A DNA stretch of 64,000 bases, taken from Psychrobacillus sp. NEAU-3TGS (GTDB lineage Bacteria; Bacillota; Bacilli; Bacillales_A; Planococcaceae). The notes under the pieces were generated by a model that saw only the letters and a program-made list of their open reading frames with translations, was not told the DNA's origin and ran no database searches. Shown piece by piece: positions 1 to 64,000 of this stretch (within the stretch, counting starts at the first letter, position 1; each line of letters starts with the position of its first letter). Where the stretch lies: positions 833,208 through 897,207 of the forward strand of contig NZ_JAPNOZ010000012.1 in NCBI RefSeq assembly GCF_029955155.1, given 5' to 3'. The translations under genes were made by a program, and so were the position numbers.

Positions 1-46
1 GTACTAAATTTAGTGTCTCCTTATGGAGTAAATAGCAAACTCTATT

Positions 47-209
47 GGATTGTAGCGAAGGGGTGGCGACTCCGGCGGGAACAGTACGAGCTGAAAGCCC
101 CGTAGGAGCGAGAGCTCCGAGGAGATGGAAACCGTGCCCGCGGAAAGTGTACACCCTATAGCGGAAATCCAAGCGGATACTTCATTCAACTCACTACCGC
201 GCAGTTTCC
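47..209 (+). repeat. GC-rich dispersed intergenic repeat, copy 1 (forward)
   Basis: This stretch is much richer in G+C than its surroundings and has no convincing reading frame. Its blocks (GGCGACTCC near 65, GCTGAAAGCCCCG near 90, GAGCTCCGAGGAGAT near 112, GTGCCCGCGGAAAG near 135, GCGGAAATC near 161, CCGCGCAGTTTCC near 197) recur in the same order at 42.06-42.22 kb, in diverged form at 26.39-26.56 kb, and reverse-complemented at 26.1 and 41.5 kb. The nested inverted blocks suggest a folded RNA or a small non-autonomous element. No target-site duplication is evident. Confidence 0.7.
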
Positions 210-244
210 ATAAACCCTCTATCTCATAAAATATTTCCTAAAAC

Positions 245-290
245 AAAAAAAGACTACCGAAGAGCCATGGTCTCTTTGGTAGTCTTTTAC
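245..290 (-). terminator. Rho-independent terminator after rpmF
   Basis: AGACTACC (251-258) pairs with GGTAGTCT (278-285), with extra pairing inside. On the minus strand the hairpin is followed by a run of seven Ts. It lies directly downstream of rpmF and ends the ylbN-rpmF transcript. Confidence 0.8.
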
Positions 291-305
291 GGAACAAATA
301 CTGAA

Positions 306-479
306 TTATTTGCTCACTACTTCTTTCCCTTTGTATTGACCGCATGATTTACAAATACGGTGAGCCAATTTCATTTCACCACAATTTGAACAAGCAACCA
401 TACCAGGTACGGATAATTTAAAATGTGTACGACGTTTTCTTTTTACAGTTTTAGAAGTTCTTCTAGCTGGTACTGCCAT
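306..479 (-). CDS. rpmF: 50S ribosomal protein L32
   Basis: Small basic protein of the large ribosomal subunit, 57 residues from the chosen start. The N-terminus [19 protein letters not shown] is characteristic of bacterial L32. Two Cys-x-x-Cys pairs (CSNC and CKSC) in the C-terminal half mark the zinc-ribbon form. The ATG at 479 is chosen because AAGGAGG ends about eight bases before it; the GTG three codons upstream overlaps that ribosome binding site. It follows ylbN on the same strand, the same order as in B. subtilis, so the two are almost certainly co-transcribed. Confidence 0.97.
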
Positions 480-503
480 TGGTGGCACCTCCTTACAGAT
501 CTA

Positions 504-1043
504 TTATTCGTCTGTTTGATCAAAATACTTAGCTAAATCAGCTAGTCTTGGATCCAGTTTTGGTTGTTCATCTTCTTGCATATCGTTCAGATCATCATCT
601 GTTGTATAACTCCAACCACTTCCACCTTCATGTCTAAATTGGTCTGCACCTTCTTTATACACTTGCAATGGAATTTCTAAAAGAACTAACTCTTCTAGAA
701 CAGGGTCTACATCAATGACATCTCCTTCTACCACATGGAAGTTATCATGTGCTTGCGCAGAAGCAGCCGCCGTCTCAGACCAGTTGAAGATTTCATCAGA
801 TTGAATCTCAAATGGATATTCTACATCCTCCCAAGTGCGAGCACAAGGTAATATAAGAGTCCCTGAAAGCTGAAAATGACAATTCATTTGCGCTGCACCA
901 AAAGTGCAATGCCCTTTTACATGAACGGGTGAAATGTTTCGAACGTCCGGGTTTCGTTCCTTCACTTTTTCAAGTGTAACGAACTCATCTAACGGCATCC
1001 CGTTTTCACGATATTTTGCTAGTTGACTAATTGCCCATTTCAT
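504..1043 (-). CDS. ylbN: YceD/DUF177 family protein YlbN
   Basis: 179-residue member of the DUF177 (YceD) family, which is nearly always encoded next to rpmF; homologues have been linked to 23S rRNA accumulation, but the mechanism is not settled. The central block with HCTFGAAQMNC and LPCARTW matches the family's conserved Cys-containing core, and the C-terminus is acidic (DDDLNDMQEDEQ). The ATG at 1043 is preceded by GAGGTGATAATCGT. A consensus sigma-A promoter lies just upstream, so ylbN heads the ylbN-rpmF operon. Function beyond a likely role in ribosome or rRNA homeostasis is inference. Confidence 0.93.
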   Translation of the reverse strand: MKWAISQLAKYRENGMPLDEFVTLEKVKERNPDVRNISPVHVKGHCTFGAAQMNCHFQLSGTLILPCARTWEDVEYPFEIQSDEIFNWSETAAASAQAHDNFHVVEGDVIDVDPVLEELVLLEIPLQVYKEGADQFRHEGGSGWSYTTDDDLNDMQEDEQPKLDPRLADLAKYFDQTDE

Positions 1044-1072
1044 ACGATTATCACCTCAAGACAACAAAGTTG

Positions 1073-1101
1073 ATTATATAATGACTGAATTTAGATGTCA
1101 A
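1073..1101 (-). promoter_or_regulatory. Sigma-A promoter of ylbN-rpmF
   Basis: On the minus strand TTGACA (1096-1101) and TATAAT (1073-1078) are separated by exactly 17 bases, both perfect matches to the housekeeping consensus. They lie about 30 bases upstream of the ylbN start. Confidence 0.85.
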
Positions 1102-1281
1102 GATAATTTCTTGTCACTACAATATAATAACATTATAATTTGATTATGAAAAGCGAAAGCGCCTATTAAAGGAATACAGTCTAAATTCGCGACATCGTGT
1201 GGCAAGCCCTTAACGGCGACGAGCTGAATGCAGGTGCAATGCACAGGAGTCGGGAACTCATGGAAAGGATTTGGTGAATTA

Positions 1282-2496
1282 ATGAAAGCTACCGGAATTG
1301 TGGTGGAATATAATCCATTTCATAATGGACATTTACATCATTTAGAACAGTCACGAGTGAAAACAGATAGTGAAGTTATGATTGCCGTAATGTCTGGTAA
1401 CTTTTTGCAACGTGGTGAGCCAGCACTTGTTGATAAGTGGACTCGAACGAAAATGGCTCTCTACGCGGGTGTTGACTTAGTAATAGAACTACCCTACGCA
1501 TTTGCTACCGCTCAAGCGAGTGATTTTGCAAAAGGAGCGATTTTTTTATTAGATGCGTTAAAATGTAAGTCATTTTGTTTTGGGAGCGAAGAAGGGTCTT
1601 TACAGGCGTTTCAGCATACGTATGATTTATTAACGGTAAATAAATCCTCCTATAATTTAGCAATCTCCACGCTTATGAAAGAAGGCATTAGTTATCCCAA
1701 AGCATTAAATGAAGCTTATAAACTTGTTTCTAAAGATGTGAGCGTGCCATTAGTAGACCTTTCAAAGCCAAATAATATTTTAGGCTATCACTATATAGAG
1801 GCTGCCCAAATGTTACATACACAAATTCAACCCGAGACTATTCAACGCGTCGTAGCTAATTACCATGACGATGCGAAAGCTTCGGAAACGATCGCGAGTG
1901 CTACTGGCATTCGAAAGGTGTTGTTTGGTGATAATGATCTGTCTACAATAGAACCTTTTTTGCCAGCTACTAGTTTAGACGCATTAAATGAATGGCAAAG
2001 TACGGCTGACTCTTTTGGTAGCTGGGAGCGATTTTATCCATTGCTACGTTTAATTATTTTACATCATACTAAAGAGTCGCTCGCTCAATGTGCAGAAGTG
2101 ACAGAAGGTATGGAAAATGCTATATGGAATGCAGCTACAACCTGTATAACCTTTCAACCTTTTATGGAAAAGATAAAATCGAAGCGTTTTACATGGACTA
2201 GAATTCAACGAATGTTAACGCATATTTATACGGAATTTACATGGAAACAATTGCGTGAAACCGAGTTACCGACCTATATTCGTCCATTAGGAATGAATCG
2301 AAAAGGACAAGCTTATTTACAATCGATAAAAAAAGACTTGCAGCTTCCACTTGTTAGTAGAGTTGCTGCAAGCAAAAAAAATAAATTACTTCAGTTAGAT
2401 ATTAAAGCAGCGAACTTATATTATCTCGGTTTACAAAGTTCGTATGGTCAGCAAATGGTTGGCAGCGATTTTAGAATAGCACCAATAAGAATTTAA
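1282..2496 (+). CDS. tmcAL: tRNA(Met) cytidine acetate ligase TmcAL (YlbM)
   Basis: 404-residue nucleotidyltransferase-fold enzyme. In B. subtilis TmcAL activates acetate with ATP and acetylates the wobble cytidine of elongator tRNA-Met. The N-terminus GIVVEYNPFHNGH contains the HxGH-type nucleotide-binding motif (His14-Asn-Gly-His17), and GNFLQRGEPALVDKW follows as in the family. The ATG at 1282 is preferred because homologues begin right before the nucleotide-binding motif; an in-frame ATG at 1228 would add 18 unrelated residues. It is divergent from ylbN and convergent with ylbL, with only four bases between the stop codons. Confidence 0.93.
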   Translation: MKATGIVVEYNPFHNGHLHHLEQSRVKTDSEVMIAVMSGNFLQRGEPALVDKWTRTKMALYAGVDLVIELPYAFATAQASDFAKGAIFLLDALKCKSFCFGSEEGSLQAFQHTYDLLTVNKSSYNLAISTLMKEGISYPKALNEAYKLVSKDVSVPLVDLSKPNNILGYHYIEAAQMLHTQIQPETIQRVVANYHDDAKASETIASATGIRKVLFGDNDLSTIEPFLPATSLDALNEWQSTADSFGSWERFYPLLRLIILHHTKESLAQCAEVTEGMENAIWNAATTCITFQPFMEKIKSKRFTWTRIQRMLTHIYTEFTWKQLRETELPTYIRPLGMNRKGQAYLQSIKKDLQLPLVSRVAASKKNKLLQLDIKAANLYYLGLQSSYGQQMVGSDFRIAPIRI

Positions 2497-2500
2497 TAAT

Positions 2501-3547
2501 TTATTTTGGCTCTAATTTTTCTAAATATGCAAGTGCATCGTCAACTGTTTTAACAGGTACAATTTTCATTTTTGTGCCTATTTTTTTTGCCGTTTTTACT
2601 GCTACATCATAATTGGATGTTATATCTGGGTTTTTCTCTAATACCGCAGGGTCTATTTCATCATCAGGAGCGAACATGATTTCCATTCCTTTTCGATCGG
2701 CTGCAATTACTTTTAAGTCAATCCCACCAATACGTCCGACAGTACCATCTGGTAGCATCTCCCCAGTTCCGGCAATATTATGTCCTTTTGTAAGATCTTC
2801 AGGCAGCAATTGATTTAATATTTCCAATGTAAACATAAGACCAGCAGAAGGCCCCCCAATATCTTCGGTATGCATATTGACGACTGGTGTAGTTTCCACT
2901 ATTTTATCCTCTTTATAAGATATACCGATTCCTGGTTTATCAAGAACGCCAGGTACTATTTTAAGTGTGACCTCTTTCTTCAGTTCCTTGCCCTCTCGTT
3001 CGACTACTAATTGAATCGTATCTCCTTCTTGTTTATCAGCCAAATATGTTTGAATGGATGCTTCAGTTAAATCTTTTTCATTATCCATCTCCAAAATTTT
3101 ATCCCCAGGTTCTAAAATACCGTCTGCAGCACTACCATCCACTACATTAAAAATAAATATTCCGTTATTTGTGATTGTATAAGGCTTATTCGCTCTATTG
3201 TATGCAACCGTAATAGCATTAAATTGAGAATCAGACATAAGCTTTAATTGACGAACATTATATTCTTTATCGTCTTCATCTTCCTGCCTAATTTGATTTG
3301 CCTTATATATTTTTTGATTATCCACTAGTTTAGCGTATGCGTATGTAAGTGGAGTAGCTTTTGCAAGTGCTATGGTGAGTAGACTCATGGTGCCGATGTC
3401 ATCCTCGTCTCCACCGTCCACTTCTACAAATGGAGAAAGCTCATAGGCACCTCCTGGTTTGGAAATATAGGATTCCATTGGATAGAAGGCAAGTGCCAGC
3501 ACAATCGCAAATACGAAAAGAAGGATTACGGACTTTCTCTTCTTCAT
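2501..3547 (-). CDS. ddcP: PDZ and Lon-type membrane protease DdcP (YlbL)
   Basis: 348 residues: an N-terminal signal anchor (about residues 7-24), a PDZ domain (about 125-200), and a Lon-type S16 proteolytic domain with the Ser-Lys dyad visible at Ser234 (GGPSAG) and Lys279 (GIDLK). In B. subtilis this protease, with CtpA, clears the SOS cell-division inhibitor YneA so that cells recover from the DNA-damage checkpoint. The protein is extracytoplasmic apart from its short N-terminus. Length and dyad positions match the B. subtilis protein. It stops four bases from the end of convergent ylbM. Confidence 0.94.
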   Translation of the reverse strand: MKKRKSVILLFVFAIVLALAFYPMESYISKPGGAYELSPFVEVDGGDEDDIGTMSLLTIALAKATPLTYAYAKLVDNQKIYKANQIRQEDEDDKEYNVRQLKLMSDSQFNAITVAYNRANKPYTITNNGIFIFNVVDGSAADGILEPGDKILEMDNEKDLTEASIQTYLADKQEGDTIQLVVEREGKELKKEVTLKIVPGVLDKPGIGISYKEDKIVETTPVVNMHTEDIGGPSAGLMFTLEILNQLLPEDLTKGHNIAGTGEMLPDGTVGRIGGIDLKVIAADRKGMEIMFAPDDEIDPAVLEKNPDITSNYDVAVKTAKKIGTKMKIVPVKTVDDALAYLEKLEPK

Positions 3548-3641
3548 AAGTTCTCCCTCTCTTTCTTAACTATATATGAGTATTAGTTTATCACTTCCAT
3601 TTTTTTCTGACAAAACAATCGAAAATAAAGGATGAAATTAC

Positions 3642-4517
3642 ATGCATATAATTATTACTATCGCAAGCTGGGCATTAATAATTTTATTATTTCTACAACC
3701 TGGTACAGCCCATAAGGGGGCCGTAGAAGGAATGCGTATCTTTACGACGGCATTACTTCCCTATTTGTTGCCTTATTTAGTCATTACCCAAATGTTTATA
3801 AGATCACAAAATAATTTTTTACATACAACGAATAAGTTTAAATTGTATATGAATGTTTACATATTAAGTGCGATTGGGGGATTTCCAAGTGGAGCTGCTG
3901 TTATTTCGTCGTTAAAGGAAATGGGTACTTTAAATGACCGTAACGCAAGTTGGTTATTAGGGATTTGCCATGCGCCGAGTCCAATGTTTGTCATTGGATT
4001 TGTGGGAATAGAAATTTTTCACGAAGAATTTGCTGGTTTGAAATTGTTAATCATTATCCATCTGATCAATTTAATCTTCCTTTTAGTATTCATCTTTTTT
4101 TCCAAGCCTATTCAACAGAATGAATACAAAGCAACAATTGCCATTTCTCCGTTCCAAGAAAGTATTAAAGAAACATCCCAAATATTATTACTAATCGGTA
4201 CAACCGTCATTTTTTTCACTACAGTAAGTATTGTTGTATTTGAATCTGTGAAGGAAGTGTTTCCATCTATTTCACCATTATTGTTAGTATTTGTCGCTTC
4301 TTTTTTTGAAATGACAGGTGGAATCAGTTTAGCAGGAGAAATACTCGCAGGAAAAGCTATACTTCCATTTATCGTAGCAATCATTGTAGCCTTTAGCGGT
4401 TTAAGTATTCATATGCAAATTATAGTACTTGCCCAAAAAGCTAGAATTCCTATCAAACGTTATATTCTATTCCGTTTTCTACACATGCTAATAATTCCTT
4501 TGTTTTTTATTATATAA
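3642..4517 (+). CDS. ylbJ: Sporulation integral membrane protein YlbJ-like
   Basis: 291-residue polytopic membrane protein with about seven or eight hydrophobic helices. The segments GGFPSGAAVISSLKEMG and CHAPSPMFVIGFVGIEIF match the conserved GxPxGA and SNPLF-like blocks of YlbJ, a Gate-domain protein made in the mother cell and needed for full spore development in B. subtilis. It is clearly shorter than the roughly 400-residue B. subtilis protein. Its place next to ylbL supports the call. It could be a compact paralogue rather than the strict orthologue. Confidence 0.75.
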   Translation: MHIIITIASWALIILLFLQPGTAHKGAVEGMRIFTTALLPYLLPYLVITQMFIRSQNNFLHTTNKFKLYMNVYILSAIGGFPSGAAVISSLKEMGTLNDRNASWLLGICHAPSPMFVIGFVGIEIFHEEFAGLKLLIIIHLINLIFLLVFIFFSKPIQQNEYKATIAISPFQESIKETSQILLLIGTTVIFFTTVSIVVFESVKEVFPSISPLLLVFVASFFEMTGGISLAGEILAGKAILPFIVAIIVAFSGLSIHMQIIVLAQKARIPIKRYILFRFLHMLIIPLFFII

Positions 4518-4619
4518 GCAAGTTATGACAAAAGCAGTTTTAGTCAAGATGATAAGTCACAGCTCAACAAAAGCGCTTGTGCTACTGTCTCCAGCCCGCT
4601 TTAGTTCATAGGAACACAT

Positions 4620-4766
4620 AATAGGGATACTGTGCGGTAAGGCTCCATTGGGTGTCCGTCGTGATTTTCGCTACAGGGTCCAAGAGTAAAATAAAAATAT
4701 ACCGTTCCTTATGCTACTTGAAAAAAGTTATCCACAAAATCTTTTATAGTTTCCTAATCAACAAAA
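4620..4766 (-). repeat. Truncated copy of the dispersed repeat plus tail (copy 2, reverse)
   Basis: The gap between ylbJ and the DUF2935 gene (4518-4800) holds a shortened reverse copy: GATACTGTGCGGTAAGG (about 4626) and GATTTTCGCTACAGGG (about 4663) correspond to blocks of the full reverse copies at 26.1 and 41.5 kb, then the match stops. At 4711-4766 a second block (ATGCTACTTGAAAAAAGTT, then TTCCTAATCAACAAAAAA) matches the tail after the forward copy at 42.23-42.29 kb. The gap is therefore a rearranged composite of the same family. Confidence 0.55.
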
Positions 4767-4790
4767 AACCCTCCACTAATAGAGGGGTTC
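4763..4790 (-). terminator. Terminator of the DUF2935 gene
   Basis: CCCTC (4769-4773) pairs with GAGGG (4782-4786) around a short loop, and the minus-strand product ends in six Ts. It lies just past the stop codon of the DUF2935 gene. Confidence 0.75.
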
Positions 4791-4800
4791 ACTTTCTTTT

Positions 4801-5562
4801 TTATGGGACTAGCTCAATCTTTTTTAAATAGTATGTCTCTTCCCTTGCCATATGGTCTGCCATAAGTGGCGTAAAGGTTCCTAGCGCTTCTTTTTTTATC
4901 CTCATTTCTTCTAATTCCCTTAAAAAGACTTTGAAAATAGTCATTTCTAATTCAATGTCTTGATGAAATTTATCTAATGCTGGAAACTTATCGACATTCG
5001 CACGTAAATAACCTGCTAGTTCAACGGCCTTTAGATAAAAGTCTTCCCACTCTTTCATGAACTGCTGACCTTTTTCTTTTAATTTCTTTTCTACTCTGTC
5101 TAAGTCTGCATCAATTGCTCCAGCATGGCCTGCCGCATCAATGAGCCATAATAGATCATGATGTAAAGGATGGACTGCTGGAATGTTCTGTCCGTTCTCT
5201 AAATAGGAGAATACTCGGATCGCTTCTTCTACTTCATTTACCATATGATTAATGAAACTAGGTGGCAAAGAGATTTTCACTTCCCCAACTAAATGCTCTT
5301 TAATTAACCATAATTTAAACGCTCGTATTTTTTCACTCGCTACTTTAGCTTTTTGTGCAACCACCATTATTTCCTGATTTGTTAACGGTTTTTTAGAGGT
5401 TTCTAGTAGTTGATCAAACCGTTTGATAAAAGAAGCTGCCACCTCTATTTTTTCTTTCTCACTCGGTGCCAATGAGTCATGAATAAACCGTCCGTGATCT
5501 CCTAACACTTCCAGCCAAAAATGAAGTTCATACAATGCAGAATCCTGGAATGAAATTGCCAG
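4801..5562 (-). CDS. DUF2935 domain protein, probable CTG start
   Basis: About 253 residues, mostly alpha-helical. Two tandem DUF2935-like four-helix units are suggested by the repeated pattern LHFWLEVLGDHGRFI near the N-terminus and LLWLIDAAGHAGAID in the second half; the histidines and acidic residues in such units suggest metal binding, but the biochemical role is unknown. The first standard start is TTG at 5535, which would cut into the conserved FQDSALYELHFW helix. An in-frame TAA lies just upstream of an AAGGGGG ribosome binding site, and the only well-spaced codon between them is CTG at 5562 (MAISFQDSALYE). A CTG start is therefore inferred. Confidence 0.75.
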   Translation of the reverse strand: MAISFQDSALYELHFWLEVLGDHGRFIHDSLAPSEKEKIEVAASFIKRFDQLLETSKKPLTNQEIMVVAQKAKVASEKIRAFKLWLIKEHLVGEVKISLPPSFINHMVNEVEEAIRVFSYLENGQNIPAVHPLHHDLLWLIDAAGHAGAIDADLDRVEKKLKEKGQQFMKEWEDFYLKAVELAGYLRANVDKFPALDKFHQDIELEMTIFKVFLRELEEMRIKKEALGTFTPLMADHMAREETYYLKKIELVP

Positions 5563-5750
5563 TTGAAATCCCCCTTTTTACATAATAAAAGTATATGCAA
5601 ATCGGGAAAATGATGTCACTATTGAGCGTTTTTCAAATTATTCAAAAACAATAACCAATTAATGTTATAGTTATTTAATAGATAAAAGTGTTTTGTTACT
5701 GCTGCTCGGCACCAGTAACAGGCTTGTAATTTGTTGATGAGGTGAGTTTT

Positions 5751-6656
5751 GTGGATTTATTGTTAATTATTTTACCTGTTTTCATTATCTTTTTTATTGG
5801 TTTTTTAGGACAGAGATTAATAGGATTTGATATTAAGTCTATTTCGACTGCTGCTCTATATCTTATGTCGCCTTTTTTAGCTTTTCGCACATTTTATACA
5901 CATACATTAACTATTGATTACTTTTATATGGTGTTAGCTTGTATCCTTCTCATATTTGGACTTTTCCTTTTCGTGTGGTTAACTGCACGTATGCTGAAAT
6001 CGTCACGTCCCCAATTTGCGGCGTTAATGCTCGGTGCTGCTTTTCCAAATAGCGGTAACTATGGAGCTCCGGTTGTTCTTTTTGCTTTAGGTGCCGTTGG
6101 GTTTGATTATGCTGTTATCATTATGGTTTTACACGGTCTATTCATCAATACCTTCGGAATCTTCTTTGCTTCTTTAGGGGGCGAAGAAAAGGCCTCGTGG
6201 CGTCAATCTTTACAAAGGGTCATCCGCATGCCGCTTATCTATGCAGCAACCTTAGGAATCATTTTGCAATTAGTAGGTGCTTCGGTTCCGAAATCGATCA
6301 TGAATGGGATTGGACTAGTGGCGGATGCTTCTATTCCAACGGTAATGCTCGTTCTTGGTATGCAGCTAGCCGTTATTTCAAGAAAAAAGGTCGCTTATCG
6401 ATATGTATCTGTTGCAACTGTTATTCGAATGGTGATTTCCCCTGTCATTGCAGCATTAGTCGTTTATTTTATGCCACTGAATGATATGATCAAAACTGTA
6501 TTCATCATACAAGCGTCCATGCCGACTGCCGCAAATACGACGCTTCTCGCGCTTCAATTTGGCACAGAACCGGATCTCGTATCTTTCACGACATTTGTTA
6601 CAACTATCATTAGTATTATCACAATCCCTTTTGTGTTATTTTTTCTTGGAATATAA
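5751..6656 (+). CDS. AEC family transporter (auxin efflux carrier-like)
   Basis: About 301 residues with ten predicted transmembrane helices in two five-helix halves. The segments AAFPNSGNYGAPVVLFALG and MPTAANTTLLALQFG carry the asparagine/proline-rich half-repeat motifs of the AEC/PIN family, whose bacterial members export or exchange malate and other small carboxylates. Substrate cannot be told from sequence. The GTG at 5751 is preferred because GAGGTGA lies five bases upstream; GTG at 5742 overlaps that site and is the alternative. A terminator follows. Confidence 0.85.
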   Translation: MDLLLIILPVFIIFFIGFLGQRLIGFDIKSISTAALYLMSPFLAFRTFYTHTLTIDYFYMVLACILLIFGLFLFVWLTARMLKSSRPQFAALMLGAAFPNSGNYGAPVVLFALGAVGFDYAVIIMVLHGLFINTFGIFFASLGGEEKASWRQSLQRVIRMPLIYAATLGIILQLVGASVPKSIMNGIGLVADASIPTVMLVLGMQLAVISRKKVAYRYVSVATVIRMVISPVIAALVVYFMPLNDMIKTVFIIQASMPTAANTTLLALQFGTEPDLVSFTTFVTTIISIITIPFVLFFLGI

Positions 6657-6662
6657 TTCAGT

Positions 6663-6703
6663 AAAAAGCCTTTCTTTATTTGCTTGAGCAAGAAGGCTTT
6701 TTT
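6663..6703 (+). terminator. Terminator after the AEC transporter
   Basis: AAAAAGCCTTTCTT pairs with AAGAAGGCTTTTTT, leaving a T tract on the plus strand directly after the AEC gene. Confidence 0.8.
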
Positions 6704-6741
6704 CATCTCTACACAAATTCCCAAGAACAAGTTGTCCTCCA

Positions 6742-6770
6742 GTATCATTTAGGCACTATCTTCATAGGAT
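6742..6770 (+). promoter_or_regulatory. Possible sigma-E promoter of cotJABC
   Basis: GTATCAT (6742-6748) and CATAGGAT (6763-6770) are 14 bases apart and resemble the sigma-E -35/-10 elements used for cotJ in B. subtilis. The match is imperfect. The -10 region sits inside a small inverted repeat (ACTATC...GATAGT). Confidence 0.4.
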
Positions 6771-6791
6771 AGTCTGAAGGAGTGATTTGGT

Positions 6792-7010
6792 TTGAATCAA
6801 TCGCAATTCCGAGGAACTTTTAGACCGTATGTATCTCCACGGGATCCATGTCCCCCTATTTTAGAAAAAACTTTTGTTTTGCCACCTCAGCTTTTTACGA
6901 ATTTCCAAAAGCCTGGTCTTCCACAAAATTCACCTGAAGAAGCCCTAAAACAAGGTTCACTTTGGCCACAATTTGTGGATGGGTTTTATCGCGAGGAGGG
7001 AATTTCATGA
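6792..7010 (+). CDS. cotJA: Spore coat associated protein CotJA
   Basis: 72-residue proline-rich protein. The sequence FRPYVSPRDPCPPI followed by LPPQLFTNFQKPGLPQNSPEEALKQGSLWP is typical of CotJA, a component of the spore coat synthesised in the mother cell. It starts with TTG at 6792 behind GAAGGAG. Its stop overlaps the cotJB start (ATGA), so the two are translationally coupled in the conserved cotJA-cotJB-cotJC operon. The operon is strong evidence that the organism forms endospores. Confidence 0.93.
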   Translation: MNQSQFRGTFRPYVSPRDPCPPILEKTFVLPPQLFTNFQKPGLPQNSPEEALKQGSLWPQFVDGFYREEGIS

Positions 7011-7273
7011 ATCCACAGGAAGAAGAATGGCAGTTACTTAAAAAAGTACAACAAGCCGATTTCGTCGTCGTAGAACTTACCCTATATACAGATACACATC
7101 CCAATGATATGGAAGCAATCCAACAATGGCGAGAAGCAATAAAAGAAGCTGCAAAAGTCAGAAGACAATATGAATCAAGATTCGGACCCCTTTCTCTTCT
7201 ATCTGTTCCTTCTACACAAGCAATCGAGGTAGGATGGCACTGGAACTCTACACCATGGCCATGGCAAAGATGA
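7007..7273 (+). CDS. cotJB: Spore coat protein CotJB
   Basis: 88-residue protein, MNPQEEEWQLLKKVQQADF followed by VELTLYTDTHPND, a signature of CotJB. The ATG at 7007 has GAGGAGGG just upstream and overlaps the cotJA stop; a longer in-frame extension to 6962 lies inside cotJA and is unlikely. In B. subtilis CotJA and CotJC interact and the operon product contributes to the inner coat; the specific job of CotJB is unclear. Confidence 0.93.
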   Translation: MNPQEEEWQLLKKVQQADFVVVELTLYTDTHPNDMEAIQQWREAIKEAAKVRRQYESRFGPLSLLSVPSTQAIEVGWHWNSTPWPWQR

Positions 7274-7289
7274 GAAAGGAGAATCTGAA

Positions 7290-7859
7290 ATGTGGGTGTA
7301 TGAAAAAAAGTTGCTTTACCCCGTAGAAGTGACCACTTGTAATCCAATGCTTGCAAAGTATCTCATGGAACAATATGGAGGAGCTGATGGGGAACTTGCG
7401 GCCGCTCTGCGGTATATGAACCAGCGATACACTGTTCCTGACAAAGTTATTGGTGTTTTAACCGATATCTCGACAGAAGAGTTTTCTCATCTTGAAATGC
7501 TTGCCACTATGATTTACAAGTTGACTAAAGATGCCACACCTGAGCAGTTAGAAAAAGCTGGACTTGGAGCACACTTTGTCAATCATGGACATTCTCTTTT
7601 CTATGAAAATGCTGGTGGAGTTCCTTTTACAGCGACCTACATTCAATCTAAAGGAGATCCGATTGCCGATTTATATGAAGATATTGCTGCAGAAGAAAAA
7701 GCACGTGCAACGTATCAATGGCTCATTGACATATCAGATGACCCGGGTGTAAGTGATGCACTCAGATTTTTAAGAGAAAGAGAAAATATCCACTCCCTAC
7801 GTTTTAGAGAATCCGTGGAAATTTTAAAAGAAGAAAGAGACCGAAAAAAGATATTTTAA
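7290..7859 (+). CDS. cotJC: Spore coat protein CotJC, manganese catalase-like
   Basis: 189 residues with a ferritin-like four-helix fold of the manganese catalase family. Metal-ligand candidates are visible in STEEFSHLEMLATMI (Glu-x-x-His-x-Glu) and EDIAAEEKARATY, with a final ERENIHSLRFRE helix supplying another Glu and His. CotJC orthologues are spore-coat proteins thought to dismutate peroxide with Mn. It lies 16 bases after cotJB and ends the operon, followed by a strong terminator. Confidence 0.93.
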   Translation: MWVYEKKLLYPVEVTTCNPMLAKYLMEQYGGADGELAAALRYMNQRYTVPDKVIGVLTDISTEEFSHLEMLATMIYKLTKDATPEQLEKAGLGAHFVNHGHSLFYENAGGVPFTATYIQSKGDPIADLYEDIAAEEKARATYQWLIDISDDPGVSDALRFLRERENIHSLRFRESVEILKEERDRKKIF

Positions 7860-7887
7860 AGGATATTATTTGAGCTCTTATCATCAC

Positions 7888-7925
7888 AAAAGCGTTACTG
7901 GCATATAAGTCCCAGTAACGCTTTT
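7888..7925 (+). terminator. Terminator of cotJABC, probably bidirectional
   Basis: A perfect 14-bp stem (AAAAGCGTTACTGG with CCAGTAACGCTTTT) lies 28 bases after cotJC. Ts on both strands suggest it also serves the converging diguanylate cyclase gene. Confidence 0.85.
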
Positions 7926-7985
7926 ACATTTTACCATCACATATACATAAAAAATACGATAGTTAACCCCAGCTATCAAGTATTT

Positions 7986-9548
7986 TCATTGTTCGAATGG
8001 TAAGGAGAATTCTTTTAGTTTATAAAGTTGAACACAGTTTCTACCATTCTCTTTTGCTTTATACAGAGCCTGATCTGCCTGTCTAATAAGCATTTGTAAC
8101 ATTACGCTACTATCCCCTGTTTCAATGAATGCGTTTGAAATACCGAAGCTAGAAGTTATACAAATTTCCTTACCATTAATAGTCGTACGATTTGCAAATA
8201 CTTTTTCTCGTATAAGATCAGCTACTTCGTGCGCCTCAAGTATAGAGGTATGCGGCATACATAAAATGAACTCTTCACCGCCATATCGTCCTATTACATC
8301 TGTGACTCTTAAGCTTTCTTTTGCAATACTCGTAACTTGGGTCAATACAATGTCTCCTGCTTCATGACCAAATGTATCATTCACTTTTTTAAAATGATCA
8401 ATGTCGAACATAATAACGGATACATCTCCTCCAGTTATAGCAAGATCATCTATTATCATTTCCGCTTTTTTCATAAAAAAAGTTCGATTAAGCACTTGGG
8501 TTAAACCGTCCATACTTGCTAATTGCTTTAGCTTTTCCTGTAAATACACTCTTTCCGTTACATCAGCGAAGGTTATAATCTTTCCCAGGTGCATATTCCG
8601 CTTATTTTGAATGGGTGAAAAACTAATATGAAAATAAGTAATTTTATCTGCTATACATACTTTAAAGTCATATTCTTTGCCTTCGTCAATAATTTCAGCA
8701 AGCATACTTTCTTTACCAAGTATATCCGTTAATATCTTTCCAATAGCTCGGAAATTTAAACTGGGGATAACAGTTAAAATGGCTTTATTGTAATCGACTA
8801 TCGCCCCATTTTGATTTAATACAATTACTCCTTCTTTCATACTTTCAAATACTTTATCTCTCACAATCGGCGATACATGGAACATTTGAAAGGATAAAAG
8901 CGCAACACCGTGAAAAATAAATGTAATACTCATAGACACTGGTCCAAGATCGATTCCATACGGAGTTAGATCGTTTAAATATAAACAGCTCGCTAAAATA
9001 GGTATCATAAGCCCTATCACCATTAGCAAGACTTGCATTCGGAATCTAAATTGAGATTTTTTTAACTGCCTTAATAACACAATAATTGCTATCATCAAAC
9101 ACGAAAAAACAAAGATGGAATGAATATAAAACCAAGGACCATATTCTAGTTCTAAAATAGGAGACGGTCCGTCGTTACTTAACTGCATGGAGGTGTAATA
9201 TAAATGGTGAAGATTGTTTGTGTTGAGCATAAAAATAGTCATAATCGGTATCATAAAAATCACATAATAGATCCACTGCTTCAGCTTTTGTCCTACGTAT
9301 TCAAAACACATGATTAAAACGAAGACCGGTATAAACGGTAAGGCAAGATACTCCATTCTTAGCCAAAATTGCACTTGCTCTAAGGATGTACTTGCTAGTT
9401 CGAAGGCATAAGAAAATGTAAAGATGGTCGATAATAATGTGACAAAAAAATAGGATCGTGCTCCAGGTGCTTCCTTGAGCTTTAAATGAGCGTACAAACA
9501 TAAAAAGAGGCTAATCGTCCCAGCTAATATAACTATTAGTATGTACAT
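7986..9548 (-). CDS. Membrane diguanylate cyclase (7TM, PAS, GGDEF)
   Basis: 520 residues: seven hydrophobic helices (about 1-215) resembling the histidine-kinase N-terminal 7TM sensor, a PAS domain (about 225-335), and a GGDEF domain (about 345-510). The active loop reads GRYGGEEF and DGLTQVLNRTFF opens the domain, so it should make cyclic di-GMP from two GTP. RVTD five residues before GGEEF fits an RxxD inhibitory I-site, suggesting product feedback. No EAL or HD-GYP domain is attached. The signal sensed is unknown. It is transcribed alone, convergent with cotJABC. Confidence 0.9.
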   Translation of the reverse strand: MYILIVILAGTISLFLCLYAHLKLKEAPGARSYFFVTLLSTIFTFSYAFELASTSLEQVQFWLRMEYLALPFIPVFVLIMCFEYVGQKLKQWIYYVIFMIPIMTIFMLNTNNLHHLYYTSMQLSNDGPSPILELEYGPWFYIHSIFVFSCLMIAIIVLLRQLKKSQFRFRMQVLLMVIGLMIPILASCLYLNDLTPYGIDLGPVSMSITFIFHGVALLSFQMFHVSPIVRDKVFESMKEGVIVLNQNGAIVDYNKAILTVIPSLNFRAIGKILTDILGKESMLAEIIDEGKEYDFKVCIADKITYFHISFSPIQNKRNMHLGKIITFADVTERVYLQEKLKQLASMDGLTQVLNRTFFMKKAEMIIDDLAITGGDVSVIMFDIDHFKKVNDTFGHEAGDIVLTQVTSIAKESLRVTDVIGRYGGEEFILCMPHTSILEAHEVADLIREKVFANRTTINGKEICITSSFGISNAFIETGDSSVMLQMLIRQADQALYKAKENGRNCVQLYKLKEFSLPFEQ

Positions 9549-9760
9549 TAATGATAATTACTCCATTTCCAATTACTTCATATAGTTATTTGTATTATAT
9601 AGTAGCTTATGACCCTCTGACTATACTAAAATTTTGGATAATTCATAGGTAAACTTCACGTGTCAAATGAGAAAGTTACCGTATAATCTGGCTGTCTAAG
9701 TGAACAATAATGACAACAAAAAAACTTCCCTCACTGTAGTCGAACTAGGAGGAACTATTT

Positions 9761-10489
9761 ATGAAGTCTTTAGTATGGAAGATTGGATTATTTATTATTT
9801 TAATTTTTTGTATCGCTTATGCTTCCTCCGCAATGGATAAAGGTAGACCGTATTATGAAAAGAGAGGTTATGTGCTTTGGGACATTCAGACGGAGGAAAA
9901 AATTATTGCCCTCACCTTTGACGATGGCCCCCATTCCACGTATACTACGCAAATTTTGGATTTATTAGCGCAATACAATGCCAAAGCAACATTTTTTGTG
10001 ATTGGTGAACGTGCAGAAAACATGCCTGATCTAATTTTGAAGCTGGGGCAAGAAGGGCATGAAATAGCCAACCATACGTATACCCATCCTTATAAAATCA
10101 CCCCGGAAAAGCTAGAAGATGAATTAAAAAAGACAAATGAAATCATCCATGATATTACTGGTACTTATCCGCTGTATTATCGTCCTGTAGGAGGAACTTA
10201 TGATGATCGAATCATCAATACAGCTGTAGAAAATGGCTACAGAGTGGTTATGTGGTCATGGCATCAGGATACGGAAGATTGGAAATCCCCAGGTGTGGAT
10301 AAAATTGTATCGACCGTTTTATCCGGTGCCAAACCAGGCAATATTGTATTGTTTCACGATGCAGGTGGAGATCGCTCTCAAACGGTAAAGGCACTGGAAG
10401 AAATTCTTCCAAAACTACAAGCTCAGGGATATGAGTTCGTTACTATATCAGAGCTACTAGAAATAACAAGTATGAGCTTGAAAAACTAA
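9761..10489 (+). CDS. Polysaccharide deacetylase family protein
   Basis: 242 residues: an N-terminal signal anchor (about 5-24) and a NodB-homology domain. Motifs in order are TFDDGPH (Asp54, Asp55), HTYTHP (His105 and His109, zinc ligands), RPVGGTYD in place of the usual RPPYG, WSWHQDTEDW, and LFHDAGGDRSQT. It should remove N-acetyl groups from peptidoglycan or another extracellular glycan at the outer membrane face. The altered third motif leaves the substrate uncertain. AGGAGGAACTATTT precedes the ATG. It is a single-gene unit ending in a strong hairpin shared with the MMPL gene. Confidence 0.88.
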   Translation: MKSLVWKIGLFIILIFCIAYASSAMDKGRPYYEKRGYVLWDIQTEEKIIALTFDDGPHSTYTTQILDLLAQYNAKATFFVIGERAENMPDLILKLGQEGHEIANHTYTHPYKITPEKLEDELKKTNEIIHDITGTYPLYYRPVGGTYDDRIINTAVENGYRVVMWSWHQDTEDWKSPGVDKIVSTVLSGAKPGNIVLFHDAGGDRSQTVKALEEILPKLQAQGYEFVTISELLEITSMSLKN

Positions 10490-10493
10490 CCTA

Positions 10494-10547
10494 TAACAGT
10501 ATTCTTACAAGCGGCTAGCATTAGTAAGAATACTGTTATGTTTTTTA
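10494..10547. terminator. Bidirectional terminator between deacetylase and MMPL genes
   Basis: TAACAGTATTCTTAC and GTAAGAATACTGTTA form a perfect 15-bp stem (10494-10538), followed by TGTTTTTTAG on the plus strand. The MMPL stop codon is at its edge, so it can serve both convergent genes. Confidence 0.8.
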
Positions 10548-12638
10548 GTTTTTATCTTTTTCAAATAGAACGATTAAAGCCGGCAGAAGAATACCTCTAA
10601 TTAGGAATGTATCTAATATAATTCCGACAGCGACGATGAAACCAAAGACAAAAAGGAGCTGTATGGGCTGTGTCATCAGCACGGCAAAAGTTGCGGCTAA
10701 TAGAATACCTGCTGAAGAAATAACCCCTCCTGTGTTTGTCACTGCAATTTGAACGGCTTCTTTTACATTGTGCTTTTTACGTTCTTCTAAAAACCTCGAG
10801 ATTAAAATAATATTATAATCAATTCCGAGCGCTACTAGGAAGACAAATGAATACAGTGGAACTCGATTACTAATCGTATCTATATCGAAGAATAGATTCG
10901 ATAAAAACATTCCAAGACCAAGTGCCGCTAAGAAAGATAATAATATCGTTCCCATCATATAAATCGGCATTTTGAACGATCGCGTTAAAACGATTAGCAA
11001 GGTGAAAATTAATAGAGTTTCAAGTAACACGATGACGATTAAGTCTCGATCATTTACCGATCGATCATCTACTTTAATAGCCGTCTCACCAGCGAAGAAC
11101 AGCTCTCCTTCAGCGTCGCTGGCTTTTACAATGTTCTCAGCATTTTTTACCATTTCTTCTAGCGCGTCCATGGATTTCGCGGAATAAGGACTTTCTCCAA
11201 ACGTTAATTGATATTGAACCGCAAGACCGTCTTCCGAAACTCCCGATGGACGAACAGAACTAACTAATTCTTGTTTAGACAACTGTTCCATTACACTTGC
11301 TTGAACGTCCTCTGAAATTTCACTGTCCGATTCAAACAAAACGGTCGTTGGGGCGAGATCCCCTCTCTCAAATTTCTCTTCGATTATTTCATAGCCTTCT
11401 CGAGAAGGCATGTCATCTGGGAAAGATTTGATCGTATCAAACTCATATTTCATGTTAAACATATTCAACGCTGAAACTACTAATATTATTAGTATTGAAA
11501 ATGCCGCAATTAGTGGTTTGTTCACAACAAAAGAACCGATTTTACTCCATAATGAAGTTGCTTTTACTTCTTGCTCTCCGTATTTTGGAATACGCGGCCA
11601 GAACGACTTACGCCCGAACAAAGTAAATAATGCTGGGATCAACGTTACTGAAGCAAACATAATGACGAGCATCGTCGTACCAAAAATTGGGGCAAAGTTC
11701 TTATAATCTCCAAAGTTAGCGAAAAAGAGTACAAGCATTGCAACAAATACTGTACCTCCAGCAAAAAATACTGGAATTCCGGTCTCACGCATCGCCCACT
11801 TCATCGCATCGAATTTTTGTTCATAGTTCTTCAATTCTTCTCTGTAACGAGAGAATACAAATAACGAGTAATCGATTGTTGCGGCAAATAAAAGAATGGA
11901 CATAATGGAAACCGATTGACTAGCTAATTCCAAACCATTTGCTCCTAAAATGCCGAGCAACTGATTTACAACTTGATACACAATTGCAGCTGCCAAAAGT
12001 GGAATCAGTGCCAATAAAGGAGAACGATAAATTACCATTAACAGGATCAATATAATGCCTACCGTTGATAACAATAAAACAATATCTGCCCTAGAAAATA
12101 AGTTGGTCGTATCCACAGCAATTCCAGCGGGACCAGTCATATAAACAGTAGAACCTGTTTCATCAGTTACGATTTTTTTTGTTGCTTCCAAACTAACTTC
12201 TAGTTCATCCGTTTCTAAAGATGGATCAAAACTAAAAGGAATAACAGCTGTTTTTTTATCCTCTGAGAAAAAACCTGTAAGTGCTTGAGGTGGCAAGCTG
12301 CTAAATGAAATCATTTCTTTTAATCCACTTATATTAGCAGAGCTTACTTTCTCTAAAGCCACTCCAAGGGTTTCGACATTTAATTCCCCTTCTTCCGATT
12401 GTAGAACAAGGATTCCTGGAATACTTTCCGCATCTTTAAAATGTTCATCGATATTCTTTTGAGCTATAACTGATTTGGCATCCTCCGGTAATGAATCTAC
12501 ACTAGATACTTTATATTCGCTTGCACTTGGTGCAAAAACAGTTAAAAGAACTGTAATAGCTAACCAGATTCCTAGTGTCGTCCACATTCCACTCTTTTTA
12601 GCTACAAAATCTGTAACGTGGCGTAAAGCTTTTTTCAT
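10545..12638 (-). CDS. MMPL/RND-type membrane exporter
   Basis: 697 residues in two similar halves, each with one N-terminal helix, a large extracytoplasmic loop, and a cluster of five or six helices. The transmembrane clusters carry the MMPL-type motifs IDYSLFVFSRYREE (about residues 255-268) and GIDYNIILISRFLEERKK, with the buried Asp-Tyr pair that conducts protons in MmpL3-like pumps. Related proteins export lipids, lipopeptides or drugs; substrate unknown. It lies downstream of a TetR gene with its own promoter and two operators in between, so it is very probably that repressor's target. Confidence 0.9.
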   Translation of the reverse strand: MKKALRHVTDFVAKKSGMWTTLGIWLAITVLLTVFAPSASEYKVSSVDSLPEDAKSVIAQKNIDEHFKDAESIPGILVLQSEEGELNVETLGVALEKVSSANISGLKEMISFSSLPPQALTGFFSEDKKTAVIPFSFDPSLETDELEVSLEATKKIVTDETGSTVYMTGPAGIAVDTTNLFSRADIVLLLSTVGIILILLMVIYRSPLLALIPLLAAAIVYQVVNQLLGILGANGLELASQSVSIMSILLFAATIDYSLFVFSRYREELKNYEQKFDAMKWAMRETGIPVFFAGGTVFVAMLVLFFANFGDYKNFAPIFGTTMLVIMFASVTLIPALFTLFGRKSFWPRIPKYGEQEVKATSLWSKIGSFVVNKPLIAAFSILIILVVSALNMFNMKYEFDTIKSFPDDMPSREGYEIIEEKFERGDLAPTTVLFESDSEISEDVQASVMEQLSKQELVSSVRPSGVSEDGLAVQYQLTFGESPYSAKSMDALEEMVKNAENIVKASDAEGELFFAGETAIKVDDRSVNDRDLIVIVLLETLLIFTLLIVLTRSFKMPIYMMGTILLSFLAALGLGMFLSNLFFDIDTISNRVPLYSFVFLVALGIDYNIILISRFLEERKKHNVKEAVQIAVTNTGGVISSAGILLAATFAVLMTQPIQLLFVFGFIVAVGIILDTFLIRGILLPALIVLFEKDKN

Positions 12639-12661
12639 TTTTCTCCCTCCATAACCTTATT

Positions 12662-12681
12662 AAGTGACACTAATGTCACTT
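12662..12681. promoter_or_regulatory. TetR operator, proximal to MMPL gene
   Basis: Perfect inverted repeat AAGTGACA-CTAA-TGTCACTT, 24 bases upstream of the MMPL start codon. Its inner architecture (TGACA-N4-TGTCA) is identical to the site at 12725-12738. Confidence 0.75.
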
Positions 12682-12710
12682 TCGATAAAAAAAACATAAC
12701 TACCCTTTTC

Positions 12711-12739
12711 ATTATGTGCAAAGGTGACAGTTATGTCAA
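12711..12739 (-). promoter_or_regulatory. MMPL promoter with overlapping TetR operator
   Basis: On the minus strand TTGACA (12734-12739) and CATAAT (12711-12716) are 17 bases apart. A second TGACA-GTTA-TGTCA palindrome (12725-12738) covers the -35 element and part of the spacer, so a bound repressor would block RNA polymerase. The promoter starts just beyond the tetR stop codon. Confidence 0.75.
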
Positions 12740-12742
12740 TTA

Positions 12743-13315
12743 TCATTTTTCGAACATCCCATGACTTAGTATTTCTTTGATAGAAGAAATCCATTCCGCT
12801 TGTGGTATTCCAAAATGGTTTGGTATTGCAATCGTTTGAAAAATCATACCTAGTAGAACTGCAGTAGGAATATGATTTTTAATCACATTTTCTTTCCTTC
12901 CCAATTCAATAAAACCTTGAAATTGTTCATACATATCCACATAGTATTCACTTAGCTTGGATTTGTTATCTTCCACTCTTTTTGTTGTACTAATGGGTAT
13001 TTGAGGGATGATTTCTACTACTTGATGTATATTGCTCTGTTCGAAGATGAAAGTAATTATAAGATCAAATTGCGTTTGGAAATCCCCTGACTTATCAAGG
13101 TCATTAAATTTCTTTAGAAACCTATTCATCTCATACATAAGAAATTCGGATATTAACTCATCCTTATTTTCATAATACTTATATATACTTCCTCTTGATA
13201 CATTTAAGACCGATGCTAATTTACTGAAAGTAAATGCTTCATACCCATCCGCAATAATCATTTGTTTTGTCGCGTGGAACAAATCCTCATCTGTATATTT
13301 TCGTTCACGTGCCAT
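12743..13315 (-). CDS. TetR family repressor of the MMPL gene
   Basis: 190 residues. The N-terminal helix-turn-helix reads ADGYEAFTFSKLASVLNVSRGSIYKYYENKDELISEF, a textbook TetR DNA-binding domain; the C-terminal helical half should bind a small hydrophobic ligand. The ATG at 13315 is chosen because GAGGTGAAAGAA precedes it and MARERKYTDEDL is a natural family N-terminus. The MMPL gene lies 104 bases downstream on the same strand with two matching operators between them, so the inferred role is ligand-released repression of the exporter. Confidence 0.9.
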   Translation of the reverse strand: MARERKYTDEDLFHATKQMIIADGYEAFTFSKLASVLNVSRGSIYKYYENKDELISEFLMYEMNRFLKKFNDLDKSGDFQTQFDLIITFIFEQSNIHQVVEIIPQIPISTTKRVEDNKSKLSEYYVDMYEQFQGFIELGRKENVIKNHIPTAVLLGMIFQTIAIPNHFGIPQAEWISSIKEILSHGMFEK

Positions 13316-13381
13316 TTCTTTCACCTCGCTACTTACGTAATTATAGTACATGACGCCCGTTTCATAAACATTCTCCAAATC

Positions 13382-13436
13382 AAAAATATTACAGAAGTGA
13401 TAATGGTGCTAGGCACCGGTACCCCCCTGTAATATC
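13382..13436 (-). terminator. Terminator after the dacC-type gene
   Basis: ATATTACAG (13386-13394) pairs with CTGTAATAT (13427-13435), and a second nested hairpin GGTGC-TAG-GCACC lies inside. The minus strand continues ATTTTTGATTT. The cross-shaped nesting is unusual for a simple terminator. Confidence 0.65.
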
Positions 13437-13458
13437 AGTCGAATTTCTTTTCTTTTAG

Positions 13459-14943
13459 TTATTTATAATTAGTGATTGTCGTTGCAAGTTGGTCTAAAAC
13501 CGGAATTGTGCTTGTTTTATTTTTCTCGGTTAGTACCGTGAATATAAGCGTTTCTCCGTTTTTCGTTTTAGCATACCCTGAAAGTGATTTAATATTTTCG
13601 AGACTGCCTGTTTTTGCTTGTATATTCCCCTTGGCCGGAGCTGATTTCAATCGATTACGGAGTGTTCCTCCTACAAATCGGTCGGATACTCCTGCAATCG
13701 GAAGACTTTTATAATACGTATTGTACCAAGGCTCTTTGCGAACAACATACAATAACTGCGACAGCTGGCTAGAACTAACTTTATTTGAATAAGACATACC
13801 AGATGCATCTTCAAATTTCCACTTTGTTACATCCAATCCAACCGAGGCTGCGTACTCATGCATGACCAGTAAACCTGCATTCCAGCTGCCTTCTCCATAT
13901 TTAACTTTACCCATTTCTTTGGCTAACATTTCTGCATGCGTATTATTGCTTAGTTTCATAAAAGGAATGATTAATTCTTTCAATGGCATGGACTTGCGTG
14001 ACACTAACGCTTTTGCATTTTTAGGAGTTTTTCCTTCTATAACTTTAGAAGATGCTGCAAAGGTAATACCTTTTTCCGCGAGTGATCTTTTGAAAATATC
14101 TAGCGCATAAATAGTTGGATTCGTGACGGATATCCATTCTTTTACCCCGGAAGTACCAAGTGGTGAGTTTCCAGTGATAATAACTTTATTGGTCCCCACT
14201 TGTCGCGTAATTTTTAATGTATTTTTGCTTCCTTTAGGAACTGTTTTGGAGTTATTTACAATTTTTAAAACGCTTGTAATAGGTGACATCGATACTTTAG
14301 TCGCTTTCCCGTTTGTTCCCGGCTTTGCTTCCACAATGACAGAACCTGCATCGAAATCTCCGTTAGGCGAAAGTGTTAGTGCAGAAATTGGCGCTGCATA
14401 ATAATAGGGCTCGTCCTCTGCTAATATCCCTGCAGATAAGCGAACATTATCGTACCATGTATCGTCACCGACTAAATTACCGGAAACCCTTTTGATGCCC
14501 TGTTTTGCTAAACTATTTGCAAAATTGTCAAAGTGGTTTTTCAATAATGTCGGATCCCCTTGCCCCTTTACATACAAATTGCCATTTAGTGTTCCATTTT
14601 TCAACTTACCGTCTGTTAATACAATAGTTGAAAAGCGGTAGTTCTCTCCAAGAGTTTCTAGAGCCGCAGCACCTGTCAGCAGTTTTAGAGAAGAGGCAGG
14701 AGTAATTTCTTTGTCCCCATTATATTGATAAACAATTTCTCCTGTGGATGCTTTTCGGACGGTCACACTCGACGTAGCATTTTTCATCCTACTATCTGCC
14801 ATTATATTATTTAGCTTATTTTGTAAGTTTGCATAAGAAGTGGCGGCCTCTACATTGGAATCTTCTTCTAAAGGTATAAATGCGCTACTACTGATCATCA
14901 AAAGAGCAACGAAACTAACTAAAATTTTTCTCCAAACGTTCAC
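13459..14943 (-). CDS. dacC: D-alanyl-D-alanine carboxypeptidase/endopeptidase, PBP4 (S13) family
   Basis: 494 residues with a signal peptide (MNVWRKILVSFVALLMISSS...VEA). Penicillin-binding motifs appear in order: SxxK at Ser84-Lys87 (SSLK, nucleophile Ser84), SNN in MKLSNNTHAEM, and KTG in IQAKTGSL. The large insertion between SxxK and SxN is typical of class C PBP4/DacC (peptidase family S13). It would trim D-Ala or cleave cross-links in peptidoglycan outside the membrane. Length is close to B. subtilis DacC (PBP4a). Monocistronic with its own terminator. Confidence 0.92.
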   Translation of the reverse strand: MNVWRKILVSFVALLMISSSAFIPLEEDSNVEAATSYANLQNKLNNIMADSRMKNATSSVTVRKASTGEIVYQYNGDKEITPASSLKLLTGAAALETLGENYRFSTIVLTDGKLKNGTLNGNLYVKGQGDPTLLKNHFDNFANSLAKQGIKRVSGNLVGDDTWYDNVRLSAGILAEDEPYYYAAPISALTLSPNGDFDAGSVIVEAKPGTNGKATKVSMSPITSVLKIVNNSKTVPKGSKNTLKITRQVGTNKVIITGNSPLGTSGVKEWISVTNPTIYALDIFKRSLAEKGITFAASSKVIEGKTPKNAKALVSRKSMPLKELIIPFMKLSNNTHAEMLAKEMGKVKYGEGSWNAGLLVMHEYAASVGLDVTKWKFEDASGMSYSNKVSSSQLSQLLYVVRKEPWYNTYYKSLPIAGVSDRFVGGTLRNRLKSAPAKGNIQAKTGSLENIKSLSGYAKTKNGETLIFTVLTEKNKTSTIPVLDQLATTITNYK

Positions 14944-15049
14944 TATGTACCTCCCATGTTGAATTATGTAGTTATTTGTATTTTAACACGTAATTGTCAG
15001 AAAATAAGTTGATTTATAAACTTTTCAAAAATGCGTTCTAATTGCCTAG

Positions 15050-15079
15050 TTGACATTAAATTTCTTTCTATATTATACT
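15050..15079 (+). promoter_or_regulatory. Sigma-A promoter of the padR operon
   Basis: TTGACA (15050-15055) with TATACT (15074-15079) 18 bases on, or TTATAC at 17 bases. It lies directly upstream of the palindrome cluster and the padR gene. Confidence 0.65.
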
Positions 15080-15083
15080 CAAA

Positions 15084-15149
15084 CTAACTACTTTGCTTAA
15101 CAAGGTAGTTCTTTTTTTAGAACACTATCTTGTTTAGCAATATAGTTGC
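15084..15149 (+). promoter_or_regulatory. Probable PadR operator cluster
   Basis: Two partly overlapping imperfect palindromes follow the promoter: AACTACTTTGCT and AACAAGGTAGTT around one base, and ACTATCTTG and CAATATAGT around five bases. The outer halves also pair with each other. Position between promoter and ribosome binding site fits self-repression by the PadR protein. Confidence 0.5.
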
Positions 15150-15163
15150 TAGGAGGATTATTT

Positions 15164-15508
15164 ATGTCAATTAGAAGTCAGCTGCTAAAAGGAATTTTAG
15201 ATGGATGCGTACTTGCCGTTATTGAAAAAGAACCTGTTTATGGATATGAATTATCCCGTAAATTACAGGACATTGGTTTAGCAGATGTAAGCGAAGGAAC
15301 AATTTATCCGGTTTTATTACGATTGCAAAAAAATAGACTTATTATTGGCGAAATGATGCCTTCCGAATCTGGACCAAACCGAAAGTATTACTCGTTAACT
15401 CCAGCCGGAAAGGAAGCACTAATAGTCATTTCGGAAGAGTGGAATCAATTATCCCTCCCCATTAATGCCCTACTGTCGAAAGGAGTAGATTCAAATGAAA
15501 GCAAGTGA
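15164..15508 (+). CDS. PadR family transcriptional regulator
   Basis: 114 residues with the compact PadR winged helix: LDGCVLAVIEKEPVYGYELSRKL, then EGTIYPVLLRLQKNRLI and GPNRKYYSLTPAGKEAL. The ATG at 15164 is preceded by AGGAGGATTATTT. Proteins of this length (PadR-s1) usually repress the membrane protein encoded after them. Here the next gene overlaps its end by 14 bases and encodes a HAAS/DUF1129-type membrane protein, the most common PadR partner. The upstream palindromes are the likely operator. Confidence 0.92.
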   Translation: MSIRSQLLKGILDGCVLAVIEKEPVYGYELSRKLQDIGLADVSEGTIYPVLLRLQKNRLIIGEMMPSESGPNRKYYSLTPAGKEALIVISEEWNQLSLPINALLSKGVDSNESK

Positions 15509-16166
15509 ATTAATTGCACAAAACAATCAAAAAAGAGATTTGCTTACAGAGGAAAATGAAAAGTACTACTCGAATTTATTGCTTTATATACGAACGAAAC
15601 TCAGCCTATCGGAACAACAATCGGAAGAAGTTTTAATGGAAATGTTAGATCACTTATTAGAAGGTCAAAAGGATGGAAAGACAGCTAGAGATATTTTCGG
15701 AGATGATCCAAAAAGCTATGCAGATGAAATCATTAGCCACTTACCTGAGGAAGAAAAAAAGAACTCGTTAAAATTTGTTAGCCAAGTAGCAGTAAATTTA
15801 TTAGGCTGGTTCTTGGTTATTCGAAGTATCGCCCTTCTCGTTATCGGACAAATGCAGGAAGTCGATTCGAGGGTGTTTATCATCCCATCGTTTATTATAT
15901 TAGTATTAATTGCTTTAATGGTTAGCGCGGGAGTAAAAGTAATTTTTAGTTTGATCCATCAATCATTATTCAATGAAAAATCCAGCGATAAAAAACTAAT
16001 GGTAAAAGCCGGTTTATTCGGAGCGGGCGGATTTCTAATTATTATGGCTGCAAGCTACTTTATGAAAGACTTTGGTCCTTCCTTTGAATTTCCTTGGATC
16101 GCCTCTTTAGGAGTCGGGGCAGTGTTGGTACTTATATCTTGGATTATGAAAGGGAGAAAAAAATGA
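15495..16166 (+). CDS. HAAS/DUF1129-type membrane protein
   Basis: 223 residues: a soluble N-terminal helical domain (about 1-90) with LLYIRTKLSLSEQQSEEVLMEMLDHLLEGQKDGKTA, typical of HAAS signalling domains attached to PadR partners, then four hydrophobic helices (about 95-120, 128-152, 170-190, 200-218). It overlaps padR and shares an ATGA junction with the next gene, so the three are coupled. Members of this group are thought to sense membrane or envelope conditions; direct function is unknown. Confidence 0.8.
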   Translation: MKASELIAQNNQKRDLLTEENEKYYSNLLLYIRTKLSLSEQQSEEVLMEMLDHLLEGQKDGKTARDIFGDDPKSYADEIISHLPEEEKKNSLKFVSQVAVNLLGWFLVIRSIALLVIGQMQEVDSRVFIIPSFIILVLIALMVSAGVKVIFSLIHQSLFNEKSSDKKLMVKAGLFGAGGFLIIMAASYFMKDFGPSFEFPWIASLGVGAVLVLISWIMKGRKK

Positions 16167-16978
16167 CGAAGTTTGAAGATATATTAAATTGTATTATAGT
16201 AGATGATTTGAAACTTGTATCATTTGATATTTTAGATGATATGATTGAAAATATCGGTTCAACAGACCCTTTTTTAAGAGATAAATTAATATACACTGCT
16301 TTTTGGACGTTAATTTTTAAAGATCATCTAAATAAACAGCAGCTGGAATATATTTTAAATAAGCTACTAGAAAATGAATTACTAGTAAAGAATATCGAAC
16401 AATCTTCGTCCGACTTTGTGTTTACACGATCGTTCACTTCTCTTGTATACGCTGCCATATTAGAATACGATTCGAGCAAACAAGTAGTCGATGAGGATCT
16501 AGTAAGAAAAGTAATAGATACTACTCATGACTATATGACAAAAGAGAATGATCTAAGAGGTCATGTAGCTCAAAAAGGTTGGGCTCATGCAGTAGCACAC
16601 GGGGCGGATTTGTTAGATTCATTGATCAAACATCCATTAGCAACTGAAGAGGATGCACGAAAAGCGCTACAACATATCACTCGATTTATCACAATCGCTA
16701 ATGGTTACCAAGACGACGAAGAAGAACGCTTATCTTATGCGTTTGTAACGCTAACAAAGCATCACTTTCAGGAATCAGAGATCACTAATTGGTTACTAGG
16801 GCTTCATCAATCACTTATTGATAAACAAGCAAAGGCCGACGATGCATTACAACCCTATTACGCAAAACTAGCATTTAAAAACTTCTTGAAATCCACATAC
16901 TTCTTACTTGAAAAAGAAGCTATTCAAAGTGATTTGAAAGAGACAGTTAAACAACTAGTATTGAAATTACTCTATTAG
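16163..16978 (+). CDS. DUF2785 domain protein
   Basis: 271-residue, largely alpha-helical protein resembling the DUF2785 family. Visible signatures are DPFLRDKLIYTAFWTLI near the N-terminus and RGHVAQKGWAHAVAHGADLLDSLIKHP in the middle. The family has no assigned biochemical function; the repeated helix pattern suggests a protein-binding solenoid. The ATG at 16163 overlaps the stop of the HAAS gene and has AAAGGGAG upstream; an in-frame start at 16094 lies inside that gene and is rejected. Third and last gene of the padR operon. Confidence 0.82.
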   Translation: MTKFEDILNCIIVDDLKLVSFDILDDMIENIGSTDPFLRDKLIYTAFWTLIFKDHLNKQQLEYILNKLLENELLVKNIEQSSSDFVFTRSFTSLVYAAILEYDSSKQVVDEDLVRKVIDTTHDYMTKENDLRGHVAQKGWAHAVAHGADLLDSLIKHPLATEEDARKALQHITRFITIANGYQDDEEERLSYAFVTLTKHHFQESEITNWLLGLHQSLIDKQAKADDALQPYYAKLAFKNFLKSTYFLLEKEAIQSDLKETVKQLVLKLLY

Positions 16979-16986
16979 AAAGTAAA

Positions 16987-17017
16987 GGTGCTCCAGCAAG
17001 CTGCGAGCGCCTTTTTT
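16987..17017 (+). terminator. Terminator of the padR operon
   Basis: GGTGCTC (16987-16993) pairs with GAGCGCC (17005-17011), with one G-T pair, followed by six Ts, nine bases after the DUF2785 stop. Confidence 0.75.
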
Positions 17018-17029
17018 GATTTCCAAATC

Positions 17030-18277
17030 TTACATTTGAATCGGCGAAAGTGCCTTTGTTTGTTCCATATAGATAAACGCATCATAACGACTGCCGATTT
17101 TGGATGGGACATAATTGCCGTAAGCCTCAAATTCAGGATGATACACTACCCCTATGGCGCGATGCCCAATCCAATTATTGAATATGGATCGATTCTCTTC
17201 ATTAAATATTAATAGCTTGTCATGCGCACCAGCATTATGTAATGCGGCTTCCCATGATTCTTTTCTTGCTGGAGGTACTTCTATTTCCTTATATGGAAGT
17301 CCCCATTCGTTCGAGGCGATAACCGTACCTTTATACGTACCAAAGCCAATAGCAAATACATTTTCTTTTCTATTTTGCAAGCGAAGAATTTGTCCCACAT
17401 TCACCATTCCTGCTGCTTCCATATCCGTTGCCGATGCATCCCCAATATGCGTGTTATGTTCCCAAATAATTATTTTCGCATCTTTTCCATGGTAGTCCAT
17501 AATTTCATTGATCGCCTCGACCATGTGCTCGTCCCGAACATTCCATGATAACTCATCACTTCGAATCATTGCACGGTAATATTCTTCTGCATTTCTAGCG
17601 ACCATCGCATTTATTTTTAAATTTAAATCTGTTTCTTCGGCATCTTTATACTTGTCTTCATGAGCCCGGATAGAAGTTAACAGCTTAGATACTTCATCAA
17701 CACATGCATCTGAAATATTGACTGAGGAAAATGCATAGGTTTCAGGATGACGATTAAATGGTTCGAAACAAGAGAAGGCTTTTTTGGCAAACGCTAGATC
17801 AGCTCCTTGGGGGTTAGTCCTACTCAAATAATTGATTACTTCATCAAGTGATTCCCATAGGCTATACACGTCAATTCCGTAGAATCCCACCTTCTCTTCT
17901 TTTTGTGCATTATACTCTTTTAACCATGTAACAAACTCAGCGATTTCTTCATTTGCCCACATCCAGGTAGGAAAGCGTTCAAAGGCTTTAAATGCTTGTC
18001 GCACATTCTCGGGGCCTTCTTTATAGCCTTTTATATACCTATTAATATGCTGAGTAGACGGCCAGTCTCCTTCCACCGCAATAAGAGTGAATCCTTTCTC
18101 TTCTATTAAACGTTTCGACAACTCCGCTCGAGCTGTATAAAACTCCGAAGTTCCATGGCTTGCTTCTCCTAATAGTACAATCTTAGCTTCTCCAATTGCC
18201 TCCAAGATTGGTGTTAAATCATCGGTGTTTTCATATGGTAAGGCATATTTTTTAATCGCATCTTCTAGTGGAATCAA
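17030..18277 (-). CDS. Erythromycin esterase family protein
   Basis: 415 residues resembling Ere-type esterases and the related B. cereus succinoglycan-biosynthesis-like proteins. Conserved blocks are IVLLGEASHGTSEFY (Glu and His at the active site), LIAVEGDWPSTQ, VGFYGIDVYSLWES, IIIWEHNTHIGDA (Glu, His, His), and VYHPEFEAYGNYVPSK. True Ere enzymes open the macrolide lactone by hydrolysis, but many chromosomal relatives have other unknown substrates, so resistance should not be assumed. TTG at 18277 is preferred because AAGGAG lies eight bases upstream; GTG at 18286 overlaps that site. Confidence 0.87.
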   Translation of the reverse strand: MIPLEDAIKKYALPYENTDDLTPILEAIGEAKIVLLGEASHGTSEFYTARAELSKRLIEEKGFTLIAVEGDWPSTQHINRYIKGYKEGPENVRQAFKAFERFPTWMWANEEIAEFVTWLKEYNAQKEEKVGFYGIDVYSLWESLDEVINYLSRTNPQGADLAFAKKAFSCFEPFNRHPETYAFSSVNISDACVDEVSKLLTSIRAHEDKYKDAEETDLNLKINAMVARNAEEYYRAMIRSDELSWNVRDEHMVEAINEIMDYHGKDAKIIIWEHNTHIGDASATDMEAAGMVNVGQILRLQNRKENVFAIGFGTYKGTVIASNEWGLPYKEIEVPPARKESWEAALHNAGAHDKLLIFNEENRSIFNNWIGHRAIGVVYHPEFEAYGNYVPSKIGSRYDAFIYMEQTKALSPIQM

Positions 18278-18354
18278 TGAATACACTCCTTTTCCATTCA
18301 GTTTGAGTTGGGTGCAAGTCTTTCATTCATTTCACTGATACGATTCCTTTTCTC

Positions 18355-19089
18355 TTATACCTTTAAACAAGAAAATGCTAAAACAACAGGAATTCTAAGT
18401 CTTCTTTCAAATTCCTCTTCGCTACTAAAATGTGCTCGCTTTGGAGTGCCTTCTCGTAAATCCAACACAGAAAACCCTGCTTTTTTTAGTGCGGTAAAAT
18501 ATTGTTCGATTGTCCTGTGGTATTTAACAACGACTTTGTCTATCCATGGTTCTTTTCGCACCCCATCCAGAAAATAATCATCCACTACCCAGTTTCCTCG
18601 CTTGTCACCAGTTTGCTTACTAACAAATGAGGACGTTGTAAGCGGATGTTGCACACTAAATATGAATCGTCCGTTATCATTTAATGTATCGTATACACGG
18701 TTAAACAGTTTTTGAATATCTTCTATATAATGAATAGCAAATCGGGAAGTAACGATTTCAAATTCGTTTACAGGAAAATGAAAAGACTCCATTGTGCCGA
18801 AATGGATAATCCCGTTCCTATTAAGTAAATTCTCTTTTGCGGTGGCTACCATTTGTTCCGAACCTTCTATTCCCAAGTAATGCTTAGCACCCTTTTCTAA
18901 TAATTCTTTTCCGAATGAAGCATCCCCGCAGCCTAGATCTAATACTTTCTTTTCCTGAAAATCGCCCATCAGTTCATAGATGATCGGACCTTCTATTGCA
19001 TTGTTTGGGCTGTCCAGTCTTCCCCTTCTCTTCATATAATTTTTGAAGAACTCTGCTTGATCGTATGCACTTGACCCTTTAAATTCCAT
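18355..19089 (-). CDS. Class I SAM-dependent methyltransferase
   Basis: 244 residues with a Rossmann-type methyltransferase core. Motif I is VLDLGCGDASFG, then LGIEGSEQMV supplies the acidic ribose contact, and FEIVTSRFAIHYIEDIQKLF resembles motif IV/post-motif regions. The C-terminal part (FIFSVQHPLTTSSF, EQYFTALKKAGFSVLDLREG) matches small-molecule methyltransferases of the UbiE/BioC type. Substrate unknown. AGAGGGAATGCT precedes the ATG. It lies upstream of the erythromycin esterase-like gene on the same strand with a 77-base gap and no clear terminator, so the two may be co-transcribed. Confidence 0.87.
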   Translation of the reverse strand: MEFKGSSAYDQAEFFKNYMKRRGRLDSPNNAIEGPIIYELMGDFQEKKVLDLGCGDASFGKELLEKGAKHYLGIEGSEQMVATAKENLLNRNGIIHFGTMESFHFPVNEFEIVTSRFAIHYIEDIQKLFNRVYDTLNDNGRFIFSVQHPLTTSSFVSKQTGDKRGNWVVDDYFLDGVRKEPWIDKVVVKYHRTIEQYFTALKKAGFSVLDLREGTPKRAHFSSEEEFERRLRIPVVLAFSCLKV

Positions 19090-19226
19090 AGCATTCCCTC
19101 TATCCCCATTGAAATTTATTTCTTTTATTCCTAGCTTAGCAATTTACTTTAGATTTTACAAAATCATGGTACTATTGAATAATAATTCTCTTTGAACCGT
19201 ACATTGTATAGAAAGCACGGTGACTT

Positions 19227-19919
19227 ATGAAAACTATATTAAATAAACTAACCAAAAGACAATGGTTACTATGGTGTGGATTGTTACTTTTCGGCTTCTT
19301 TTTTATATTGAATAGAGAGTTAATCATGTTACTTTGGAACGGTGACGTGGAAGCAATTCGTACGTTTTTAAATAAAAATATGGGATATGCTTTATTTTTC
19401 ATGTTTCTAGTCATGCTCATTCAAAACTCTTTTACTGTTTTCCCACTCATTCTTGTGATTACGATTAATATGACACTATTTGGGTTTATCAATGGTTTTA
19501 TATGGAGTTGGCTAACTGGTGTGCTTGCCTCTTTGCTTGTTTATTATGGTGCGCGCTATATTTTTCAAGAGGTTATTGCAGAAAAATTTAATACAAAACT
19601 GATAGAAAAAATAGATGCAAATGGATTTGCTTATGTATTCCAAGCGAGAATCTTTCCCTTTGTTCCTACGAGCTTAGTCAATATTGTTGCAGGTCTCAGC
19701 ACTATCCGACTGCTTCCTTATATACTCGCAACTTCTATTGGTCATTTTATTTATTTCTTCGTCCTCGCACTCATACCAGCAGGAATACTGTCCGCCAACT
19801 GGGATGAATATATTATTTGGATTATTATCGCAGCAGCAATCCTTTTATTTTATTTATCTAAAATAGTGAAACGAAAAAAAAATGCTGCTCCTGATGAAAA
19901 GGATAAATTATTCCCTTGA
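19227..19919 (+). CDS. TVP38/TMEM64 (DedA-related) membrane protein
   Basis: 230-residue membrane protein with about six hydrophobic segments. The central VTT (SNARE-associated) region shows FGFINGFIWSWLTGVLASLLVYYGARY followed by YVFQARIFPFVPTSLVNIVAGLS, the conserved arginine/proline re-entrant motif shared with DedA and TMEM41/64 lipid scramblases. A role in membrane lipid or polyprenyl-phosphate transport is inferred from the family. The next gene starts 15 bases after its stop and is probably co-transcribed. Confidence 0.87.
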   Translation: MKTILNKLTKRQWLLWCGLLLFGFFFILNRELIMLLWNGDVEAIRTFLNKNMGYALFFMFLVMLIQNSFTVFPLILVITINMTLFGFINGFIWSWLTGVLASLLVYYGARYIFQEVIAEKFNTKLIEKIDANGFAYVFQARIFPFVPTSLVNIVAGLSTIRLLPYILATSIGHFIYFFVLALIPAGILSANWDEYIIWIIIAAAILLFYLSKIVKRKKNAAPDEKDKLFP

Positions 19920-19934
19920 ACGGAGTGAATACAT

Positions 19935-20675
19935 GTGAAAATTGCTATACTGACAGATATTCATGGCAACGAACTAGCACTTAAAGCAGTCTTGAAAGAA
20001 ATAGACGCACATGGAGATATAGAAGAAATTTGGTGCCTTGGCGATATGATTGCCATGGGTCCAGACACGAACGAAGTGTTAGATTTACTATTTCCGCGTC
20101 CAAACATCCGAATGATTACGGGAAACCATGATGAAGCCATCCTGTCACTTATTACAGGGGAAGGACATCCAGAAACCTATAAACACACACGGGAACATCA
20201 CGAGTGGGTCGCAAAGCAATTATCTACTGAAAATGAGGCTAAGCTAAGGCGATTGCCTCGGATTATTGAAAAAGAAATAAACGAGACGCGCACCATTGGA
20301 ATTCACTATCATATTGAATTAAATAAGCGTGATGCCCATATTAAAGACGAGCCCTTTCACAGTATACTAGAGCCAACTCTAAATAATATGGAGAAAATGT
20401 TCGCCCATTACCCTGCTGATATTATTTGTTTTGGACACCATCATCCTGAACACCTTTTGAGAAATGAACATCAAATTTATGTAAATCCTGGTGCACTAGG
20501 TGTTTCAAAAGGAAGTACGGCTCCTTATGCGATTATCGACTTTGCGAAACCGAAGCAGCCAGCTATTCAAATCCATCATGCACCTTATGATAAAAAAGCT
20601 TTTCTACAAAGATTTGAGACACTTCAAGTGCCACAAAGAGAAATCATGTTTAAACTTTTTTATGTCGGAGACTAA
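19935..20675 (+). CDS. Metallophosphoesterase family protein
   Basis: 246 residues of the YfcE/MJ0936-like calcineurin fold. Metal-binding motifs are TDIHGNELAL (Asp-x-His), CLGDMIAMGP (Gly-Asp), MITGNHDEAIL (Gly-Asn-His-Asp), and FGHHHPE (Gly-His-x-His) near residue 170, followed by YVNPGALG as in this subfamily. It should be a two-metal phosphodiesterase or phosphatase; the substrate is unknown. It begins with GTG at 19935 behind GGAGTGA and follows the TVP38-like gene closely. Confidence 0.88.
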   Translation: MKIAILTDIHGNELALKAVLKEIDAHGDIEEIWCLGDMIAMGPDTNEVLDLLFPRPNIRMITGNHDEAILSLITGEGHPETYKHTREHHEWVAKQLSTENEAKLRRLPRIIEKEINETRTIGIHYHIELNKRDAHIKDEPFHSILEPTLNNMEKMFAHYPADIICFGHHHPEHLLRNEHQIYVNPGALGVSKGSTAPYAIIDFAKPKQPAIQIHHAPYDKKAFLQRFETLQVPQREIMFKLFYVGD

Positions 20676-20695
20676 ATTAACTTTTATAAATCAAC

Positions 20696-20738
20696 TCCCT
20701 TTAAACAATAAAATGTTCAAAGGGATTTATTTTATTTT
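20696..20738 (+). terminator. Terminator after the phosphoesterase gene
   Basis: TCCCTTTAAACA pairs with TGTTCAAAGGGA (20714-20725), one mismatch, followed by TTTATTTTATTTT. Confidence 0.7.
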
Positions 20739-20883
20739 CAATCACATAAATACACCTAAATATAATATATTTTTGATGCAATTTCTTACACTTCCACTTT
20801 AAAGCGTTAAAGTATATTGAATGTTTTCTGAATACTCCCTATAATGAACAACAATATACATAATAGAAATGGAGATTAGTAAC

Positions 20884-21921
20884 GTGAAAGACTTTTTCAA
20901 TAAGTTATTAACCGGGATGAGCATAGGGATTGTAGTCGCATTGATCCCTAATGCACTGTTAGGAGAGATTTTAAAGTTAGTAATCCCTCATATTCCCGCA
21001 TTACAGCATTTATTTGATATTACTATATTTGTTATGAGTTTATTACCTGTGATGATTGGTGTTATGGTCGGGATTAAGTTTGAACTAACACCCATTCAAA
21101 CAGCTAGCGTTGGTATTGCAGCGATGGTCGGTAGTGGTGCGGTTCAAAAAACAGCAGACGGCTTATTTGCGCTTCAAGGCATCGGAATTGTTATTAACAC
21201 GGGAATTACTGCCGCACTAGCAGTTTTATTTGTAAAACTAGTTGGTGACCGATTAAGGGAATATTCCATTCTAGTTATTCCTACTTTAACTATTTTAGTT
21301 CCGGGGATGATTGGATATTTGCTATTACCATTTATCAAAAACTCGACTGGTTTATTAGGACAAGGTATAGCCCATCTCACAACGTTACAACCAGTTTTAA
21401 TGGGTGCCATTATAGCAGTAGTTTTCAGTCTCATTATCCTATCCCCTATTTCTACTGTTGGAGTTGCTACAGTTATTATGCTCTCTGGTATTGGATCGGG
21501 TGCCGCAAATCTAGGTATTGTTGCAACTGGGTTTGGTTTGGCCATTGCAAGCTACAAAGCAAATAGCCTTGGAACCGCTCTTGCACATGTGCTTGGTTCT
21601 CCGAAAATTCAAATGAGAAACTTCTTTATGAAACCAAAGATTGCTTTTCCTATGCTAATTAGTGCAGCAATACTAGGTGCACTCGCAGGAGTACTTAACA
21701 TCCAAGGAACACCTTATAGTGCTGGGTTCGGCATATCCGGATTAGTTGGACCTTTAAATTACATAAACTTAGCGGATGGCGGATGGACTTTAGAAAATGT
21801 AACCATCATGTTAAGCACGTTTTTAATACTCCCGATTCTATTAAATATCGGTCTCATCTATGTCTTCTCTCGAAAGTTAAAACTGATTAAAGCAAATGAT
21901 TATAAATTAGATTTTGAATAG
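20884..21921 (+). CDS. PTS transporter subunit IIC-like membrane protein
   Basis: 345 residues with about ten hydrophobic segments, assigned to the PTS_EIIC_2 family from MSLLPVMIGVMVGIKFELTPIQTASVGIAAMVGSGA, LSPISTVGVATVIMLSGIGSGAANLG and the final GLVGPLNYI. Despite the family name, no EIIA, EIIB or phosphorylatable His/Cys domain is fused or encoded nearby, so it may be a stand-alone permease whose substrate is unknown. GTG at 20884 is preferred because GGAG lies nine bases upstream; ATG at 20869 has no recognisable ribosome binding site. Monocistronic. Confidence 0.82.
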   Translation: MKDFFNKLLTGMSIGIVVALIPNALLGEILKLVIPHIPALQHLFDITIFVMSLLPVMIGVMVGIKFELTPIQTASVGIAAMVGSGAVQKTADGLFALQGIGIVINTGITAALAVLFVKLVGDRLREYSILVIPTLTILVPGMIGYLLLPFIKNSTGLLGQGIAHLTTLQPVLMGAIIAVVFSLIILSPISTVGVATVIMLSGIGSGAANLGIVATGFGLAIASYKANSLGTALAHVLGSPKIQMRNFFMKPKIAFPMLISAAILGALAGVLNIQGTPYSAGFGISGLVGPLNYINLADGGWTLENVTIMLSTFLILPILLNIGLIYVFSRKLKLIKANDYKLDFE

Positions 21922-21927
21922 ATATAA

Positions 21928-21971
21928 ATGCCAGGAACCAAACTATATAAAATAGTGTCGGTTCCTGGCAT
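21928..21971. terminator. Bidirectional terminator between PTS IIC and VOC genes
   Basis: A perfect 12-bp stem, ATGCCAGGAACC with GGTTCCTGGCAT, sits between two convergent stop codons. T tracts are weak on both sides. Confidence 0.65.
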
Positions 21972-21978
21972 CATTCAC

Positions 21979-22374
21979 TTATTTGGCATTTTCGTCTGCT
22001 TGGTGAATACCAATAATATTCCCTTCGGAATCGGTAAAATATCCTTGCCATGCCATTCCAGGCAATGCATGCTTGGGAACAGAAATTGTACCGCCTTGAG
22101 CTAAAATGGTTGCTTCTGTAGAATCATAATCTTCCACCTGCATTGTGCAAACAAATGCATTTACACTTTGTCCACTTTCAGGTGATGGAGTTCTACGCTG
22201 CATTAAGGCACCATCAATTCCCCTTTCCTCTTTATCTCCTGTGATAGCCCCAAAATAAGGTGTTCCTGCAAAGTCACTCCAGTCTTCAAATTGCCAACCG
22301 AAAACTTCTCCGTAAAATTGCTTAGCTCTGTCCATATCATCCACATGAATTTCAAAGTGTACAACTCGCCCCAT
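21979..22374 (-). CDS. VOC (glyoxalase/bleomycin resistance) family protein
   Basis: 131 residues forming two beta-alpha-beta-beta-beta modules. The start VVHFEIHVDDMDRAKQFYGEVFGWQFEDW and the later GMAWQGYFTDSEGNIIGIHQAD are typical of VOC proteins; His and Glu at the ends of strands (FEIHVDD, DSEGNIIGIH) are candidate metal ligands. Members range from dioxygenases and lyases to antibiotic-binding proteins, so function is unassigned. AAAGAGGTTCTCAG precedes the ATG. Confidence 0.87.
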   Translation of the reverse strand: MGRVVHFEIHVDDMDRAKQFYGEVFGWQFEDWSDFAGTPYFGAITGDKEERGIDGALMQRRTPSPESGQSVNAFVCTMQVEDYDSTEATILAQGGTISVPKHALPGMAWQGYFTDSEGNIIGIHQADENAK

Positions 22375-22515
22375 CTGAGAACCTCTTTTCTAAAGTTATT
22401 GGAAACATATTCATTCTGATTATGCCATATATTCTGAATTTTTACGATGATAATTTGCATAATTATAATAGAATTTTCTCGAAGGTAAAATGGAGATTTT
22501 TCGCCTATCGATAGC

Positions 22516-22556
22516 AAAAAAGATGCCTTCTAAAATAGAATACATCTTTTTTGGCA
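22516..22556 (-). terminator. Terminator after the flavin reductase gene
   Basis: AAAAAAGATG pairs with CATCTTTTTT (22543-22552); the minus-strand product ends in Ts just past the stop codon. Confidence 0.75.
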
Positions 22557-22557
22557 C

Positions 22558-23055
22558 TTAATTATAAAATTCTTCCGGTATAGCTCCAATAGTTCTTCGA
22601 TGATAAAGAAGCGGTTCTTTATCTTCATTTTGGATATCTAGCACTTCACCAATAATCGTCGTGTGATCTCCTGCATCAATTTGGCTAAATACTTTACATT
22701 GTAAAGTAGCTAATGTATCCGCAAGAACCGGCAAATCCAGTTCAGACTTTTTCCAGTCACATTGGCTGAAGCGGTCTTCTACTTTGCTAGAAAATAGCGT
22801 ACATAAATCACTTTGATCAGAAGCTAAAATATTCACGGTAAATTTGTCTACTTTTAAAAATTCTTCATACGAGTACACTCGCTTATCAATTGACCATAAA
22901 ATAAGTAGTGGTTCTAAGGAAACCGATGCAAATGAGTTAACTGTCAGCCCCATTGGTTTCCCCTCTTGGTTAAATGCTGTTACTACTGTTACGCCTGTAG
23001 GGTAATTGCCCATTGCCGCCTTAAAACTTGCTATCTGCTCTATTTTATTATCCAT
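22558..23055 (-). CDS. Flavin reductase family protein (flavin monooxygenase component)
   Basis: 165 residues with the split-barrel flavin reductase fold. GNYPTGVTVVTA near the N-terminus, GLTVNSFASVSLEPLLILWSID and GDHTTIIGEVLDI with YHRR near the C-terminus are the standard family blocks for FMN/FAD binding and NAD(P)H-dependent reduction. Such proteins supply reduced flavin to a partner monooxygenase, but none is visible nearby. The ATG at 23055 is chosen because GGAAGAAG lies about five bases upstream; longer in-frame starts at 23070 and 23100 add residues unlike the family. Confidence 0.88.
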   Translation of the reverse strand: MDNKIEQIASFKAAMGNYPTGVTVVTAFNQEGKPMGLTVNSFASVSLEPLLILWSIDKRVYSYEEFLKVDKFTVNILASDQSDLCTLFSSKVEDRFSQCDWKKSELDLPVLADTLATLQCKVFSQIDAGDHTTIIGEVLDIQNEDKEPLLYHRRTIGAIPEEFYN

Positions 23056-23143
23056 ATGAACTTCTTCCATTCTATTTTCTTTTAAGCATATCAAAGTCAT
23101 TATATTCTTTCACACTTTTTGATTCCACAGAATTTTCACTTTT

Positions 23144-23168
23144 GTTTAAATCATATCCGGAAGGGTAA
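23144..23168 (+). promoter_or_regulatory. Sigma-B promoter of the YflT-like stress gene
   Basis: GTTTAA (23144-23149) and GGGTAA (23163-23168), 13 bases apart, match the sigma-B consensus (GTTTaa, 12-15 bases, GGGwAw). It lies 43 bases upstream of the stress-protein start. Confidence 0.75.
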
Positions 23169-23211
23169 AGATAGGTATATCACAAATAAAACAACAAATG
23201 GAGGAATTATA

Positions 23212-23541
23212 ATGACAGTCAAATTAACAGTAGAAAATGCCTTACAAGCAAAACAAGAAATTGAGACACTGGAATCACAAGGTTATTCAAAGGACCACAT
23301 TCATATTTTCGCCCATTTCAAAGAAAGAGCCGACGATATTAATGATGCTTTAGATACAAAAGACGTTGGTTTAAAAGAACAAGGTCTTCTGGATTCGATG
23401 AAAAATATTTTTACTTCTCGTGGGGACGAACTCCGTAATAAAATGGAGGCAACCGGGTTATCAAAAGAAGAAGCTGCAGCTGCAGAAATGGAGCTCGATA
23501 AAGGAAAGCTAGTAATTATTGCGCATAAACCACAAGAATAA
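23212..23541 (+). CDS. General stress protein, YflT/GSP17M-like
   Basis: 109 residues. MTVKLTVENALQAKQEIETLESQGYSKDHIHIFAH is the N-terminal fold of the YflT-like heat-induced stress protein family (general stress protein 17M-type). The C-terminal half is an alanine/glutamate-rich helix (GLSKEEAAAAEMELDKGK). No enzymatic motif is visible. The ATG at 23212 follows GGAGGAATTATA. The sigma-B-type promoter directly upstream agrees with the known sigma-B control of yflT in B. subtilis. Own terminator. Confidence 0.85.
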   Translation: MTVKLTVENALQAKQEIETLESQGYSKDHIHIFAHFKERADDINDALDTKDVGLKEQGLLDSMKNIFTSRGDELRNKMEATGLSKEEAAAAEMELDKGKLVIIAHKPQE

Positions 23542-23576
23542 ATGTACATTTGCTAAAATGATGATTAAACAGCAAG

Positions 23577-23615
23577 AATCCTATTTCTCATTAAGGGAAA
23601 TAGGATTTTTCTTTT
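23577..23615 (+). terminator. Terminator after the stress protein gene
   Basis: AATCCTATTTC pairs perfectly with GAAATAGGATT (23597-23607), followed by TTTCTTTT. Confidence 0.8.
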
Positions 23616-23792
23616 GTGCATATATTATATAACTTACACCTTTATCCCCTCTTTCATTGTTCCTGCTAGTTCGAATTATTTCTTTTTCTTTAAACTGTTT
23701 GATTCATTTATTTAGAAAGGATGGACTATTCAAAAAACGTTGCCGATTAATAGTCGTTTGGATATGATGGTTATAAAGGAGGGAAACATTCA

Positions 23793-24263
23793 ATGACTAA
23801 TGATCATGAAGGATTTTTTGATAAGGAAAAACAAAATGTCCCAAAACCGAAAATGGAAAGAAAAGATGGTGAACCTACTTCCGCTTTCAAAGGGGCTTCT
23901 GTGGCAGCACTGATAATAGGAATCTCTGCTTATCTAATAGGTTTGTTCAATGCCGCAATGGAATTGAATGAAAAAGGCTATTACTTTGCAATTTTAATAT
24001 TTGGACTCTATGCATCTGTATCTTTACAAAAAGCAGTAAGAGACAAAGAGGAAGGAATCCCAGTTACGAATATTTATTATGGAATAAGCTGGGTTGCAAT
24101 TATTATTTCTATTTTATTGATGGGCATTGGCTTATACAATGCAGGAAGTATTGTTTTAAGCGAAAAAGGGTTTTATGCTATGGCTTTTGTTCTTAGCATA
24201 TTTGCAGCAATAACAGTTCAGAAAAATGTAAGGGATACGCAAAAAGCACGAGAAGCAGATTGA
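23793..24263 (+). CDS. YiaA/YiaB-type inner membrane protein
   Basis: 156 residues with four transmembrane helices arranged as two copies of the YiaAB two-helix module: ISAYLIGLFNAAMELNEKGYYFAILIFGLYASVSLQKAVRD, then GIGLYNAGSIVLSEKGFYAMAFVLSIFAAITVQKNVRD. The internal duplication is obvious by eye. The N-terminal 45 residues are charged and cytoplasmic. Function of the family is unknown; enterobacterial relatives are envelope stress proteins. AAAGGAGG precedes the ATG, and a long stem-loop follows. Confidence 0.87.
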   Translation: MTNDHEGFFDKEKQNVPKPKMERKDGEPTSAFKGASVAALIIGISAYLIGLFNAAMELNEKGYYFAILIFGLYASVSLQKAVRDKEEGIPVTNIYYGISWVAIIISILLMGIGLYNAGSIVLSEKGFYAMAFVLSIFAAITVQKNVRDTQKAREAD

Positions 24264-24271
24264 ATAATGAA

Positions 24272-24315
24272 CAGTGCCAGTCACTCACACTAATAAACAT
24301 GTGAGCAACTGGCAC
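24272..24315. terminator. Long stem-loop after the YiaA-like gene
   Basis: AGTGCCAGT pairs with ACTGGCACT, and CTCACA with TGTGAG inside it. There is no clear T tract, so it is a likely but weak intrinsic terminator between convergent genes. Confidence 0.55.
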
Positions 24316-24365
24316 TTATTAGTTCATCGCTAAGTCGTTAACTTCCATCCTTTGTTAAAGGGTAA

Positions 24366-24998
24366 CTATAATATTTCTTTTATCGTCAATACAAACTCAT
24401 ATAAAAAGTATCCAGCAAAACCAAACAATATTAATCCAGCAATGATGGATACCCATTTTATCATGGTTTGATTCATTACTTTTCTTGTTACTGAAACAAT
24501 TGCAAGTAATCCAACATCATGAAGCAAGATACCTGACAAAATACCAGCTCCAACAATTAAAAATGTAGCGGGCTGTGTCGTATCGTAAGAATCAGCAAGC
24601 ACTGCTCCAAAGACAGAAATCCAAAATACAAGGTTTCCAGGAGAAACTGCTACAAGCAAACCATTGCGATATGAGCTAAAAAATGATTTCGTTGGTTTCT
24701 CACCAGCCAACGTAATGCCCTGATCGGCATTTTTAATAGATTCATAACCTAAAAATGCTAAAAATCCTGCACCAATAAGCCACATTGGTATTTGAATAAA
24801 AGGCTCGGCAAGTACAGAAGCAAGTCCCATATATAAGGCAATAATTAATAGGAAGTCGATGGTCATCCCACCTAGTCCCACAGCCCAACCATGCATGAAC
24901 CCATTTTTCAAACCTTGCTTCGTCATTTCAACCGTCATTGCTCCTACAGGCATTGCAATCGCAAGTCCTGCTAGTAAATACGTAAAAAATAAACTCAA
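24366..24998 (-). CDS. LysE family translocator
   Basis: About 210 residues with six hydrophobic helices. The first helix region AIAMPVGAMTVEMTKQGLKNGFMHGWAVGLGG is the LysE/RhtB signature (usually GPxxxxxxxxxxxxGxxxGxxxxxG). Members export basic or other amino acids and homoserine lactones; substrate unknown. A TTG start at 24998 is favoured because GGAAGAAG lies seven bases upstream; the TTG at 25016 overlaps that site. Confidence 0.84.
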   Translation of the reverse strand: MSLFFTYLLAGLAIAMPVGAMTVEMTKQGLKNGFMHGWAVGLGGMTIDFLLIIALYMGLASVLAEPFIQIPMWLIGAGFLAFLGYESIKNADQGITLAGEKPTKSFFSSYRNGLLVAVSPGNLVFWISVFGAVLADSYDTTQPATFLIVGAGILSGILLHDVGLLAIVSVTRKVMNQTMIKWVSIIAGLILFGFAGYFLYEFVLTIKEIL

Positions 24999-25248
24999 AA
25001 GATACACTTCTTCCAAATTTTATCCCTTCATACGTCCGTTTGTAATTATTTTAGCATAAAAATTCATAAAAATTATATAATATTCTTATTCTCTTATAAC
25101 TTTTATATTTGTCTCTAGAGAAAATACGATTCGAGCTATCACCACTAACTCTTTTGTAAGTTTTTAATGGTTGACGGAATTTTCCGCAGATAGTATATTT
25201 ATGCCGCAAAGCAGAATTTAATTCTATTAAAAATGGTGAGGTATCAAG

Positions 25249-25911
25249 ATGAATAAAATAAGTGGATTTATTTTTACTTTTTTAGCAATTGGAGTAGCAG
25301 GTTATGCCATTGTTCAGTATTTTATTATCGGAGTGGATCATGCAGGGCTCGTTCAGATGAAGTTAATGTCGCTTTCTAAGTTGAGTACATTCTGGTACGT
25401 TATGCTATTTATCCATATTGCAGCAAGTGTTGTAGCATTAGCGATTGGTCCTTTCACTTTATCTGCAAAGTTTAGAGAAAAAAATATTATTCGTCATAAA
25501 CGATTAGGAAAGCTGTATATGCTCGGTATTCTATTCGGCGGTGTTTCCGGTCTTTATCTAGCATTTTACGCTACAGGAGGATTGGCTGGAAAGCTAGGTT
25601 TTGGTTCCTTGTCAGTATTATGGTTGGTTTCTGCCTATCAAGCACTTGCTAAAGTAAAAGCTAATCGAGTGAATGATCACCAACAGTGGATGATACGTAA
25701 TTACTCCTTAACTTTTGCAGCAGTCACACTGCGCATTTGGCTACCTTTGTTCATGTTGTTATTAGGTTTAGAGCGATTCGAACTTAGTTATGCTATTATC
25801 GCATGGTTGGCTTGGGTGCCTAATATTGTTATTGCAGAGTTGTATATACAAAGAAAACTAATTAAAAAGCAGGTATCCAACTTACCTAACCATCCAACAG
25901 TAGTAGAATAA
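25249..25911 (+). CDS. DUF2306 family membrane protein
   Basis: 220 residues with seven hydrophobic helices. The sequence FIHIAASVVALAIGPFTLSAKFREKNIIRHKRLGKLYMLGI and the later RVNDHQQWMIRNYSLTFAAVTLRIWLP match DUF2306, whose conserved histidines (HIAAS, RHKRLG, DHQQWM) suggest haem or metal binding like that of ferric reductase-like and cytochrome b561-type proteins. That is an inference; no function is established. GGTGAGGTATCAAG precedes the ATG. Confidence 0.83.
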   Translation: MNKISGFIFTFLAIGVAGYAIVQYFIIGVDHAGLVQMKLMSLSKLSTFWYVMLFIHIAASVVALAIGPFTLSAKFREKNIIRHKRLGKLYMLGILFGGVSGLYLAFYATGGLAGKLGFGSLSVLWLVSAYQALAKVKANRVNDHQQWMIRNYSLTFAAVTLRIWLPLFMLLLGLERFELSYAIIAWLAWVPNIVIAELYIQRKLIKKQVSNLPNHPTVVE

Positions 25912-26104
25912 TAGAAAATGTAACTTTAAGGTATATTTATTTTATAATCATGCCTGATTTAGAAACATTCCCCCATCGACAGCTTCTCTGACAAAGCACA
26001 TTTCATGAGTGCCAATAAACCTTACTTCAAGTAAATGAAGGAAATAGACGATATGGCAGATATGGCAAATGGAAATGAGCCATAATAGTGGAATGTCGGA
26101 TATA

Positions 26105-26283
26105 ATAGGGAAACTGCGCGGTAGTGAGTTGAATGAAGTGTCCGCTGGGATTTCCGCTACAAGGGTGGACGCTTTCCGCCGGCTTGACTTCAGCCGCTTC
26201 CTTCTCTACGCTCAGTCCAGGGTCTTCAGCTCAAGCTATTCCGGCTGGAGTCGCCACCCTTTCGCTACAATCCAGTAGAGTCT
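26105..26283 (-). repeat. Dispersed GC-rich repeat, copy 3 (reverse)
   Basis: Full-length reverse copy in the 728-base gap between the DUF2306 and methyltransferase genes. Blocks GGGAAACTGCGCGGTA (26108), GTCCGCTGGGATTTCCGC, GGACGCTTTCCGCCGG and CTGGAGTCGCCACCC (26245) mirror those of copies 1 and 6. It faces copy 4, about 105 bases away, to form an inverted pair. Short open frames here are by-products of the high G+C. Confidence 0.7.
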
Positions 26284-26387
26284 GCTCATTACTAAGAAAT
26301 GATGCACTAAATCTAGTACTATATTGTTTTTCTATAGGAAAACCTAATATTAATGGAATAAGACTTACTTTATAGTGATTATTAGTA

Positions 26388-26563
26388 GGTTCTATTGATT
26401 GGAATGTAAGGCGACGACTCCTGTGGGATTAGCGAGACAGGAGAGACCCCGCACGTAGCGTTAGCGGAGGAGGAGGCTCACCGCTCGCCCCACGGAAAGC
26501 GTCCGCCTGGAGCGGAAATCATGGCGAACATCTTAGTATCTTACCGCGCAGTTCCCCTATACT
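26388..26563 (+). repeat. Dispersed GC-rich repeat, copy 4 (forward, variant)
   Basis: Forward copy with the shared ends (GCGACGACTCC, CGGAAAGCGTCCGCC, GAGCGGAAATCA, TTACCGCGCAGTT) but a different middle: TGTGGGATTAGCGAGACAGG, then CGTAGCGTTAGCGGAGGAGG and CTCGCCCCACGG. The variant middle keeps the ability to fold back on itself, which suggests selection on structure. Confidence 0.7.
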
Positions 26564-26639
26564 GATCGACAAATTATAGAGCTTATAATCTTCTAAATCA
26601 TAAAAAATCGACTCAGATATATATGGAATCATTTTTGCT

Positions 26640-27251
26640 TTAATTTTGTTGATCTTTCGGTTTCTGCCCAACAAATTGAATTACATGTGATAATCCATTA
26701 TGTTTTTCACCTTCATGACGGACAACCTCTCCCATGAAAGAGTGAACTATGCGCCAGTCAGCAAAGTCTTTCAAAAACTCCTCTGGTTTGTATAGAAAAT
26801 CCAGTTCTTGCGGTCCACCACTTTGATAAGGAATCTGGTAATGTGAATACACCTCTGTCAGGAAATATCCACCGGGCTTTAAAGCTTCCTTTACACCTTG
26901 AAGGGTTTTCATTCGAAGCTCGGCCGGAAAGTGACCAAAAATGCATACAATTTCATCCCATTTAGCTTCACTCCAGTTTGCTTCGTTTAAATCTACCAGT
27001 TCTGTCGAGATAGCTACATCCCGTTCTTTCGCAAGCTTATTTGTTTTCTGAAGTCCAGATTCCGCATAATCCCAAGCTGTAACGTTCATTCCCTGTTCTG
27101 CTAAGTAAACTGCATTTCGCCCTTCCCCTTCAGCTATGGCCAAAGCGTTACCAGAAACATTTAATTTATGTTGAAATTCTTTCAAGAAGACATTTGGTTC
27201 CTTACCATAAACATAATCCTCTGTTTGAAAACGTGCATTCCAATGATTCAT
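26640..27251 (-). CDS. SAM-dependent methyltransferase (TehB-like)
   Basis: 203 residues of the class I methyltransferase fold. The SAM motif reads ALAIAEGEGRNAVYLAEQG, with NVTAWDYAESGL after it, a pattern common in TehB-like and thiol/tellurite-type methyltransferases. The start MNHWNARFQTEDYVYGKEPN is also typical. Substrate unknown. The neighbouring thioredoxin-like gene and sulfur genes make thiol or sulfide methylation conceivable, but that is only inference. GGAAAGGATGACATAAG precedes the ATG. Confidence 0.86.
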   Translation of the reverse strand: MNHWNARFQTEDYVYGKEPNVFLKEFQHKLNVSGNALAIAEGEGRNAVYLAEQGMNVTAWDYAESGLQKTNKLAKERDVAISTELVDLNEANWSEAKWDEIVCIFGHFPAELRMKTLQGVKEALKPGGYFLTEVYSHYQIPYQSGGPQELDFLYKPEEFLKDFADWRIVHSFMGEVVRHEGEKHNGLSHVIQFVGQKPKDQQN

Positions 27252-27299
27252 CTTATGTCATCCTTTCCAAACTATAATCGCGAAGTGAATGAATCAACA

Positions 27300-27635
27300 T
27301 CAGTCTGTTTCGTGAACAATCATGTTATAAACTTTACCTATCCTATCCTGTAAAGATTGCATTTGAACAAATCGGGCTTCCCTTATAATTTCTTTGCCAT
27401 CTACAAATAAAAGTAGCGCAGGCACCGTAAAAATCGAAAGACGTCCAGCTATTTCCTCGACAACGTCTGCATTTATATGCCCTAGCTGTATGAGTGGAAA
27501 TTCTTTTAACAACTCCTTCAACTGAGGCAGTATAACATGACATACGCCACAATTAGTTCTGGATACATATAAGAAACTAAATTGATGGTCCTCGATAAAC
27601 TTTTCTACTGAAGTGAGCGATGTTAATGTAATCAT
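27300..27635 (-). CDS. Thioredoxin family protein
   Basis: 111 residues with a thioredoxin fold and redox motif Cys29-Gly-Val-Cys32 (RTNCGVCHV) instead of the canonical CGPC. The cis-proline region reads FTVPALLLFVDGKEI. Such proteins catalyse disulfide exchange in the cytoplasm. The ATG at 27635 is chosen for AAAGGAG nine bases upstream; the longer frame to 27686 lacks one. It is the last gene of the reactive-sulfur island, about 60 bases after tauE on the same strand, so persulfide or disulfide reduction is a reasonable inferred role. Confidence 0.87.
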   Translation of the reverse strand: MITLTSLTSVEKFIEDHQFSFLYVSRTNCGVCHVILPQLKELLKEFPLIQLGHINADVVEEIAGRLSIFTVPALLLFVDGKEIIREARFVQMQSLQDRIGKVYNMIVHETD

Positions 27636-27696
27636 ATCTTCTCCTTTCGTTTTCATAGTAGTAATTTTCTGATGCATTTTGTTCAAGTCAGCAACA

Positions 27697-28473
27697 TTAT
27701 AATATATCTAACCAAATCTTCACTGCAGTTACAAATATTAATACAGCTAAAATTATCTGTAACACTTTTGTATTTAACTTTTTCCCAGTCATAGCCCCAA
27801 GTGGTGCAGCAATTAAACTTGCAATCACCATGATAAGTGATGGTAAGAATTCTACTTGCCCGGTTGACACTTTTCCGCTAATGGCACCAATTGATGAAAT
27901 AAGGGTTATCGCCAAGGAGGAAGCAATTGTCATTCGTGTTGGTATTTTTAATACAGTAAGCATGATGGGCACTAATAAGAACGCCCCACCTGCACCAACA
28001 ATTCCTGCAGCTACTCCCACGATTAAGGCAAGTAATGCGGCAATCCATTTGTTAAACTTTATCTGCTCAAGGGGTATGTCATCAAGTCCTTTTTTAGGTA
28101 TGAACATCATGATGGCAGCAATTATCGCTAAAATTCCATAGACTATATTAATTCCGCTTTCAGGAATCTGTGTGGAGCCAAATCCTCCAATGAAACTACC
28201 AATTAAAATACTAACACCCATGTAAGCAATCAGTTTTTTATTTAATAATTCACCTTTACGATAGGCAATGACACCACCGATTGTCGCAAAAAATACTTGA
28301 ATTGCAGTTATTCCCGACACTTCATGGGCTGTATAATGAGCAATACCAAGTGCTGAAGGGATATACAACAACATAGGAAAATTAATAATGGATCCACCTA
28401 TTCCTAACATTCCCGAAATAAATGAGCCTATTAATCCTATGAAGAAGATGATAGCAATAAAGCTTATATCCAT
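27697..28473 (-). CDS. TauE/SafE family sulfur-compound exporter
   Basis: 258 residues with eight hydrophobic helices in two halves. [25 protein letters not shown] and the matching second-half [19 protein letters not shown] are the duplicated GGG-type signatures of the TauE/SafE family, whose members move sulfite, sulfoacetate or thiosulfate-like anions. In Staphylococcus aureus tauE belongs to the CstR-controlled cst locus, and here it lies 50 bases downstream of the rhodanese-MBL gene. A role in exporting sulfite made by persulfide oxidation is inferred. TAGGAGGTTAAA precedes the ATG. Confidence 0.9.
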
Positions 28474-28524
28474 TTTAACCTCCTACTAAAAAGGGAAGCT
28501 ACAATAGCTCCCTTTTTAATTTCC

Positions 28525-29651
28525 TTATCGAACTGCACAACGATTTGGTCCAATTTCCATTTCACGTTGCGTTTCTTCATCAGTGCTCTTTTTCCCCATA
28601 TTCATTTCACGAATATCTTGATATGCATTTGGCTGTGGCGGTAAATTTTCAGTCACCATTTGTCTAAATTCATTTTCATCCTCCATGTTTAGCCCATGAT
28701 TTGTTTCATAGAGCGTACTTAACTTTTCAGATACACTACCATCTGCATTTAATTCATCTATAATCATAAAGTGTGCTGGTAGAACGATTAGTTCCCCAGA
28801 TAACTCTTTGTATCTCGTGTATAGACTTTCTCTTAGATCCTCAACCCAGTCCTCGGCTAACCCAGCTAAGTCTGGTCTTCCAATGGAATCAATAAATAAT
28901 ATATCTCCTGATAATAAGAACTTTTCGTCCACAACAAAAGACGTTGATCCAATTGTATGTCCTGGAGAATATAACGCATGAATATTTATAAAAGCATTAC
29001 CAATTGTCACTACATCTCCATCTTCTAATGGTTCATATTCAAAGGTAACATCCACAGCGTCTTTTGGTGGAAGCAAGTATATTGCGTTTGTTTTTTCAGC
29101 AAGTTGTCTCCCACCAGAAATATGGTCGGCATGTAGATGCGTATCGAAAATATGGGTAATTTTTGCCCCAATACGATTTGCAAAATCCAGATAGACATTC
29201 GTCATTCTTGCAGCGTCTACAATGGCAGCCTCACCGTTTGAGACGATCATATAAGACAAGCATCCCTTACCAATTCGTACAAACTGATAAATTTCTCCAC
29301 CATCTTTTAGATCCCCAATTTTTACAGGTTCTAAATGTTCACTCCATGCACTCATTCCACCCGTTAGGGAAGAAACTGAAAGTCCTGCCGCTGTAAGCAT
29401 CTCTGCCACTACCATAGACGAGCGCCCTTTGGCACAAACAACAAGTACATCTTTATCAGAAGGAATCTTAGCCAAAATCCCTTCTACACCATCAAGTAAT
29501 TCAAAATATGGTACATTTAAATAATCAAAGTTCTCCCCTTCAATTTTCCAGTCTGCAAAATCACTTCCATTCCGAATATCTAAAATAAATAGCTCTTCTT
29601 TGTTAAATACTTTTTTGTTACCTCTTTTGAAGTCATGGTATTCACAGTCAT
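28525..29651 (-). CDS. Rhodanese/MBL persulfide dioxygenase-like protein, frameshifted near the 5' end
   Basis: An ETHE1/CstB-like metallo-beta-lactamase domain follows a rhodanese domain. The rhodanese loop is [12 protein letters not shown] ligands are [13 protein letters not shown] and SGDILFIDS. The family oxidises glutathione or CoA persulfide to sulfite. Translation should begin at ATG 29651 (AGGGGG upstream, overlapping a CstR operator) but meets a stop after 23 codons. A -1 shift at the A-run 29611-29616 restores one frame of about 375 residues. The run forms the heptamer A AAA AAG in register, with GAGG shortly upstream. Either one A is missing (mutation or sequence error) or the gene uses programmed frameshifting. 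Without the shift, only TTG 29475 opens the frame, losing half the rhodanese domain. Confidence 0.85.
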
Positions 29652-29655
29652 ATTT

Positions 29656-29671
29656 TTACCCCCTGCGGTAT
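29656..29671 (-). promoter_or_regulatory. CstR operator 5, at the rhodanese-MBL start
   Basis: TTACCC-CCTG-CGGTAT, same 6-4-6 design as the other CstR sites, placed over the ribosome binding site of the rhodanese-MBL gene. Confidence 0.7.
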
Positions 29672-29719
29672 ATTTATTTATAAAAAAATTTAAAACGTGA
29701 TTGTTACATCTTCTTTCTT

Positions 29720-30154
29720 TTATTTCAAAAAAACTTTACCTTGTACTTCAATAGTAACGCCTGCTTTTTTCAATAAGTTTCCGACTTCGCATTCTTTATC
29801 TGCTCCTTCTATTGCTCTTTGTGCAGATTGAATTTGTATTTCTGTTGCATCCGCAGATAAAATGATTTGTGGATAGTGAGTTATGTTAAATCCATTATCG
29901 GATATCGCTGCCTCGGAATTTATTGTATGTTCTACTACAGGTAACTTTCTGCTTTCAAGCATATAAGTAAGCGTTGCTATAAAACAAGTTGCGGCTGAAG
30001 AAACTAGTAACTCTTTAGGATCTGTCCCGTTTCCACTGCCACCCAAAGAGATTGGAATAGCGACTTTTGTATCCAGATAATCTGCCTTAAGAGTCCCATT
30101 CCCTGTTGCTCCACCATGCCAAACAATATTTAAATTTGTTTTCAACTCTGCCAG
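29720..30154 (-). CDS. OsmC family protein, probable CTG start
   Basis: About 144 residues. The peroxide/persulfide-reactive cysteines are visible in SSAATCFIATLTYMLES and KECEVGNLLKKAG, and GGSGNGTDPKELL is the family's central glycine-rich block. OsmC/Ohr proteins reduce organic hydroperoxides and some handle persulfides, which fits this island. The first standard start is TTG at 30145, without a well-spaced ribosome binding site. The CTG at 30154 gives MAELKTNLNIVWHGG, a natural family N-terminus, with GGGGGA nine bases upstream and an in-frame TGA just before. A CTG start is inferred. Confidence 0.85.
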   Translation of the reverse strand: MAELKTNLNIVWHGGATGNGTLKADYLDTKVAIPISLGGSGNGTDPKELLVSSAATCFIATLTYMLESRKLPVVEHTINSEAAISDNGFNITHYPQIILSADATEIQIQSAQRAIEGADKECEVGNLLKKAGVTIEVQGKVFLK

Positions 30155-30245
30155 CGTTCACATTCCCCCATTTAAATTATTAATATTTAATCTCAATCTT
30201 CATTACCTTTCATTTCTAGAAGCCTAAAATTTCAGCTGAATGAAG

Positions 30246-30641
30246 TTAAAATGTCAATGTTACGTCAGCGTCTTTAGCAAACTCTAAAAATGTAACAGCT
30301 CCGCCTACTTCAATTCCATCGATAAAGTTCTCTTTATCTAATCCCATAACATCCATAGTCATTTGGCAGCCAATGAATGTAACACCCATCTCTTTTGCCA
30401 TTGCTACTAATTCCGGGATGGCCGGAACATTGACTTTAGTAAATCCTTCTGCAAAATGCTCTTTTCCTACTGGCATTGGAAGTTGCTGATATGCCTCTTT
30501 GTGAATTAAGTTCAATCCCTCAAATGTAAAGAAAATGGCTACTTCTTGATCTGTTGCAGCAGCTGCAGTTGCGATATTAAATACTTTGTATGCATCAAAT
30601 AATCCACCATTACTTGCGATAATTGCTACTTTTCTATTCAT
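30246..30641 (-). CDS. DsrE/DsrF/DrsH-like sulfur-relay protein
   Basis: 131 residues with the DsrE-like fold (KVAIIASNGGLFDAYKVFNIATAAAA, AIFFTFEGL). A single conserved cysteine lies at about residue 92 in FIGCQMTMDVMG, the place where DsrE2-type proteins carry persulfide. These proteins pass sulfane sulfur between TusA, rhodanese and downstream acceptors. It overlaps the glutaredoxin gene by eight bases, so the two are translationally coupled, and it shares their CstR operator. Confidence 0.9.
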   Translation of the reverse strand: MNRKVAIIASNGGLFDAYKVFNIATAAAATDQEVAIFFTFEGLNLIHKEAYQQLPMPVGKEHFAEGFTKVNVPAIPELVAMAKEMGVTFIGCQMTMDVMGLDKENFIDGIEVGGAVTFLEFAKDADVTLTF

Positions 30642-30885
30642 TTATTTTTCCTCCATTTCTTAATGCAATCATGATATTGTTTGGATCAAAGCCTACAATC
30701 CATTGACCATTCACTTCAGTTTGTGGCACTCCCATTTGTCCTGTTGTTTTTACAAGTCGTTGCATAACTTCAGGTTGTGTTTCCACATTCACTTCAATAA
30801 AAGGAATGTTTTGTTCGGATAAAAAGTTCTTTAACATAACACAATAAGGACATTGTGTTGTTGTATATACTGTTACTGAATTCAT
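30634..30885 (-). CDS. Glutaredoxin family protein
   Basis: 83 residues. The redox motif Cys12-Pro-Tyr-Cys15 (TTQCPYCVM) is the classical dithiol glutaredoxin site, with TGQMGVPQTEVNGQWIVGFD as the cis-proline and thiol-binding region. In low-GC bacteria without glutathione it probably acts on bacillithiol or CoA mixed disulfides and persulfides. The ATG at 30885 has AGGAGAGAT upstream; longer starts lie upstream without one. First gene of the glutaredoxin-dsrE pair behind CstR operator 4. Confidence 0.9.
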   Translation of the reverse strand: MNSVTVYTTTQCPYCVMLKNFLSEQNIPFIEVNVETQPEVMQRLVKTTGQMGVPQTEVNGQWIVGFDPNNIMIALRNGGKINE

Positions 30886-30940
30886 TTTCAAATCTCTCCT
30901 TAACGATTTTTTGTAAATATCCTTCATTTTCGTCACCTAA

Positions 30941-30956
30941 ATACCATTGGGGGTAT
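30941..30956 (-). promoter_or_regulatory. CstR operator 4, upstream of glutaredoxin-dsrE
   Basis: ATACCA-TTGG-GGGTAT (6-4-6), about 56 bases upstream of the glutaredoxin start codon. Confidence 0.7.
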
Positions 30957-30974
30957 ATGAAATTCTAAAAAAAT

Positions 30975-31271
30975 TTACTCTTCCTTGCCTTCCCAAGAAA
31001 GCATGCCACCTTGCATATTGATCACGTTATAACCTTGTTCTTCAAGGAATTCTGTTGCACGTCCACTTCTTCCTCCTGAACGACAAACCATGATATACTC
31101 ATTTGACTTATCTAATTCATGCATACGAAACTCAACTAATCCTAATGGAATATTTATTGCTCCTGGAATTTTCCCATCTGCTACTTCATCTACCTCACGC
31201 ACGTCGATTATATTTAATAGCTTTCCTTCATTCATTAAAGTCTCCACTTCTTTTGCAGTCATTTCTTTCAT
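30975..31271 (-). CDS. Single-domain rhodanese sulfurtransferase
   Basis: 98-residue rhodanese with the active loop Cys63-Arg-Ser-Gly-Gly-Arg-Ser (VCRSGGRS), flanked by IIDVREVDEVADGKIPGAINIP and INMQGGMLSWEG. The cysteine carries the persulfide during sulfur transfer from thiosulfate or other sulfane donors. GGGGGA precedes the ATG. It lies 19 bases after the membrane-anchored rhodanese gene and probably shares its transcript from CstR operator 3. Confidence 0.92.
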   Translation of the reverse strand: MKEMTAKEVETLMNEGKLLNIIDVREVDEVADGKIPGAINIPLGLVEFRMHELDKSNEYIMVCRSGGRSGRATEFLEEQGYNVINMQGGMLSWEGKEE

Positions 31272-31290
31272 TTTAAGTCCCCCTATTCTA

Positions 31291-31653
31291 TTATCTCCAG
31301 GTGCTTATGCCACCTTTTACATTTGTTACTTTAGTAAAGCCCATTTTTTTTAATATCTTAGTCGCTTTTTGACTTCTCATTCCACTTTGGCAAATAACAA
31401 TCACTTCTTTTTCCTTTAAAAGTTCCTTATCCGCTTTTTGAGAAAGTTGGTGAAGAGGAATATTTTTAAAGCCTTTGATATGATTACCTTTAAATTCACC
31501 AGGTGTTCGAACATCCACAAATTGCTTTTCCCTGTTATTTAACTCTTCTTTTAGATCTGTTGTTGATAGTTGCCTTACTCCTTTTGTTGGTAGAGCACGC
31601 TGTAAAATGAAAACCAAGAAAAGAGCGATAAGGATGTAAATTACGTATTCCAA
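31291..31653 (-). CDS. Membrane-anchored rhodanese-like protein
   Basis: 120 residues: one N-terminal transmembrane helix (EYVIYILIALFLVFIL, residues 2-17) followed by a rhodanese domain with Cys88 in ICQSGMRSQKA. The domain should face the cytoplasm. TTG at 31653 is chosen because AAGGTGG lies about eight bases upstream and gives MEYVIYIL, the usual start of this family; GTG at 31665 overlaps the ribosome binding site. It is the first gene after CstR operator 3. Confidence 0.87.
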   Translation of the reverse strand: MEYVIYILIALFLVFILQRALPTKGVRQLSTTDLKEELNNREKQFVDVRTPGEFKGNHIKGFKNIPLHQLSQKADKELLKEKEVIVICQSGMRSQKATKILKKMGFTKVTNVKGGISTWR

Positions 31654-31680
31654 ATCTGTTACCACCTTAACGGAAATTAT

Positions 31681-31696
31681 TTACCCCCTAGGGTAT
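31681..31696 (-). promoter_or_regulatory. CstR operator 3, upstream of the rhodanese pair
   Basis: TTACCC-CCTA-GGGTAT (6-4-6), about 28 bases before the membrane rhodanese start. Confidence 0.75.
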
Positions 31697-31718
31697 AAAA
31701 CTGTATAAAAAAATAGAA

Positions 31719-31946
31719 TTAGCCCTTTTTAATCCAAAACTTTAATACTTCATCTTCTTCCTCATGTTTCAGAAGCTCATGCCCACCAGATCTAGCCCAG
31801 GCTGGGAAGTCATTTTTAGCTCCCTTATCTGTTGTGTGAACCTCTAGTAATTGACCCTCTTCAAGTGCATTTATGGCCATTTTACTTTTTACGATTGGCA
31901 TTGGGCATGCTAATCCTTTTACATCTAATACTTTATCAACATTCAT
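31719..31946 (-). CDS. TusA/SirA-like sulfurtransferase
   Basis: 75-residue TusA-family sulfur carrier. The motif DVKGLACPMPIVK carries the conserved Cys14 that holds the persulfide, and TTDKGAKNDFPAWARSGGHELL is the usual second half. It receives sulfur from rhodanese or persulfide donors and passes it on. AAGGAGGAATAAAA precedes the ATG. It sits between CstR operators 2 and 3, so it is probably its own transcript or the start of a longer one. Confidence 0.93.
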   Translation of the reverse strand: MNVDKVLDVKGLACPMPIVKSKMAINALEEGQLLEVHTTDKGAKNDFPAWARSGGHELLKHEEEDEVLKFWIKKG

Positions 31947-31971
31947 TTTTATTCCTCCTTTTCTTTTACCG

Positions 31972-31987
31972 TTACCCCTATGGGTAT
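31972..31987 (-). promoter_or_regulatory. CstR operator 2, upstream of tusA
   Basis: TTACCC-CTAT-GGGTAT (6-4-6), 25 bases upstream of the tusA start codon. Confidence 0.75.
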
Positions 31988-32024
31988 ATTAACGGAAGAA
32001 AAAAAAGATGTCAACCCTTAAGTT

Positions 32025-32285
32025 TCATCTGCTTTTTACAAGCAAGTTGACAGCTTCTTTAATTAGTTCGTCCGTTTTTTCTCCATTTTTTTCAGCATCT
32101 TGAACACATTCAACTAAGTTTGAACTTACAATCACACCTATTGTACGATCTACTGCTGAGCGAACAGCCGACAACTGGGTAATGACATCTTTACAATCTT
32201 TGTTTTCTTCCATCATTTTTAAGATGCCGCGAAGTTGCCCTTCCATACGCTTTACTCTATTTTTAAGTTGATCATTATATTCCAT
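32025..32285 (-). CDS. cstR: Persulfide-sensing repressor CstR (CsoR family)
   Basis: 86-residue all-helical repressor of the CsoR/RcnR family. Cys31 (NKDCKDV) and Cys60 (LVECV) are in the same positions as the two sulfur-sensing cysteines of S. aureus CstR, while the copper-ligand histidine of CsoR is replaced (SSNLVEC, Asn). This is the diagnostic pattern for persulfide sensing rather than copper. In the reduced form it binds GC-tract operators; sulfide-derived persulfides cross-link the two cysteines and release it. It autoregulates through operator 1 and likely controls the five-operator regulon downstream. Confidence 0.92.
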   Translation of the reverse strand: MEYNDQLKNRVKRMEGQLRGILKMMEENKDCKDVITQLSAVRSAVDRTIGVIVSSNLVECVQDAEKNGEKTDELIKEAVNLLVKSR

Positions 32286-32329
32286 AGAAGTTCACCTCCA
32301 AGTTCATCACAAAATTACTGACAGTCATC

Positions 32330-32358
32330 ATATTATACCCTCACAGGTATATTGTCAA
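32330..32358 (-). promoter_or_regulatory. cstR promoter with CstR operator 1 in the spacer
   Basis: On the minus strand TTGACA (32353-32358) and TAATAT (32330-32335) are 17 bases apart. The palindrome ATACCC-TCAC-AGGTAT (32335-32350) fills the spacer and touches the -10 box, ideal for autorepression. Confidence 0.82.
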
Positions 32359-32391
32359 CACTGACAACTAGTCCTACCCTATTAATTCAAA

Positions 32392-32802
32392 CTACTTATT
32401 AATAACAATTGATAATTTATAATTTGCATGTTTGTTTAAATCTTCCAGAAATTCATCTAATGCTTTATTCGATGGAAATTTGCATTCGAGAAAATAACAA
32501 CCATCCCCACTGATTTTATAATTATGGATTATGTATGCTTCTTGAGTTTTTATAAACGATAGATAAGGTTGATGGTAAGTACTTTGTGTAATAATCGTAA
32601 TAAAAGCGTGTATAAAATACCCTAATTTAGTTTGATTAACTTTTATTGTATACCCCTCTATCAAGCCATTATCCTCTAACTTGGCAACTCTACCTGAAGC
32701 AGCTTGTCCAGTTAAATGGACCTTCTCACCCAATTCTTTCATGGTGATACGACTGTTTTTGGATAGCTCATCCAAAATAAGCTGATCCGTGTTATCTAAC
32801 AT
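32392..32802 (-). CDS. Lrp/AsnC family regulator
   Basis: 136 residues. An N-terminal AsnC-type helix-turn-helix (LDNTDQLILDELSKNSRITMKELGEKVHLTGQAASGRVAKLED) is followed by an alpha-beta RAM effector/oligomerisation domain. The ATG at 32802 has GGAG eight bases upstream; a start at 32820 overlaps that site. It is divergent from the MBL-fold gene at 32919 with inverted repeats between them, so it may control that gene and itself. The effector, usually an amino acid, cannot be told. Confidence 0.9.
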   Translation of the reverse strand: MLDNTDQLILDELSKNSRITMKELGEKVHLTGQAASGRVAKLEDNGLIEGYTIKVNQTKLGYFIHAFITIITQSTYHQPYLSFIKTQEAYIIHNYKISGDGCYFLECKFPSNKALDEFLEDLNKHANYKLSIVINK

Positions 32803-32823
32803 TTGTTTAACTCCTTTCATTTA

Positions 32824-32889
32824 TCAAGTCAAACCCCAAAAAGACTTGAATTTATCTATGTAACGCTGATTGACCATAGTATAAACTAT
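32824..32889. promoter_or_regulatory. Inverted repeats between lrp-like and MBL genes
   Basis: TCAAGTC (32824-32830) and GACTTGA (32843-32849) form a 7-bp inverted repeat with a 12-bp centre; ATAGT-ATAA-ACTAT lies at 32876-32889. Both are in the 116-base divergent region and are candidate binding sites for the Lrp-like regulator. Confidence 0.45.
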
Positions 32890-32918
32890 ATACGAATCAA
32901 AGAAAAGGAGTTGTAATT

Positions 32919-33677
32919 ATGGATATTCAACTTATTCGAAATGCTACGCTCGTTGTTCAATATGCAGGCAAAAAGTTTTTAATAGACCCAATGTTAGCAG
33001 AGAAAGGAACTTACCCACCTTTCCCTAATTCATTAAGACAGGATCAAAACAATCCACTGGTTAATTTGGTTACACCAATTAATGAATTAATTAATGTCGA
33101 TGCGGTAATCGTCACACATCTACATTTAGATCACTGGGATGATGCCGCTATAGATACATTGCCAAAAGATATTAAATTATTTGTCCAAAATGCGGAGGAT
33201 GCGACAGTAATTCACAACGCTGGTTTCAATAATATAGAAGTTTTACAAGAGGATACGCTCTTTGAAGATGTTCAATTAGTTAAAACAAAAGGGGAACATG
33301 GAAGAGGACCGGTGTTAGAACTTGCTGGTCAAGTATGCGGTGTCGTCTTCAAACATCCAAGTGAAAAAACGTTATATGTAGCAGGAGATACTGTTTGGTA
33401 TGAAGCTGTTCAAGAAGTGATTGAGACACATAAACCGGAAGTAATTGTTGTAAATGCTGGAGACAATCAATTCCTTGAAGGCGGTTCGCTCGTAATGGGG
33501 AAAGAGGATGTTTATGAATTGTATAAAGCTGCTCCTGACGCAAGAATTATTTCCGTCCATATGGAAGCTGTCAATTACTGGACATTATCGAAAGAAGAAT
33601 TGAAAAACTTTAGTCAGGAAAAAGGAATCTCTTCCAATGTATTAGTGCCAGACGATGGTGAATCCTACACATTTTAA
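32919..33677 (+). CDS. MBL-fold metallo-hydrolase
   Basis: 252 residues with a metallo-beta-lactamase fold of the UPF0173/UlaG-like branch. The zinc motif THLHLDHWDDAAI (His-x-His-x-Asp-His) is intact, YVAGDTVWY supplies the bridging Asp, and ISVHMEAVNYW a later His. The N-terminus MDIQLIRNATLVVQYAGKKFLIDPML is typical. Substrate unknown. AAAGGAGTTGTAATT precedes the ATG. Divergence from an Lrp-like gene suggests regulation by it. Confidence 0.88.
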   Translation: MDIQLIRNATLVVQYAGKKFLIDPMLAEKGTYPPFPNSLRQDQNNPLVNLVTPINELINVDAVIVTHLHLDHWDDAAIDTLPKDIKLFVQNAEDATVIHNAGFNNIEVLQEDTLFEDVQLVKTKGEHGRGPVLELAGQVCGVVFKHPSEKTLYVAGDTVWYEAVQEVIETHKPEVIVVNAGDNQFLEGGSLVMGKEDVYELYKAAPDARIISVHMEAVNYWTLSKEELKNFSQEKGISSNVLVPDDGESYTF

Positions 33678-33681
33678 GCAT

Positions 33682-33722
33682 AAAAAACAGACAGAAAAGC
33701 TACATTTCTGTCTGTTTTTTTA
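33682..33722. terminator. Bidirectional terminator after the MBL gene
   Basis: A perfect 16-bp stem (AAAAAACAGACAGAAA with TTTCTGTCTGTTTTTT) ends in Ts on both strands, between the MBL and carbonic anhydrase genes. Confidence 0.88.
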
Positions 33723-33816
33723 TCCATATTTCATAATTGTACATTTGATTTAAAAACCGAATTCCTTGTTTAATATAGATGAATGTAAAGACATCAGGAA
33801 AGGATTTTTCAATCAT

Positions 33817-34380
33817 TTAACGCTCATATCCGTCTACTACTACATCTAACTTTCCTGTTTCGGGGCAGATTACAAGCCCATGGACACTTATGTGTTTGGG
33901 AAACATCGGATGATTCTTGACCATATTAACGCTTTGTTCGACACTTTCTTCAACTGATTGAAATCCTGTTAACCAGCTTTTAACGTCAATACCTGCATTC
34001 ATTAAGGTTGGTAGGACGGTTTCATCTAATCCGCCTTCCTTACATTTTTCTAAGAAAGAATTAGGCTCTAACCCATTCATTCCACAACCATGATGTCCAA
34101 CGATCGCGACTTCTTTTGCACCAAGCTCATAAACGGCAACTAATATACTTCGCATGACACTTCCAAATGGATGCGACACAATTGCTCCCGCATTTTTAAT
34201 AAGCTTGATGTCACCATTTTTTACGTTCATTGCTTTGGGCAATAATTCCACAAGTCGTGTATCCATACAAGTAAGAATCACCATTTTTTTATTAGGAAAT
34301 TTAGTCGTTTCATATTTTTCATATTCTTTATCTTCAACAAATTTGTTATTGTAATCAAGAATCTCAGAAATTAATGTCAT
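33817..34380 (-). CDS. Beta-class carbonic anhydrase
   Basis: 187 residues. Zinc ligands and active-site dyad are visible: Cys38-x-Asp40-x-Arg42 (LTCMDTRLVE), and His96-x-x-Cys99 (VGHHGCG). It interconverts carbon dioxide and bicarbonate in the cytoplasm. The family contains both canonical enzymes and YtiB-type proteins of Bacilli, which it resembles in length and in the LIKNAGAIVSHPFGSVMRSI segment. ATAGGAGTGATATAA precedes the ATG. Monocistronic. Confidence 0.92.
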   Translation of the reverse strand: MTLISEILDYNNKFVEDKEYEKYETTKFPNKKMVILTCMDTRLVELLPKAMNVKNGDIKLIKNAGAIVSHPFGSVMRSILVAVYELGAKEVAIVGHHGCGMNGLEPNSFLEKCKEGGLDETVLPTLMNAGIDVKSWLTGFQSVEESVEQSVNMVKNHPMFPKHISVHGLVICPETGKLDVVVDGYER

Positions 34381-34551
34381 TTATATCACTCCTATATAGT
34401 TTATAAAATTATTTCATAACTTTCTTTTATATTCAATATACAATAACTCCAATTGTTCTTACTATATATAGAAGCCTCTGAATTTACATGGAGTAATATG
34501 TAATCTATAGAGGAAACAGTGTAAACACCGTTCACTCTATAGTTAACTAAT

Positions 34552-36969
34552 CTATTTTTCTAATTTCACTCTTTGCAAACGTAAAGCATTTAACACGACT
34601 GACACAGAGCTAAATGCCATTGCTGCACCTGCAACCCATGGAGCAAGTAACCCGATGGCTGCAATAGGAATACCAAGTGTATTGTAGCCAAATGCCCAGA
34701 ATAAGTTTTGTTTAATATTGCGCATTGTTTTGCGACTCATTAAAATTGCATCGGCAATACTATTTAAATCTCCTCGGATTAGCGTTACGTCAGCGGCTTC
34801 CATCGCAACGTCAGTCCCTGTCCCAATAGCCATCCCAATATCAGCTGTAGCTAGTGCTGGAGCGTCATTAATACCATCTCCGACCATCGCCACTTTTTTA
34901 CCGGTCGCTTGCAGTTTCTTCACCTCTTCTGCTTTACCTTCTGGAAGAACTTCTGCAATGACCGCGTCAACGCCTACCTCTTTCCCAATAGCTTGTGCTG
35001 CTCGCTTATTATCACCTGTCATCATAATGACTTTGATACCCATTTCTTTCAAACGACGTACGGCTTCCACTGATGTGTCTTTGATTGTATCTGCTACAGC
35101 AACTAGCCCTGCATATTGTCCATTAATCCCAGCTAACATCGCTGTTTTACCGTCGCTCTCCAATTTCTCCATTGTTGGAAGAATAGCTGTAATATCGATG
35201 CCGTATTGCTGCATGAGCTTACGTGTTCCAATGACAACGCCTTGACCTGAAACGGTTGCTTGCACACCATACCCTGGAATTGCTTCGAAGAATTGGACGT
35301 CACCAAGTTGAATACCTTTTTCCCCAATCCCTTGTACGATTGCTTGTGCTAATGGGTGCTCGGATTGTTTTTCTGCTGCACCGATCAATGATAAAAATTT
35401 CTCTTCGTCTTGATCAGCTACTACTAAAATATCTGTTAATACAGGCTTACCATGTGTTACAGTTCCTGTTTTATCTACAACGACTGTATCAATGCTTTGT
35501 GTTTGTTCTAAATGCTCGCCGCCTTTGAATAAAATACCAAATTCAGCTGCACGACCCGAACCTGCCATAATAGAAGTTGGTGTCGCTAAACCAAGAGCAC
35601 AAGGACAAGCGATAACTAATACCGCGATTAACACTTCCAGTGCAGGTGTAAACTCACCTGGTTTAACCCAAATAATCCATACTAAGAAGGTAAGAATCGC
35701 GATTCCAACTACAATCGGTACAAAAATACCTGATATTTGATCCGCCATACGTTGAATTGGTGCTTTTGATCCTTGAGCGTCTTCTACTACTTTAATAATT
35801 TGAGCCAATGCAGTGTCACGACCAACTTTTGTAGCTTTCATTTTGATAAAACCATTTTTATTAATCGTCGAACCGTATAAGACATCACCGCTTTTTTTAT
35901 CAACCGGCAAACTTTCACCTGTTAACATGGATTCATCAACGGCTGACGTTCCTTCTAGTACTTCTCCGTCAACTGGAATTTTTTCACCTGGCTTTACTAA
36001 AATAGTATCTCCAATCATTACTTCTGCTAATGGTATCTCTTTTTCAATACCGTCACGTAAAACGATTGCTGTTTTTGCTTGAAGTCCCATTAATTTTTTA
36101 ATCGCTTCAGATGAACGGCCTTTAGCTTTGGCCTCAAATAATTTACCTAAAACAATGAGTGTAATCAGTACAGCACTTGTTTCAAAATATAGGTGGGGAC
36201 TGTGATGTGTCCCAGCTGTAATAATTGCCTGATAAACACTATAAAAATAGGCTGCAGAAGTACCCATAACAACAAGCACATCCATATTGGCACCGCCATT
36301 ACGAAGCGTTTTATATGCACCGACATAAAACTGTTTTCCGATAATAAATTGTACCGGTGTTGCTAAAATTAGTTGTATCCATGGATTCATTAAAAAGTCT
36401 GGCACGTATAAAAATGATGTAAAAGAAAAGTGCGCTACCATCGTCCATAATAATGGTAACGACAAAATAGCCGATGCAATAAACTTACGTTTCTGTTCTT
36501 TGATGGCCTTTTCACGGTGGTCTACTTGTTCTTTATCTTCTTGCTTTTGATGTGCACCGTAACCAAGCTTCTCTACCTTCGCAATAATGTCCGCAATTGT
36601 TACTTCTGACGGATTAAATTCGATTGTTGCTTTTTCAAGCGCTAAATTAACGTTCGCTGATGCAACACCTTCCATTTTATTTAACCCTTTTTCAATACGA
36701 GTAGAACATGCTGCACAAGTCATTCCTGTAATATCAAATTCCGCTTTTTCTTTCACTACACCATAGCCAAGTGCTTCAATTTTCTTTTCCAAATCTACTG
36801 CATTCAGTTTGGATGGGTCATATTTAATCGATGATTTTTCTAATGCCAAATTGACTGTTGCTTGCTCGACACCTTCCATTTTATTGAGCCCTTTTTCTAT
36901 ACGGGTAGCACATGCCGCACAGGTCATTCCAGTAATTTGTATATTTGATTCTTTTACTTCTATACTCAT
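34552..36969 (-). CDS. copA: Copper-exporting P-type ATPase CopA
   Basis: 805 residues, P1B-type ATPase. Two N-terminal heavy-metal domains each carry GMTCAAC-type copper motifs (about residues 12-17 and 80-85), then eight membrane helices. The transport site is CPC in [17 protein letters not shown], the phosphorylation loop DKTGT ([11 protein letters not shown]), TGES in the actuator domain, and GDGINDAP in the hinge. It exports Cu(I) at the expense of ATP. The ATG at 36969 follows GAGGAGGTAAACATT. It forms a copper module with copZ and csoR, each with its own CsoR operator. Confidence 0.96.
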
Positions 36970-36984
36970 AATGTTTACCTCCTC

Positions 36985-37001
36985 ATACCTATTAGGGGTA
37001 T
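36985..37001 (-). promoter_or_regulatory. CsoR operator upstream of copA
   Basis: ATACCT-ATTAG-GGGTAT, a 6-5-6 inverted repeat 16 bases before the copA start codon. The 5-bp centre distinguishes it from the CstR sites. Confidence 0.75.
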
Positions 37002-37040
37002 AATTCATTGAAAATGAGAGAGTGCTTTAAAAAGCACTCT

Positions 37041-37247
37041 TTATTCTACCTCATATCCTTGATCTTCAATCGTTTCTTTAATTGTATCAAGTGTTACTTG
37101 CGATTCATCGAATGCTACCTCGACTTGAGCATCCGCTAGGTTCACTTTTACTTGTTCTACTCCTGCTAATTGACCAACGCTTCCCTCGACTGCATTCACA
37201 CAATGCCCACAAGACATACCCTGTACTTCTAAAGTTATATTTTTCAT
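37041..37247 (-). CDS. copZ: Copper chaperone CopZ
   Basis: 68-residue ferredoxin-like heavy-metal-associated protein. Cys13 and Cys16 in VQGMSCGHCVNAV bind Cu(I), which is handed to the N-terminal domains of CopA. The ATG at 37247 has AAGGAGAGAAAAAG upstream; an in-frame start at 37298 would place coding sequence over the operator. A 71-base gap to copA contains the copA operator, so both genes can be derepressed together. Confidence 0.95.
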   Translation of the reverse strand: MKNITLEVQGMSCGHCVNAVEGSVGQLAGVEQVKVNLADAQVEVAFDESQVTLDTIKETIEDQGYEVE

Positions 37248-37274
37248 CTTTTTCTCTCCTTTTGTATTCCCCTT

Positions 37275-37291
37275 ATACACTATGGGGGTAT
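37275..37291 (-). promoter_or_regulatory. CsoR operator upstream of copZ
   Basis: ATACAC-TATGG-GGGTAT (6-5-6), 28 bases before the copZ start codon. Confidence 0.72.
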
Positions 37292-37322
37292 ATATCAATT
37301 AAAAAAATAGTCACTATTCTTT

Positions 37323-37655
37323 TTATTTTTTCATGAGCTTTTGAATCGTTACTACTAATTCGTCTAATACTTCTTCATCACCTTCTGAAAGGCGATCGAC
37401 GACACAACCTTTTAAGTGACCTTCTAAAAGAATTTTGGCAACACTATTTAACGCAGATTGTGTAGCAGACAATTGAGTAATCACATCATCACAGTAAACA
37501 TCTTTTTCAATCATGCCTTTAATACCGCGAATTTGACCCTCAATTCGATTCAATCGAGTTGTTAAATTATTTTTCACATGTTCTGGATGATGACTTTTTC
37601 GACATGATGTAACCTCTTCTTTATGGCAAGCTACTTCCTCCACTAAGTTTTCCAT
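37323..37655 (-). CDS. csoR: Copper-sensing repressor CsoR with Cys/His-rich N-terminal extension
   Basis: 110 residues, all-helical CsoR family. The Cu(I) ligands are Cys55 (DVYCDDVITQ), His80 and Cys84 (LLEGHLKGC), the full copper-sensing set, in contrast to CstR at 32025. Cu(I) binding releases the repressor from the copZ, copA and csoR operators. The first 27 residues (MENLVEEVACHKEEVTSCRK, then SHHPEHV) add two cysteines and four histidines not needed for the core fold and may form an extra metal site. AGGAGGATAAACAG supports the start. Confidence 0.93.
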   Translation of the reverse strand: MENLVEEVACHKEEVTSCRKSHHPEHVKNNLTTRLNRIEGQIRGIKGMIEKDVYCDDVITQLSATQSALNSVAKILLEGHLKGCVVDRLSEGDEEVLDELVVTIQKLMKK

Positions 37656-37688
37656 CTGTTTATCCTCCTATCTTGATTACACTCTAAC

Positions 37689-37705
37689 ATACCTTAAGGG
37701 GGTAT
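37689..37705 (-). promoter_or_regulatory. CsoR operator upstream of csoR
   Basis: ATACCT-TAAGG-GGGTAT (6-5-6), 34 bases before the csoR start codon; indicates autoregulation. Confidence 0.75.
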
Positions 37706-37868
37706 GTAAAGTTAGAAGTTCGAGTTTTATCTTGTAATTTTTTGCGCCTAACATTTGGTTTAGCGGAGTAATTACTTTTGAAAAAAATAACTTTTCTAAA
37801 AACAAAACTTCCATTCGTCATCATAAACCCTCTGTTGGGAAAGTATCAATTAGTTGACTGAATATTCT

Positions 37869-37900
37869 ATAATTGAGAATACCTTAAGATAATTGAGAAT
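37869..37900 (+). repeat. Direct repeat with 20-bp period upstream of ahpC
   Basis: The 12-mer ATAATTGAGAAT occurs at 37869-37880 and 37889-37900, exactly 20 bases apart (about two helical turns). It lies in the 522-base gap between csoR and ahpC. It may be a regulator site; otherwise that gap holds only the CsoR operator and the PerR box. Confidence 0.5.
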
Positions 37901-38065
37901 TTATAAATGAAATAAAAATATACTTCCTTTCTGTTTCGGACCCATGAAAAGACGCATCTAGTCAATAAAACTATTATTAGCATCAGTATTAACCGATGAC
38001 TCGTACTCTAGGACAGAGTAGAATTGTTGACAAATCGGGACACTTATACGACAATAATTATGTAA

Positions 38066-38080
38066 TTATAATTATTATAG
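38066..38080 (+). promoter_or_regulatory. PerR box upstream of ahpCF
   Basis: TTATAATTATTATAG matches the PerR consensus TTATAATNATTATAA at 13 of 14 defined positions. A TTGACA lies 33 bases upstream (38027-38032). In B. subtilis ahpCF is a classic PerR target induced by peroxide. Confidence 0.8.
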
Positions 38081-38177
38081 TTAAGATGCAGTATATTTTA
38101 TTGTTACTGCCGTTTAGGACTGGACTATATAACCTAAACTAACTATGTACAAAAACACACTAGGAGGAATTTTAATT

Positions 38178-38747
38178 ATGTCTTTAATAGGAAAAGAAAT
38201 ATTACCATTCAAAGCTTCAGCTTTTAATAGCGGTAACGGTGAATTTATCGAGGTTTCTCAAGAAAACCTAAAAGGTCAATGGAGTGTTGTTTGCTTTTAC
38301 CCAGCAGATTTTACATTCGTTTGCCCTACTGAACTTGGAGATCTTCAAGATCAATATGCGACACTAAAAGATCTTGGCGTTGAAGTATATTCTGTTTCAA
38401 CGGACACACATTTTACACATAAAGCATGGCATGATCATTCAGATGCAATTAGCAAACTGGAATATATTATGATCGGTGACCCTGCACAAACTATTTCACG
38501 CAACTTTGATGTACTCGACGAAGAAGCAGGTCTTGCACAACGTGGTACATTCATCATCGATCCAGACGGAATCGTTCAAGCAGCTGAAATCAATGCAGAT
38601 GGCATTGGTCGTGACGCAAGCATTCTAGTTGATAAAATCAAAGCAGCACAATATGTTCGCAACAATCCAGGTGAGGTTTGCCCAGCAAAATGGAAAGAAG
38701 GCGAAGAAACACTTAAACCAAGCCTTGACCTTGTAGGGAAAATTTAA
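38178..38747 (+). CDS. ahpC: Alkyl hydroperoxide reductase subunit C (peroxiredoxin)
   Basis: 189-residue typical two-Cys peroxiredoxin. The peroxidatic Cys49 lies in [12 protein letters not shown], and the resolving cysteine in [11 protein letters not shown] near residue 168. It reduces hydrogen peroxide, alkyl peroxides and peroxynitrite, and is regenerated by AhpF. The ATG at 38178 has TAGGAGGAATTTTAATT upstream. ahpF follows 15 bases later; the upstream PerR box predicts peroxide induction. Confidence 0.97.
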
Positions 38748-38762
38748 GGAGTAGATACAATC

Positions 38763-40289
38763 ATGTTAGACGCAGATATAAAAGCACAATTAGCCCAATA
38801 TCTTGAATTGATGGAGGGCGATGTTCTACTTAAAGTTAGCGCAGGAGAAGATAAAGTGTCGCGTGATATGACGTCACTAGTGGATGAGTTGGCCACCATG
38901 TCATCTCGCATTAAAGTAGAAATGGTAGACTTAGAAAGAACACCGAGCTTTAGCGTTAATCGTATCGCTGAAGATACTGGCGTTGTTTTTGCTGGTATAC
39001 CACTTGGACACGAATTCACTTCATTCGTTCTTGCCTTATTACAAGTGAGTGGTAGAGCTCCTAAAGTCGATGAGAAAGTGATCGCACAAGTGAAAAACCT
39101 TGAGGGCACTTATCGCTTCGAATCGTATATTAGTTTAAGCTGTCAAAACTGTCCGGAAGTTGTACAAGCACTTAACCTAATGAGCGTGTTAAACCCTAAC
39201 ATAACGCATACGATGATTGATGGCGCAGCGTTTAAAGATGAAGTGGAAAGCAAAAACATCATGGCTGTTCCGACTGTATTATTAAATGGAGAATCATTCT
39301 CTAGCGGTCGTATGTCTGTCGAAGAAATTTTAGCAAAACTGGGAAGCGGACCAGATGCATCAGAATTCGCGGATAAAGATCCGTATGATGTACTCGTTAT
39401 CGGCGGTGGACCAGCGGGTGCAAGTGCAGCAATTTATGCGGCACGTAAAGGCATTCGTACAGGGATTGTTGCTGATCGTTTCGGTGGTCAGATTTTGGAT
39501 ACAGCTTCGATCGAAAACTTCATCAGTGTTAAGCATACGGAAGGTCCTAAACTTGCTTCAAGTCTTGAGGAACACGTAAAAGAGTACAATGTCGATGTGA
39601 TGAACTTACAGCGTGCAAAACGTTTGGAGAAGAAAGATCTAGTTGAAATTGAACTGGAGAACGGTGCTGTTCTAAAGAGTAAAACCGTTATCCTTTCAAC
39701 AGGAGCGCGTTGGCGCAATGTTGGAGTACCTGGCGAGGCTGAGTTTAAAAACAAAGGTGTCGCATATTGCCCTCATTGTGATGGCCCATTATTTGCAGGT
39801 AAAGATGTCGCTGTTATTGGCGGAGGTAATTCCGGTATCGAGGCAGCGATAGACCTTGCAGGAATTGTAAACCATGTAACTGTTCTTGAATTTATGCCTG
39901 AGTTAAAAGCCGATTCTGTTCTACAAGAGCGTCTTTACAGCTTATCCAACGTTACAGTTCATAAAAATGTTCAAACGAAAGAAATTACCGGTACTGATAA
40001 CGTAAACGGTATTACTTACATCGAGCGTGAAACAGGTGAAGAAAAGCATGTTGAACTAGCTGGTGTTTTTGTTCAAATCGGTCTTGTGCCGAGTACGGAA
40101 TGGCTAGGTGACGCCGTTGAGCGTACGAAATTTGGAGAAATCGTTGTCGATAAGCGTGGTGCAACGAACGTACCCGGCGTATTTGCTGCAGGAGACTGCA
40201 CAGACAGCGCGTATAAACAGATTATTATTTCGATGGGTTCAGGTGCAACTGCTGCTTTAGGTGCATTCGATTATCTAGTTCGAAACTAA
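38763..40289 (+). CDS. ahpF: Alkyl hydroperoxide reductase subunit F
   Basis: 508 residues: an N-terminal double thioredoxin-like domain (about 1-195) with redox pair CQNC, then an FAD- and NADH-binding thioredoxin-reductase module with GGGPAG (FAD), CPHCDG (catalytic disulfide), GGGNSG (NADH) and GVFAAGDC. It transfers electrons from NADH through the N-terminal disulfide to AhpC. Length and architecture are those of canonical AhpF. Second gene of ahpCF with AAGGAGTAGATACAATC upstream, then a terminator. Confidence 0.97.
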
Positions 40290-40305
40290 TGAACAAATAG
40301 TTAAA

Positions 40306-40337
40306 GGAACAGGCCAAAATGAGCCTGTTCCTTTTTT
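40306..40337 (+). terminator. Terminator of ahpCF
   Basis: GGAACAGGC pairs with GCCTGTTCC around a short loop, followed by six Ts. Confidence 0.85.
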
Positions 40338-40452
40338 GTGCACAAAAGAAAAGCTGTGTAAACTTGTGTGGCACTCTGTTTATTTTAGACATCAGCCCCC
40401 CTCTTCCCTCTGGGAGTGAGCCAACCATCCTCGAAATATGATAGTTATATTT

Positions 40453-41277
40453 TTATAGTAAAGTTTTTACATTACTAAACTTTATCTTTTCAAAATCCTT
40501 TTGTATCGTTAGCCATGGACGATCTTCTTCCCAACGAATTTTTACCGGCATTTTATAAGCTTCTGATAATTGTTCATCTGTCAGAACGTCTTCCTTTGGT
40601 CCCGAAGCTACTATTTTTCCGTCTCTAAGAAGTATCACATGCGAAATGACATCCACAATTTCTTCAATATGATGGGTCACATAAAGTAAATGACAATCGT
40701 TTTGGACAATCTCATTCATTAGAAATAATACTTCTTCACGGGAGAATACGTCTAAACCTGTACATGGTTCATCGAGAATAAAAATTTTTGGATCACTCAT
40801 TAAAGCCCTAGCAATAAGTACCCTTCTTCTCTCTCCTTGTGACAACAAATTATATGATTTTCCACTCAAATAATCTAAACGCAATGCAGAAAGTAAAGCA
40901 TCCGCTTTTTCCCAGTCTTCATTTGACACTTTTTCGTATAAACCAAATGAGGCAAATTTACCGCTTACAATAATTTCCTCTACTGTTTCGCGCTCTAAAA
41001 TTTGAGAAAACCTCTCTAATGAACTACTCACATACCCTATATCCTTCCGTAGCTCTGGTAGGTTGGTCTTGCCAAATTCATTGCCTAGGACTGAAACGTT
41101 TCCCGCGCTTGGAAAGTTATAACCATTGACTATGTTTAGTAATGAGGTTTTTCCAGAACCATTCAACCCCAGAATGGCCCAATGCTCATTTTCTTTTACT
41201 TCCCAGTTAATCTGACTTAATATTTCCTGACCGCTTCTTCTCCACGATACATCCTTAAAAGTAATAACTTTATCCAT
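40453..41277 (-). CDS. ABC transporter ATP-binding protein (YlmA-like)
   Basis: 274 residues of one ATPase domain. Walker A is GLNGSGKTSLL, the signature LLSQGERRR (a variant of LSGGQ), Walker B FILDEPCTGLD, and the H-loop YVTHHIEE. The final 35 residues extend beyond the core. No permease gene is adjacent. Stand-alone ATPases of this shape (YlmA/ModF-like) may pair with a distant permease or act on another substrate. The ATG at 41277 follows GGGGGAAAGTT. Confidence 0.88.
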   Translation of the reverse strand: MDKVITFKDVSWRRSGQEILSQINWEVKENEHWAILGLNGSGKTSLLNIVNGYNFPSAGNVSVLGNEFGKTNLPELRKDIGYVSSSLERFSQILERETVEEIIVSGKFASFGLYEKVSNEDWEKADALLSALRLDYLSGKSYNLLSQGERRRVLIARALMSDPKIFILDEPCTGLDVFSREEVLFLMNEIVQNDCHLLYVTHHIEEIVDVISHVILLRDGKIVASGPKEDVLTDEQLSEAYKMPVKIRWEEDRPWLTIQKDFEKIKFSNVKTLL

Positions 41278-41510
41278 AACTTTCCCCCATATTTGAAATA
41301 ATTTCATACTTCACCTTGAGTTGTGCACAGTTGCTCAGAATATATTCGTTTATCACAATATATTATACACAAGTTAATATACTTTAAATTATAGAAGAGT
41401 AGATTAGTAAAAACTCTTATAATAGAATGCATAAAGGAACAAGAGCGCTAAGCACCTGTCACTGGCCAATTTAGCTCATGAGAACGATAAAGTACAATAA
41501 CGGACATAAT

Positions 41511-41700
41511 AAGGAAACTGCGCGGTAACAAGTTGAATAAATTATCCGCAATGATTTTCAGTACAGGGCGGACGCTTTCCGCCGGGTGAGTGATGAGCCT
41601 TCACCGACGCTTTCGCGTACGTTGTGAAGTCTCATCTTCTCACTCTTCCGGCAGGAGTCGCCGCCCTTCCGCGAAAATCAAAGGAGCTTGCTGACTAATT
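41511..41700 (-). repeat. Dispersed GC-rich repeat, copy 5 (reverse)
   Basis: Full reverse copy in the 1,090-base gene-free stretch between the ABC ATPase and FMN reductase genes. Blocks AAGGAAACTGCGCGGTAAC, GGGCGGACGCTTTCCGCCGG and CGGCAGGAGTCGCCGCCC mark it. It faces copy 6 across about 357 bases. Confidence 0.7.
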
Positions 41701-42056
41701 CGTTTCTCGCTTTAAAACCAAGAGTTTTATTGGAACCGAAGAATAAAAGCCATTATTAGTAAATATCTCGTAGAAACTAGTCCAGTAAATGGGTAAAAGC
41801 AATCAGCAGTTTAGAAAGTAAGTAACTAGTTCTATAAGAAAGCAACCAATTTAGATACGTAAGCAATCAATCAAAGAGTTTGCTTAATAGGAGATGAAAT
41901 TAATTTTACTAAAATATACATTACTCGGTATTCTGTTTCACTGATTGATAAGTAATTTTTTTCATCTAGTGATAGCCGCCACTTTTAGCTACGTGCAGTG
42001 GCTCTAATATTTCTAATTGGTTTGTGTAGCTAAACGTTAATTAGCTAGCATATTTT
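41701..42056. other. Gene-free AT-rich stretch between inverted repeats
   Basis: No credible coding frame, promoter or RNA was found. Short AAGCAAYCA-like motifs recur irregularly near 41803, 41842 and 41864. The stretch is bounded by facing repeat copies. Confidence 0.5.
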
Positions 42057-42287
42057 GTTGATTGAAGCGGAAGGCGGCGACTCCAGCGGGAACAGCGCGA
42101 GCTGAAAGCCCCGCAGGAACGTAAGTTCCGAGGAGATTGAAGCCGTGCCCGCGGAAAGCGTCCGACTGCAGCGGAAATCATAATGGACACTTAATCGAAC
42201 TTGTTTACCGCACAGTTTCTTTATAATGCTACTTGAAAAAAGTTTCCGCCTATCTAAATCTTCTAGAGTTCCCTAACCAATAAAAAA
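42057..42287 (+). repeat. Dispersed GC-rich repeat, copy 6 (forward) with tail
   Basis: The copy closest to copy 1: GCGGCGACTCCAGCGGGAAC, GCTGAAAGCCCCGCAGGA, GTTCCGAGGAGATTGAAGCC, TGCCCGCGGAAAGCGTCCG, GCGGAAATCA and TTACCGCACAGTTTC follow in order. The tail ATGCTACTTGAAAAAAGTTT with CCCTAACCAATAAAAAA matches the tail near 4.71-4.77 kb. Confidence 0.7.
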
Positions 42288-42328
42288 ATGCACATATCAG
42301 ATTGGATATCTGGATTAATGTGCATTTT
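42282..42328 (-). terminator. Terminator after the FMN reductase gene
   Basis: AAAATGCACAT pairs with ATGTGCATTTT (42318-42328), with a seven-T tract on the minus strand, just past the stop codon. Confidence 0.75.
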
Positions 42329-42365
42329 GAATGTTCCAGTCAACAAATTTGTTACATAGGATTTA

Positions 42366-42905
42366 CTAGCGAATACTTTCCTGAAATTTACTAGCCGCAT
42401 ATAATGCTTGTGTATCTTGAAGAATTTCCCCCGGTTTGTTACCTTCCCCAATAATATACCCTTCAAAATTTGTTCCCATAAAATCAAAAATATGTTGGAA
42501 CTGCTGAATTAGTGGTAAGCCTTTCACGTATGGGTTATCTCCACCCACTGCAATCACATATGCTTTTTTTTGAGCCATTTGATTTTTAAAATCAGGATAC
42601 TGTGCGTCTTTCAATGTCTGAGACCAGCGATCAATAAAATTTTTCATCGTTCCCGACATGGTATACCAATAAATCGGCGTAGAGAAAATAAGAATTTCAT
42701 GCTGAAGTATGCGATCAATGATTGAATTATAATCATCATCGATTTTCGTAAACCCTTCCTCAGCATGCCGCTTATCCTCTATCGGTTTAATCAAATAATC
42801 CTTCAAATATATCTCTTCTACGTCCAATCCTTGAATCGCCTTCTTTGTTAATGTCTCTGTATTGCCGTTTGGACGAGTTCCTCCGTACAGAACTGCTATG
42901 GTCAT
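42366..42905 (-). CDS. NAD(P)H-dependent FMN oxidoreductase, flavodoxin-like
   Basis: 179 residues with a flavodoxin-like fold: AVLYGGTRPNGNTETLTKKA is the FMN phosphate-binding loop, and IFSTPIYWYTMSGTMKNFIDRW the isoalloxazine loop. Such enzymes reduce quinones, azo compounds or nitro groups or supply reduced flavin. GGAGG lies eight bases before ATG 42905; ATG 42908 is an equally possible start. Divergent from a LysR gene with a palindrome in between, which points to LysR control. Confidence 0.87.
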   Translation of the reverse strand: MTIAVLYGGTRPNGNTETLTKKAIQGLDVEEIYLKDYLIKPIEDKRHAEEGFTKIDDDYNSIIDRILQHEILIFSTPIYWYTMSGTMKNFIDRWSQTLKDAQYPDFKNQMAQKKAYVIAVGGDNPYVKGLPLIQQFQHIFDFMGTNFEGYIIGEGNKPGEILQDTQALYAASKFQESIR

Positions 42906-42989
42906 CATAAATCCCTCCACTTTATCGTGAATTTGTTATTCTATAGTTTCCATTATATAATGAAAACATTAATCATTAAAACGGATTAT

Positions 42990-43004
42990 ATTGATTGAAT
43001 CAAT
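42990..43004. promoter_or_regulatory. LysR-type operator in the divergent region
   Basis: ATTGATT-G-AATCAAT is a perfect 15-bp palindrome containing the T-N11-A core of LysR boxes. It lies 30 bases before the LysR start and 85 bases before the FMN reductase start. Confidence 0.65.
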
Positions 43005-43034
43005 CGTAAAATACGATTTAAGAAGGTGAAACAT

Positions 43035-43931
43035 TTGGAGAACAAACATCTTATTACCTTTCAGATAGCAGCTAAAACTCTGAACTTTACCCAAACTGCT
43101 AAAATATTGAATTTTGCTCAATCGAGCGTAACAGCACAAATGAAATCGCTTGAAGCCGAACTGGGAACACCGTTGTTTGAACGTCTAGGTAAACGATTAA
43201 TTTTGACAGAAGCCGGGCGTAAGTTTCAATTATACGCTGATAAAATGATTAGGCTGAATGAAGAGGCAAAGATGGCTGTTGGAGGAGATGAAGAACTATC
43301 TGGGACTCTTACAATTGGGGCACAGGAAAGCCAGTGCACTTACCGACTTCCTCCCATCCTCATGGAGTTTAAGAAGACATATCCTAACGTCAAAGTCATT
43401 TTTAAGCCTGCACATTCTGACGAAATGGCTAGAAAGCAATTACTGGATGGTTCGCTCGATATTGCATTCATTATGGATACAGTAAAACCAGGAGAAGCCT
43501 TGAAAATAGAGCCTCTTATACAAGAAAATATCAAATTAGTTGCTGCGCCCGATCATCCATTACTTGCAAGACCGGAAGTTTATCCAAAGGATTTAGAACA
43601 AGAAACCTTTTTGCTTACTGAAACTGGGTGTTCTTATCGAACTTTATTAGAAGACAATCTTCGTTCAGCGAAGGTTTACCCATTAAATAAATACGAGTTC
43701 GGAAGTATAGAGGCCATAAAACAATGTGTTATTGCAGGATTGGGTATAGCTGTACTACCTAAAATGGCAATCGAGTCTGACATTCGTTCCGGGAAAATGA
43801 AGGAATTAGCTTGGCTAAACACCTCAACACCTGTTTATACCCAGATTGCTTGGCATAAAGATAAGTTGATGACTCCTCCGTTACAAGCTTTTATACGATT
43901 AACTCATGAAACCTTTAAAGCTTTTTCATGA
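43035..43931 (+). CDS. LysR family transcriptional regulator
   Basis: 298 residues. The N-terminal winged helix (about 5-62) is AAKTLNFTQTAKILNFAQSSVTAQMKSLEAELGTPLFERLG, followed by a linker helix and a two-lobe periplasmic-binding-like effector domain. TTG at 43035 is chosen because AAGGTGA lies five bases upstream; GTG at 43026 overlaps that site. It is divergent from the FMN oxidoreductase with a T-N11-A palindrome between. Control of that enzyme and autoregulation are inferred. Effector unknown. Confidence 0.88.
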   Translation: MENKHLITFQIAAKTLNFTQTAKILNFAQSSVTAQMKSLEAELGTPLFERLGKRLILTEAGRKFQLYADKMIRLNEEAKMAVGGDEELSGTLTIGAQESQCTYRLPPILMEFKKTYPNVKVIFKPAHSDEMARKQLLDGSLDIAFIMDTVKPGEALKIEPLIQENIKLVAAPDHPLLARPEVYPKDLEQETFLLTETGCSYRTLLEDNLRSAKVYPLNKYEFGSIEAIKQCVIAGLGIAVLPKMAIESDIRSGKMKELAWLNTSTPVYTQIAWHKDKLMTPPLQAFIRLTHETFKAFS

Positions 43932-44122
43932 AACGCTGGGAAACCATACTCGCTTTCAATTGCTCTCTCGAGTAAAGGGTCCCCCTCTCCCATAGGCGGA
44001 TGATGAAATAACCTATCAATGAATTAATAAAATAAAGACTTCCATTGAATTAGAAAACCTTCTTAATCTATGCGATAATAAAGGAACGAACGTTTCTATT
44101 TTACCCGAAATGAGGTGCCGCT

Positions 44123-46266
44123 ATGAAACCTGTCATCCTAGCTGAAAAACCATCCCAAGCAAAGGCATACGCAGACGCTTTTTCTGTTAAGCGCCACGAG
44201 GGATATTTAGAAATCAACCCATGCCCAATCTTCCCTGAAGGAGCATATATAACTTGGGGAATCGGTCATTTAGTAGAATTGAAAGAACCAAAAGCATATG
44301 ATCCGAAATGGGATAAATGGTCGCTAAACAGTTTGCCAATTTTGCCAAACCGATATGAATTCCAAGTGGCAAAGGGTAAATTCAAACAGTTTACGATTGT
44401 GAAGAAGCTCATAAAAGGGACAGATACTGTTATTAATGCATGCGACGTAGACCGTGAAGGTTCGAATATCTTCTATAGTATATATAACCAAACAGGTGCG
44501 AGAGGAAAAACGATTAAACGATTGTGGATAAATTCACTGGAAGTTGAAGAAGTTCAAAAAGGATTTGCTAATCTACAGGACAATCGCAAAGATCTTCTGT
44601 TGTATGAAGAAGCGAAAGCCCGTCAAATTAGTGACTGGCTTGTAGGGATGAATGGTTCAAGGTTATATTCTCTCCTTCTGCAATCGCAGGGTATTCGAGA
44701 AGTATTTCCAATCGGACGTGTTCAATCGCCAACTATCTATTTAATTTATCAACGACAAATGGAGATAGAAAACTTTGTTTCAGAACCCTTCTTTGAGATT
44801 GAAGCAATGTTTACAGCAGAGCATGGGACCTATAAAGGAAAAGCAAAAGCAAAAGAGCCAAAAAGAGAAATCATTCAAGCACTGCTCGCGAAACATAATA
44901 TCCATCCAAATTCACCTGGAGTTATTACTTCTGTGGAAAAGCTGGATAAACGAATGCCACCACCGCAGCTCCATTCTTTGTCCACGTTACAAGCAACTGC
45001 CAATCGCTTGTGGAAAACAAGCCCCGCAGATGTCTTAAAGACAATGCAAGGGCTATATGAAAAGAAGCTTGTGACGTATCCAAGAACGGATTCTCGCTTT
45101 ATAACTACAGGTGAGTTTTCTTATCTTGCTGGACAATTATTGGAATATCAACAGCTTATTGGACACCCCTTCCCTGTTGCTTCGCTCGTTCCTAAAAGGC
45201 GTTATGTGGATAATTCAAAAGTTCAGGAACACCATGCGATCATACCGACCAAAAAACTACCTACACAAGCTAAGCTTGCGGGGTTATCTAATATTGAAAG
45301 AAATCTATACGAAGAAATCGTACGCACGACACTCGCTATGTTTCATACCGATTATTTATACACGGAAACAAAAGTGATAACCGATGTAAACGGGTTACCT
45401 TTCTTTACTACCGGTAAAACAGAGCGTGATAAAGGTTGGAAAGCATTGTTTGTTCGTTCTTCTAAAGAAACAGAAAAAGAAGAACCCTCACTTCCTCCTT
45501 TAGTTGAACAAGAAAAAGTAGAGAGTAATATTGGAATAAAAGAAGGAAAAACCCAACCTCCAAAGCCTTACACAGAAGGCCAACTAATAGCCATGATGAA
45601 AACTTGTGGAAAACTTGTGGAGGACAAAAATGAAACAGATATTTTAAAAGAAGTCGAAGGTCTTGGAACGGAAGCTACTCGTAGTGGAATTATTGAAACA
45701 ATTAAGCGTCATGGCTATATTGATGTAAAGAAAAACATTGTGTCCATTACCGATAAGGGACGTGTTCTTTGCCAAGCAATTGAAGGAAATCTTCTTGCAA
45801 GCCCATCCATGACAGCAAAATGGGAAACATATTTGCGAAAAATCGGCAATGGAGAAGGTTCACAGGAACGGTTTCTTGGTAGCATCGCAAAGTTTATTCA
45901 AAGCTTGTTACAAGAAGTCCCGAATCAATTAAAAACAAAAAATATTGATATAAAACTCGCTCCTCGTGCATCAAAATATGATTCGAAATTCAAGAGAGAT
46001 CCTATTGTAACTTGTCCCAAGTGTAAAAAAGGGTCCATAATTGCCCATAAAAGTTTTTATGGTTGCACAGAATACAAAATGGGTGTACACAGACGTTTAA
46101 CGGCTTCTTTTTAAAGAAAAAGATTACTCCAAGCCAGATTAAACTGCTTTGCACAAAAGGAAAAACAAATGTGATCAAAGGATTCGTCGCAGAAAACGGT
46201 CAAACGTTTAATGCTAGCCTTACCTTTGTAGAAGGCAAAGTGAAACTAGATTTTGCAAAAGAATAA
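44123..46266 (+). CDS. topB: DNA topoisomerase III, C-terminal frameshift
   Basis: Type IA topoisomerase, about 714 residues if one base is restored. LAEKPSQAKAYADAF and NACDVDREGSNIFY form the TOPRIM domain with metal-binding acids, VTYPRTDSRFI carries the catalytic tyrosine, and a C-terminal zinc finger begins CPKCKKGSIIAHKSFYGC. The frame breaks in the A-run 46076-46079 just after GCTEYK: one missing A turns TAC AAA AAT GGG into a shifted frame ending at 46114. The other frame (46063-46266) supplies NGCTQTFNGFF and the expected tail. It relaxes negatively supercoiled DNA and resolves recombination intermediates. The truncation removes only the last zinc-finger cysteine and about 60 residues, so activity may survive. 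Confidence 0.9.
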
Positions 46267-46276
46267 ATTGAAAAAG

Positions 46277-46314
46277 AGGATGTCCCTATCAAATACAAAG
46301 GATATCCTTTTTTT
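46277..46314. terminator. Bidirectional terminator between topB and thiE
   Basis: AGGATGTCC pairs with GGATATCCT (46300-46308) with one mismatch, and T tracts follow on both strands. Confidence 0.75.
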
Positions 46315-46920
46315 CTACTTCTTAAGCTTTTCTAAAAAACTTTTCGCTGCAAGAGAAGGGGAATCTGCTTTCATTATAGCGGACACAACAGCAACTCCAG
46401 CAATTCCTGTATGTTGTAATGCATCAACATTCTCTATCGCGATACCACCAATCGCCACTACAGGGATTGTAACAGTTTTCGTTATTTCTTCCAGCACTCC
46501 GTGTGGTAATAGCTTCGCATCCTCTTTTGTACCCGTCGGAAAAACAGAGCCCACTCCTAAGTAAGTTGCTCCATTCCTTTCCGCATTCCTCGCTTCTTCT
46601 AGAGTTCCAGCTGAAACACCAATAATAAATGATTTAGGGACGATTTTCTTTACAACAGCAAGGGGTAAATCAGACTGTCCAATATGCACGCCTGCTGCAT
46701 TTACTGCAATGGCTATATCTATTCGATCATTTATTATTAACGGAACATTATATGAATCTAACAGTTCTTTTAATGCCTTTGCTTTCTCATAAAACACTTT
46801 TCCTAAACTACTTTTTTCCCGGAGTTGTACAATCGTCACGCCACCTTCGATTGCTTGCTCCACCACTTTTAACAATGAATCTACCGGGACTGATTCTTCC
46901 GTCACTAAATACAATGTCAT
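46315..46920 (-). CDS. thiE: Thiamine-phosphate synthase
   Basis: 201 residues, TIM-barrel enzyme joining the pyrimidine (HMP-PP) and thiazole (HET-P) halves into thiamine phosphate. VQLREKS (pyrimidine loop), LIINDRIDIA, GVHIGQSDLP, VSAGTLEEA, GVGSVFPTGTK and VAIGGI are the family motifs in order. The ATG at 46920 starts one base past the thiM stop, so translation is probably coupled; a start at 46965 lies inside thiM. Last gene of the thiamine salvage operon. Confidence 0.95.
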   Translation of the reverse strand: MTLYLVTEESVPVDSLLKVVEQAIEGGVTIVQLREKSSLGKVFYEKAKALKELLDSYNVPLIINDRIDIAIAVNAAGVHIGQSDLPLAVVKKIVPKSFIIGVSAGTLEEARNAERNGATYLGVGSVFPTGTKEDAKLLPHGVLEEITKTVTIPVVAIGGIAIENVDALQHTGIAGVAVVSAIMKADSPSLAAKSFLEKLKK

Positions 46921-46921
46921 A

Positions 46922-47731
46922 TCAAGATTCAAGAATAGAGACCTCTTTCCCCCATATATTTTCATCTAACTGAAAAATCTCATCCATCAATTTAACTTTA
47001 AATTGGCCAATTCCGGCTCCTTCAGAAAGTCTTCCTCTCGCTCGCTCTCCTGCTAAACTCATTGCTGACATTCCCGCGATACTCGCTGAAAAATAATCAT
47101 CTGTTGTTCCTGCAAAGCTAGCTATTAAGGAGGTTGTCATACATCCTGTACCTGTTACTTTTGTTAACCATATATCGCCGTTTTCAATTTGAGCGATCTC
47201 TTTTCCATTAGAGACAATATCAACTTTTCCACTCACTACTACAATACAAGAAAAAAGATTTGCAGCTTTCTTCGCAAGTTCTTTACTATCCAATGAGTTA
47301 TTCCCTGCATCTACACCACGCGTTTTCCCATTTCCACCAATTAGTGAATCTATCTCACTTACATTCCCTCTAATAACTGCTACTTTTATCTTTTCTACTA
47401 GTTCTCCTGCTAACTTTTTTCTATACGTTGTAGCTCCTACGCCGACCGGATCAAATATAACGGGGATTCCTTTTTCATTTGCAGCTTTCCCAGCTAGTAG
47501 CATTGCAGAAAAAGTCGCCGCTTGAATTGTTCCTATATTCAGCACTAGTGCGTTTGCTAATTGCACCATTTCCTCTACTTCTTCAACACTTGTTGCCATT
47601 ACAGGAGAAGCTCCAATTGCAAGGGTTACATTTGCACAATCATTGATTGTCACCATATTGGTAATATGATGGACGAGTGGGTTTCGACTGCGGACAAGTG
47701 AGAATAAGTCACTTACTACTTTTCTATTCAT
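46922..47731 (-). CDS. thiM: Hydroxyethylthiazole kinase
   Basis: 269-residue ribokinase-like kinase that phosphorylates the salvaged thiazole alcohol. NPLVHHITNMVTINDCAN is the substrate-binding start, VFDPVGVGAT, VIRGNVSEI and the anion hole TGTGCMTTSL with catalytic Cys follow. AGGAGAAATACTAG precedes the ATG. Between thiD and thiE in the salvage operon. Confidence 0.96.
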   Translation of the reverse strand: MNRKVVSDLFSLVRSRNPLVHHITNMVTINDCANVTLAIGASPVMATSVEEVEEMVQLANALVLNIGTIQAATFSAMLLAGKAANEKGIPVIFDPVGVGATTYRKKLAGELVEKIKVAVIRGNVSEIDSLIGGNGKTRGVDAGNNSLDSKELAKKAANLFSCIVVVSGKVDIVSNGKEIAQIENGDIWLTKVTGTGCMTTSLIASFAGTTDDYFSASIAGMSAMSLAGERARGRLSEGAGIGQFKVKLMDEIFQLDENIWGKEVSILES

Positions 47732-47747
47732 CTAGTATTTCTCCTAT

Positions 47748-48554
47748 CTATTTCATTCCCATTTTCGAGCTCTCATATAAATCATAAAAATGATGTGTCG
47801 GTCCGTGTCCTGAACCTAAAGGCAAACTATGCGTAATCGCAGTAGTTATATACTGTTTTGCTAATGTCGCCGCTTCAAGTAAAGTAGAGCCTTTTGCTAG
47901 ATTTGCTGCAATTGCAGAAGATAATGTACAGCCCGTTCCATGTGTATTTTTTGTCTGAATTCGATTCGCTTTTAACCAATGAAAGTCCACTCCATTGTAG
48001 AAAAGATCATTTGGAGGCCCCATCAAATGTCCCCCTTTTATCAGTACAGCATCCACCCCCATCTCCATTATTTGCTCACACGCTTTATACATTTCCTCTT
48101 CCGTTTGCAATGTTCGACCTATCAATACTTCCGCTTCTGGAATATTTGGTGTGATAATAGACGACAAGGGAAGGAGTTCTTTCTTTAAAGCTTCTACAGC
48201 AGATTGTTCTAAAAGATAATGACCGCCCTTTGAAATCATGACCGGATCGACGACAATATATTTAGGTTTATATTTCGTTAATGCTTCCGCTACTACGTGA
48301 ACAGTATCCTTATTTCCTAGCATTCCAATTTTCACTGCATCGACTTGAATATCGTCAAAGACTGCTTCTAATTGGTCTTGAATGATATTCAAATCAATTT
48401 GTTGAACAGAGCGCACCTCTTTTGTATTTTGGGCAGTCACCGCCGTAATGACAGACATTCCGAATGCCCCATTTGCAGAAATTGCTTTAATATCCGCTTG
48501 GATACCTGCTCCTCCTCCTGAATCAGATCCTGCTATTGTAAGCACTGTTTTCAT
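47748..48554 (-). CDS. thiD: HMP/HMP-phosphate kinase ThiD
   Basis: 268-residue ribokinase-like enzyme that phosphorylates hydroxymethylpyrimidine twice. [19 protein letters not shown] binds the pyrimidine, [14 protein letters not shown] and the C-terminal [15 protein letters not shown] hold the anion-hole/catalytic cysteine. It overlaps the end of thiW by about 32 bases and starts behind GGGAGGATTATTAG, so the two are tightly coupled. Converts salvaged pyrimidine into the ThiE substrate. Confidence 0.95.
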
Positions 48555-49044
48555 CTAATAATCCTCCCATCATTTTGTTTTTCATCATCACTTTTAACAA
48601 TCCAAACGCTAAAAAGGCTCCGGTAAACGAACTAAACATAAAGGCTGGCACAAATCCAAAAAGTGTTAGTTCTTTTCCAAATAGAAGGACGCCTATTGGG
48701 TACGTTGCAATGGCACCGAGAATCCCAGTACCAACAACTTCTCCAACAAATGCAAATCCAAGCTTTTTCGTTTTTGAATACAAGAAACCAGCCAGAAGTG
48801 CGCCAATTACACTTCCTGGAAAAGCAAAAATAGAGCCCGTACCCAATAAATTTCGTAAAGTAGAAACGATTAATGCTCCCCCAACTGCATACCATGGACC
48901 TAACAACACAGCCAAAAGTACATTTGCGAAATGCTGGATTGGGAAAATCTTAGCAAAACCAACCGGTATAAATATGAGATGACTAGATATGGTCGTTATC
49001 GCAATAATGACCGATGTCAAAGTTAGCTTTCTGGTTTTATTCAT
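48523..49044 (-). CDS. thiW: ECF transporter S component ThiW
   Basis: 173 residues with five hydrophobic helices. [50 protein letters not shown] is typical of the ThiW substrate-binding subunit of energy-coupling-factor importers. In Firmicutes thiW is always near thiM/thiD and is predicted to take up the thiazole precursor. The shared ECF ATPases and EcfT must lie elsewhere. ATG 49044 has AAGGTGAAAAGA upstream. Confidence 0.9.
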
Positions 49045-49061
49045 TCTTTTCACCTTCTACC

Positions 49062-49745
49062 TTAGATTGGCCATTCTTCTAATTGATCGTTCATTTCCCA
49101 AAATAGATACTCGAACTTAGACGTCATTTGAAAATGCTCTTCGATCCGAGCAAGTTCTCTTTCGGGTTTACCTTCCGTTAACGTATCCATTAACTGGATT
49201 AACCACTTTGCGCCAGCTGCAAATTCTTCGGAATCATATGTTTCAATCCATTTTGCATATTTGTTTGTGGACAAACTATCACCATATTGTGCACGCAGTA
49301 GCTTCCCAATTTCCCAGTAATCCCAAGCACAAGGGAGTATACAGGAAACTAGTTCTACAAGGGAACCATTTTGAGCAACATTTAACATATAGCGTGTATA
49401 AACTAAATTTGTAGGAGTTGGCTTAGTAGCTTCTAACTCCTCTTTAGAAATGCCAAACTCTGCAGCGAAAGCACGATGTAAATCCATTTCAAAATGGAGT
49501 GTATCGTGAAGGGTTTTTGAAAAGTTGGTCATCATTTCTAAATCAAGTGATTTTTGAACTCCTACCGCAAAAAGCTTCGAATAGTCTAATAGATAGACAT
49601 AATCCTGCTTCATATAATGAATAAACTTTTCTTCAGCCAATGTTCCTTTCCCTAATTCCTGCACAAATGGATGTTGATGATTCTTCGCCCAAATTGGTTT
49701 TACATTTTCAAATAATCGTTCGCTAAATTTCATTGTAGAAATCAT
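49062..49745 (-). CDS. tenA: Aminopyrimidine aminohydrolase (thiaminase II)
   Basis: 227 residues, all-helical TenA family. MKQDYVYLLDYSKLFAVG and SCILPCAWDYWEIGK contain the active-site acids and nucleophilic cysteine. TenA hydrolyses aminomethylpyrimidine, a breakdown product of thiamine, to HMP. The product feeds ThiD. AGGAGGTATATCTT supports the start. It sits between the YlmB-like deformylase and thiW, the precise partner genes of the base-degraded thiamine salvage route. Confidence 0.95.
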   Translation of the reverse strand: MISTMKFSERLFENVKPIWAKNHQHPFVQELGKGTLAEEKFIHYMKQDYVYLLDYSKLFAVGVQKSLDLEMMTNFSKTLHDTLHFEMDLHRAFAAEFGISKEELEATKPTPTNLVYTRYMLNVAQNGSLVELVSCILPCAWDYWEIGKLLRAQYGDSLSTNKYAKWIETYDSEEFAAGAKWLIQLMDTLTEGKPERELARIEEHFQMTSKFEYLFWEMNDQLEEWPI

Positions 49746-49775
49746 AAGATATACCTCCTGAAAAATTGGTTTCTT

Positions 49776-51053
49776 TTATTTTTTGGTATTACACCATTGG
49801 TAAATAAATAACAATAGAGTTTGAGTAAACAAGAGTAGTTCCTCTATATTTAGTTTTTCATCAACCGAATGCGCTTCTTCCAGTTTTCCTGGACCATAAA
49901 TAACTGTCGGAATTCCAGCTTGTCCAAGCCAGCCTGCATCAGTAACAGATTTGGACATTCCTATTTGGACTAGATCTTTGTCTATTTGCTCATGACACGC
50001 TGCCAGTAATTGAACCGCTGGATGTTTCGTATCCATTTTTAATGCCGGAAATATCTCTCCTCTTTCTTCAATCATAGATTTTCCACCCCAACGATATTCA
50101 AGAGGGTTTTCTCTTAACCAAGGATCCGCCATCGCTACTTGGTTTAAATGATTTTCTATTTCAGTAGTAACTGATTCGTACGTTTCATCCGGATAAAAAT
50201 GTACCGTAATCCAAAGTCTGCATTCATCTGCTATAAAAGCTGCATGCCTGCCACCTTCAATAACCGCTGGATTTATCGTTGTTGTGCCTGGAGCAAATCC
50301 AGGATACTGTTTTGTTACTGCCCAATGTCTCTCCAAATCTTGAAGACCAGCAATAATTTTCATCATTTTTTCTATGGCACTTGCGCCTTTTATTAATCCT
50401 CCTGCATGCAACATTTTCATCCGCATGGCATCATGGAAAACATCCTTACTTTTAATCGTTATCCAACCAGTTATTACTCCACCTTGGCCGTGAATTTGAC
50501 GATCACTTCCATCTACTACTAGAGCAAAATCAGCCGTATATCCTCTCTCTATACAAGAAAGCGTTCCCGCTTCTCCCGCCTCTTCTCCAATAACAGACTG
50601 AATTTGTAGATCACCTTTTATTTCAATATTTAAATCTTTAAATAGTTTGACAGTGAATAACGTTGCGGCCATTGCACCTTTCATATCAGAGGTCCCTCTG
50701 CCAAATACATATCCATCTTTATTTGTTAGCTTAAATGCTGGCACAGTCCAAGCACTCTCATCCCCAACTTCTGCCACATCAATATGACCGTTAATGATTA
50801 GACTGTGATAATGCAATCCATCTGCTCCTCTTTTTATTCCTACTACATTCGGATCATTTGGAAACACATCCCAACTATCGGTTTCAAATTGGTGTGCTTC
50901 TAAAAAGTTGGCAATATAATTTTGGATCTCCTCTGTATTTCTTGCAGGAGGACTAACTGTTGGAAAACCAACTAGTTCTTCCAGTATCAGAAGGAGTTCC
51001 TCTTTACGTTCATTTACTGCTTTAATAATTCGATTTTGTATTTCTTTCTCCAT
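49776..51053 (-). CDS. ylmB: Formylaminopyrimidine deformylase-like M20 hydrolase (YlmB)
   Basis: 425-residue ArgE/DapE-type metallohydrolase. LIINGHIDVAEVGD (metal His and catalytic Asp), GRGTSDMKGAMAATL (bridging Asp) and VIGEEAGEAGTLS (general base Glu) are intact. Its place as the first gene after a TPP riboswitch and just before tenA identifies it as YlmB, which removes the formyl group from N-formyl aminomethylpyrimidine so TenA can act. Other M20 activities are conceivable from sequence alone. ATG 51053 follows GGAAGGGG; a start at 51104 lies inside the terminator and is rejected. Confidence 0.9.
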   Translation of the reverse strand: MEKEIQNRIIKAVNERKEELLLILEELVGFPTVSPPARNTEEIQNYIANFLEAHQFETDSWDVFPNDPNVVGIKRGADGLHYHSLIINGHIDVAEVGDESAWTVPAFKLTNKDGYVFGRGTSDMKGAMAATLFTVKLFKDLNIEIKGDLQIQSVIGEEAGEAGTLSCIERGYTADFALVVDGSDRQIHGQGGVITGWITIKSKDVFHDAMRMKMLHAGGLIKGASAIEKMMKIIAGLQDLERHWAVTKQYPGFAPGTTTINPAVIEGGRHAAFIADECRLWITVHFYPDETYESVTTEIENHLNQVAMADPWLRENPLEYRWGGKSMIEERGEIFPALKMDTKHPAVQLLAACHEQIDKDLVQIGMSKSVTDAGWLGQAGIPTVIYGPGKLEEAHSVDEKLNIEELLLFTQTLLLFIYQWCNTKK

Positions 51054-51086
51054 TGCTTTTCCCCTTCCAAGCAATATTTTTCTAAA

Positions 51087-51117
51087 CAAAAAACCGCTCT
51101 CCATAAACGGAAAGCGG
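51087..51117 (-). terminator. Riboswitch-controlled terminator
   Basis: CCGCTTTCC and GGAGAGCGG (minus-strand order) form a strong hairpin (51094-51117) followed by a T tract (51087-51093), between the TPP aptamer and the first gene. This implies transcriptional attenuation. Confidence 0.85.
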
Positions 51118-51147
51118 CTGTTTTCTACATAATGAAACTAAACGTAC

Positions 51148-51252
51148 GACAGTAGGGACCCAGCTGCTTCCCTCCGCTAGTATTAACTAGATCAGGTTCA
51201 AAGGGTTTACATCCATGATGTGTCTCAGCCTATAATAGGCTCCCCTAGCAGT
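51148..51252 (-). promoter_or_regulatory. TPP riboswitch (THI element)
   Basis: Reading the minus strand, the conserved aptamer motifs appear in order: GGGGAGCC, GGCTGAGA, ACCCTTTGAACCTGATCTAG, and GCGGAGGGAAGCAGC, closing on GTCCCTACTGT. The CTGAGA/CCTGAT core binds thiamine pyrophosphate. With the following terminator it should turn the salvage operon off when TPP is plentiful. Confidence 0.95.
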
Positions 51253-51392
51253 CATCTATTTAATTGTTCATGCATCTAAATATTAACACAACTATTTAGA
51301 ATTACAAGAATGTTTTGCCAAGTGCTAATCTATCTATTTGAACAGTGAACTTTTTAATCTTCGCTCTTTTTAGCTTAAGAGTTATTCGATAT

Positions 51393-51425
51393 ACCTTGGC
51401 GCATTCCTGTAACAAGAAATGCGCC
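51393..51425 (-). terminator. Hairpin after the sigma/anti-sigma gene
   Basis: TGGCGCATT and AATGCGCCA form a perfect 9-bp stem 20 bases past the stop codon. No strong T tract follows, so termination is only probable. Confidence 0.5.
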
Positions 51426-51443
51426 AGATAATATTTATATCTT

Positions 51444-53516
51444 TTATTTCTTTTCCTTGATCTGTGATTTCAAAGAAATCTTCACAACATCATCTAAATA
51501 TTTCGTTGTTTGATATCCGTAAATCTCAAGTTTTTTTGGAATTTCATTTTCACTATAGAACTTAGCACTATCAACCGTAGTGAAATAACGAGGTTGTTCG
51601 AGTTCTTCATATCTAAAATCAGGTTGATTCAGTTCGTAAGCTACCCCATTTTTATCAACAAGTACTGCCTCCGAATTCATCTCCATTGCACTAGATGACC
51701 CACCATACTCATTTACAAAATTGTAATGAAACGTCTCATAAGCTCGATTCTCCAATTCATGATTGCTTATGATAATATTGGTAGACTGCTCATCTTCCTG
51801 CTTGTCTATAGAGATTGTACTTCCTGCATATTCAAACGTTTGTGGATATTCCCGGTTATCATCCAAGTCAATCGTTTTTTTTATTTCAAACGTTAAATTA
51901 GCAGATTCTAGTTGAACATTAACCTCTTTTGGTTTTTCTCCAAAAAGAGGGTCAAAATGCGTTTGAAAAGTTGTCCAATTCACATCTTGCTGTAAATCTA
52001 CATAAGAGTTTCCATATATATCCGCTTCCATCTTTTTATTATTCACTTCTAGATTGTTCAAGTTAAGATTGTTTATCCGTTTTTCTGTTAAACCATGATT
52101 AATACTAAATTGAATTGTTGTAGCTGTTGGTGCAACGGTTAGTTTTTCAAATCGAATCGGAATTCCTTCTATTTCTATTACTTCATCCACTGTATACTCG
52201 GTGGAAGGCTTTTTGGTTACAGGTATCTCGAAGTTCCACTCTCCTGTTTTATTTTCAATATTTTCATAGCCCATGAAATTTTGGGATTCAGATGAATTAC
52301 GAATCAATTTATAAAGACCTGTAATTTGAAGTTCGATTGTTGCGCTATCGGTATTAAGAGGCAACATACTAACTTTTCCTCGATACACGTTTTTTTCTCT
52401 ATTATTGACATCTGATTCTAGGTCAGGAGGATAATACCTTGGATATGTTGAATTGTTCATAATTTCAAATCCATTTTTTACTAGCATTCCATTATCATAA
52501 TTCATCATATATTGGCTGTCTTCCACTGTATCTTCAATTTCATAAAATATGAGTGTCTGAAAATCATCTGCAATTACGCTCTTTATCGTAATTTTTACTC
52601 CTTCGTTTTCTGCTTCCAGGTTCAGCCTTTGACCAAGATCTTGTTGTAAAAAGGAGATCAATTCCGGATCTTCTTCTGTCCATGAATAGTAGAGGTTGGA
52701 AAATGTACCTGTAACAAAACCTATACCTATTAATATGGCGAATGCACTGCCCAAAACCAGTCCCATTCTTTTACGTTTCTTATTCTTCTGTTGCCTGTAC
52801 TTCTCGTTTTCTTTTAGCTTTTCTATGATGTTCTCCATGAGATCAGTCGGCATATGCAAGTCTTCTATTCTATCTGCAAGATTTGATAGAGTCGATATAA
52901 CATCCTGAAAGGCAGCCAACTCCTCCTGACATTGTTGGCATCCGTATATATGTACTTCTAAATCGATCTTTTTCGAGCGTTCCATTGTTTGTTCTAAGTA
53001 ATCGAGATAATCCTTTTGATATTCCATACAACCATGAAGGTTCGATCCAGACCATACTTCATTTTTGAGTTTCTGGATTCCTGAAGTCAACAACTCTTTC
53101 AACTTTCCCACTGAAACTTGGAGAAGATAAGCGGATTCTTCTTGAGTAAATCGTTGTACGTATGTAAGGACGATCGCTGCTTTCTCATCCTGTTGCAATT
53201 GATCCAGTGCTTTGAAGATACCTTGACGAGCTCCACTTTCTTTACTTTTATCCCGAGAAACCTCTCGGCAGTTATGTACAAATATGGACGTAACCCACGT
53301 TTCGAATCGTATTTTACTTTTAAAACGAGGCAATTCCTTTTGGGCATATAAAATGGTCCGGTAAAAAATCTCTTCGATTTGTTGTGGACTACTGAGATAA
53401 CAAGAGCCGAGTATATAGAACGATTGTTGATGCTGATTTAACCAATCGACGATTAAATTCCCACCTTCTCTTCTAATGGTAGCGATAGAAATAGAATTTG
53501 CTGTTGCCGTAATCAT
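51444..53516 (-). CDS. Fused ECF sigma-like, zinc-finger anti-sigma and DUF4179 membrane protein
   Basis: 690 residues with an unusual architecture. Residues about 20-90 resemble sigma region 2 (FKSKIRFETWVTSIFVHNCREV), and 102-155 region 4 (LDQLQQDEKAAIVLTYVQRF, EESAYLLQVSVGKLKELL). Residues 163-203 carry a zinc-finger anti-sigma motif (His189-x3-Cys193-x2-Cys196). A transmembrane helix lies at about 251-273, followed by a roughly 415-residue extracytoplasmic part beginning as DUF4179. Normally sigma factor and membrane anti-sigma factor are separate genes. Here one chain joins them, so the sigma region is membrane-tethered and could act only after cleavage or as a degenerate sensor. ATG 53516 follows a GGGGGG ribosome binding site. 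Confidence 0.83.
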   Translation of the reverse strand: MITATANSISIATIRREGGNLIVDWLNQHQQSFYILGSCYLSSPQQIEEIFYRTILYAQKELPRFKSKIRFETWVTSIFVHNCREVSRDKSKESGARQGIFKALDQLQQDEKAAIVLTYVQRFTQEESAYLLQVSVGKLKELLTSGIQKLKNEVWSGSNLHGCMEYQKDYLDYLEQTMERSKKIDLEVHIYGCQQCQEELAAFQDVISTLSNLADRIEDLHMPTDLMENIIEKLKENEKYRQQKNKKRKRMGLVLGSAFAILIGIGFVTGTFSNLYYSWTEEDPELISFLQQDLGQRLNLEAENEGVKITIKSVIADDFQTLIFYEIEDTVEDSQYMMNYDNGMLVKNGFEIMNNSTYPRYYPPDLESDVNNREKNVYRGKVSMLPLNTDSATIELQITGLYKLIRNSSESQNFMGYENIENKTGEWNFEIPVTKKPSTEYTVDEVIEIEGIPIRFEKLTVAPTATTIQFSINHGLTEKRINNLNLNNLEVNNKKMEADIYGNSYVDLQQDVNWTTFQTHFDPLFGEKPKEVNVQLESANLTFEIKKTIDLDDNREYPQTFEYAGSTISIDKQEDEQSTNIIISNHELENRAYETFHYNFVNEYGGSSSAMEMNSEAVLVDKNGVAYELNQPDFRYEELEQPRYFTTVDSAKFYSENEIPKKLEIYGYQTTKYLDDVVKISLKSQIKEKK

Positions 53517-53711
53517 CCAATTGTCCCCCCTTTTTGTTTGCAAATCATTTACTTCATTTGAGTATAATATTTTTCTATAAATTACGATGATTGTAAATAA
53601 TGATTTATTTATAGAATAACAAACTTCTTTGTAAATCGTAAGTCTATGTGTCTAGATTCCATCTAATAAAAATTTTTCCTTTTGTTAAACCTTTAACTAA
53701 GTCTGGAATTT

Positions 53712-53748
53712 TAAAACTGAACTAATCGATTGGATTAGTTCAGCTTTT
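53712..53748 (-). terminator. Terminator of the sigma-54 operon
   Basis: CTGAACTAATC pairs with GATTAGTTCAG (53733-53743), with TTTTA following on the minus strand, 19 bases past the M20 stop codon. Confidence 0.75.
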
Positions 53749-53766
53749 AAATAGTCAGATATAAAA

Positions 53767-54882
53767 TTATAATTTAACTAATTCCTTGAATAATTCAACA
53801 CCCGATTCAATCAGTTCATCGCGGAAGTCAAACTCATTCGTATGAACATGCGGGTGATCTTCCCCATTACCAATAAAGAAAAATGCACCTTTTGTCAACT
53901 TTGTATAGTGTCCAAAGTCTTCTGACCCACGGAATGCTTCTTTCATTTCCACTAACTCTATCCCCTTGGCTTTTGTAACGAAACGAACTTTATCTGCACT
54001 TTCTTTATGATTGAACGTTTCCGGAAATTCATCATTATATTGGAAACTTACTTTTAATCCGAATTCTTCTGCTTGGGCTTTTGCAAAGTTTTCAAGGTTT
54101 TCTTGTAGTCTATCCAACTCCTCTTCGTAAAGAGCACGTATCGTCATACGAAGATCTCCTTTGGATGCAGCAATACCAAAAGCTTTTTCCCCTACATCGA
54201 TTTGTACAACTGTACATAGGATAAGACCTTTGTTTTTTTCCGGTGAGGTGAATTCAGGAATCGCACCGAGAATTTTACCAATAGCGAAAGAGGGATTGAC
54301 TCCCTTTTCTGGCTGACTAGCATGAGTAGGAGCACCTTCTAGATGTATGGTCATCCCTTTAGATGCACACATCGTTGTGCCATCTATAATCCCAACAGAC
54401 TTGTAAGGGAATCCACTCATATTATGGTAGGCATAAATTTCATCAATATTGTGTTCCTTAATGAAATCAACACATTGAATAGCACCATCCCCTGTTTCCT
54501 CTGCAGGTTGAAAGAGGAAAAAAATATCTCTATCAGCACCCATTTGATCAATCTCAAGCGCAAATCCTGCTAGTGTTGCTGAATGGCCGTCATGACCACA
54601 TTTATGTGCTTTTCCAGGGATTTGAGAACCCCATGGCAGTTCGATATATTCATCCATTGGAAGCGCATCAAAATCGGCACGGAAAGCAATATTTGGCTTA
54701 TCAGTTCCTGCCCGGTATATGCAATAGAACCAACTTCCATTATCTATAATCTCTAGTTTTGTATTCGCTTCCAAAAAGTCCATTAAATGTTTTTTCGTCC
54801 AAACTTCCTCGTTAGATAGTTCAGGATGTTGATGTAGTTCATGTCTTAGTCTTTTTGCTAATTCATAATTCTCGTTTTTCAT
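53767..54882 (-). CDS. M20 family amidohydrolase
   Basis: 371 residues of the M20D (IAA-amino acid hydrolase/N-acyl-amino-acid hydrolase) group. Metal and catalytic residues are visible in HELHQHPELS, FRADFDALPM, HKCGHDGHSA (Cys-Gly-His-Asp-Gly-His) and LFQPAEETGDGA, with a late GSEDFGHY. It releases amino acids from acylated or aminoacyl conjugates. ATG 54882 starts two bases past the symporter stop. Final gene of the sigma-54 operon, suggesting the pathway imports a conjugated amino acid and splits it. Confidence 0.9.
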   Translation of the reverse strand: MKNENYELAKRLRHELHQHPELSNEEVWTKKHLMDFLEANTKLEIIDNGSWFYCIYRAGTDKPNIAFRADFDALPMDEYIELPWGSQIPGKAHKCGHDGHSATLAGFALEIDQMGADRDIFFLFQPAEETGDGAIQCVDFIKEHNIDEIYAYHNMSGFPYKSVGIIDGTTMCASKGMTIHLEGAPTHASQPEKGVNPSFAIGKILGAIPEFTSPEKNKGLILCTVVQIDVGEKAFGIAASKGDLRMTIRALYEEELDRLQENLENFAKAQAEEFGLKVSFQYNDEFPETFNHKESADKVRFVTKAKGIELVEMKEAFRGSEDFGHYTKLTKGAFFFIGNGEDHPHVHTNEFDFRDELIESGVELFKELVKL

Positions 54883-54883
54883 T

Positions 54884-56360
54884 TTATACAGTCTCACTTT
54901 CTAATCTGTTACTTGTTGCTGTCGATTTTTGAGTTACAAGACTGACAAATACCGTAACCATTAAGTTAATGATTAACATATATAAACCATTATTAATATC
55001 TAAAATAAATGAAGGTAAATTCGGAAATACCGTTGCTACAGTAGTCCCTGTCGCTGCAGAATATAATGCCAATGATACACCGATGACAATACCGCTGATT
55101 GCGCCTTGTATTGTAACAAAGTTCTTCTTTTGCAAACTAAAAATTAGCGCTGGGAATAGCTGCATAATAAAGTTATAACTTATTAATTGGAGGAACACGA
55201 TTGCACCATGTGAATTTAATGATGCATATAGACTAATAAGCGCTGCAATGCTCGCAAAAAGACGAGCGATATTCATTTGCTTACGAACGGAAGTATTTGG
55301 TTTCAACGGCATATAAATATTAGAAGTGATCATCGAACCAATGGTAATAAGCGCTACACTACAAGGCACTAAAGATGCGAGTAATCCAGTTGCTCCAATA
55401 AATCCTACAAACCATGGATTAAATGTTTCAAGCACCAACTTTATTAATGCCAAATCACTTTCAGCACCTGCTAAAGTCGGAATGGCTAATATTGCCGTTA
55501 AACCGACAAGACATGCAAATAGCTGCATCAAGGAATATAATGGCATTAAAATAGTATTTTTACGAAGGGCTTTGTCATTTTTCGCTGCATAAGTCGATAA
55601 GAATGAATTTGGCCAAAGATATAAACCTAAACACATTAAAATAACAGTAGAGACATACCATACTAGACTTAAGCCTGTTTCCGGAAATATTAATATATTT
55701 GGCTTAGCCACTGCAATTTCTTTCACCATTGATCCAACGCCATCATAAAAATGGAATGGTAAGTAAAGACCTAGAAATAAAAGGACTCCAAACATTAGAA
55801 CATCCTTACCAAAGCTACACGAGAAGATCCATGAAGTCCCGAGATAAGTGTATAGATTAAGACAATAATACTTCCAAACCAAATGGCTGCTGTAGAAGAA
55901 ATTGCCCCGTAGGATGCGACAGACACAAGCAATCCCATCCCTTTTAGTGCCATTACGATTGTTGGAATAATGGCAATAGCACCAACGATTGTCACAAGTT
56001 TCCCTAGAAACGAACTATTATATTTTTTCTCGAAAAAGTCACCTTGTGAAATTAGATTATGCTCCTTACTATAACGTCTGATTTTCGGTAATATAAAATA
56101 TCCAATAATACAGGCAATCGAGATATAGGACATGATATAAAGCGTCGCAATTCCACTATTATAGGCTAGCCCCACTAACCCAGTTAGAGAAAAGGCTGTA
56201 AAAAACTCCCCTGCTAACAAGAAGAAAGTAATGATAGCACCCATACCTCGTCCACCTAATGCCCACTCTTCCAGTTTGTCGTTTTTACCTCTACCTGCTT
56301 TTATCGCCGTATACATGCAAAAATAACAACAGCTATCATAATCGTCAATGAAATATTCAT
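54884..56360 (-). pseudogene. SSS family sodium:solute symporter, two frameshifts (YhjB-like)
   Basis: Together the frames encode about 492 residues of a sodium:solute symporter with twelve or thirteen helices. The first frame gives MNISLTIMIAVVIF, the second MYTAIKAGRGKNDKLEEWALGGRGMGAIITFFLLAGEFFTAFSL, and the third KDVLMFGVLLFLGLYLPFHF to the end. The breaks lie in the A-run 56319-56323 (5 where 6 are needed) and at the TT 55805-55806 (2 where 3 are needed). The WxxGGRGxG motif and the DUF3311 partner match B. subtilis YhjB/YhjC. Start ATG 56360 overlaps the DUF3311 stop. If the lesions are real, the transporter is dead; if they are sequence errors, it is a full gene. Confidence 0.85.
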
Positions 56361-56554
56361 TCTGACACCTCTTCTTCATGTTGATCAAACTTATACAATA
56401 TAAGTAAAGTTAAAGAACTTAAAATAACCCATAATACTATCCAAAACATTGAAAAAGGCAGCCCTAATACATAAGGTTCAATCCGATTCGTTAAAGGTAC
56501 ACCAACAAGGAATGCCACAACCGGAATAAACGCCAAAAAATATAATGGTTTCAA
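56357..56554 (-). CDS. DUF3311 small membrane protein (YhjC-like)
   Basis: 65 residues with two transmembrane helices. FLAFIPVVAFLVGVPLTNRIEPYVLGLPFSMFWIVLWVILSSLTL is the DUF3311 signature. The family is found almost always next to an SSS symporter, as in B. subtilis yhjC-yhjB, and probably assists its assembly or activity. It overlaps the symporter start (ATGA), so translation is coupled, and follows the aminotransferase with a one-base gap. Confidence 0.9.
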   Translation of the reverse strand: MKPLYFLAFIPVVAFLVGVPLTNRIEPYVLGLPFSMFWIVLWVILSSLTLLILYKFDQHEEEVSE

Positions 56555-56555
56555 A

Positions 56556-57731
56556 TTAAATAACCTCCTCTACTTTAGATAAATTTTGCACAAACCGTTT
56601 CATGCGCTTCATACCTTCTTCCAGATTCTCTCTTGAGCATGCATACGAAATACGGATATACCCTTCGCCATATTCAGAAAAGCCATATCCAGGAATGACG
56701 GCTACTTTCTCTTCAACGACAAGTCGATTGATAAATTCATTTGAACTTAAACCCGTCTTTTCAATCGAAACAAATAAATAAAACGCACCATCAGGTTTAA
56801 CCGCTTCTAAACCCATATCCGTAATACATTGATAAGCATAATTACGACGGTTTTTATATGCTTTTCTCATTTCTTCCACTTCTGTTAAATCATGTTTTAA
56901 CGCTTCAATGGCAGCATATTGACTGACTGAACTTGCGCAGACACAGTTATATGCATGCACTTTAAACATTTCGTCTGTTATATAAGCCGGGGCTAATGTG
57001 TAGCCAATTCTCCAACCTGTCATAGCGTGGGACTTCGACAAACCATTGATAACTATGCATTGCTCTTTCATTTCGGGGAATGAAGCGATTGAAATATGTT
57101 TCAATCCATAAGTTAGTTCACTGTATATTTCATCTGAAACAATAAAAATATCTTTCCCTCTTAATAGATTTGCAATCTCTTCTAACTCTTCTGCGTTCAA
57201 AATAGTTCCTGTAGGATTCGATGGATACGGTAATACAACGCATTTTGTTTTTTCAGTTAGATTTTCTTCAATTAATTTTGCTGAGATTTTACAATTATTC
57301 TTACGAGTATCTACAAACACAGGTGTTGCATAGCACATACGAATCAATGGTTCATAACCTGGATAAACAGGTGCAGGTAAAATGACTTCATCTCCCGGCT
57401 CTAAGATTGTACGAAAAGCAATATCCAATGCTTCACTAGCTCCCATTGTAATTAATATTTCATCTTCTGGGCTATAGTTTAATTGATAACGTCTTTTCAC
57501 AAAGTCAGACGCAGCTTGTCTAAGTTCAAGCACACCTGCATTATGGGTATAACCGGTTTTACGTGCTTCAATCGCATGTTTTCCTGCTTCTAAAATAGAA
57601 TCCGGTGTGACAAAATCCGGTTGTCCAATTGTAAAGTTTATAATCGCAGGATCATTTGCCACTATGTTTCCGATTTCTCGGATGGCAGAAATTTTGATGT
57701 CTTTTACAGTTTTACTAAGTAAATGTTTCAT
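56556..57731 (-). CDS. PLP-dependent aminotransferase, class I/II
   Basis: 391 residues of the fold-type I aspartate aminotransferase family. INFTIGQPDFVTP is the substrate-binding start, LPYPSNPTGTIL and IVSDEIYSELTYG bind the cofactor, and the PLP lysine lies in VINGLSKSHAMTGWRIG, with the C-terminal arginine in YIRISYACSREN. It resembles PatA-type (N-acetyl-diaminopimelate or aromatic) aminotransferases; substrate not determined. First gene after the sigma-54 promoter, start behind GGGGAGAGCACC. Likely deaminates an amino acid released by the M20 enzyme. Confidence 0.9.
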   Translation of the reverse strand: MKHLLSKTVKDIKISAIREIGNIVANDPAIINFTIGQPDFVTPDSILEAGKHAIEARKTGYTHNAGVLELRQAASDFVKRRYQLNYSPEDEILITMGASEALDIAFRTILEPGDEVILPAPVYPGYEPLIRMCYATPVFVDTRKNNCKISAKLIEENLTEKTKCVVLPYPSNPTGTILNAEELEEIANLLRGKDIFIVSDEIYSELTYGLKHISIASFPEMKEQCIVINGLSKSHAMTGWRIGYTLAPAYITDEMFKVHAYNCVCASSVSQYAAIEALKHDLTEVEEMRKAYKNRRNYAYQCITDMGLEAVKPDGAFYLFVSIEKTGLSSNEFINRLVVEEKVAVIPGYGFSEYGEGYIRISYACSRENLEEGMKRMKRFVQNLSKVEEVI

Positions 57732-57775
57732 GGTGCTCTCCCCTTATATCCCTTTTTGCATACATTTTTAAATAT

Positions 57776-57792
57776 ATGCAAGAAGTGTGCCA
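57776..57792 (-). promoter_or_regulatory. Sigma-54 (SigL) promoter of the aminotransferase operon
   Basis: On the minus strand TGGCACACTTCTTGCA has invariant GG at -24 and GC at -12 with exact spacing, matching the sigma-54 consensus TGGCAC-N5-TTGCW. It lies 45 bases upstream of the aminotransferase start. Confidence 0.9.
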
Positions 57793-57843
57793 ACTTTAGA
57801 AATGCTGATAAATCATTACTTTCTAAAAAAACTCCCCTTAAAT

Positions 57844-57854
57844 TGAGATTCTCA
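57844..57854. promoter_or_regulatory. Candidate activator binding site
   Basis: TGAGA-T-TCTCA is a perfect inverted repeat about 52 bases upstream of the sigma-54 element. Related GATTCT/AGAATC halves recur near 57867, 57879 and 57961. The real enhancer sites may be any of these. Confidence 0.4.
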
Positions 57855-58028
57855 TTTAATTCGTTGATTCTAAATAGATTCATTCTATGGCGAAATATAT
57901 ATAAATACGCCTTGTAATATGCTATATTTTCTTATATTAGCGTTTAAAATGAGTCGATTAAGAATCAAATACTCAATATTCAAAATCTTTCTGGCATGCT
58001 GAATTTACTTACGGATGGGGGAAACACT

Positions 58029-59447
58029 TTGACAACAAAGGTCTTACAACAATTTGATGGTCAATTACTATTAAAGATTCTTAATACATTAAAAGATCCC
58101 ATTTGGCTTATCGAAAAAAACGGGAATGTATTGTTGGTGAATCAAGCTGCTGAAGAAAATTTTTCAGTCGGTAAACTAATTGGCCAAAACGTATTTAAGA
58201 TGGAAAAAGAAGGTTTATTTTCACCTTCTATCGCAAGGCTTGTCATCGAACAAAAACAGTTTATAAGCACCACTCAAATTACTCACAATAATGTTCAATT
58301 GCTAGTTTCCGGGGACTATATTCTAGATGAAAATCAAGAGATACAATATGTCGTTACGCATGCAAGACAATTATCACAAACGATTAATCAATCGAATGAA
58401 TTAGAAAAAGTGGAATCTATTTTACAACTATATAAACAGCAAATTCGCGAACTAATCTTGCAAAAAAATGAACAGGATGAAGATTTCTATGTAGGAAAAA
58501 GTAAAGCTGCCCAATCTATTTCTGTTTGGTCTCAAAAAATTGCCGATGTCGATACAACGGTTCTTTTAAACGGAGAAACAGGGGTTGGGAAAACAGCCTA
58601 TGCCTATCGAATTCACCAACGGAGCAGTCGAAATGATAAACCATTTATTCATCTAGACTGTGCCGCAATCCCAGAATCACTCCTCGAATCTGAATTATTT
58701 GGCTACAAAAAAGGATCATTTACAGGGGCCAATGCAAATGGAAAACTTGGGTTAATCGCAGCAGCTGATCAGGGAACTTTGTTTTTAGACGAAATTGGGG
58801 AATTCCCACTTCCACTCCAATCGAAGCTTCTACAATTTTTGCAAAACAAAACTTATCGGATGATTGGGGATAACCAAGTCCAACAAGCGGATGTTCGAAT
58901 TATTGCAGCCACCAATGTAAATTTAAAGGAACGTGTGGATGAAGGAACATTTCGAAAGGACTTATTTTATCGTTTAAATATCCTTCCGATGAAAATTCCT
59001 CCTCTACGTGAAAGAAGAGAAGATATTATTCCGCTTTTGAATTTCTATTTAAAAAAATTCAATCAAAAGTATGGCCACCAACATACTTTGTCTAAAAATT
59101 TAATGGATACCCTATATAATTACAGTTGGGAAGGAAATATTCGAGAGCTTGAAAATTTAATGGAGCGATTAGTGATTACATCAGCTGGACCACAAATTGA
59201 TAACGATGATTTACCAAGCGACTTCCCCCTTCAGCAGTCTGGGCAAATGTTTCTTCAAAACGTAGAAGAAATGAGTTTACCACGCTATCTAGAACAGATT
59301 GAAAAAAGCATTCTCATTAAAACCTATAACGACACGAACAGCACATGGAAAACAGCCACAAAACTTGGTGTATCTCAATCCTATGTTATTCGTCGGTTAA
59401 AAAAATACAATTTGAGAATAAGTGGGAAAGAGTTGATTGATGACTAA
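58029..59447 (+). CDS. Sigma-54 dependent activator (PAS, AAA+, Fis-type HTH)
   Basis: 472 residues: a PAS sensor (about 15-120), the AAA+ sigma-54 interaction domain (about 155-390), and a Fis-like helix-turn-helix at the end (TATKLGVSQSYVIRRLKKY). Walker A is GETGVGKT (182-189), the sigma-contacting loop is GSFTGA (229-234, Ser for the usual Ala), and Walker B LFLDEIGE (251-258). It hydrolyses ATP to open the sigma-54 promoter. The PAS domain probably senses an amino acid or its keto acid. TTG 58029 follows GGGGGAAACACT. Divergent from the sigma-54 operon it most likely controls. Confidence 0.93.
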   Translation: MTTKVLQQFDGQLLLKILNTLKDPIWLIEKNGNVLLVNQAAEENFSVGKLIGQNVFKMEKEGLFSPSIARLVIEQKQFISTTQITHNNVQLLVSGDYILDENQEIQYVVTHARQLSQTINQSNELEKVESILQLYKQQIRELILQKNEQDEDFYVGKSKAAQSISVWSQKIADVDTTVLLNGETGVGKTAYAYRIHQRSSRNDKPFIHLDCAAIPESLLESELFGYKKGSFTGANANGKLGLIAAADQGTLFLDEIGEFPLPLQSKLLQFLQNKTYRMIGDNQVQQADVRIIAATNVNLKERVDEGTFRKDLFYRLNILPMKIPPLRERREDIIPLLNFYLKKFNQKYGHQHTLSKNLMDTLYNYSWEGNIRELENLMERLVITSAGPQIDNDDLPSDFPLQQSGQMFLQNVEEMSLPRYLEQIEKSILIKTYNDTNSTWKTATKLGVSQSYVIRRLKKYNLRISGKELIDD

Positions 59448-59560
59448 CTTTAGGAGACTTACTGTGGATAAAGTGATAATATATCAGTCTAACTTCTCCC
59501 TCCGCATCTTAAATAGCCTTTGCTAGCTAATAATATGTCAATTTTCCCTGTTAATGATGA

Positions 59561-59586
59561 AAGGCTGCTCAATAGCAGCCTTTTCT
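59561..59586. terminator. Terminator between the activator and P1 peptidase genes
   Basis: AAGGCTGCT pairs perfectly with AGCAGCCTT (59574-59582), followed by TTTTC on the plus strand. Confidence 0.75.
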
Positions 59587-59623
59587 TATCTTCATATTAT
59601 CGGATAGATTGTTTAAAACACAC

Positions 59624-60670
59624 TCATTGGAAAGGATAACTATATGCAATATTTCCCATGCGTCCTTCTGTAGTAACTGCCTGGGATAATGAATTCAATA
59701 TCGCTTCTTCCGTCACTTCCACAGCTCCTTGAAATAGATCATTCATAATTGCATGATCATCTCTCAATTGAACACTAGTTACTACGCGTTCCTCGGTAAA
59801 GTGTGCGACTTTATTTGCTGTGGAAAATGCAATTACTACATCCCCACTGCCATTACTAAAATGACTACCAGTTCTTCCAAGACCAATACCACATCTTTTT
59901 GCGACTCTCTTTAGCTGTCTACTGCTAAGTGGTGCATCTGTTGCCAAAACAATCATAATAGAACCATCAGCTAGTTTCGGAAATGTCGGGACAGAGCTCG
60001 TTTCTTTCACTCTATAGTAATCACTTTGAAACTCTTCTTTTCTTCCAAAATTACTAAGCACTAAACAACCGATTGTATAGTCTCCAACAAGACGGGAGGA
60101 GGAACCAATACCACCTTTGTAACCAAAACAAATCATTCCCTTACCAGCGCCTACTGCACCTTCAATAGCAACATTTGTTGAAGCTTTTTGTATGGATTCT
60201 ATCGCATGCTTCGGCTCGATTGGTAATTTACGAATGGAATTCAACCTGCTATCATTACATTCTCCGACAACCAAGTTGATCGTTCCCGTTGTGTCCCCAA
60301 TCTCTGGATTTCCTACTAACATATATTCCAACGTCCCTTGTGTAACTGCTGGAACAGCAAATGTGTTTGTAAGCATAATAGGAGATTCAATAAGACCTAG
60401 TTCATCTACTTGCACAAGGCCCGTCGTTTTGCCAAACCCATTCAATACATAACTTGCCCCAACTACTTTCTGTTGAAACAAATTACCACCGTGCGGCAAA
60501 ATAGCAGTCACTCCTGTACAAGCGTATTCTCCTTCCCCCAGAGAATAGTCTAGTGTTACATGTCCCACTTTTACATCCGCTACATCGGTAATACAATTTT
60601 TTTCACCGACAGGTAGACGTCCAATTACTACGCCTCTTTGCCTTATTTTCTTTGGTTCGTTTTGTTTCAA
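59624..60670 (-). CDS. P1 (DmpA) family peptidase
   Basis: 348-residue Ntn-type aminopeptidase of the DmpA/BapA (S58) family. CITDVADVKVGHVTLDYS at the start, GFGKTTGLVQVDELGLIESPIMLTNTF, and GAVGAGKGMICFGYKGGIGSSSR are the family blocks; the last contains the region where the proenzyme cleaves itself to expose a nucleophilic Ser. DmpA enzymes release N-terminal D- or L-amino acids or beta-peptides. TTG 60670 behind GAGGTACTACT overlaps the phosphatase stop, so the two genes are coupled. Confidence 0.9.
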   Translation of the reverse strand: MKQNEPKKIRQRGVVIGRLPVGEKNCITDVADVKVGHVTLDYSLGEGEYACTGVTAILPHGGNLFQQKVVGASYVLNGFGKTTGLVQVDELGLIESPIMLTNTFAVPAVTQGTLEYMLVGNPEIGDTTGTINLVVGECNDSRLNSIRKLPIEPKHAIESIQKASTNVAIEGAVGAGKGMICFGYKGGIGSSSRLVGDYTIGCLVLSNFGRKEEFQSDYYRVKETSSVPTFPKLADGSIMIVLATDAPLSSRQLKRVAKRCGIGLGRTGSHFSNGSGDVVIAFSTANKVAHFTEERVVTSVQLRDDHAIMNDLFQGAVEVTEEAILNSLSQAVTTEGRMGNIAYSYPFQ

Positions 60671-62061
60671 AGTAGTACCTCCGCTTCAGCTGTTTCTTTC
60701 CATCTATTTGTATATGCTTTCTCGACAAAATCATTTTTATTGGCATATAAACGAATGACATCTTTAATTTCTTCGGCAAGATATTTTTCGTTTCGGTTGT
60801 TTGCGAGGCTTTCATATATAGAACCACGCTGTAAAAAATCGGAGCTAGCCACTGTATACCACATTTCATCCTCAAGCGGTATTTCGTTCACATAGATATT
60901 ATGCACCTTCTTACCATCATGCACTATTTCCGCTCCAGCTATGTGCAATCTACCAGCAAATTTCCCTCTAAAACCCGGTCCCCGTCCATCCGCTAGGCAA
61001 ATTTGCGCATCCAAAGATTGTTCCAGTGCCTCTTTTATATACTTTCCTTGAATTTCGAAAGAGGTTGGGTTTAATGGAGAAGGACAAATTTCAATTAGTT
61101 TTTTCCTTGTCATTTCATGAAAAATCCCTGCATTACAAATACCACTGTTAATAAGCCCGATATCACACTTAAGCATATCCTTTAAGCCCTCTGCTATTAA
61201 GTTCGTCATTGGATTTTCTTCCAGTACATCATGCCATAGAGCTTGAGGAAGCTTATAAAGTGGTTTACTCAATGCCTCTATTGCTTTTTCTTTATTTGTT
61301 TTCAAGAGGGATAAAATCTGTTCATCTCTTTCTACATCTAGTGAAGAAATAGTGGAGGAATTAACCAGTTTCACTTTCCCTTCCTTAAATTCCAGCTCAA
61401 GCATCCCTAAATGCTCGCCATAATTCCCTGCACTATTCATAATCGTATTATTTACCACTTTGGCTTCAGCAAAAAGTTTATGGTCATGCGCAGAAATAAT
61501 AATATCGATTTCCGGTATTTCCATCGCAAGTGGCTCATCTGCAAATGTCCCCACATGGCTTAATAGGATACAAATATCATAGTTCCCTGCATTTCTTTTT
61601 ATTTCTTCTATAATGGCTTCTTTATAATCGGTCATATAAATTCCTAGCCCTTCATTAAAAACCCCCATATTAGGGGATGAACCAGTAATTAGAATACGAA
61701 TACCGTTTTTCTCAAGAACGACACTCTTGTTTACACCATTAATCTCAGTCTTGTCTTTTTTGAATAAATTGTTACTGATGAACGGAAAAGAACTACTACT
61801 CGCCATATGTTCAAGCGTATCTACCCCATTGAACATTTCATTATTTCCAATAGTGAGCGCATCATAGCCTAAACTTTCTAGTAGCTCAATTGCTGCAATT
61901 CCTCTTGTACCTTGTAGCTCAATGCTTTTAAAATCGGCAAAATCGCCGCCTTCCAACAAGATTGTCTCTCCATCTTTATGTTGTTTGATAAGTGTTGCAA
62001 CCTTTGCAAAGTTATCGAAATTGCTATGCACATCATTTGTATGTAGAATTTTTAATCTCAT
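60667..62061 (-). CDS. yunD: YunD-like 5'-nucleotidase/metallophosphatase
   Basis: 464 residues: a calcineurin-like phosphoesterase domain (HTNDVHSNF, EGGDFADF, GNNEMF, LSHVG, SAHDHKLF) followed by a 5'-nucleotidase C-terminal domain (about 300-464). Length and lack of a signal peptide resemble B. subtilis YunD, a cytoplasmic UshA-like enzyme. ATG 62061 is chosen for GGGGGAT just upstream; ATG 62073 overlaps that site. It starts a two-gene unit with the P1 peptidase. Confidence 0.87.
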   Translation of the reverse strand: MRLKILHTNDVHSNFDNFAKVATLIKQHKDGETILLEGGDFADFKSIELQGTRGIAAIELLESLGYDALTIGNNEMFNGVDTLEHMASSSSFPFISNNLFKKDKTEINGVNKSVVLEKNGIRILITGSSPNMGVFNEGLGIYMTDYKEAIIEEIKRNAGNYDICILLSHVGTFADEPLAMEIPEIDIIISAHDHKLFAEAKVVNNTIMNSAGNYGEHLGMLELEFKEGKVKLVNSSTISSLDVERDEQILSLLKTNKEKAIEALSKPLYKLPQALWHDVLEENPMTNLIAEGLKDMLKCDIGLINSGICNAGIFHEMTRKKLIEICPSPLNPTSFEIQGKYIKEALEQSLDAQICLADGRGPGFRGKFAGRLHIAGAEIVHDGKKVHNIYVNEIPLEDEMWYTVASSDFLQRGSIYESLANNRNEKYLAEEIKDVIRLYANKNDFVEKAYTNRWKETAEAEVLL

Positions 62062-62127
62062 GAGATCCCCCATATATTAGTATTTATTCCATTCTACCAT
62101 TTCTGATAATTCCATAAAGTGAAACTT

Positions 62128-62415
62128 CAATCAGTGGCGGTTTTTCGACGCACAGGACGTGCTAGTGGTGCCGTTGCGCTTTTAGTTCCCGTCACCCCCA
62201 CTGATTGTTAGTTGTGTCCCACACGATGTGGGTCACACAGACGTTGCAAACGCTCTTTTATTTTGCGACGAACTTTACGCAGGAGCAACACGATGTTGCG
62301 TACTTAGTCTGGAATCATTTCATTGGGCGCATGCCAGCAGTTGATCTCCCACTTATCTTTACGCTTTCCTTACATCTTGAAGTGGGAGTCTTACTGCCCG
62401 TTAATGCAGGTTAAA
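62128..62415 (+). mobile_element. Possible non-autonomous IS200/IS605-type remnant
   Basis: This 290-base gene-free stretch is G+C-richer than its flanks and full of inverted repeats: CAATCAGTGG (62128-62137) pairs with CCACTGATTG (62198-62207), GCAACACGATGTTGC is near 62284, CCCACACGATGTGGG near 62218, and CTCCCACTT (about 62346) pairs with AAGTGGGAG (about 62380). Subterminal hairpins without a transposase fit an IS200/IS605-derived or structured RNA element. The class is a guess; no TnpA/TnpB frame remains. Confidence 0.35.
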
Positions 62416-62439
62416 AATAGATATCATAAATAACTTTTG

Positions 62440-62463
62440 GTTTTCCTTTGTGAAATAGGGAAT
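62440..62463 (+). promoter_or_regulatory. Probable sigma-B promoter of tspO
   Basis: GTTTTC (62440-62445) and GGGAAT (62458-62463), 12 bases apart, fit the sigma-B pattern. B. subtilis ytaB, the tspO homologue, is a sigma-B gene. Confidence 0.55.
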
Positions 62464-62496
62464 AGTAGGAGTATTAAATATCGGGAGGTAAGTAAA

Positions 62497-62994
62497 ATGG
62501 AATTTTTAAAAGTAGACGGACGTCTCAATAAAAAACGATTAGCACTTAGTATTCTTGTCCCTGTTGTAGGTGGATCTGTTACAGGATGGTTAGCAAATAG
62601 AAATGCACAAAGTAAATATAAAAAACTTAAACAACCTTCCTTTGCTCCTCCAGCCCCTATCTTTCCAATCGTATGGACATCCCTTTATACGATAATGGGT
62701 ATAGCAAAATATCGAGCGGCTGAAAAAGTTAAACACACAAAAGAAAATACACCTGCAATCCCCTTATATGAATTACAGTTGGGTCTCAACTTTTTATGGT
62801 CATTCTTATTTTTTCGTTGGGGTCTTCGAGGGACTGCATTGATGGAAATGACTGCTATGCTTGCCGCAATAGCTTTAACTGCATATGAGTTTCAAAAAGT
62901 AGACAACACTGCCGGAGCACTTATGGTGCCGTATATTGGATGGGTTGCTTTTGCACTCGGTCTTAATTACGCCATATGGAAACTAAACAAATAG
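62497..62994 (+). CDS. tspO: TspO/MBR family protein
   Basis: 165-residue membrane protein with five helices. SKYKKLKQPSFAPPAPIFPIVWTSLYTIMGIA is the conserved TspO loop and helix, and GLNFLWSFLFFRWG and ALMVPYIGWVAFALGLNYAIWKLN complete the core. TspO proteins bind and photo-degrade porphyrins and are linked to stress. ATG 62497 follows GGGAGGTAAGTAAA. A sigma-B-like promoter upstream agrees with stress regulation. Confidence 0.93.
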   Translation: MEFLKVDGRLNKKRLALSILVPVVGGSVTGWLANRNAQSKYKKLKQPSFAPPAPIFPIVWTSLYTIMGIAKYRAAEKVKHTKENTPAIPLYELQLGLNFLWSFLFFRWGLRGTALMEMTAMLAAIALTAYEFQKVDNTAGALMVPYIGWVAFALGLNYAIWKLNK

Positions 62995-63017
62995 AAATTC
63001 GGTTCTAGATTTTTTTG

Positions 63018-63043
63018 GAGTTTGTTTATCAAACTCTTTTTTT
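63018..63043 (+). terminator. Terminator after tspO
   Basis: GAGTTTG pairs with CAAACTC (63030-63036), followed by seven Ts. Confidence 0.85.
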
Positions 63044-63202
63044 ATGTTGATCCTTTTAAAAAATATAATTTCATCCAGGTAACATGAGAAAATTATTTAA
63101 ATCCCTTAACTCTCTATAAAAAAAATAGTATTATTTGTTTAATAACTGAAACAATTTCATCAAAGAGAACAAAATTTTAGACGTACATAGGGGGAGAGTA
63201 AA

Positions 63203-63763
63203 ATTTATCTTCATCATATCGGGAAAAAAGTTAAAGAAGCGAGATTAAATCAATCTTTTACGCAACAAGAATTGGCTGAAAAATGTAATTTAACAAAGAG
63301 CCATATCTCAAAAATTGAAAATGGGCAAGCTGCTCCAGCAGTTGCGACACTTTCGAAAATTGCTCAGGAATTAAATGCACCATTGTCTTGGTTTTTAGAG
63401 GCAAATAATCAAAGCAAATTATCCATCGTAAAAAACAATGAAAAAAAGCTAAGACTTGGAAATAAAGAAATTGGCTACACATATGAAGCGCTCGCAAACC
63501 GTAATCAGTTTAGCAAAATAGAGCCTGTAGTAGTTACTGTACTGCCCGAAGCAGATTTAGTTGAGCCATTTACACATATAGAAGATGAATTTATTTATAT
63601 TCTATCTGGATCTATAAATTTATATTATGATGGTGAATTACATTTTTTAGAACAAGGAGATAGTGCATATTTCGAGGGGAATATCCCCCATATTTTTCTT
63701 TCGGCCGATAAAAATACCGAGGCAAAGGTTTTAACTTTATTCATTCAAGGAAACGCACTTTGA
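63203..63763 (+). CDS. XRE-cupin transcriptional regulator, probable ATT start
   Basis: About 186 residues: an N-terminal XRE helix-turn-helix (IGKKVKEARLNQSFTQQELAEKCNLTKSHISKIENGQ) and a C-terminal cupin (FTHIEDEFIYILSGSINLYY, LEQGDSAYFEGNIPHIF). The nearest standard start is TTG 63272, which would delete the first two helices of the DNA-binding domain. An in-frame TAG at 63188-63190 limits the start, and the only well-placed codon is ATT 63203, six bases after GGGGGAG. AUU starts are rare and sensitive to IF3. XRE-cupin regulators usually control amine or amino-acid metabolism; the target here is probably further on. Confidence 0.82.
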   Translation: MYLHHIGKKVKEARLNQSFTQQELAEKCNLTKSHISKIENGQAAPAVATLSKIAQELNAPLSWFLEANNQSKLSIVKNNEKKLRLGNKEIGYTYEALANRNQFSKIEPVVVTVLPEADLVEPFTHIEDEFIYILSGSINLYYDGELHFLEQGDSAYFEGNIPHIFLSADKNTEAKVLTLFIQGNAL

Positions 63764-63770
63764 TAACTAT

Positions 63771-63814
63771 CATGCTGATTTTTATAGTCGAAAAGACAAA
63801 TAAAATCAGCAAGA
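63771..63814 (+). terminator. Weak hairpin after the XRE-cupin gene
   Basis: GCTGATTTT (near 63773) pairs with AAAATCAGC (near 63805) around a large loop; only a weak terminator candidate. Confidence 0.4.
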
Positions 63815-63944
63815 GTCTTCTAGTATCAATTCGCTATTTGTAGACTTCTCACCAAATCCCCTTCTTTTTTAATATCATTACTAATGAATTTTTTCAGAAT
63901 AAAATATATATTAAGTATTTACATTCAATAATTATTATTGTACC

Positions 63945-63987
63945 TTTGTGTAGTAGTATTCAACTTTGTTGAATACTACTACACAAA
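63945..63987. repeat. Perfect 20-bp stem with 3-base loop at the window end
   Basis: The arms 63945-63964 and 63968-63987 are exact inverted complements around TTT. The hairpin is followed by AAAAAGAAGGGGTG, which looks like a ribosome binding site rather than a T tract. It may be a 5' leader hairpin of a gene beyond the window or the end of an element. Confidence 0.7.
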
Positions 63988-64000
63988 AAGAAGGGGTGTT

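Follow-up and report, generated by a model that had tools for sequence, protein, structure and literature searches.

Putative operators of two CsoR-family repressors in a Psychrobacillus genome differ by one base pair in central spacing

How might two repressors of one family, with nearly the same half-sites at their operators, keep to their own genes? The question arises from a 64,000-nucleotide stretch of the Psychrobacillus sp. NEAU-3TGS genome (the window), in which a sulfur island and a copper module each carry a CsoR-family gene; a CsoR/CstR pair is reportedly known from Staphylococcus aureus (Grossoehme 2011 and Luebke 2014 are said to describe it). The two window genes, cstR (32025..32285, minus strand; G000:C4:865265-865483) and csoR (37323..37655, minus strand; G000:C4:870545-870781), belong to the CsoR/RcnR family (DUF156, PF02583) with matches above the curated cut-off, as does a third gene of this genome. 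As an earlier note on this DNA had correctly numbered them, CstR has Cys31 and Cys60 without any His, and CsoR has Cys55, His80 and Cys84. The two cysteines of CstR stand at the CsoR Cys positions and Asn56 replaces the copper His ligand; the protein shares 60.5% and 57.0% identity with two annotated CstR proteins of staphylococci, and in a quick tree of 84 columns it falls with three staphylococcal CstR in the 28-row non-His side (SH-aLRT 98). CsoR has the Cys-His-Cys ligand set and adjoins copZ/copA.

The neighbours of CstR are sulfurtransferase and persulfide dioxygenase-like genes, all on the minus strand and with family matches mostly below curated cut-offs. Matches below the cut-offs name a TusA-like sulfurtransferase (31719..31946), a rhodanese-domain protein with a hydrophobic N-terminal stretch (31291..31665), a second rhodanese-domain protein (30975..31271), a glutaredoxin-like protein (30634..30936), a DsrE2-like sulfur carrier (30246..30641) and an OsmC/Ohr-family-like protein (29720..30145). 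Beyond these lie a metallo-hydrolase with a rhodanese part (28525..29475), whose start-codon side is in another frame and which gene order suggests to be persulfide dioxygenase-like, and a membrane protein (27697..28473) with no curated family at its cut-off, presumably TauE/SafE-like. In the copper module, also on the minus strand, a copZ-like metal-binding gene (37041..37298; listed start probably too early) lies beside a copA-like P-type ATPase gene, the DKTGT open reading frame at 34552..37008.

All eight palindromes reported for these two modules were present; the coordinates are those at which the 6-mer begins. The five in the sulfur island have a 4-bp centre, and anchored on TAC...GTA they are TAC-N8-GTA sites: ATACCC-TCAC-AGGTAT at 32335 (anchored span 32336..32349), TTACCC-CTAT-GGGTAT at 31972 (31973..31986), 5' of the tusA-like gene, TTACCC-CCTA-GGGTAT at 31681 (31682..31695), 5' of the rhodanese-domain gene at 31291-31665, ATACCA-TTGG-GGGTAT at 30941 (30942..30955), 5' of the glutaredoxin-like gene at 30634-30936, and TTACCC-CCTG-CGGTAT at 29656 (29657..29670), 5' of the rhodanese/metallo-hydrolase gene. 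The three beside csoR have a 5-bp centre and are TAC-N9-GTA sites: ATACCT-TAAGG-GGGTAT at 37689 (37690..37704), ATACAC-TATGG-GGGTAT at 37275 (37276..37290), 5' of the copZ-like gene, and ATACCT-ATTAG-GGGTAT at 36985 (36986..37000), in the interval between copZ and copA; because this last site falls inside the listed copA frame, the listed copA start is probably too early. The anchoring makes gap length unambiguous, and the CsoR operator form TAC-X9-GTA is found at the three copper sites and not at the five sulfur sites, which have eight bases between the anchors. At 31973..31986 a third TACC half-site lies 6 bp out, from 31967.

Three of the eight sites overlap promoter-like elements, all on the minus strand. 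The cstR site lies between the -35 and -10 of TTGACA-17-TAATAT (32330..32358; 10/12 matches) and abuts the -10, the tusA-like site shares one base with the -10 of TTGACA-17-TAATAT (31986..32014; 10/12 matches), and the csoR site lies within the -35/-10 spacer of TTTACA-18-TAGAGT (37681..37710; 9/12 matches). Since the regional totals of these promoter scans do not surpass shuffles (16 vs 14.8 and 4 vs 3.8), only the positions of the single elements were used.

Scanned strictly over its full length (gaps 5-12 printed, 5/6 or more flanking matches), the window yielded nine sites, namely the eight and one N9-gap site at 22990, outside both modules. With a gap-blind half-site matrix (gaps 3-16) the eight ranked top in the window at 18.8 to 22.3 bits, followed by the 31967 composite overlapping the 31973 site (16.2 bits) and then a 13.7-bit match. 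By our own arithmetic, label shuffling gives a clean 5:3 split 1 time in 56, which is weak; the comparative data, rather than the eight window sites alone, make the split convincing. A scan of the bacterium's own genome gave 52 places matching WTACCN5-8GGTAW, the majority of them lacking C/G tracts; of the places listed, none outside the window was a further convincing CstR site. Counted over 101 whole genomes, ATACC-N6-GGTAT and ATACC-N7-GGTAT occurred 0 to 15 times per genome, and these counts were set aside because the background was too high.

We therefore rely on 217 distinct genes, 119 CsoR-type and 98 CstR-type, drawn from related genomes and hence not independent. The split, whose absence from relatives the earlier note had named as evidence against it, was present there. 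With gaps 3-16 open and a limit of 500 bp from the gene, the strict scan gave 106 nine-gap and 2 eight-gap sites at CsoR-type genes, and 218 eight-gap and 1 nine-gap site at CstR-type genes; resampled sequence gave no more than 0.5 sites for any gap length over a whole class. Tallied per gene (gap 6-11), 71 of the 72 CsoR-type genes that have a strict site have a nine-gap one, and all 90 such CstR-type genes have an eight-gap one; no strict site lay within 500 bp of 47/119 and 8/98 genes, respectively. The gap-blind matrix agreed where the best site reached at least 16 bits (nine-gap at 75/77 CsoR-type, eight-gap at 90/90 CstR-type genes), although, trained on strict-scan eight- and nine-gap sites pooled at equal weight, it is not independent of those sites. 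When only gaps 8 and 9 were considered, the nearest site within 300 bp upstream was nine-gap at 54/54 CsoR-type and eight-gap at 60/60 CstR-type genes. Site-to-gene distance takes 34 (CsoR-type) and 44 (CstR-type) distinct values and the central bases vary while the gap stays fixed, so conservation is stronger for the length of the centre than for its bases. In 25 of the 26 genomes where both genes have scored sites, the gaps were 9 and 8, and directly 5' of copA, counting gaps 6-11, the site was nine-gap in 38/39 and eight-gap in 1/39. The split also appeared in most Clostridia and Actinomycetota records having a scorable site.

In the Bacilli examined, the spacing split is real and nearly strict. 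There are exceptions. Eight-gap sites occupy the copZ-copA position in G003 (L161) and G007 (L140), the latter beyond the distance limit of the 39-site count, and in both genomes there is also a CstR-like gene, 70% and 63% identical to the one in the window. Among other copper-type genes, the best site was eight-gap at L039 (14.1 bits), six-gap at L043 and eight-gap at a Paracoccus gene (18.3 bits), and eight-gap sites lay 951 bp from L046 and 2131 bp from L185. On the CstR side we found a nine-gap site plus two eight-gap sites in G063 (L214), a nine-gap site 2.8 kb from CstR at L053, and a seven-gap plus an eight-gap site in G036 (L279).

The recurrence in relatives supports the first part of the original interpretation, and its further step, that the 4- versus 5-bp centre is a discriminator preventing cross-talk, is plausible. 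The reading we favour, and consider probable without holding it firmly, is that two paralogous repressors share a half-site reader and differ in a fixed distance between their two reading heads, so that class-specific spacing (8 for CstR, 9 for CsoR) helps to insulate them. Each repressor would bind TAC/GTA inverted repeats in the promoters of the module it belongs to and repress there, with the persulfide-type CstR on the 8-bp gaps of the sulfur island and the copper-type CsoR on the 9-bp gaps of the copper module. The anchor residues R, R and Q are kept in at least 114/119 and 97/98 proteins and align with R57 and Q81, which S. lividans CsoR requires (PMC3902906); these helix-1 arginines and helix-2 glutamine may read the TAC/GTA ends. 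The tetramer would then act as a caliper whose clade-specific geometry sets 8 or 9, and a difference of a single base pair, which turns the helix by about 34 degrees and places the dyad between base pairs and not on one, would limit cross-binding and help separate the two responses.

The same pattern could also arise if spacing were only an inherited requirement or marker, with insulation provided mainly by flanking and half-site bases, G-tract shape and protein levels. His and non-His proteins form the two sides of a single tree branch (SH-aLRT 98; 84 columns, quick tree), which points to one old, long-kept split and not many independent events; as that branch underlies the whole correlation, spacing could be an inherited protein property without being the main barrier. 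The half-sites, fairly described as nearly the same, are not exactly so: a classifier given half-sites without spacing reached an AUC of 0.88, optimistic because the 10-fold test did not hold out relatives, and a balanced accuracy of 0.81, most of it carried by the base before ATACC (mostly C/T in CsoR halves, T/A in CstR halves), and G-tract shape reading has been proposed for CsoR (PMC3902906). Against this, half-site differences are at most 0.125 bit per position beside a near-complete separation by gap, the gap is kept in genomes with both proteins, and a relative responds to one base of spacing (PMC10318464). We judge this alternative less likely; the flanking base as sole discriminator was rejected, as it holds too little information alone.

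A purposeful overlap, in which exceptional sites let both repressors act and partial cross-regulation leaves the split as a tendency, appears very unlikely. It would draw on the eight-gap copZ-copA sites in genomes that also hold a CstR-like gene, and on a third GGTA half-site 2 bp past the core in 38/81 sites directly downstream of cstR. Only the one counted eight-gap site opposes the nine-gap rule directly upstream of copA, however, and the gap that the third half-site creates at an eight-gap core is 14 and not nine; we accordingly rejected it as a separate operator type and regard it as an add-on next to cstR. That the sites were chosen by eye and the split is accidental is scarcely credible, since the label-shuffling figure for one window is opposed by the comparative counts and the resampled expectation.

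If class-specific spacing does contribute to insulation, one base of spacing may help separate sulfur and copper stress responses, and the pair would be a clear example of possible insulation between paralogous regulators. The split provides a one-base, directly testable rule for distinguishing copper from persulfide regulons in genomes and would help assign repressors annotated merely as 'metal-sensitive'. Such a rule also constrains models of the tetramer's hold on DNA, as a 2025 paper states that a DNA-bound structure has yet to be reported for this family (PMC12724321); our PDB sequence search returned nine family structures. More tentatively, gap 8 versus 9 could possibly be the main persulfide/copper specificity code of Bacillota and Actinomycetota, fixed since a single split, with indels moving genes between regulons; the eight-gap copA sites of two relatives may then show such switching by a single-base indel.

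Parts of this picture are already in print. Nine is the count for three S. lividans CsoR sites (PMC3902906), for the S. aureus copA and copX sites, the copX promoter being bound in a gel shift (PMC5947656), and for Bradyrhizobium and C. glutamicum boxes (PMC5057107); the S. lividans and S. aureus operators have the TAC-X9-GTA form and half-sites seen here and, in the text available from those reports, are not set against an eight-gap paralogue. The eight-gap is in print for one sulfane-sulfur sensor, S. coelicolor ScCsoR, whose ATACC-n6-GGTAT site resembles those of the window CstR and was likened to the copper CsoR/RicR sites, with no discussion of the missing base in the accessible text (PMC7533328). 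As in B. licheniformis YrkD (PMC9918477), a two-Cys family member there represses a sulfur cluster. The CstR-like Thermus TTHA1953 likewise controls sulfur oxidation genes, and one base more or less between its repeats changed the Kd about 10- or 15-fold, which its authors read as a sign that spacing matters for high affinity. It showed little or no cross-binding with its copper paralogue; its operator, TACNNTACNNNNGTANNGTA, is a different one without the G-tract, and the protein showed no NaHS response in vitro (PMC10318464). We found no statement of the 8- versus 9-gap contrast in print, the likeliest papers being outside the reach of our search. The closest parallel is the S. aureus pair, likewise copper and persulfide repressors of the same family on separate copper and sulfur operons (PMC5480029); in the present work the spacing contrast is counted over 217 genes.

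All eight operator-like palindromes that the earlier note described are present in the sequence, five in the sulfur island (29656, 30941, 31681, 31972 and 32335; island at about 27.7-32.4 kb, with cstR at its end) and three in the copper module (36985, 37275 and 37689; module at 34.5-37.7 kb, comprising copA, copZ and csoR). Counted from TAC to GTA, the sulfur sites have gaps of 8 bases and the copper sites gaps of 9, the split that the note had read as 4- and 5-bp centres. When the window was scored with a half-site matrix that is blind to the gap, the top eight matches in 64 kb were exactly these sites (18.8-22.3 bits), followed by an overlapping composite at 16.2 bits and otherwise by a next match at 13.7 bits. 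With eight sites alone, a clean 5:3 split is expected by chance once in 56, and relatives were therefore needed for a decision. A third half-site (GGTA, read on the strand of cstR) lies 2 bp past the core at 31967-31986 and, in relatives, at the site directly downstream of cstR; of 81 eight-gap sites lying no more than 160 bp downstream of the cstR domain, 38 have it.

The window CstR and its Psychrobacillus lasiicapitis counterpart are identical. The surrounding 4.42-Mb genome holds three PF02583 members: cstR and csoR of the window, and a copper-type gene at position 137245 of contig C4 with its own copZ-like neighbour. This second csoR-copZ pair (1426-1976 of the fetched locus L002) has a nine-gap site upstream that ends about 110 bp ahead of the family domain and scores 19.2 bits. 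We also observed that CsoR of the window (37323-37655) carries a Cys/His-rich N-terminal extension at residues 10-26 (Cys10, His11, Cys18, His22, His23, His26), and that, around 29476-29660 (minus strand), the start-codon side of the persulfide dioxygenase-like gene is in a different frame from its main body, indicating a frame break, real or due to sequencing, near the gene start.

For comparison, we collected 80 cstR loci of named genomes, which ranked best among 292 relatives found; 100 stretches, hand-chosen among the matches listed, that surround family members in other relatives; and additional loci from homologue searches. A profile built from the two window proteins identified 226 family genes (122 Cys-His-Cys, 103 Cys-Asn-Cys and 1 Cys-Asp-Cys). 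Three loci repeating the window were removed, as were copies identical both in protein and in the 60 bases upstream, which left 217 genes, 119 with His (copper-type) and 98 without (persulfide-type); they stem from related genomes and are non-independent, and sites were assigned to repressors by neighbourhood.

A strict scan for TAC/GTA palindromes (gaps 3-16, within 500 bp) found 106 nine-gap and 2 eight-gap sites beside copper-type genes, with one each of gaps 4, 6, 10 and 11 and four of 14, and 218 eight-gap sites and 1 nine-gap site beside persulfide-type genes, with 40 of gap 14 and one of 15. Resampling under a first-order Markov model predicted at most 0.5 sites per gap over a whole class. 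Counted by gene (gaps 6-11), 71/72 copper-type genes with a site had a nine-gap one, two of them also an eight-gap one, and the last had a ten-gap site; all 90 persulfide-type genes with a site had an eight-gap one, one of them also a nine-gap one. No strict site of gap 6-11 lay within 500 bp of the other 47 copper-type and 8 persulfide-type genes. Directly upstream of copA, 38/39 sites (gaps 6-11) were nine-gap, a count in which a few rows are duplicated since two csoR copies may share one copA. With copies not yet removed, the split extended to 400-3000 bp from the gene (16 nine-gap vs 2 eight-gap for copper-type, 143 eight-gap vs 1 nine-gap for persulfide-type) and, for persulfide-type genes, beyond 3000 bp (31 eight-gap vs 3 nine-gap).

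The half-site matrix gave a similar picture. Where the best site reached at least 16 bits, the expected gap was found at 75/77 copper-type and 90/90 persulfide-type genes; at 12-16 bits the fractions were 9/14 and 3/3, and at 9-12 bits 3/5 and 0/1. Below 9 bits or without a match (23 and 4 genes, respectively), gap assignments are noise. The nearest site within 300 bp upstream (gaps 8 or 9 only) was nine-gap at 54/54 copper-type and eight-gap at 60/60 persulfide-type genes; the spacing between that site and the gene took 34 and 44 different values. A constant gap at varied distances indicates that lengths vary around the sites and are fixed within them. Each central base contributes little information (0.14-0.8 bit); it is the length of the gap that is conserved, not the sequence of the centre.

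The split also holds within single cells. Family genes, 161 in all, were retrieved from 96 genomes; both types were retrieved from 42 of these, and in 26 the best site scored at least 16 bits at both genes. The gaps were 9 and 8 in 25/26; the remaining genome had 9 and 7, with an eight-gap site also at its cstR locus.

Exceptions were observed. Eight-gap sites lie between copZ and copA, where most relatives have nine-gap sites, in L161 (3831-3844, genome G003) and L140 (2711-2724, genome G007); a CstR-like gene is likewise present in each of the two, and these sites possibly reflect a rewiring of copA. The best site was eight-gap (14.1 bits) at one copper-type gene (L039) and six-gap at another (L043). 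Eight-gap sites also lie 951 bp (L046) and 2131 bp (L185) from copper-type genes, and nine-gap sites ahead of a sulfur gene in genome G063 and 2.8 kb from cstR in L053. Separately, L218 (genome G047) contains a second, very divergent CstR-like gene about 2 kb from the normal one, with 35% identity to window CstR and a long branch.

A 65-protein tree covered relatives less than about 72% alike together with the 21 genes from the first 20 plasmid records, and not the 80 named loci; it was built by a quick method on 84 columns, with a long-branch warning. His and non-His proteins fell on opposite sides of a single branch (SH-aLRT 98). The gap tracks this split, with one six-gap row as the sole departure. 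The correlation is therefore one ancient event, long maintained; it shows that the gap is constrained inside each clade, but is not enough to identify the gap as the barrier between them. The half-sites also differ slightly, the base ahead of ATACC being mostly C or T in copper sites and T or A in sulfur sites, and used alone they classify sites with an AUC of 0.88 and a balanced accuracy of 81% (optimistic figures). The spacing split is confirmed, far more strongly than the window could show, and its conservation in Bacilli is established at the sequence level. The interpretation in the earlier note is partly supported: the discriminator role that it proposed for the spacing is likely, a reading limited by the half-site differences, the assignment by neighbourhood and the exceptions.

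We also scanned thirty plasmid records, hand-picked among the 100 matches listed, up to 700 bp from every family gene. Two-Cys genes without His had an eight-gap top site in three staphylococci, Lactiplantibacillus, Rhodococcus qingshengii and two Streptomyces (17.1-22.5 bits), and a weaker one in Geobacillus (13.0 bits) and R. erythropolis pBD2 (11.5 bits); those of Leuconostoc and Clavibacter had no eight-gap site among the matches listed. Cys-His-Cys genes had a nine-gap top site in Roseburia, Ruminococcus, S. epidermidis, Listeria, Cryobacterium, Kineococcus and S. mirabilis (16.2-26.4 bits). Nine-gap matches were weak in three Rhodococcus records (10.2-14.5 bits), twice outscored by a 16-gap match, and absent among the matches listed for Micrococcus (two genes), Rubrobacter, Curtobacterium, Mycolicibacterium, an S. 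aureus plasmid gene next to a MATE gene, Streptomyces FR1 and R. erythropolis CERE8. No site match lay within 700 bp of a Deinococcus gene (Cys-Tyr-Cys) or of a second Paracoccus gene that lacks the second Cys. One Paracoccus Cys-His-Cys gene is a counterexample, with an eight-gap top site (L303, from 1862; 18.3 bits). On the Paracoccus case, the rule may not be valid in all Pseudomonadota, but a published Bradyrhizobium CsoR box (PMC5057107) has a gap of nine.

S. lividans CsoR requires the TAC/GTA ends, a change of R57 (in the helix-1 RLXR motif) or Q81 leaves no measurable binding, and the authors relate the RLXR-to-RLXR distance to that between GTA dyads (PMC3902906). Both clades retain the equivalent residues, which fits the shared half-sites: R10 of CstR in 97/98 and R34 of CsoR in 119/119, R13 and R37 in 97/98 and 114/119, and Q37 and Q61 in 97/98 and 119/119. 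Differences between the tetramers of the two clades probably set the reach, and hence 8 or 9. A single base of spacing affects the binding of a Thermus CstR-like protein (PMC10318464), and the family is therefore able to read spacing that finely. Three operators overlap or abut promoter-like elements, which belong to cstR, to csoR and to the tusA-like gene; this is consistent with repression by occlusion.

An explicit statement of the 8-versus-9 contrast was not found in the literature searched, the likeliest papers lying outside that search's reach. Both halves of the rule are already published, separately. Nine bases separate TAC and GTA in the general CsoR operator TAC-X9-GTA and three S. 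lividans sites (PMC3902906), in the S. aureus copA and copX operators (PMC5947656) and in the C. glutamicum box (PMC5057107), as they do in the RcnR sequence TACT-G6-N-AGTA cited in PMC3902906. In the site ATACC-n6-GGTAT of the S. coelicolor sulfane-sulfur sensor (PMC7533328), the gap is eight.
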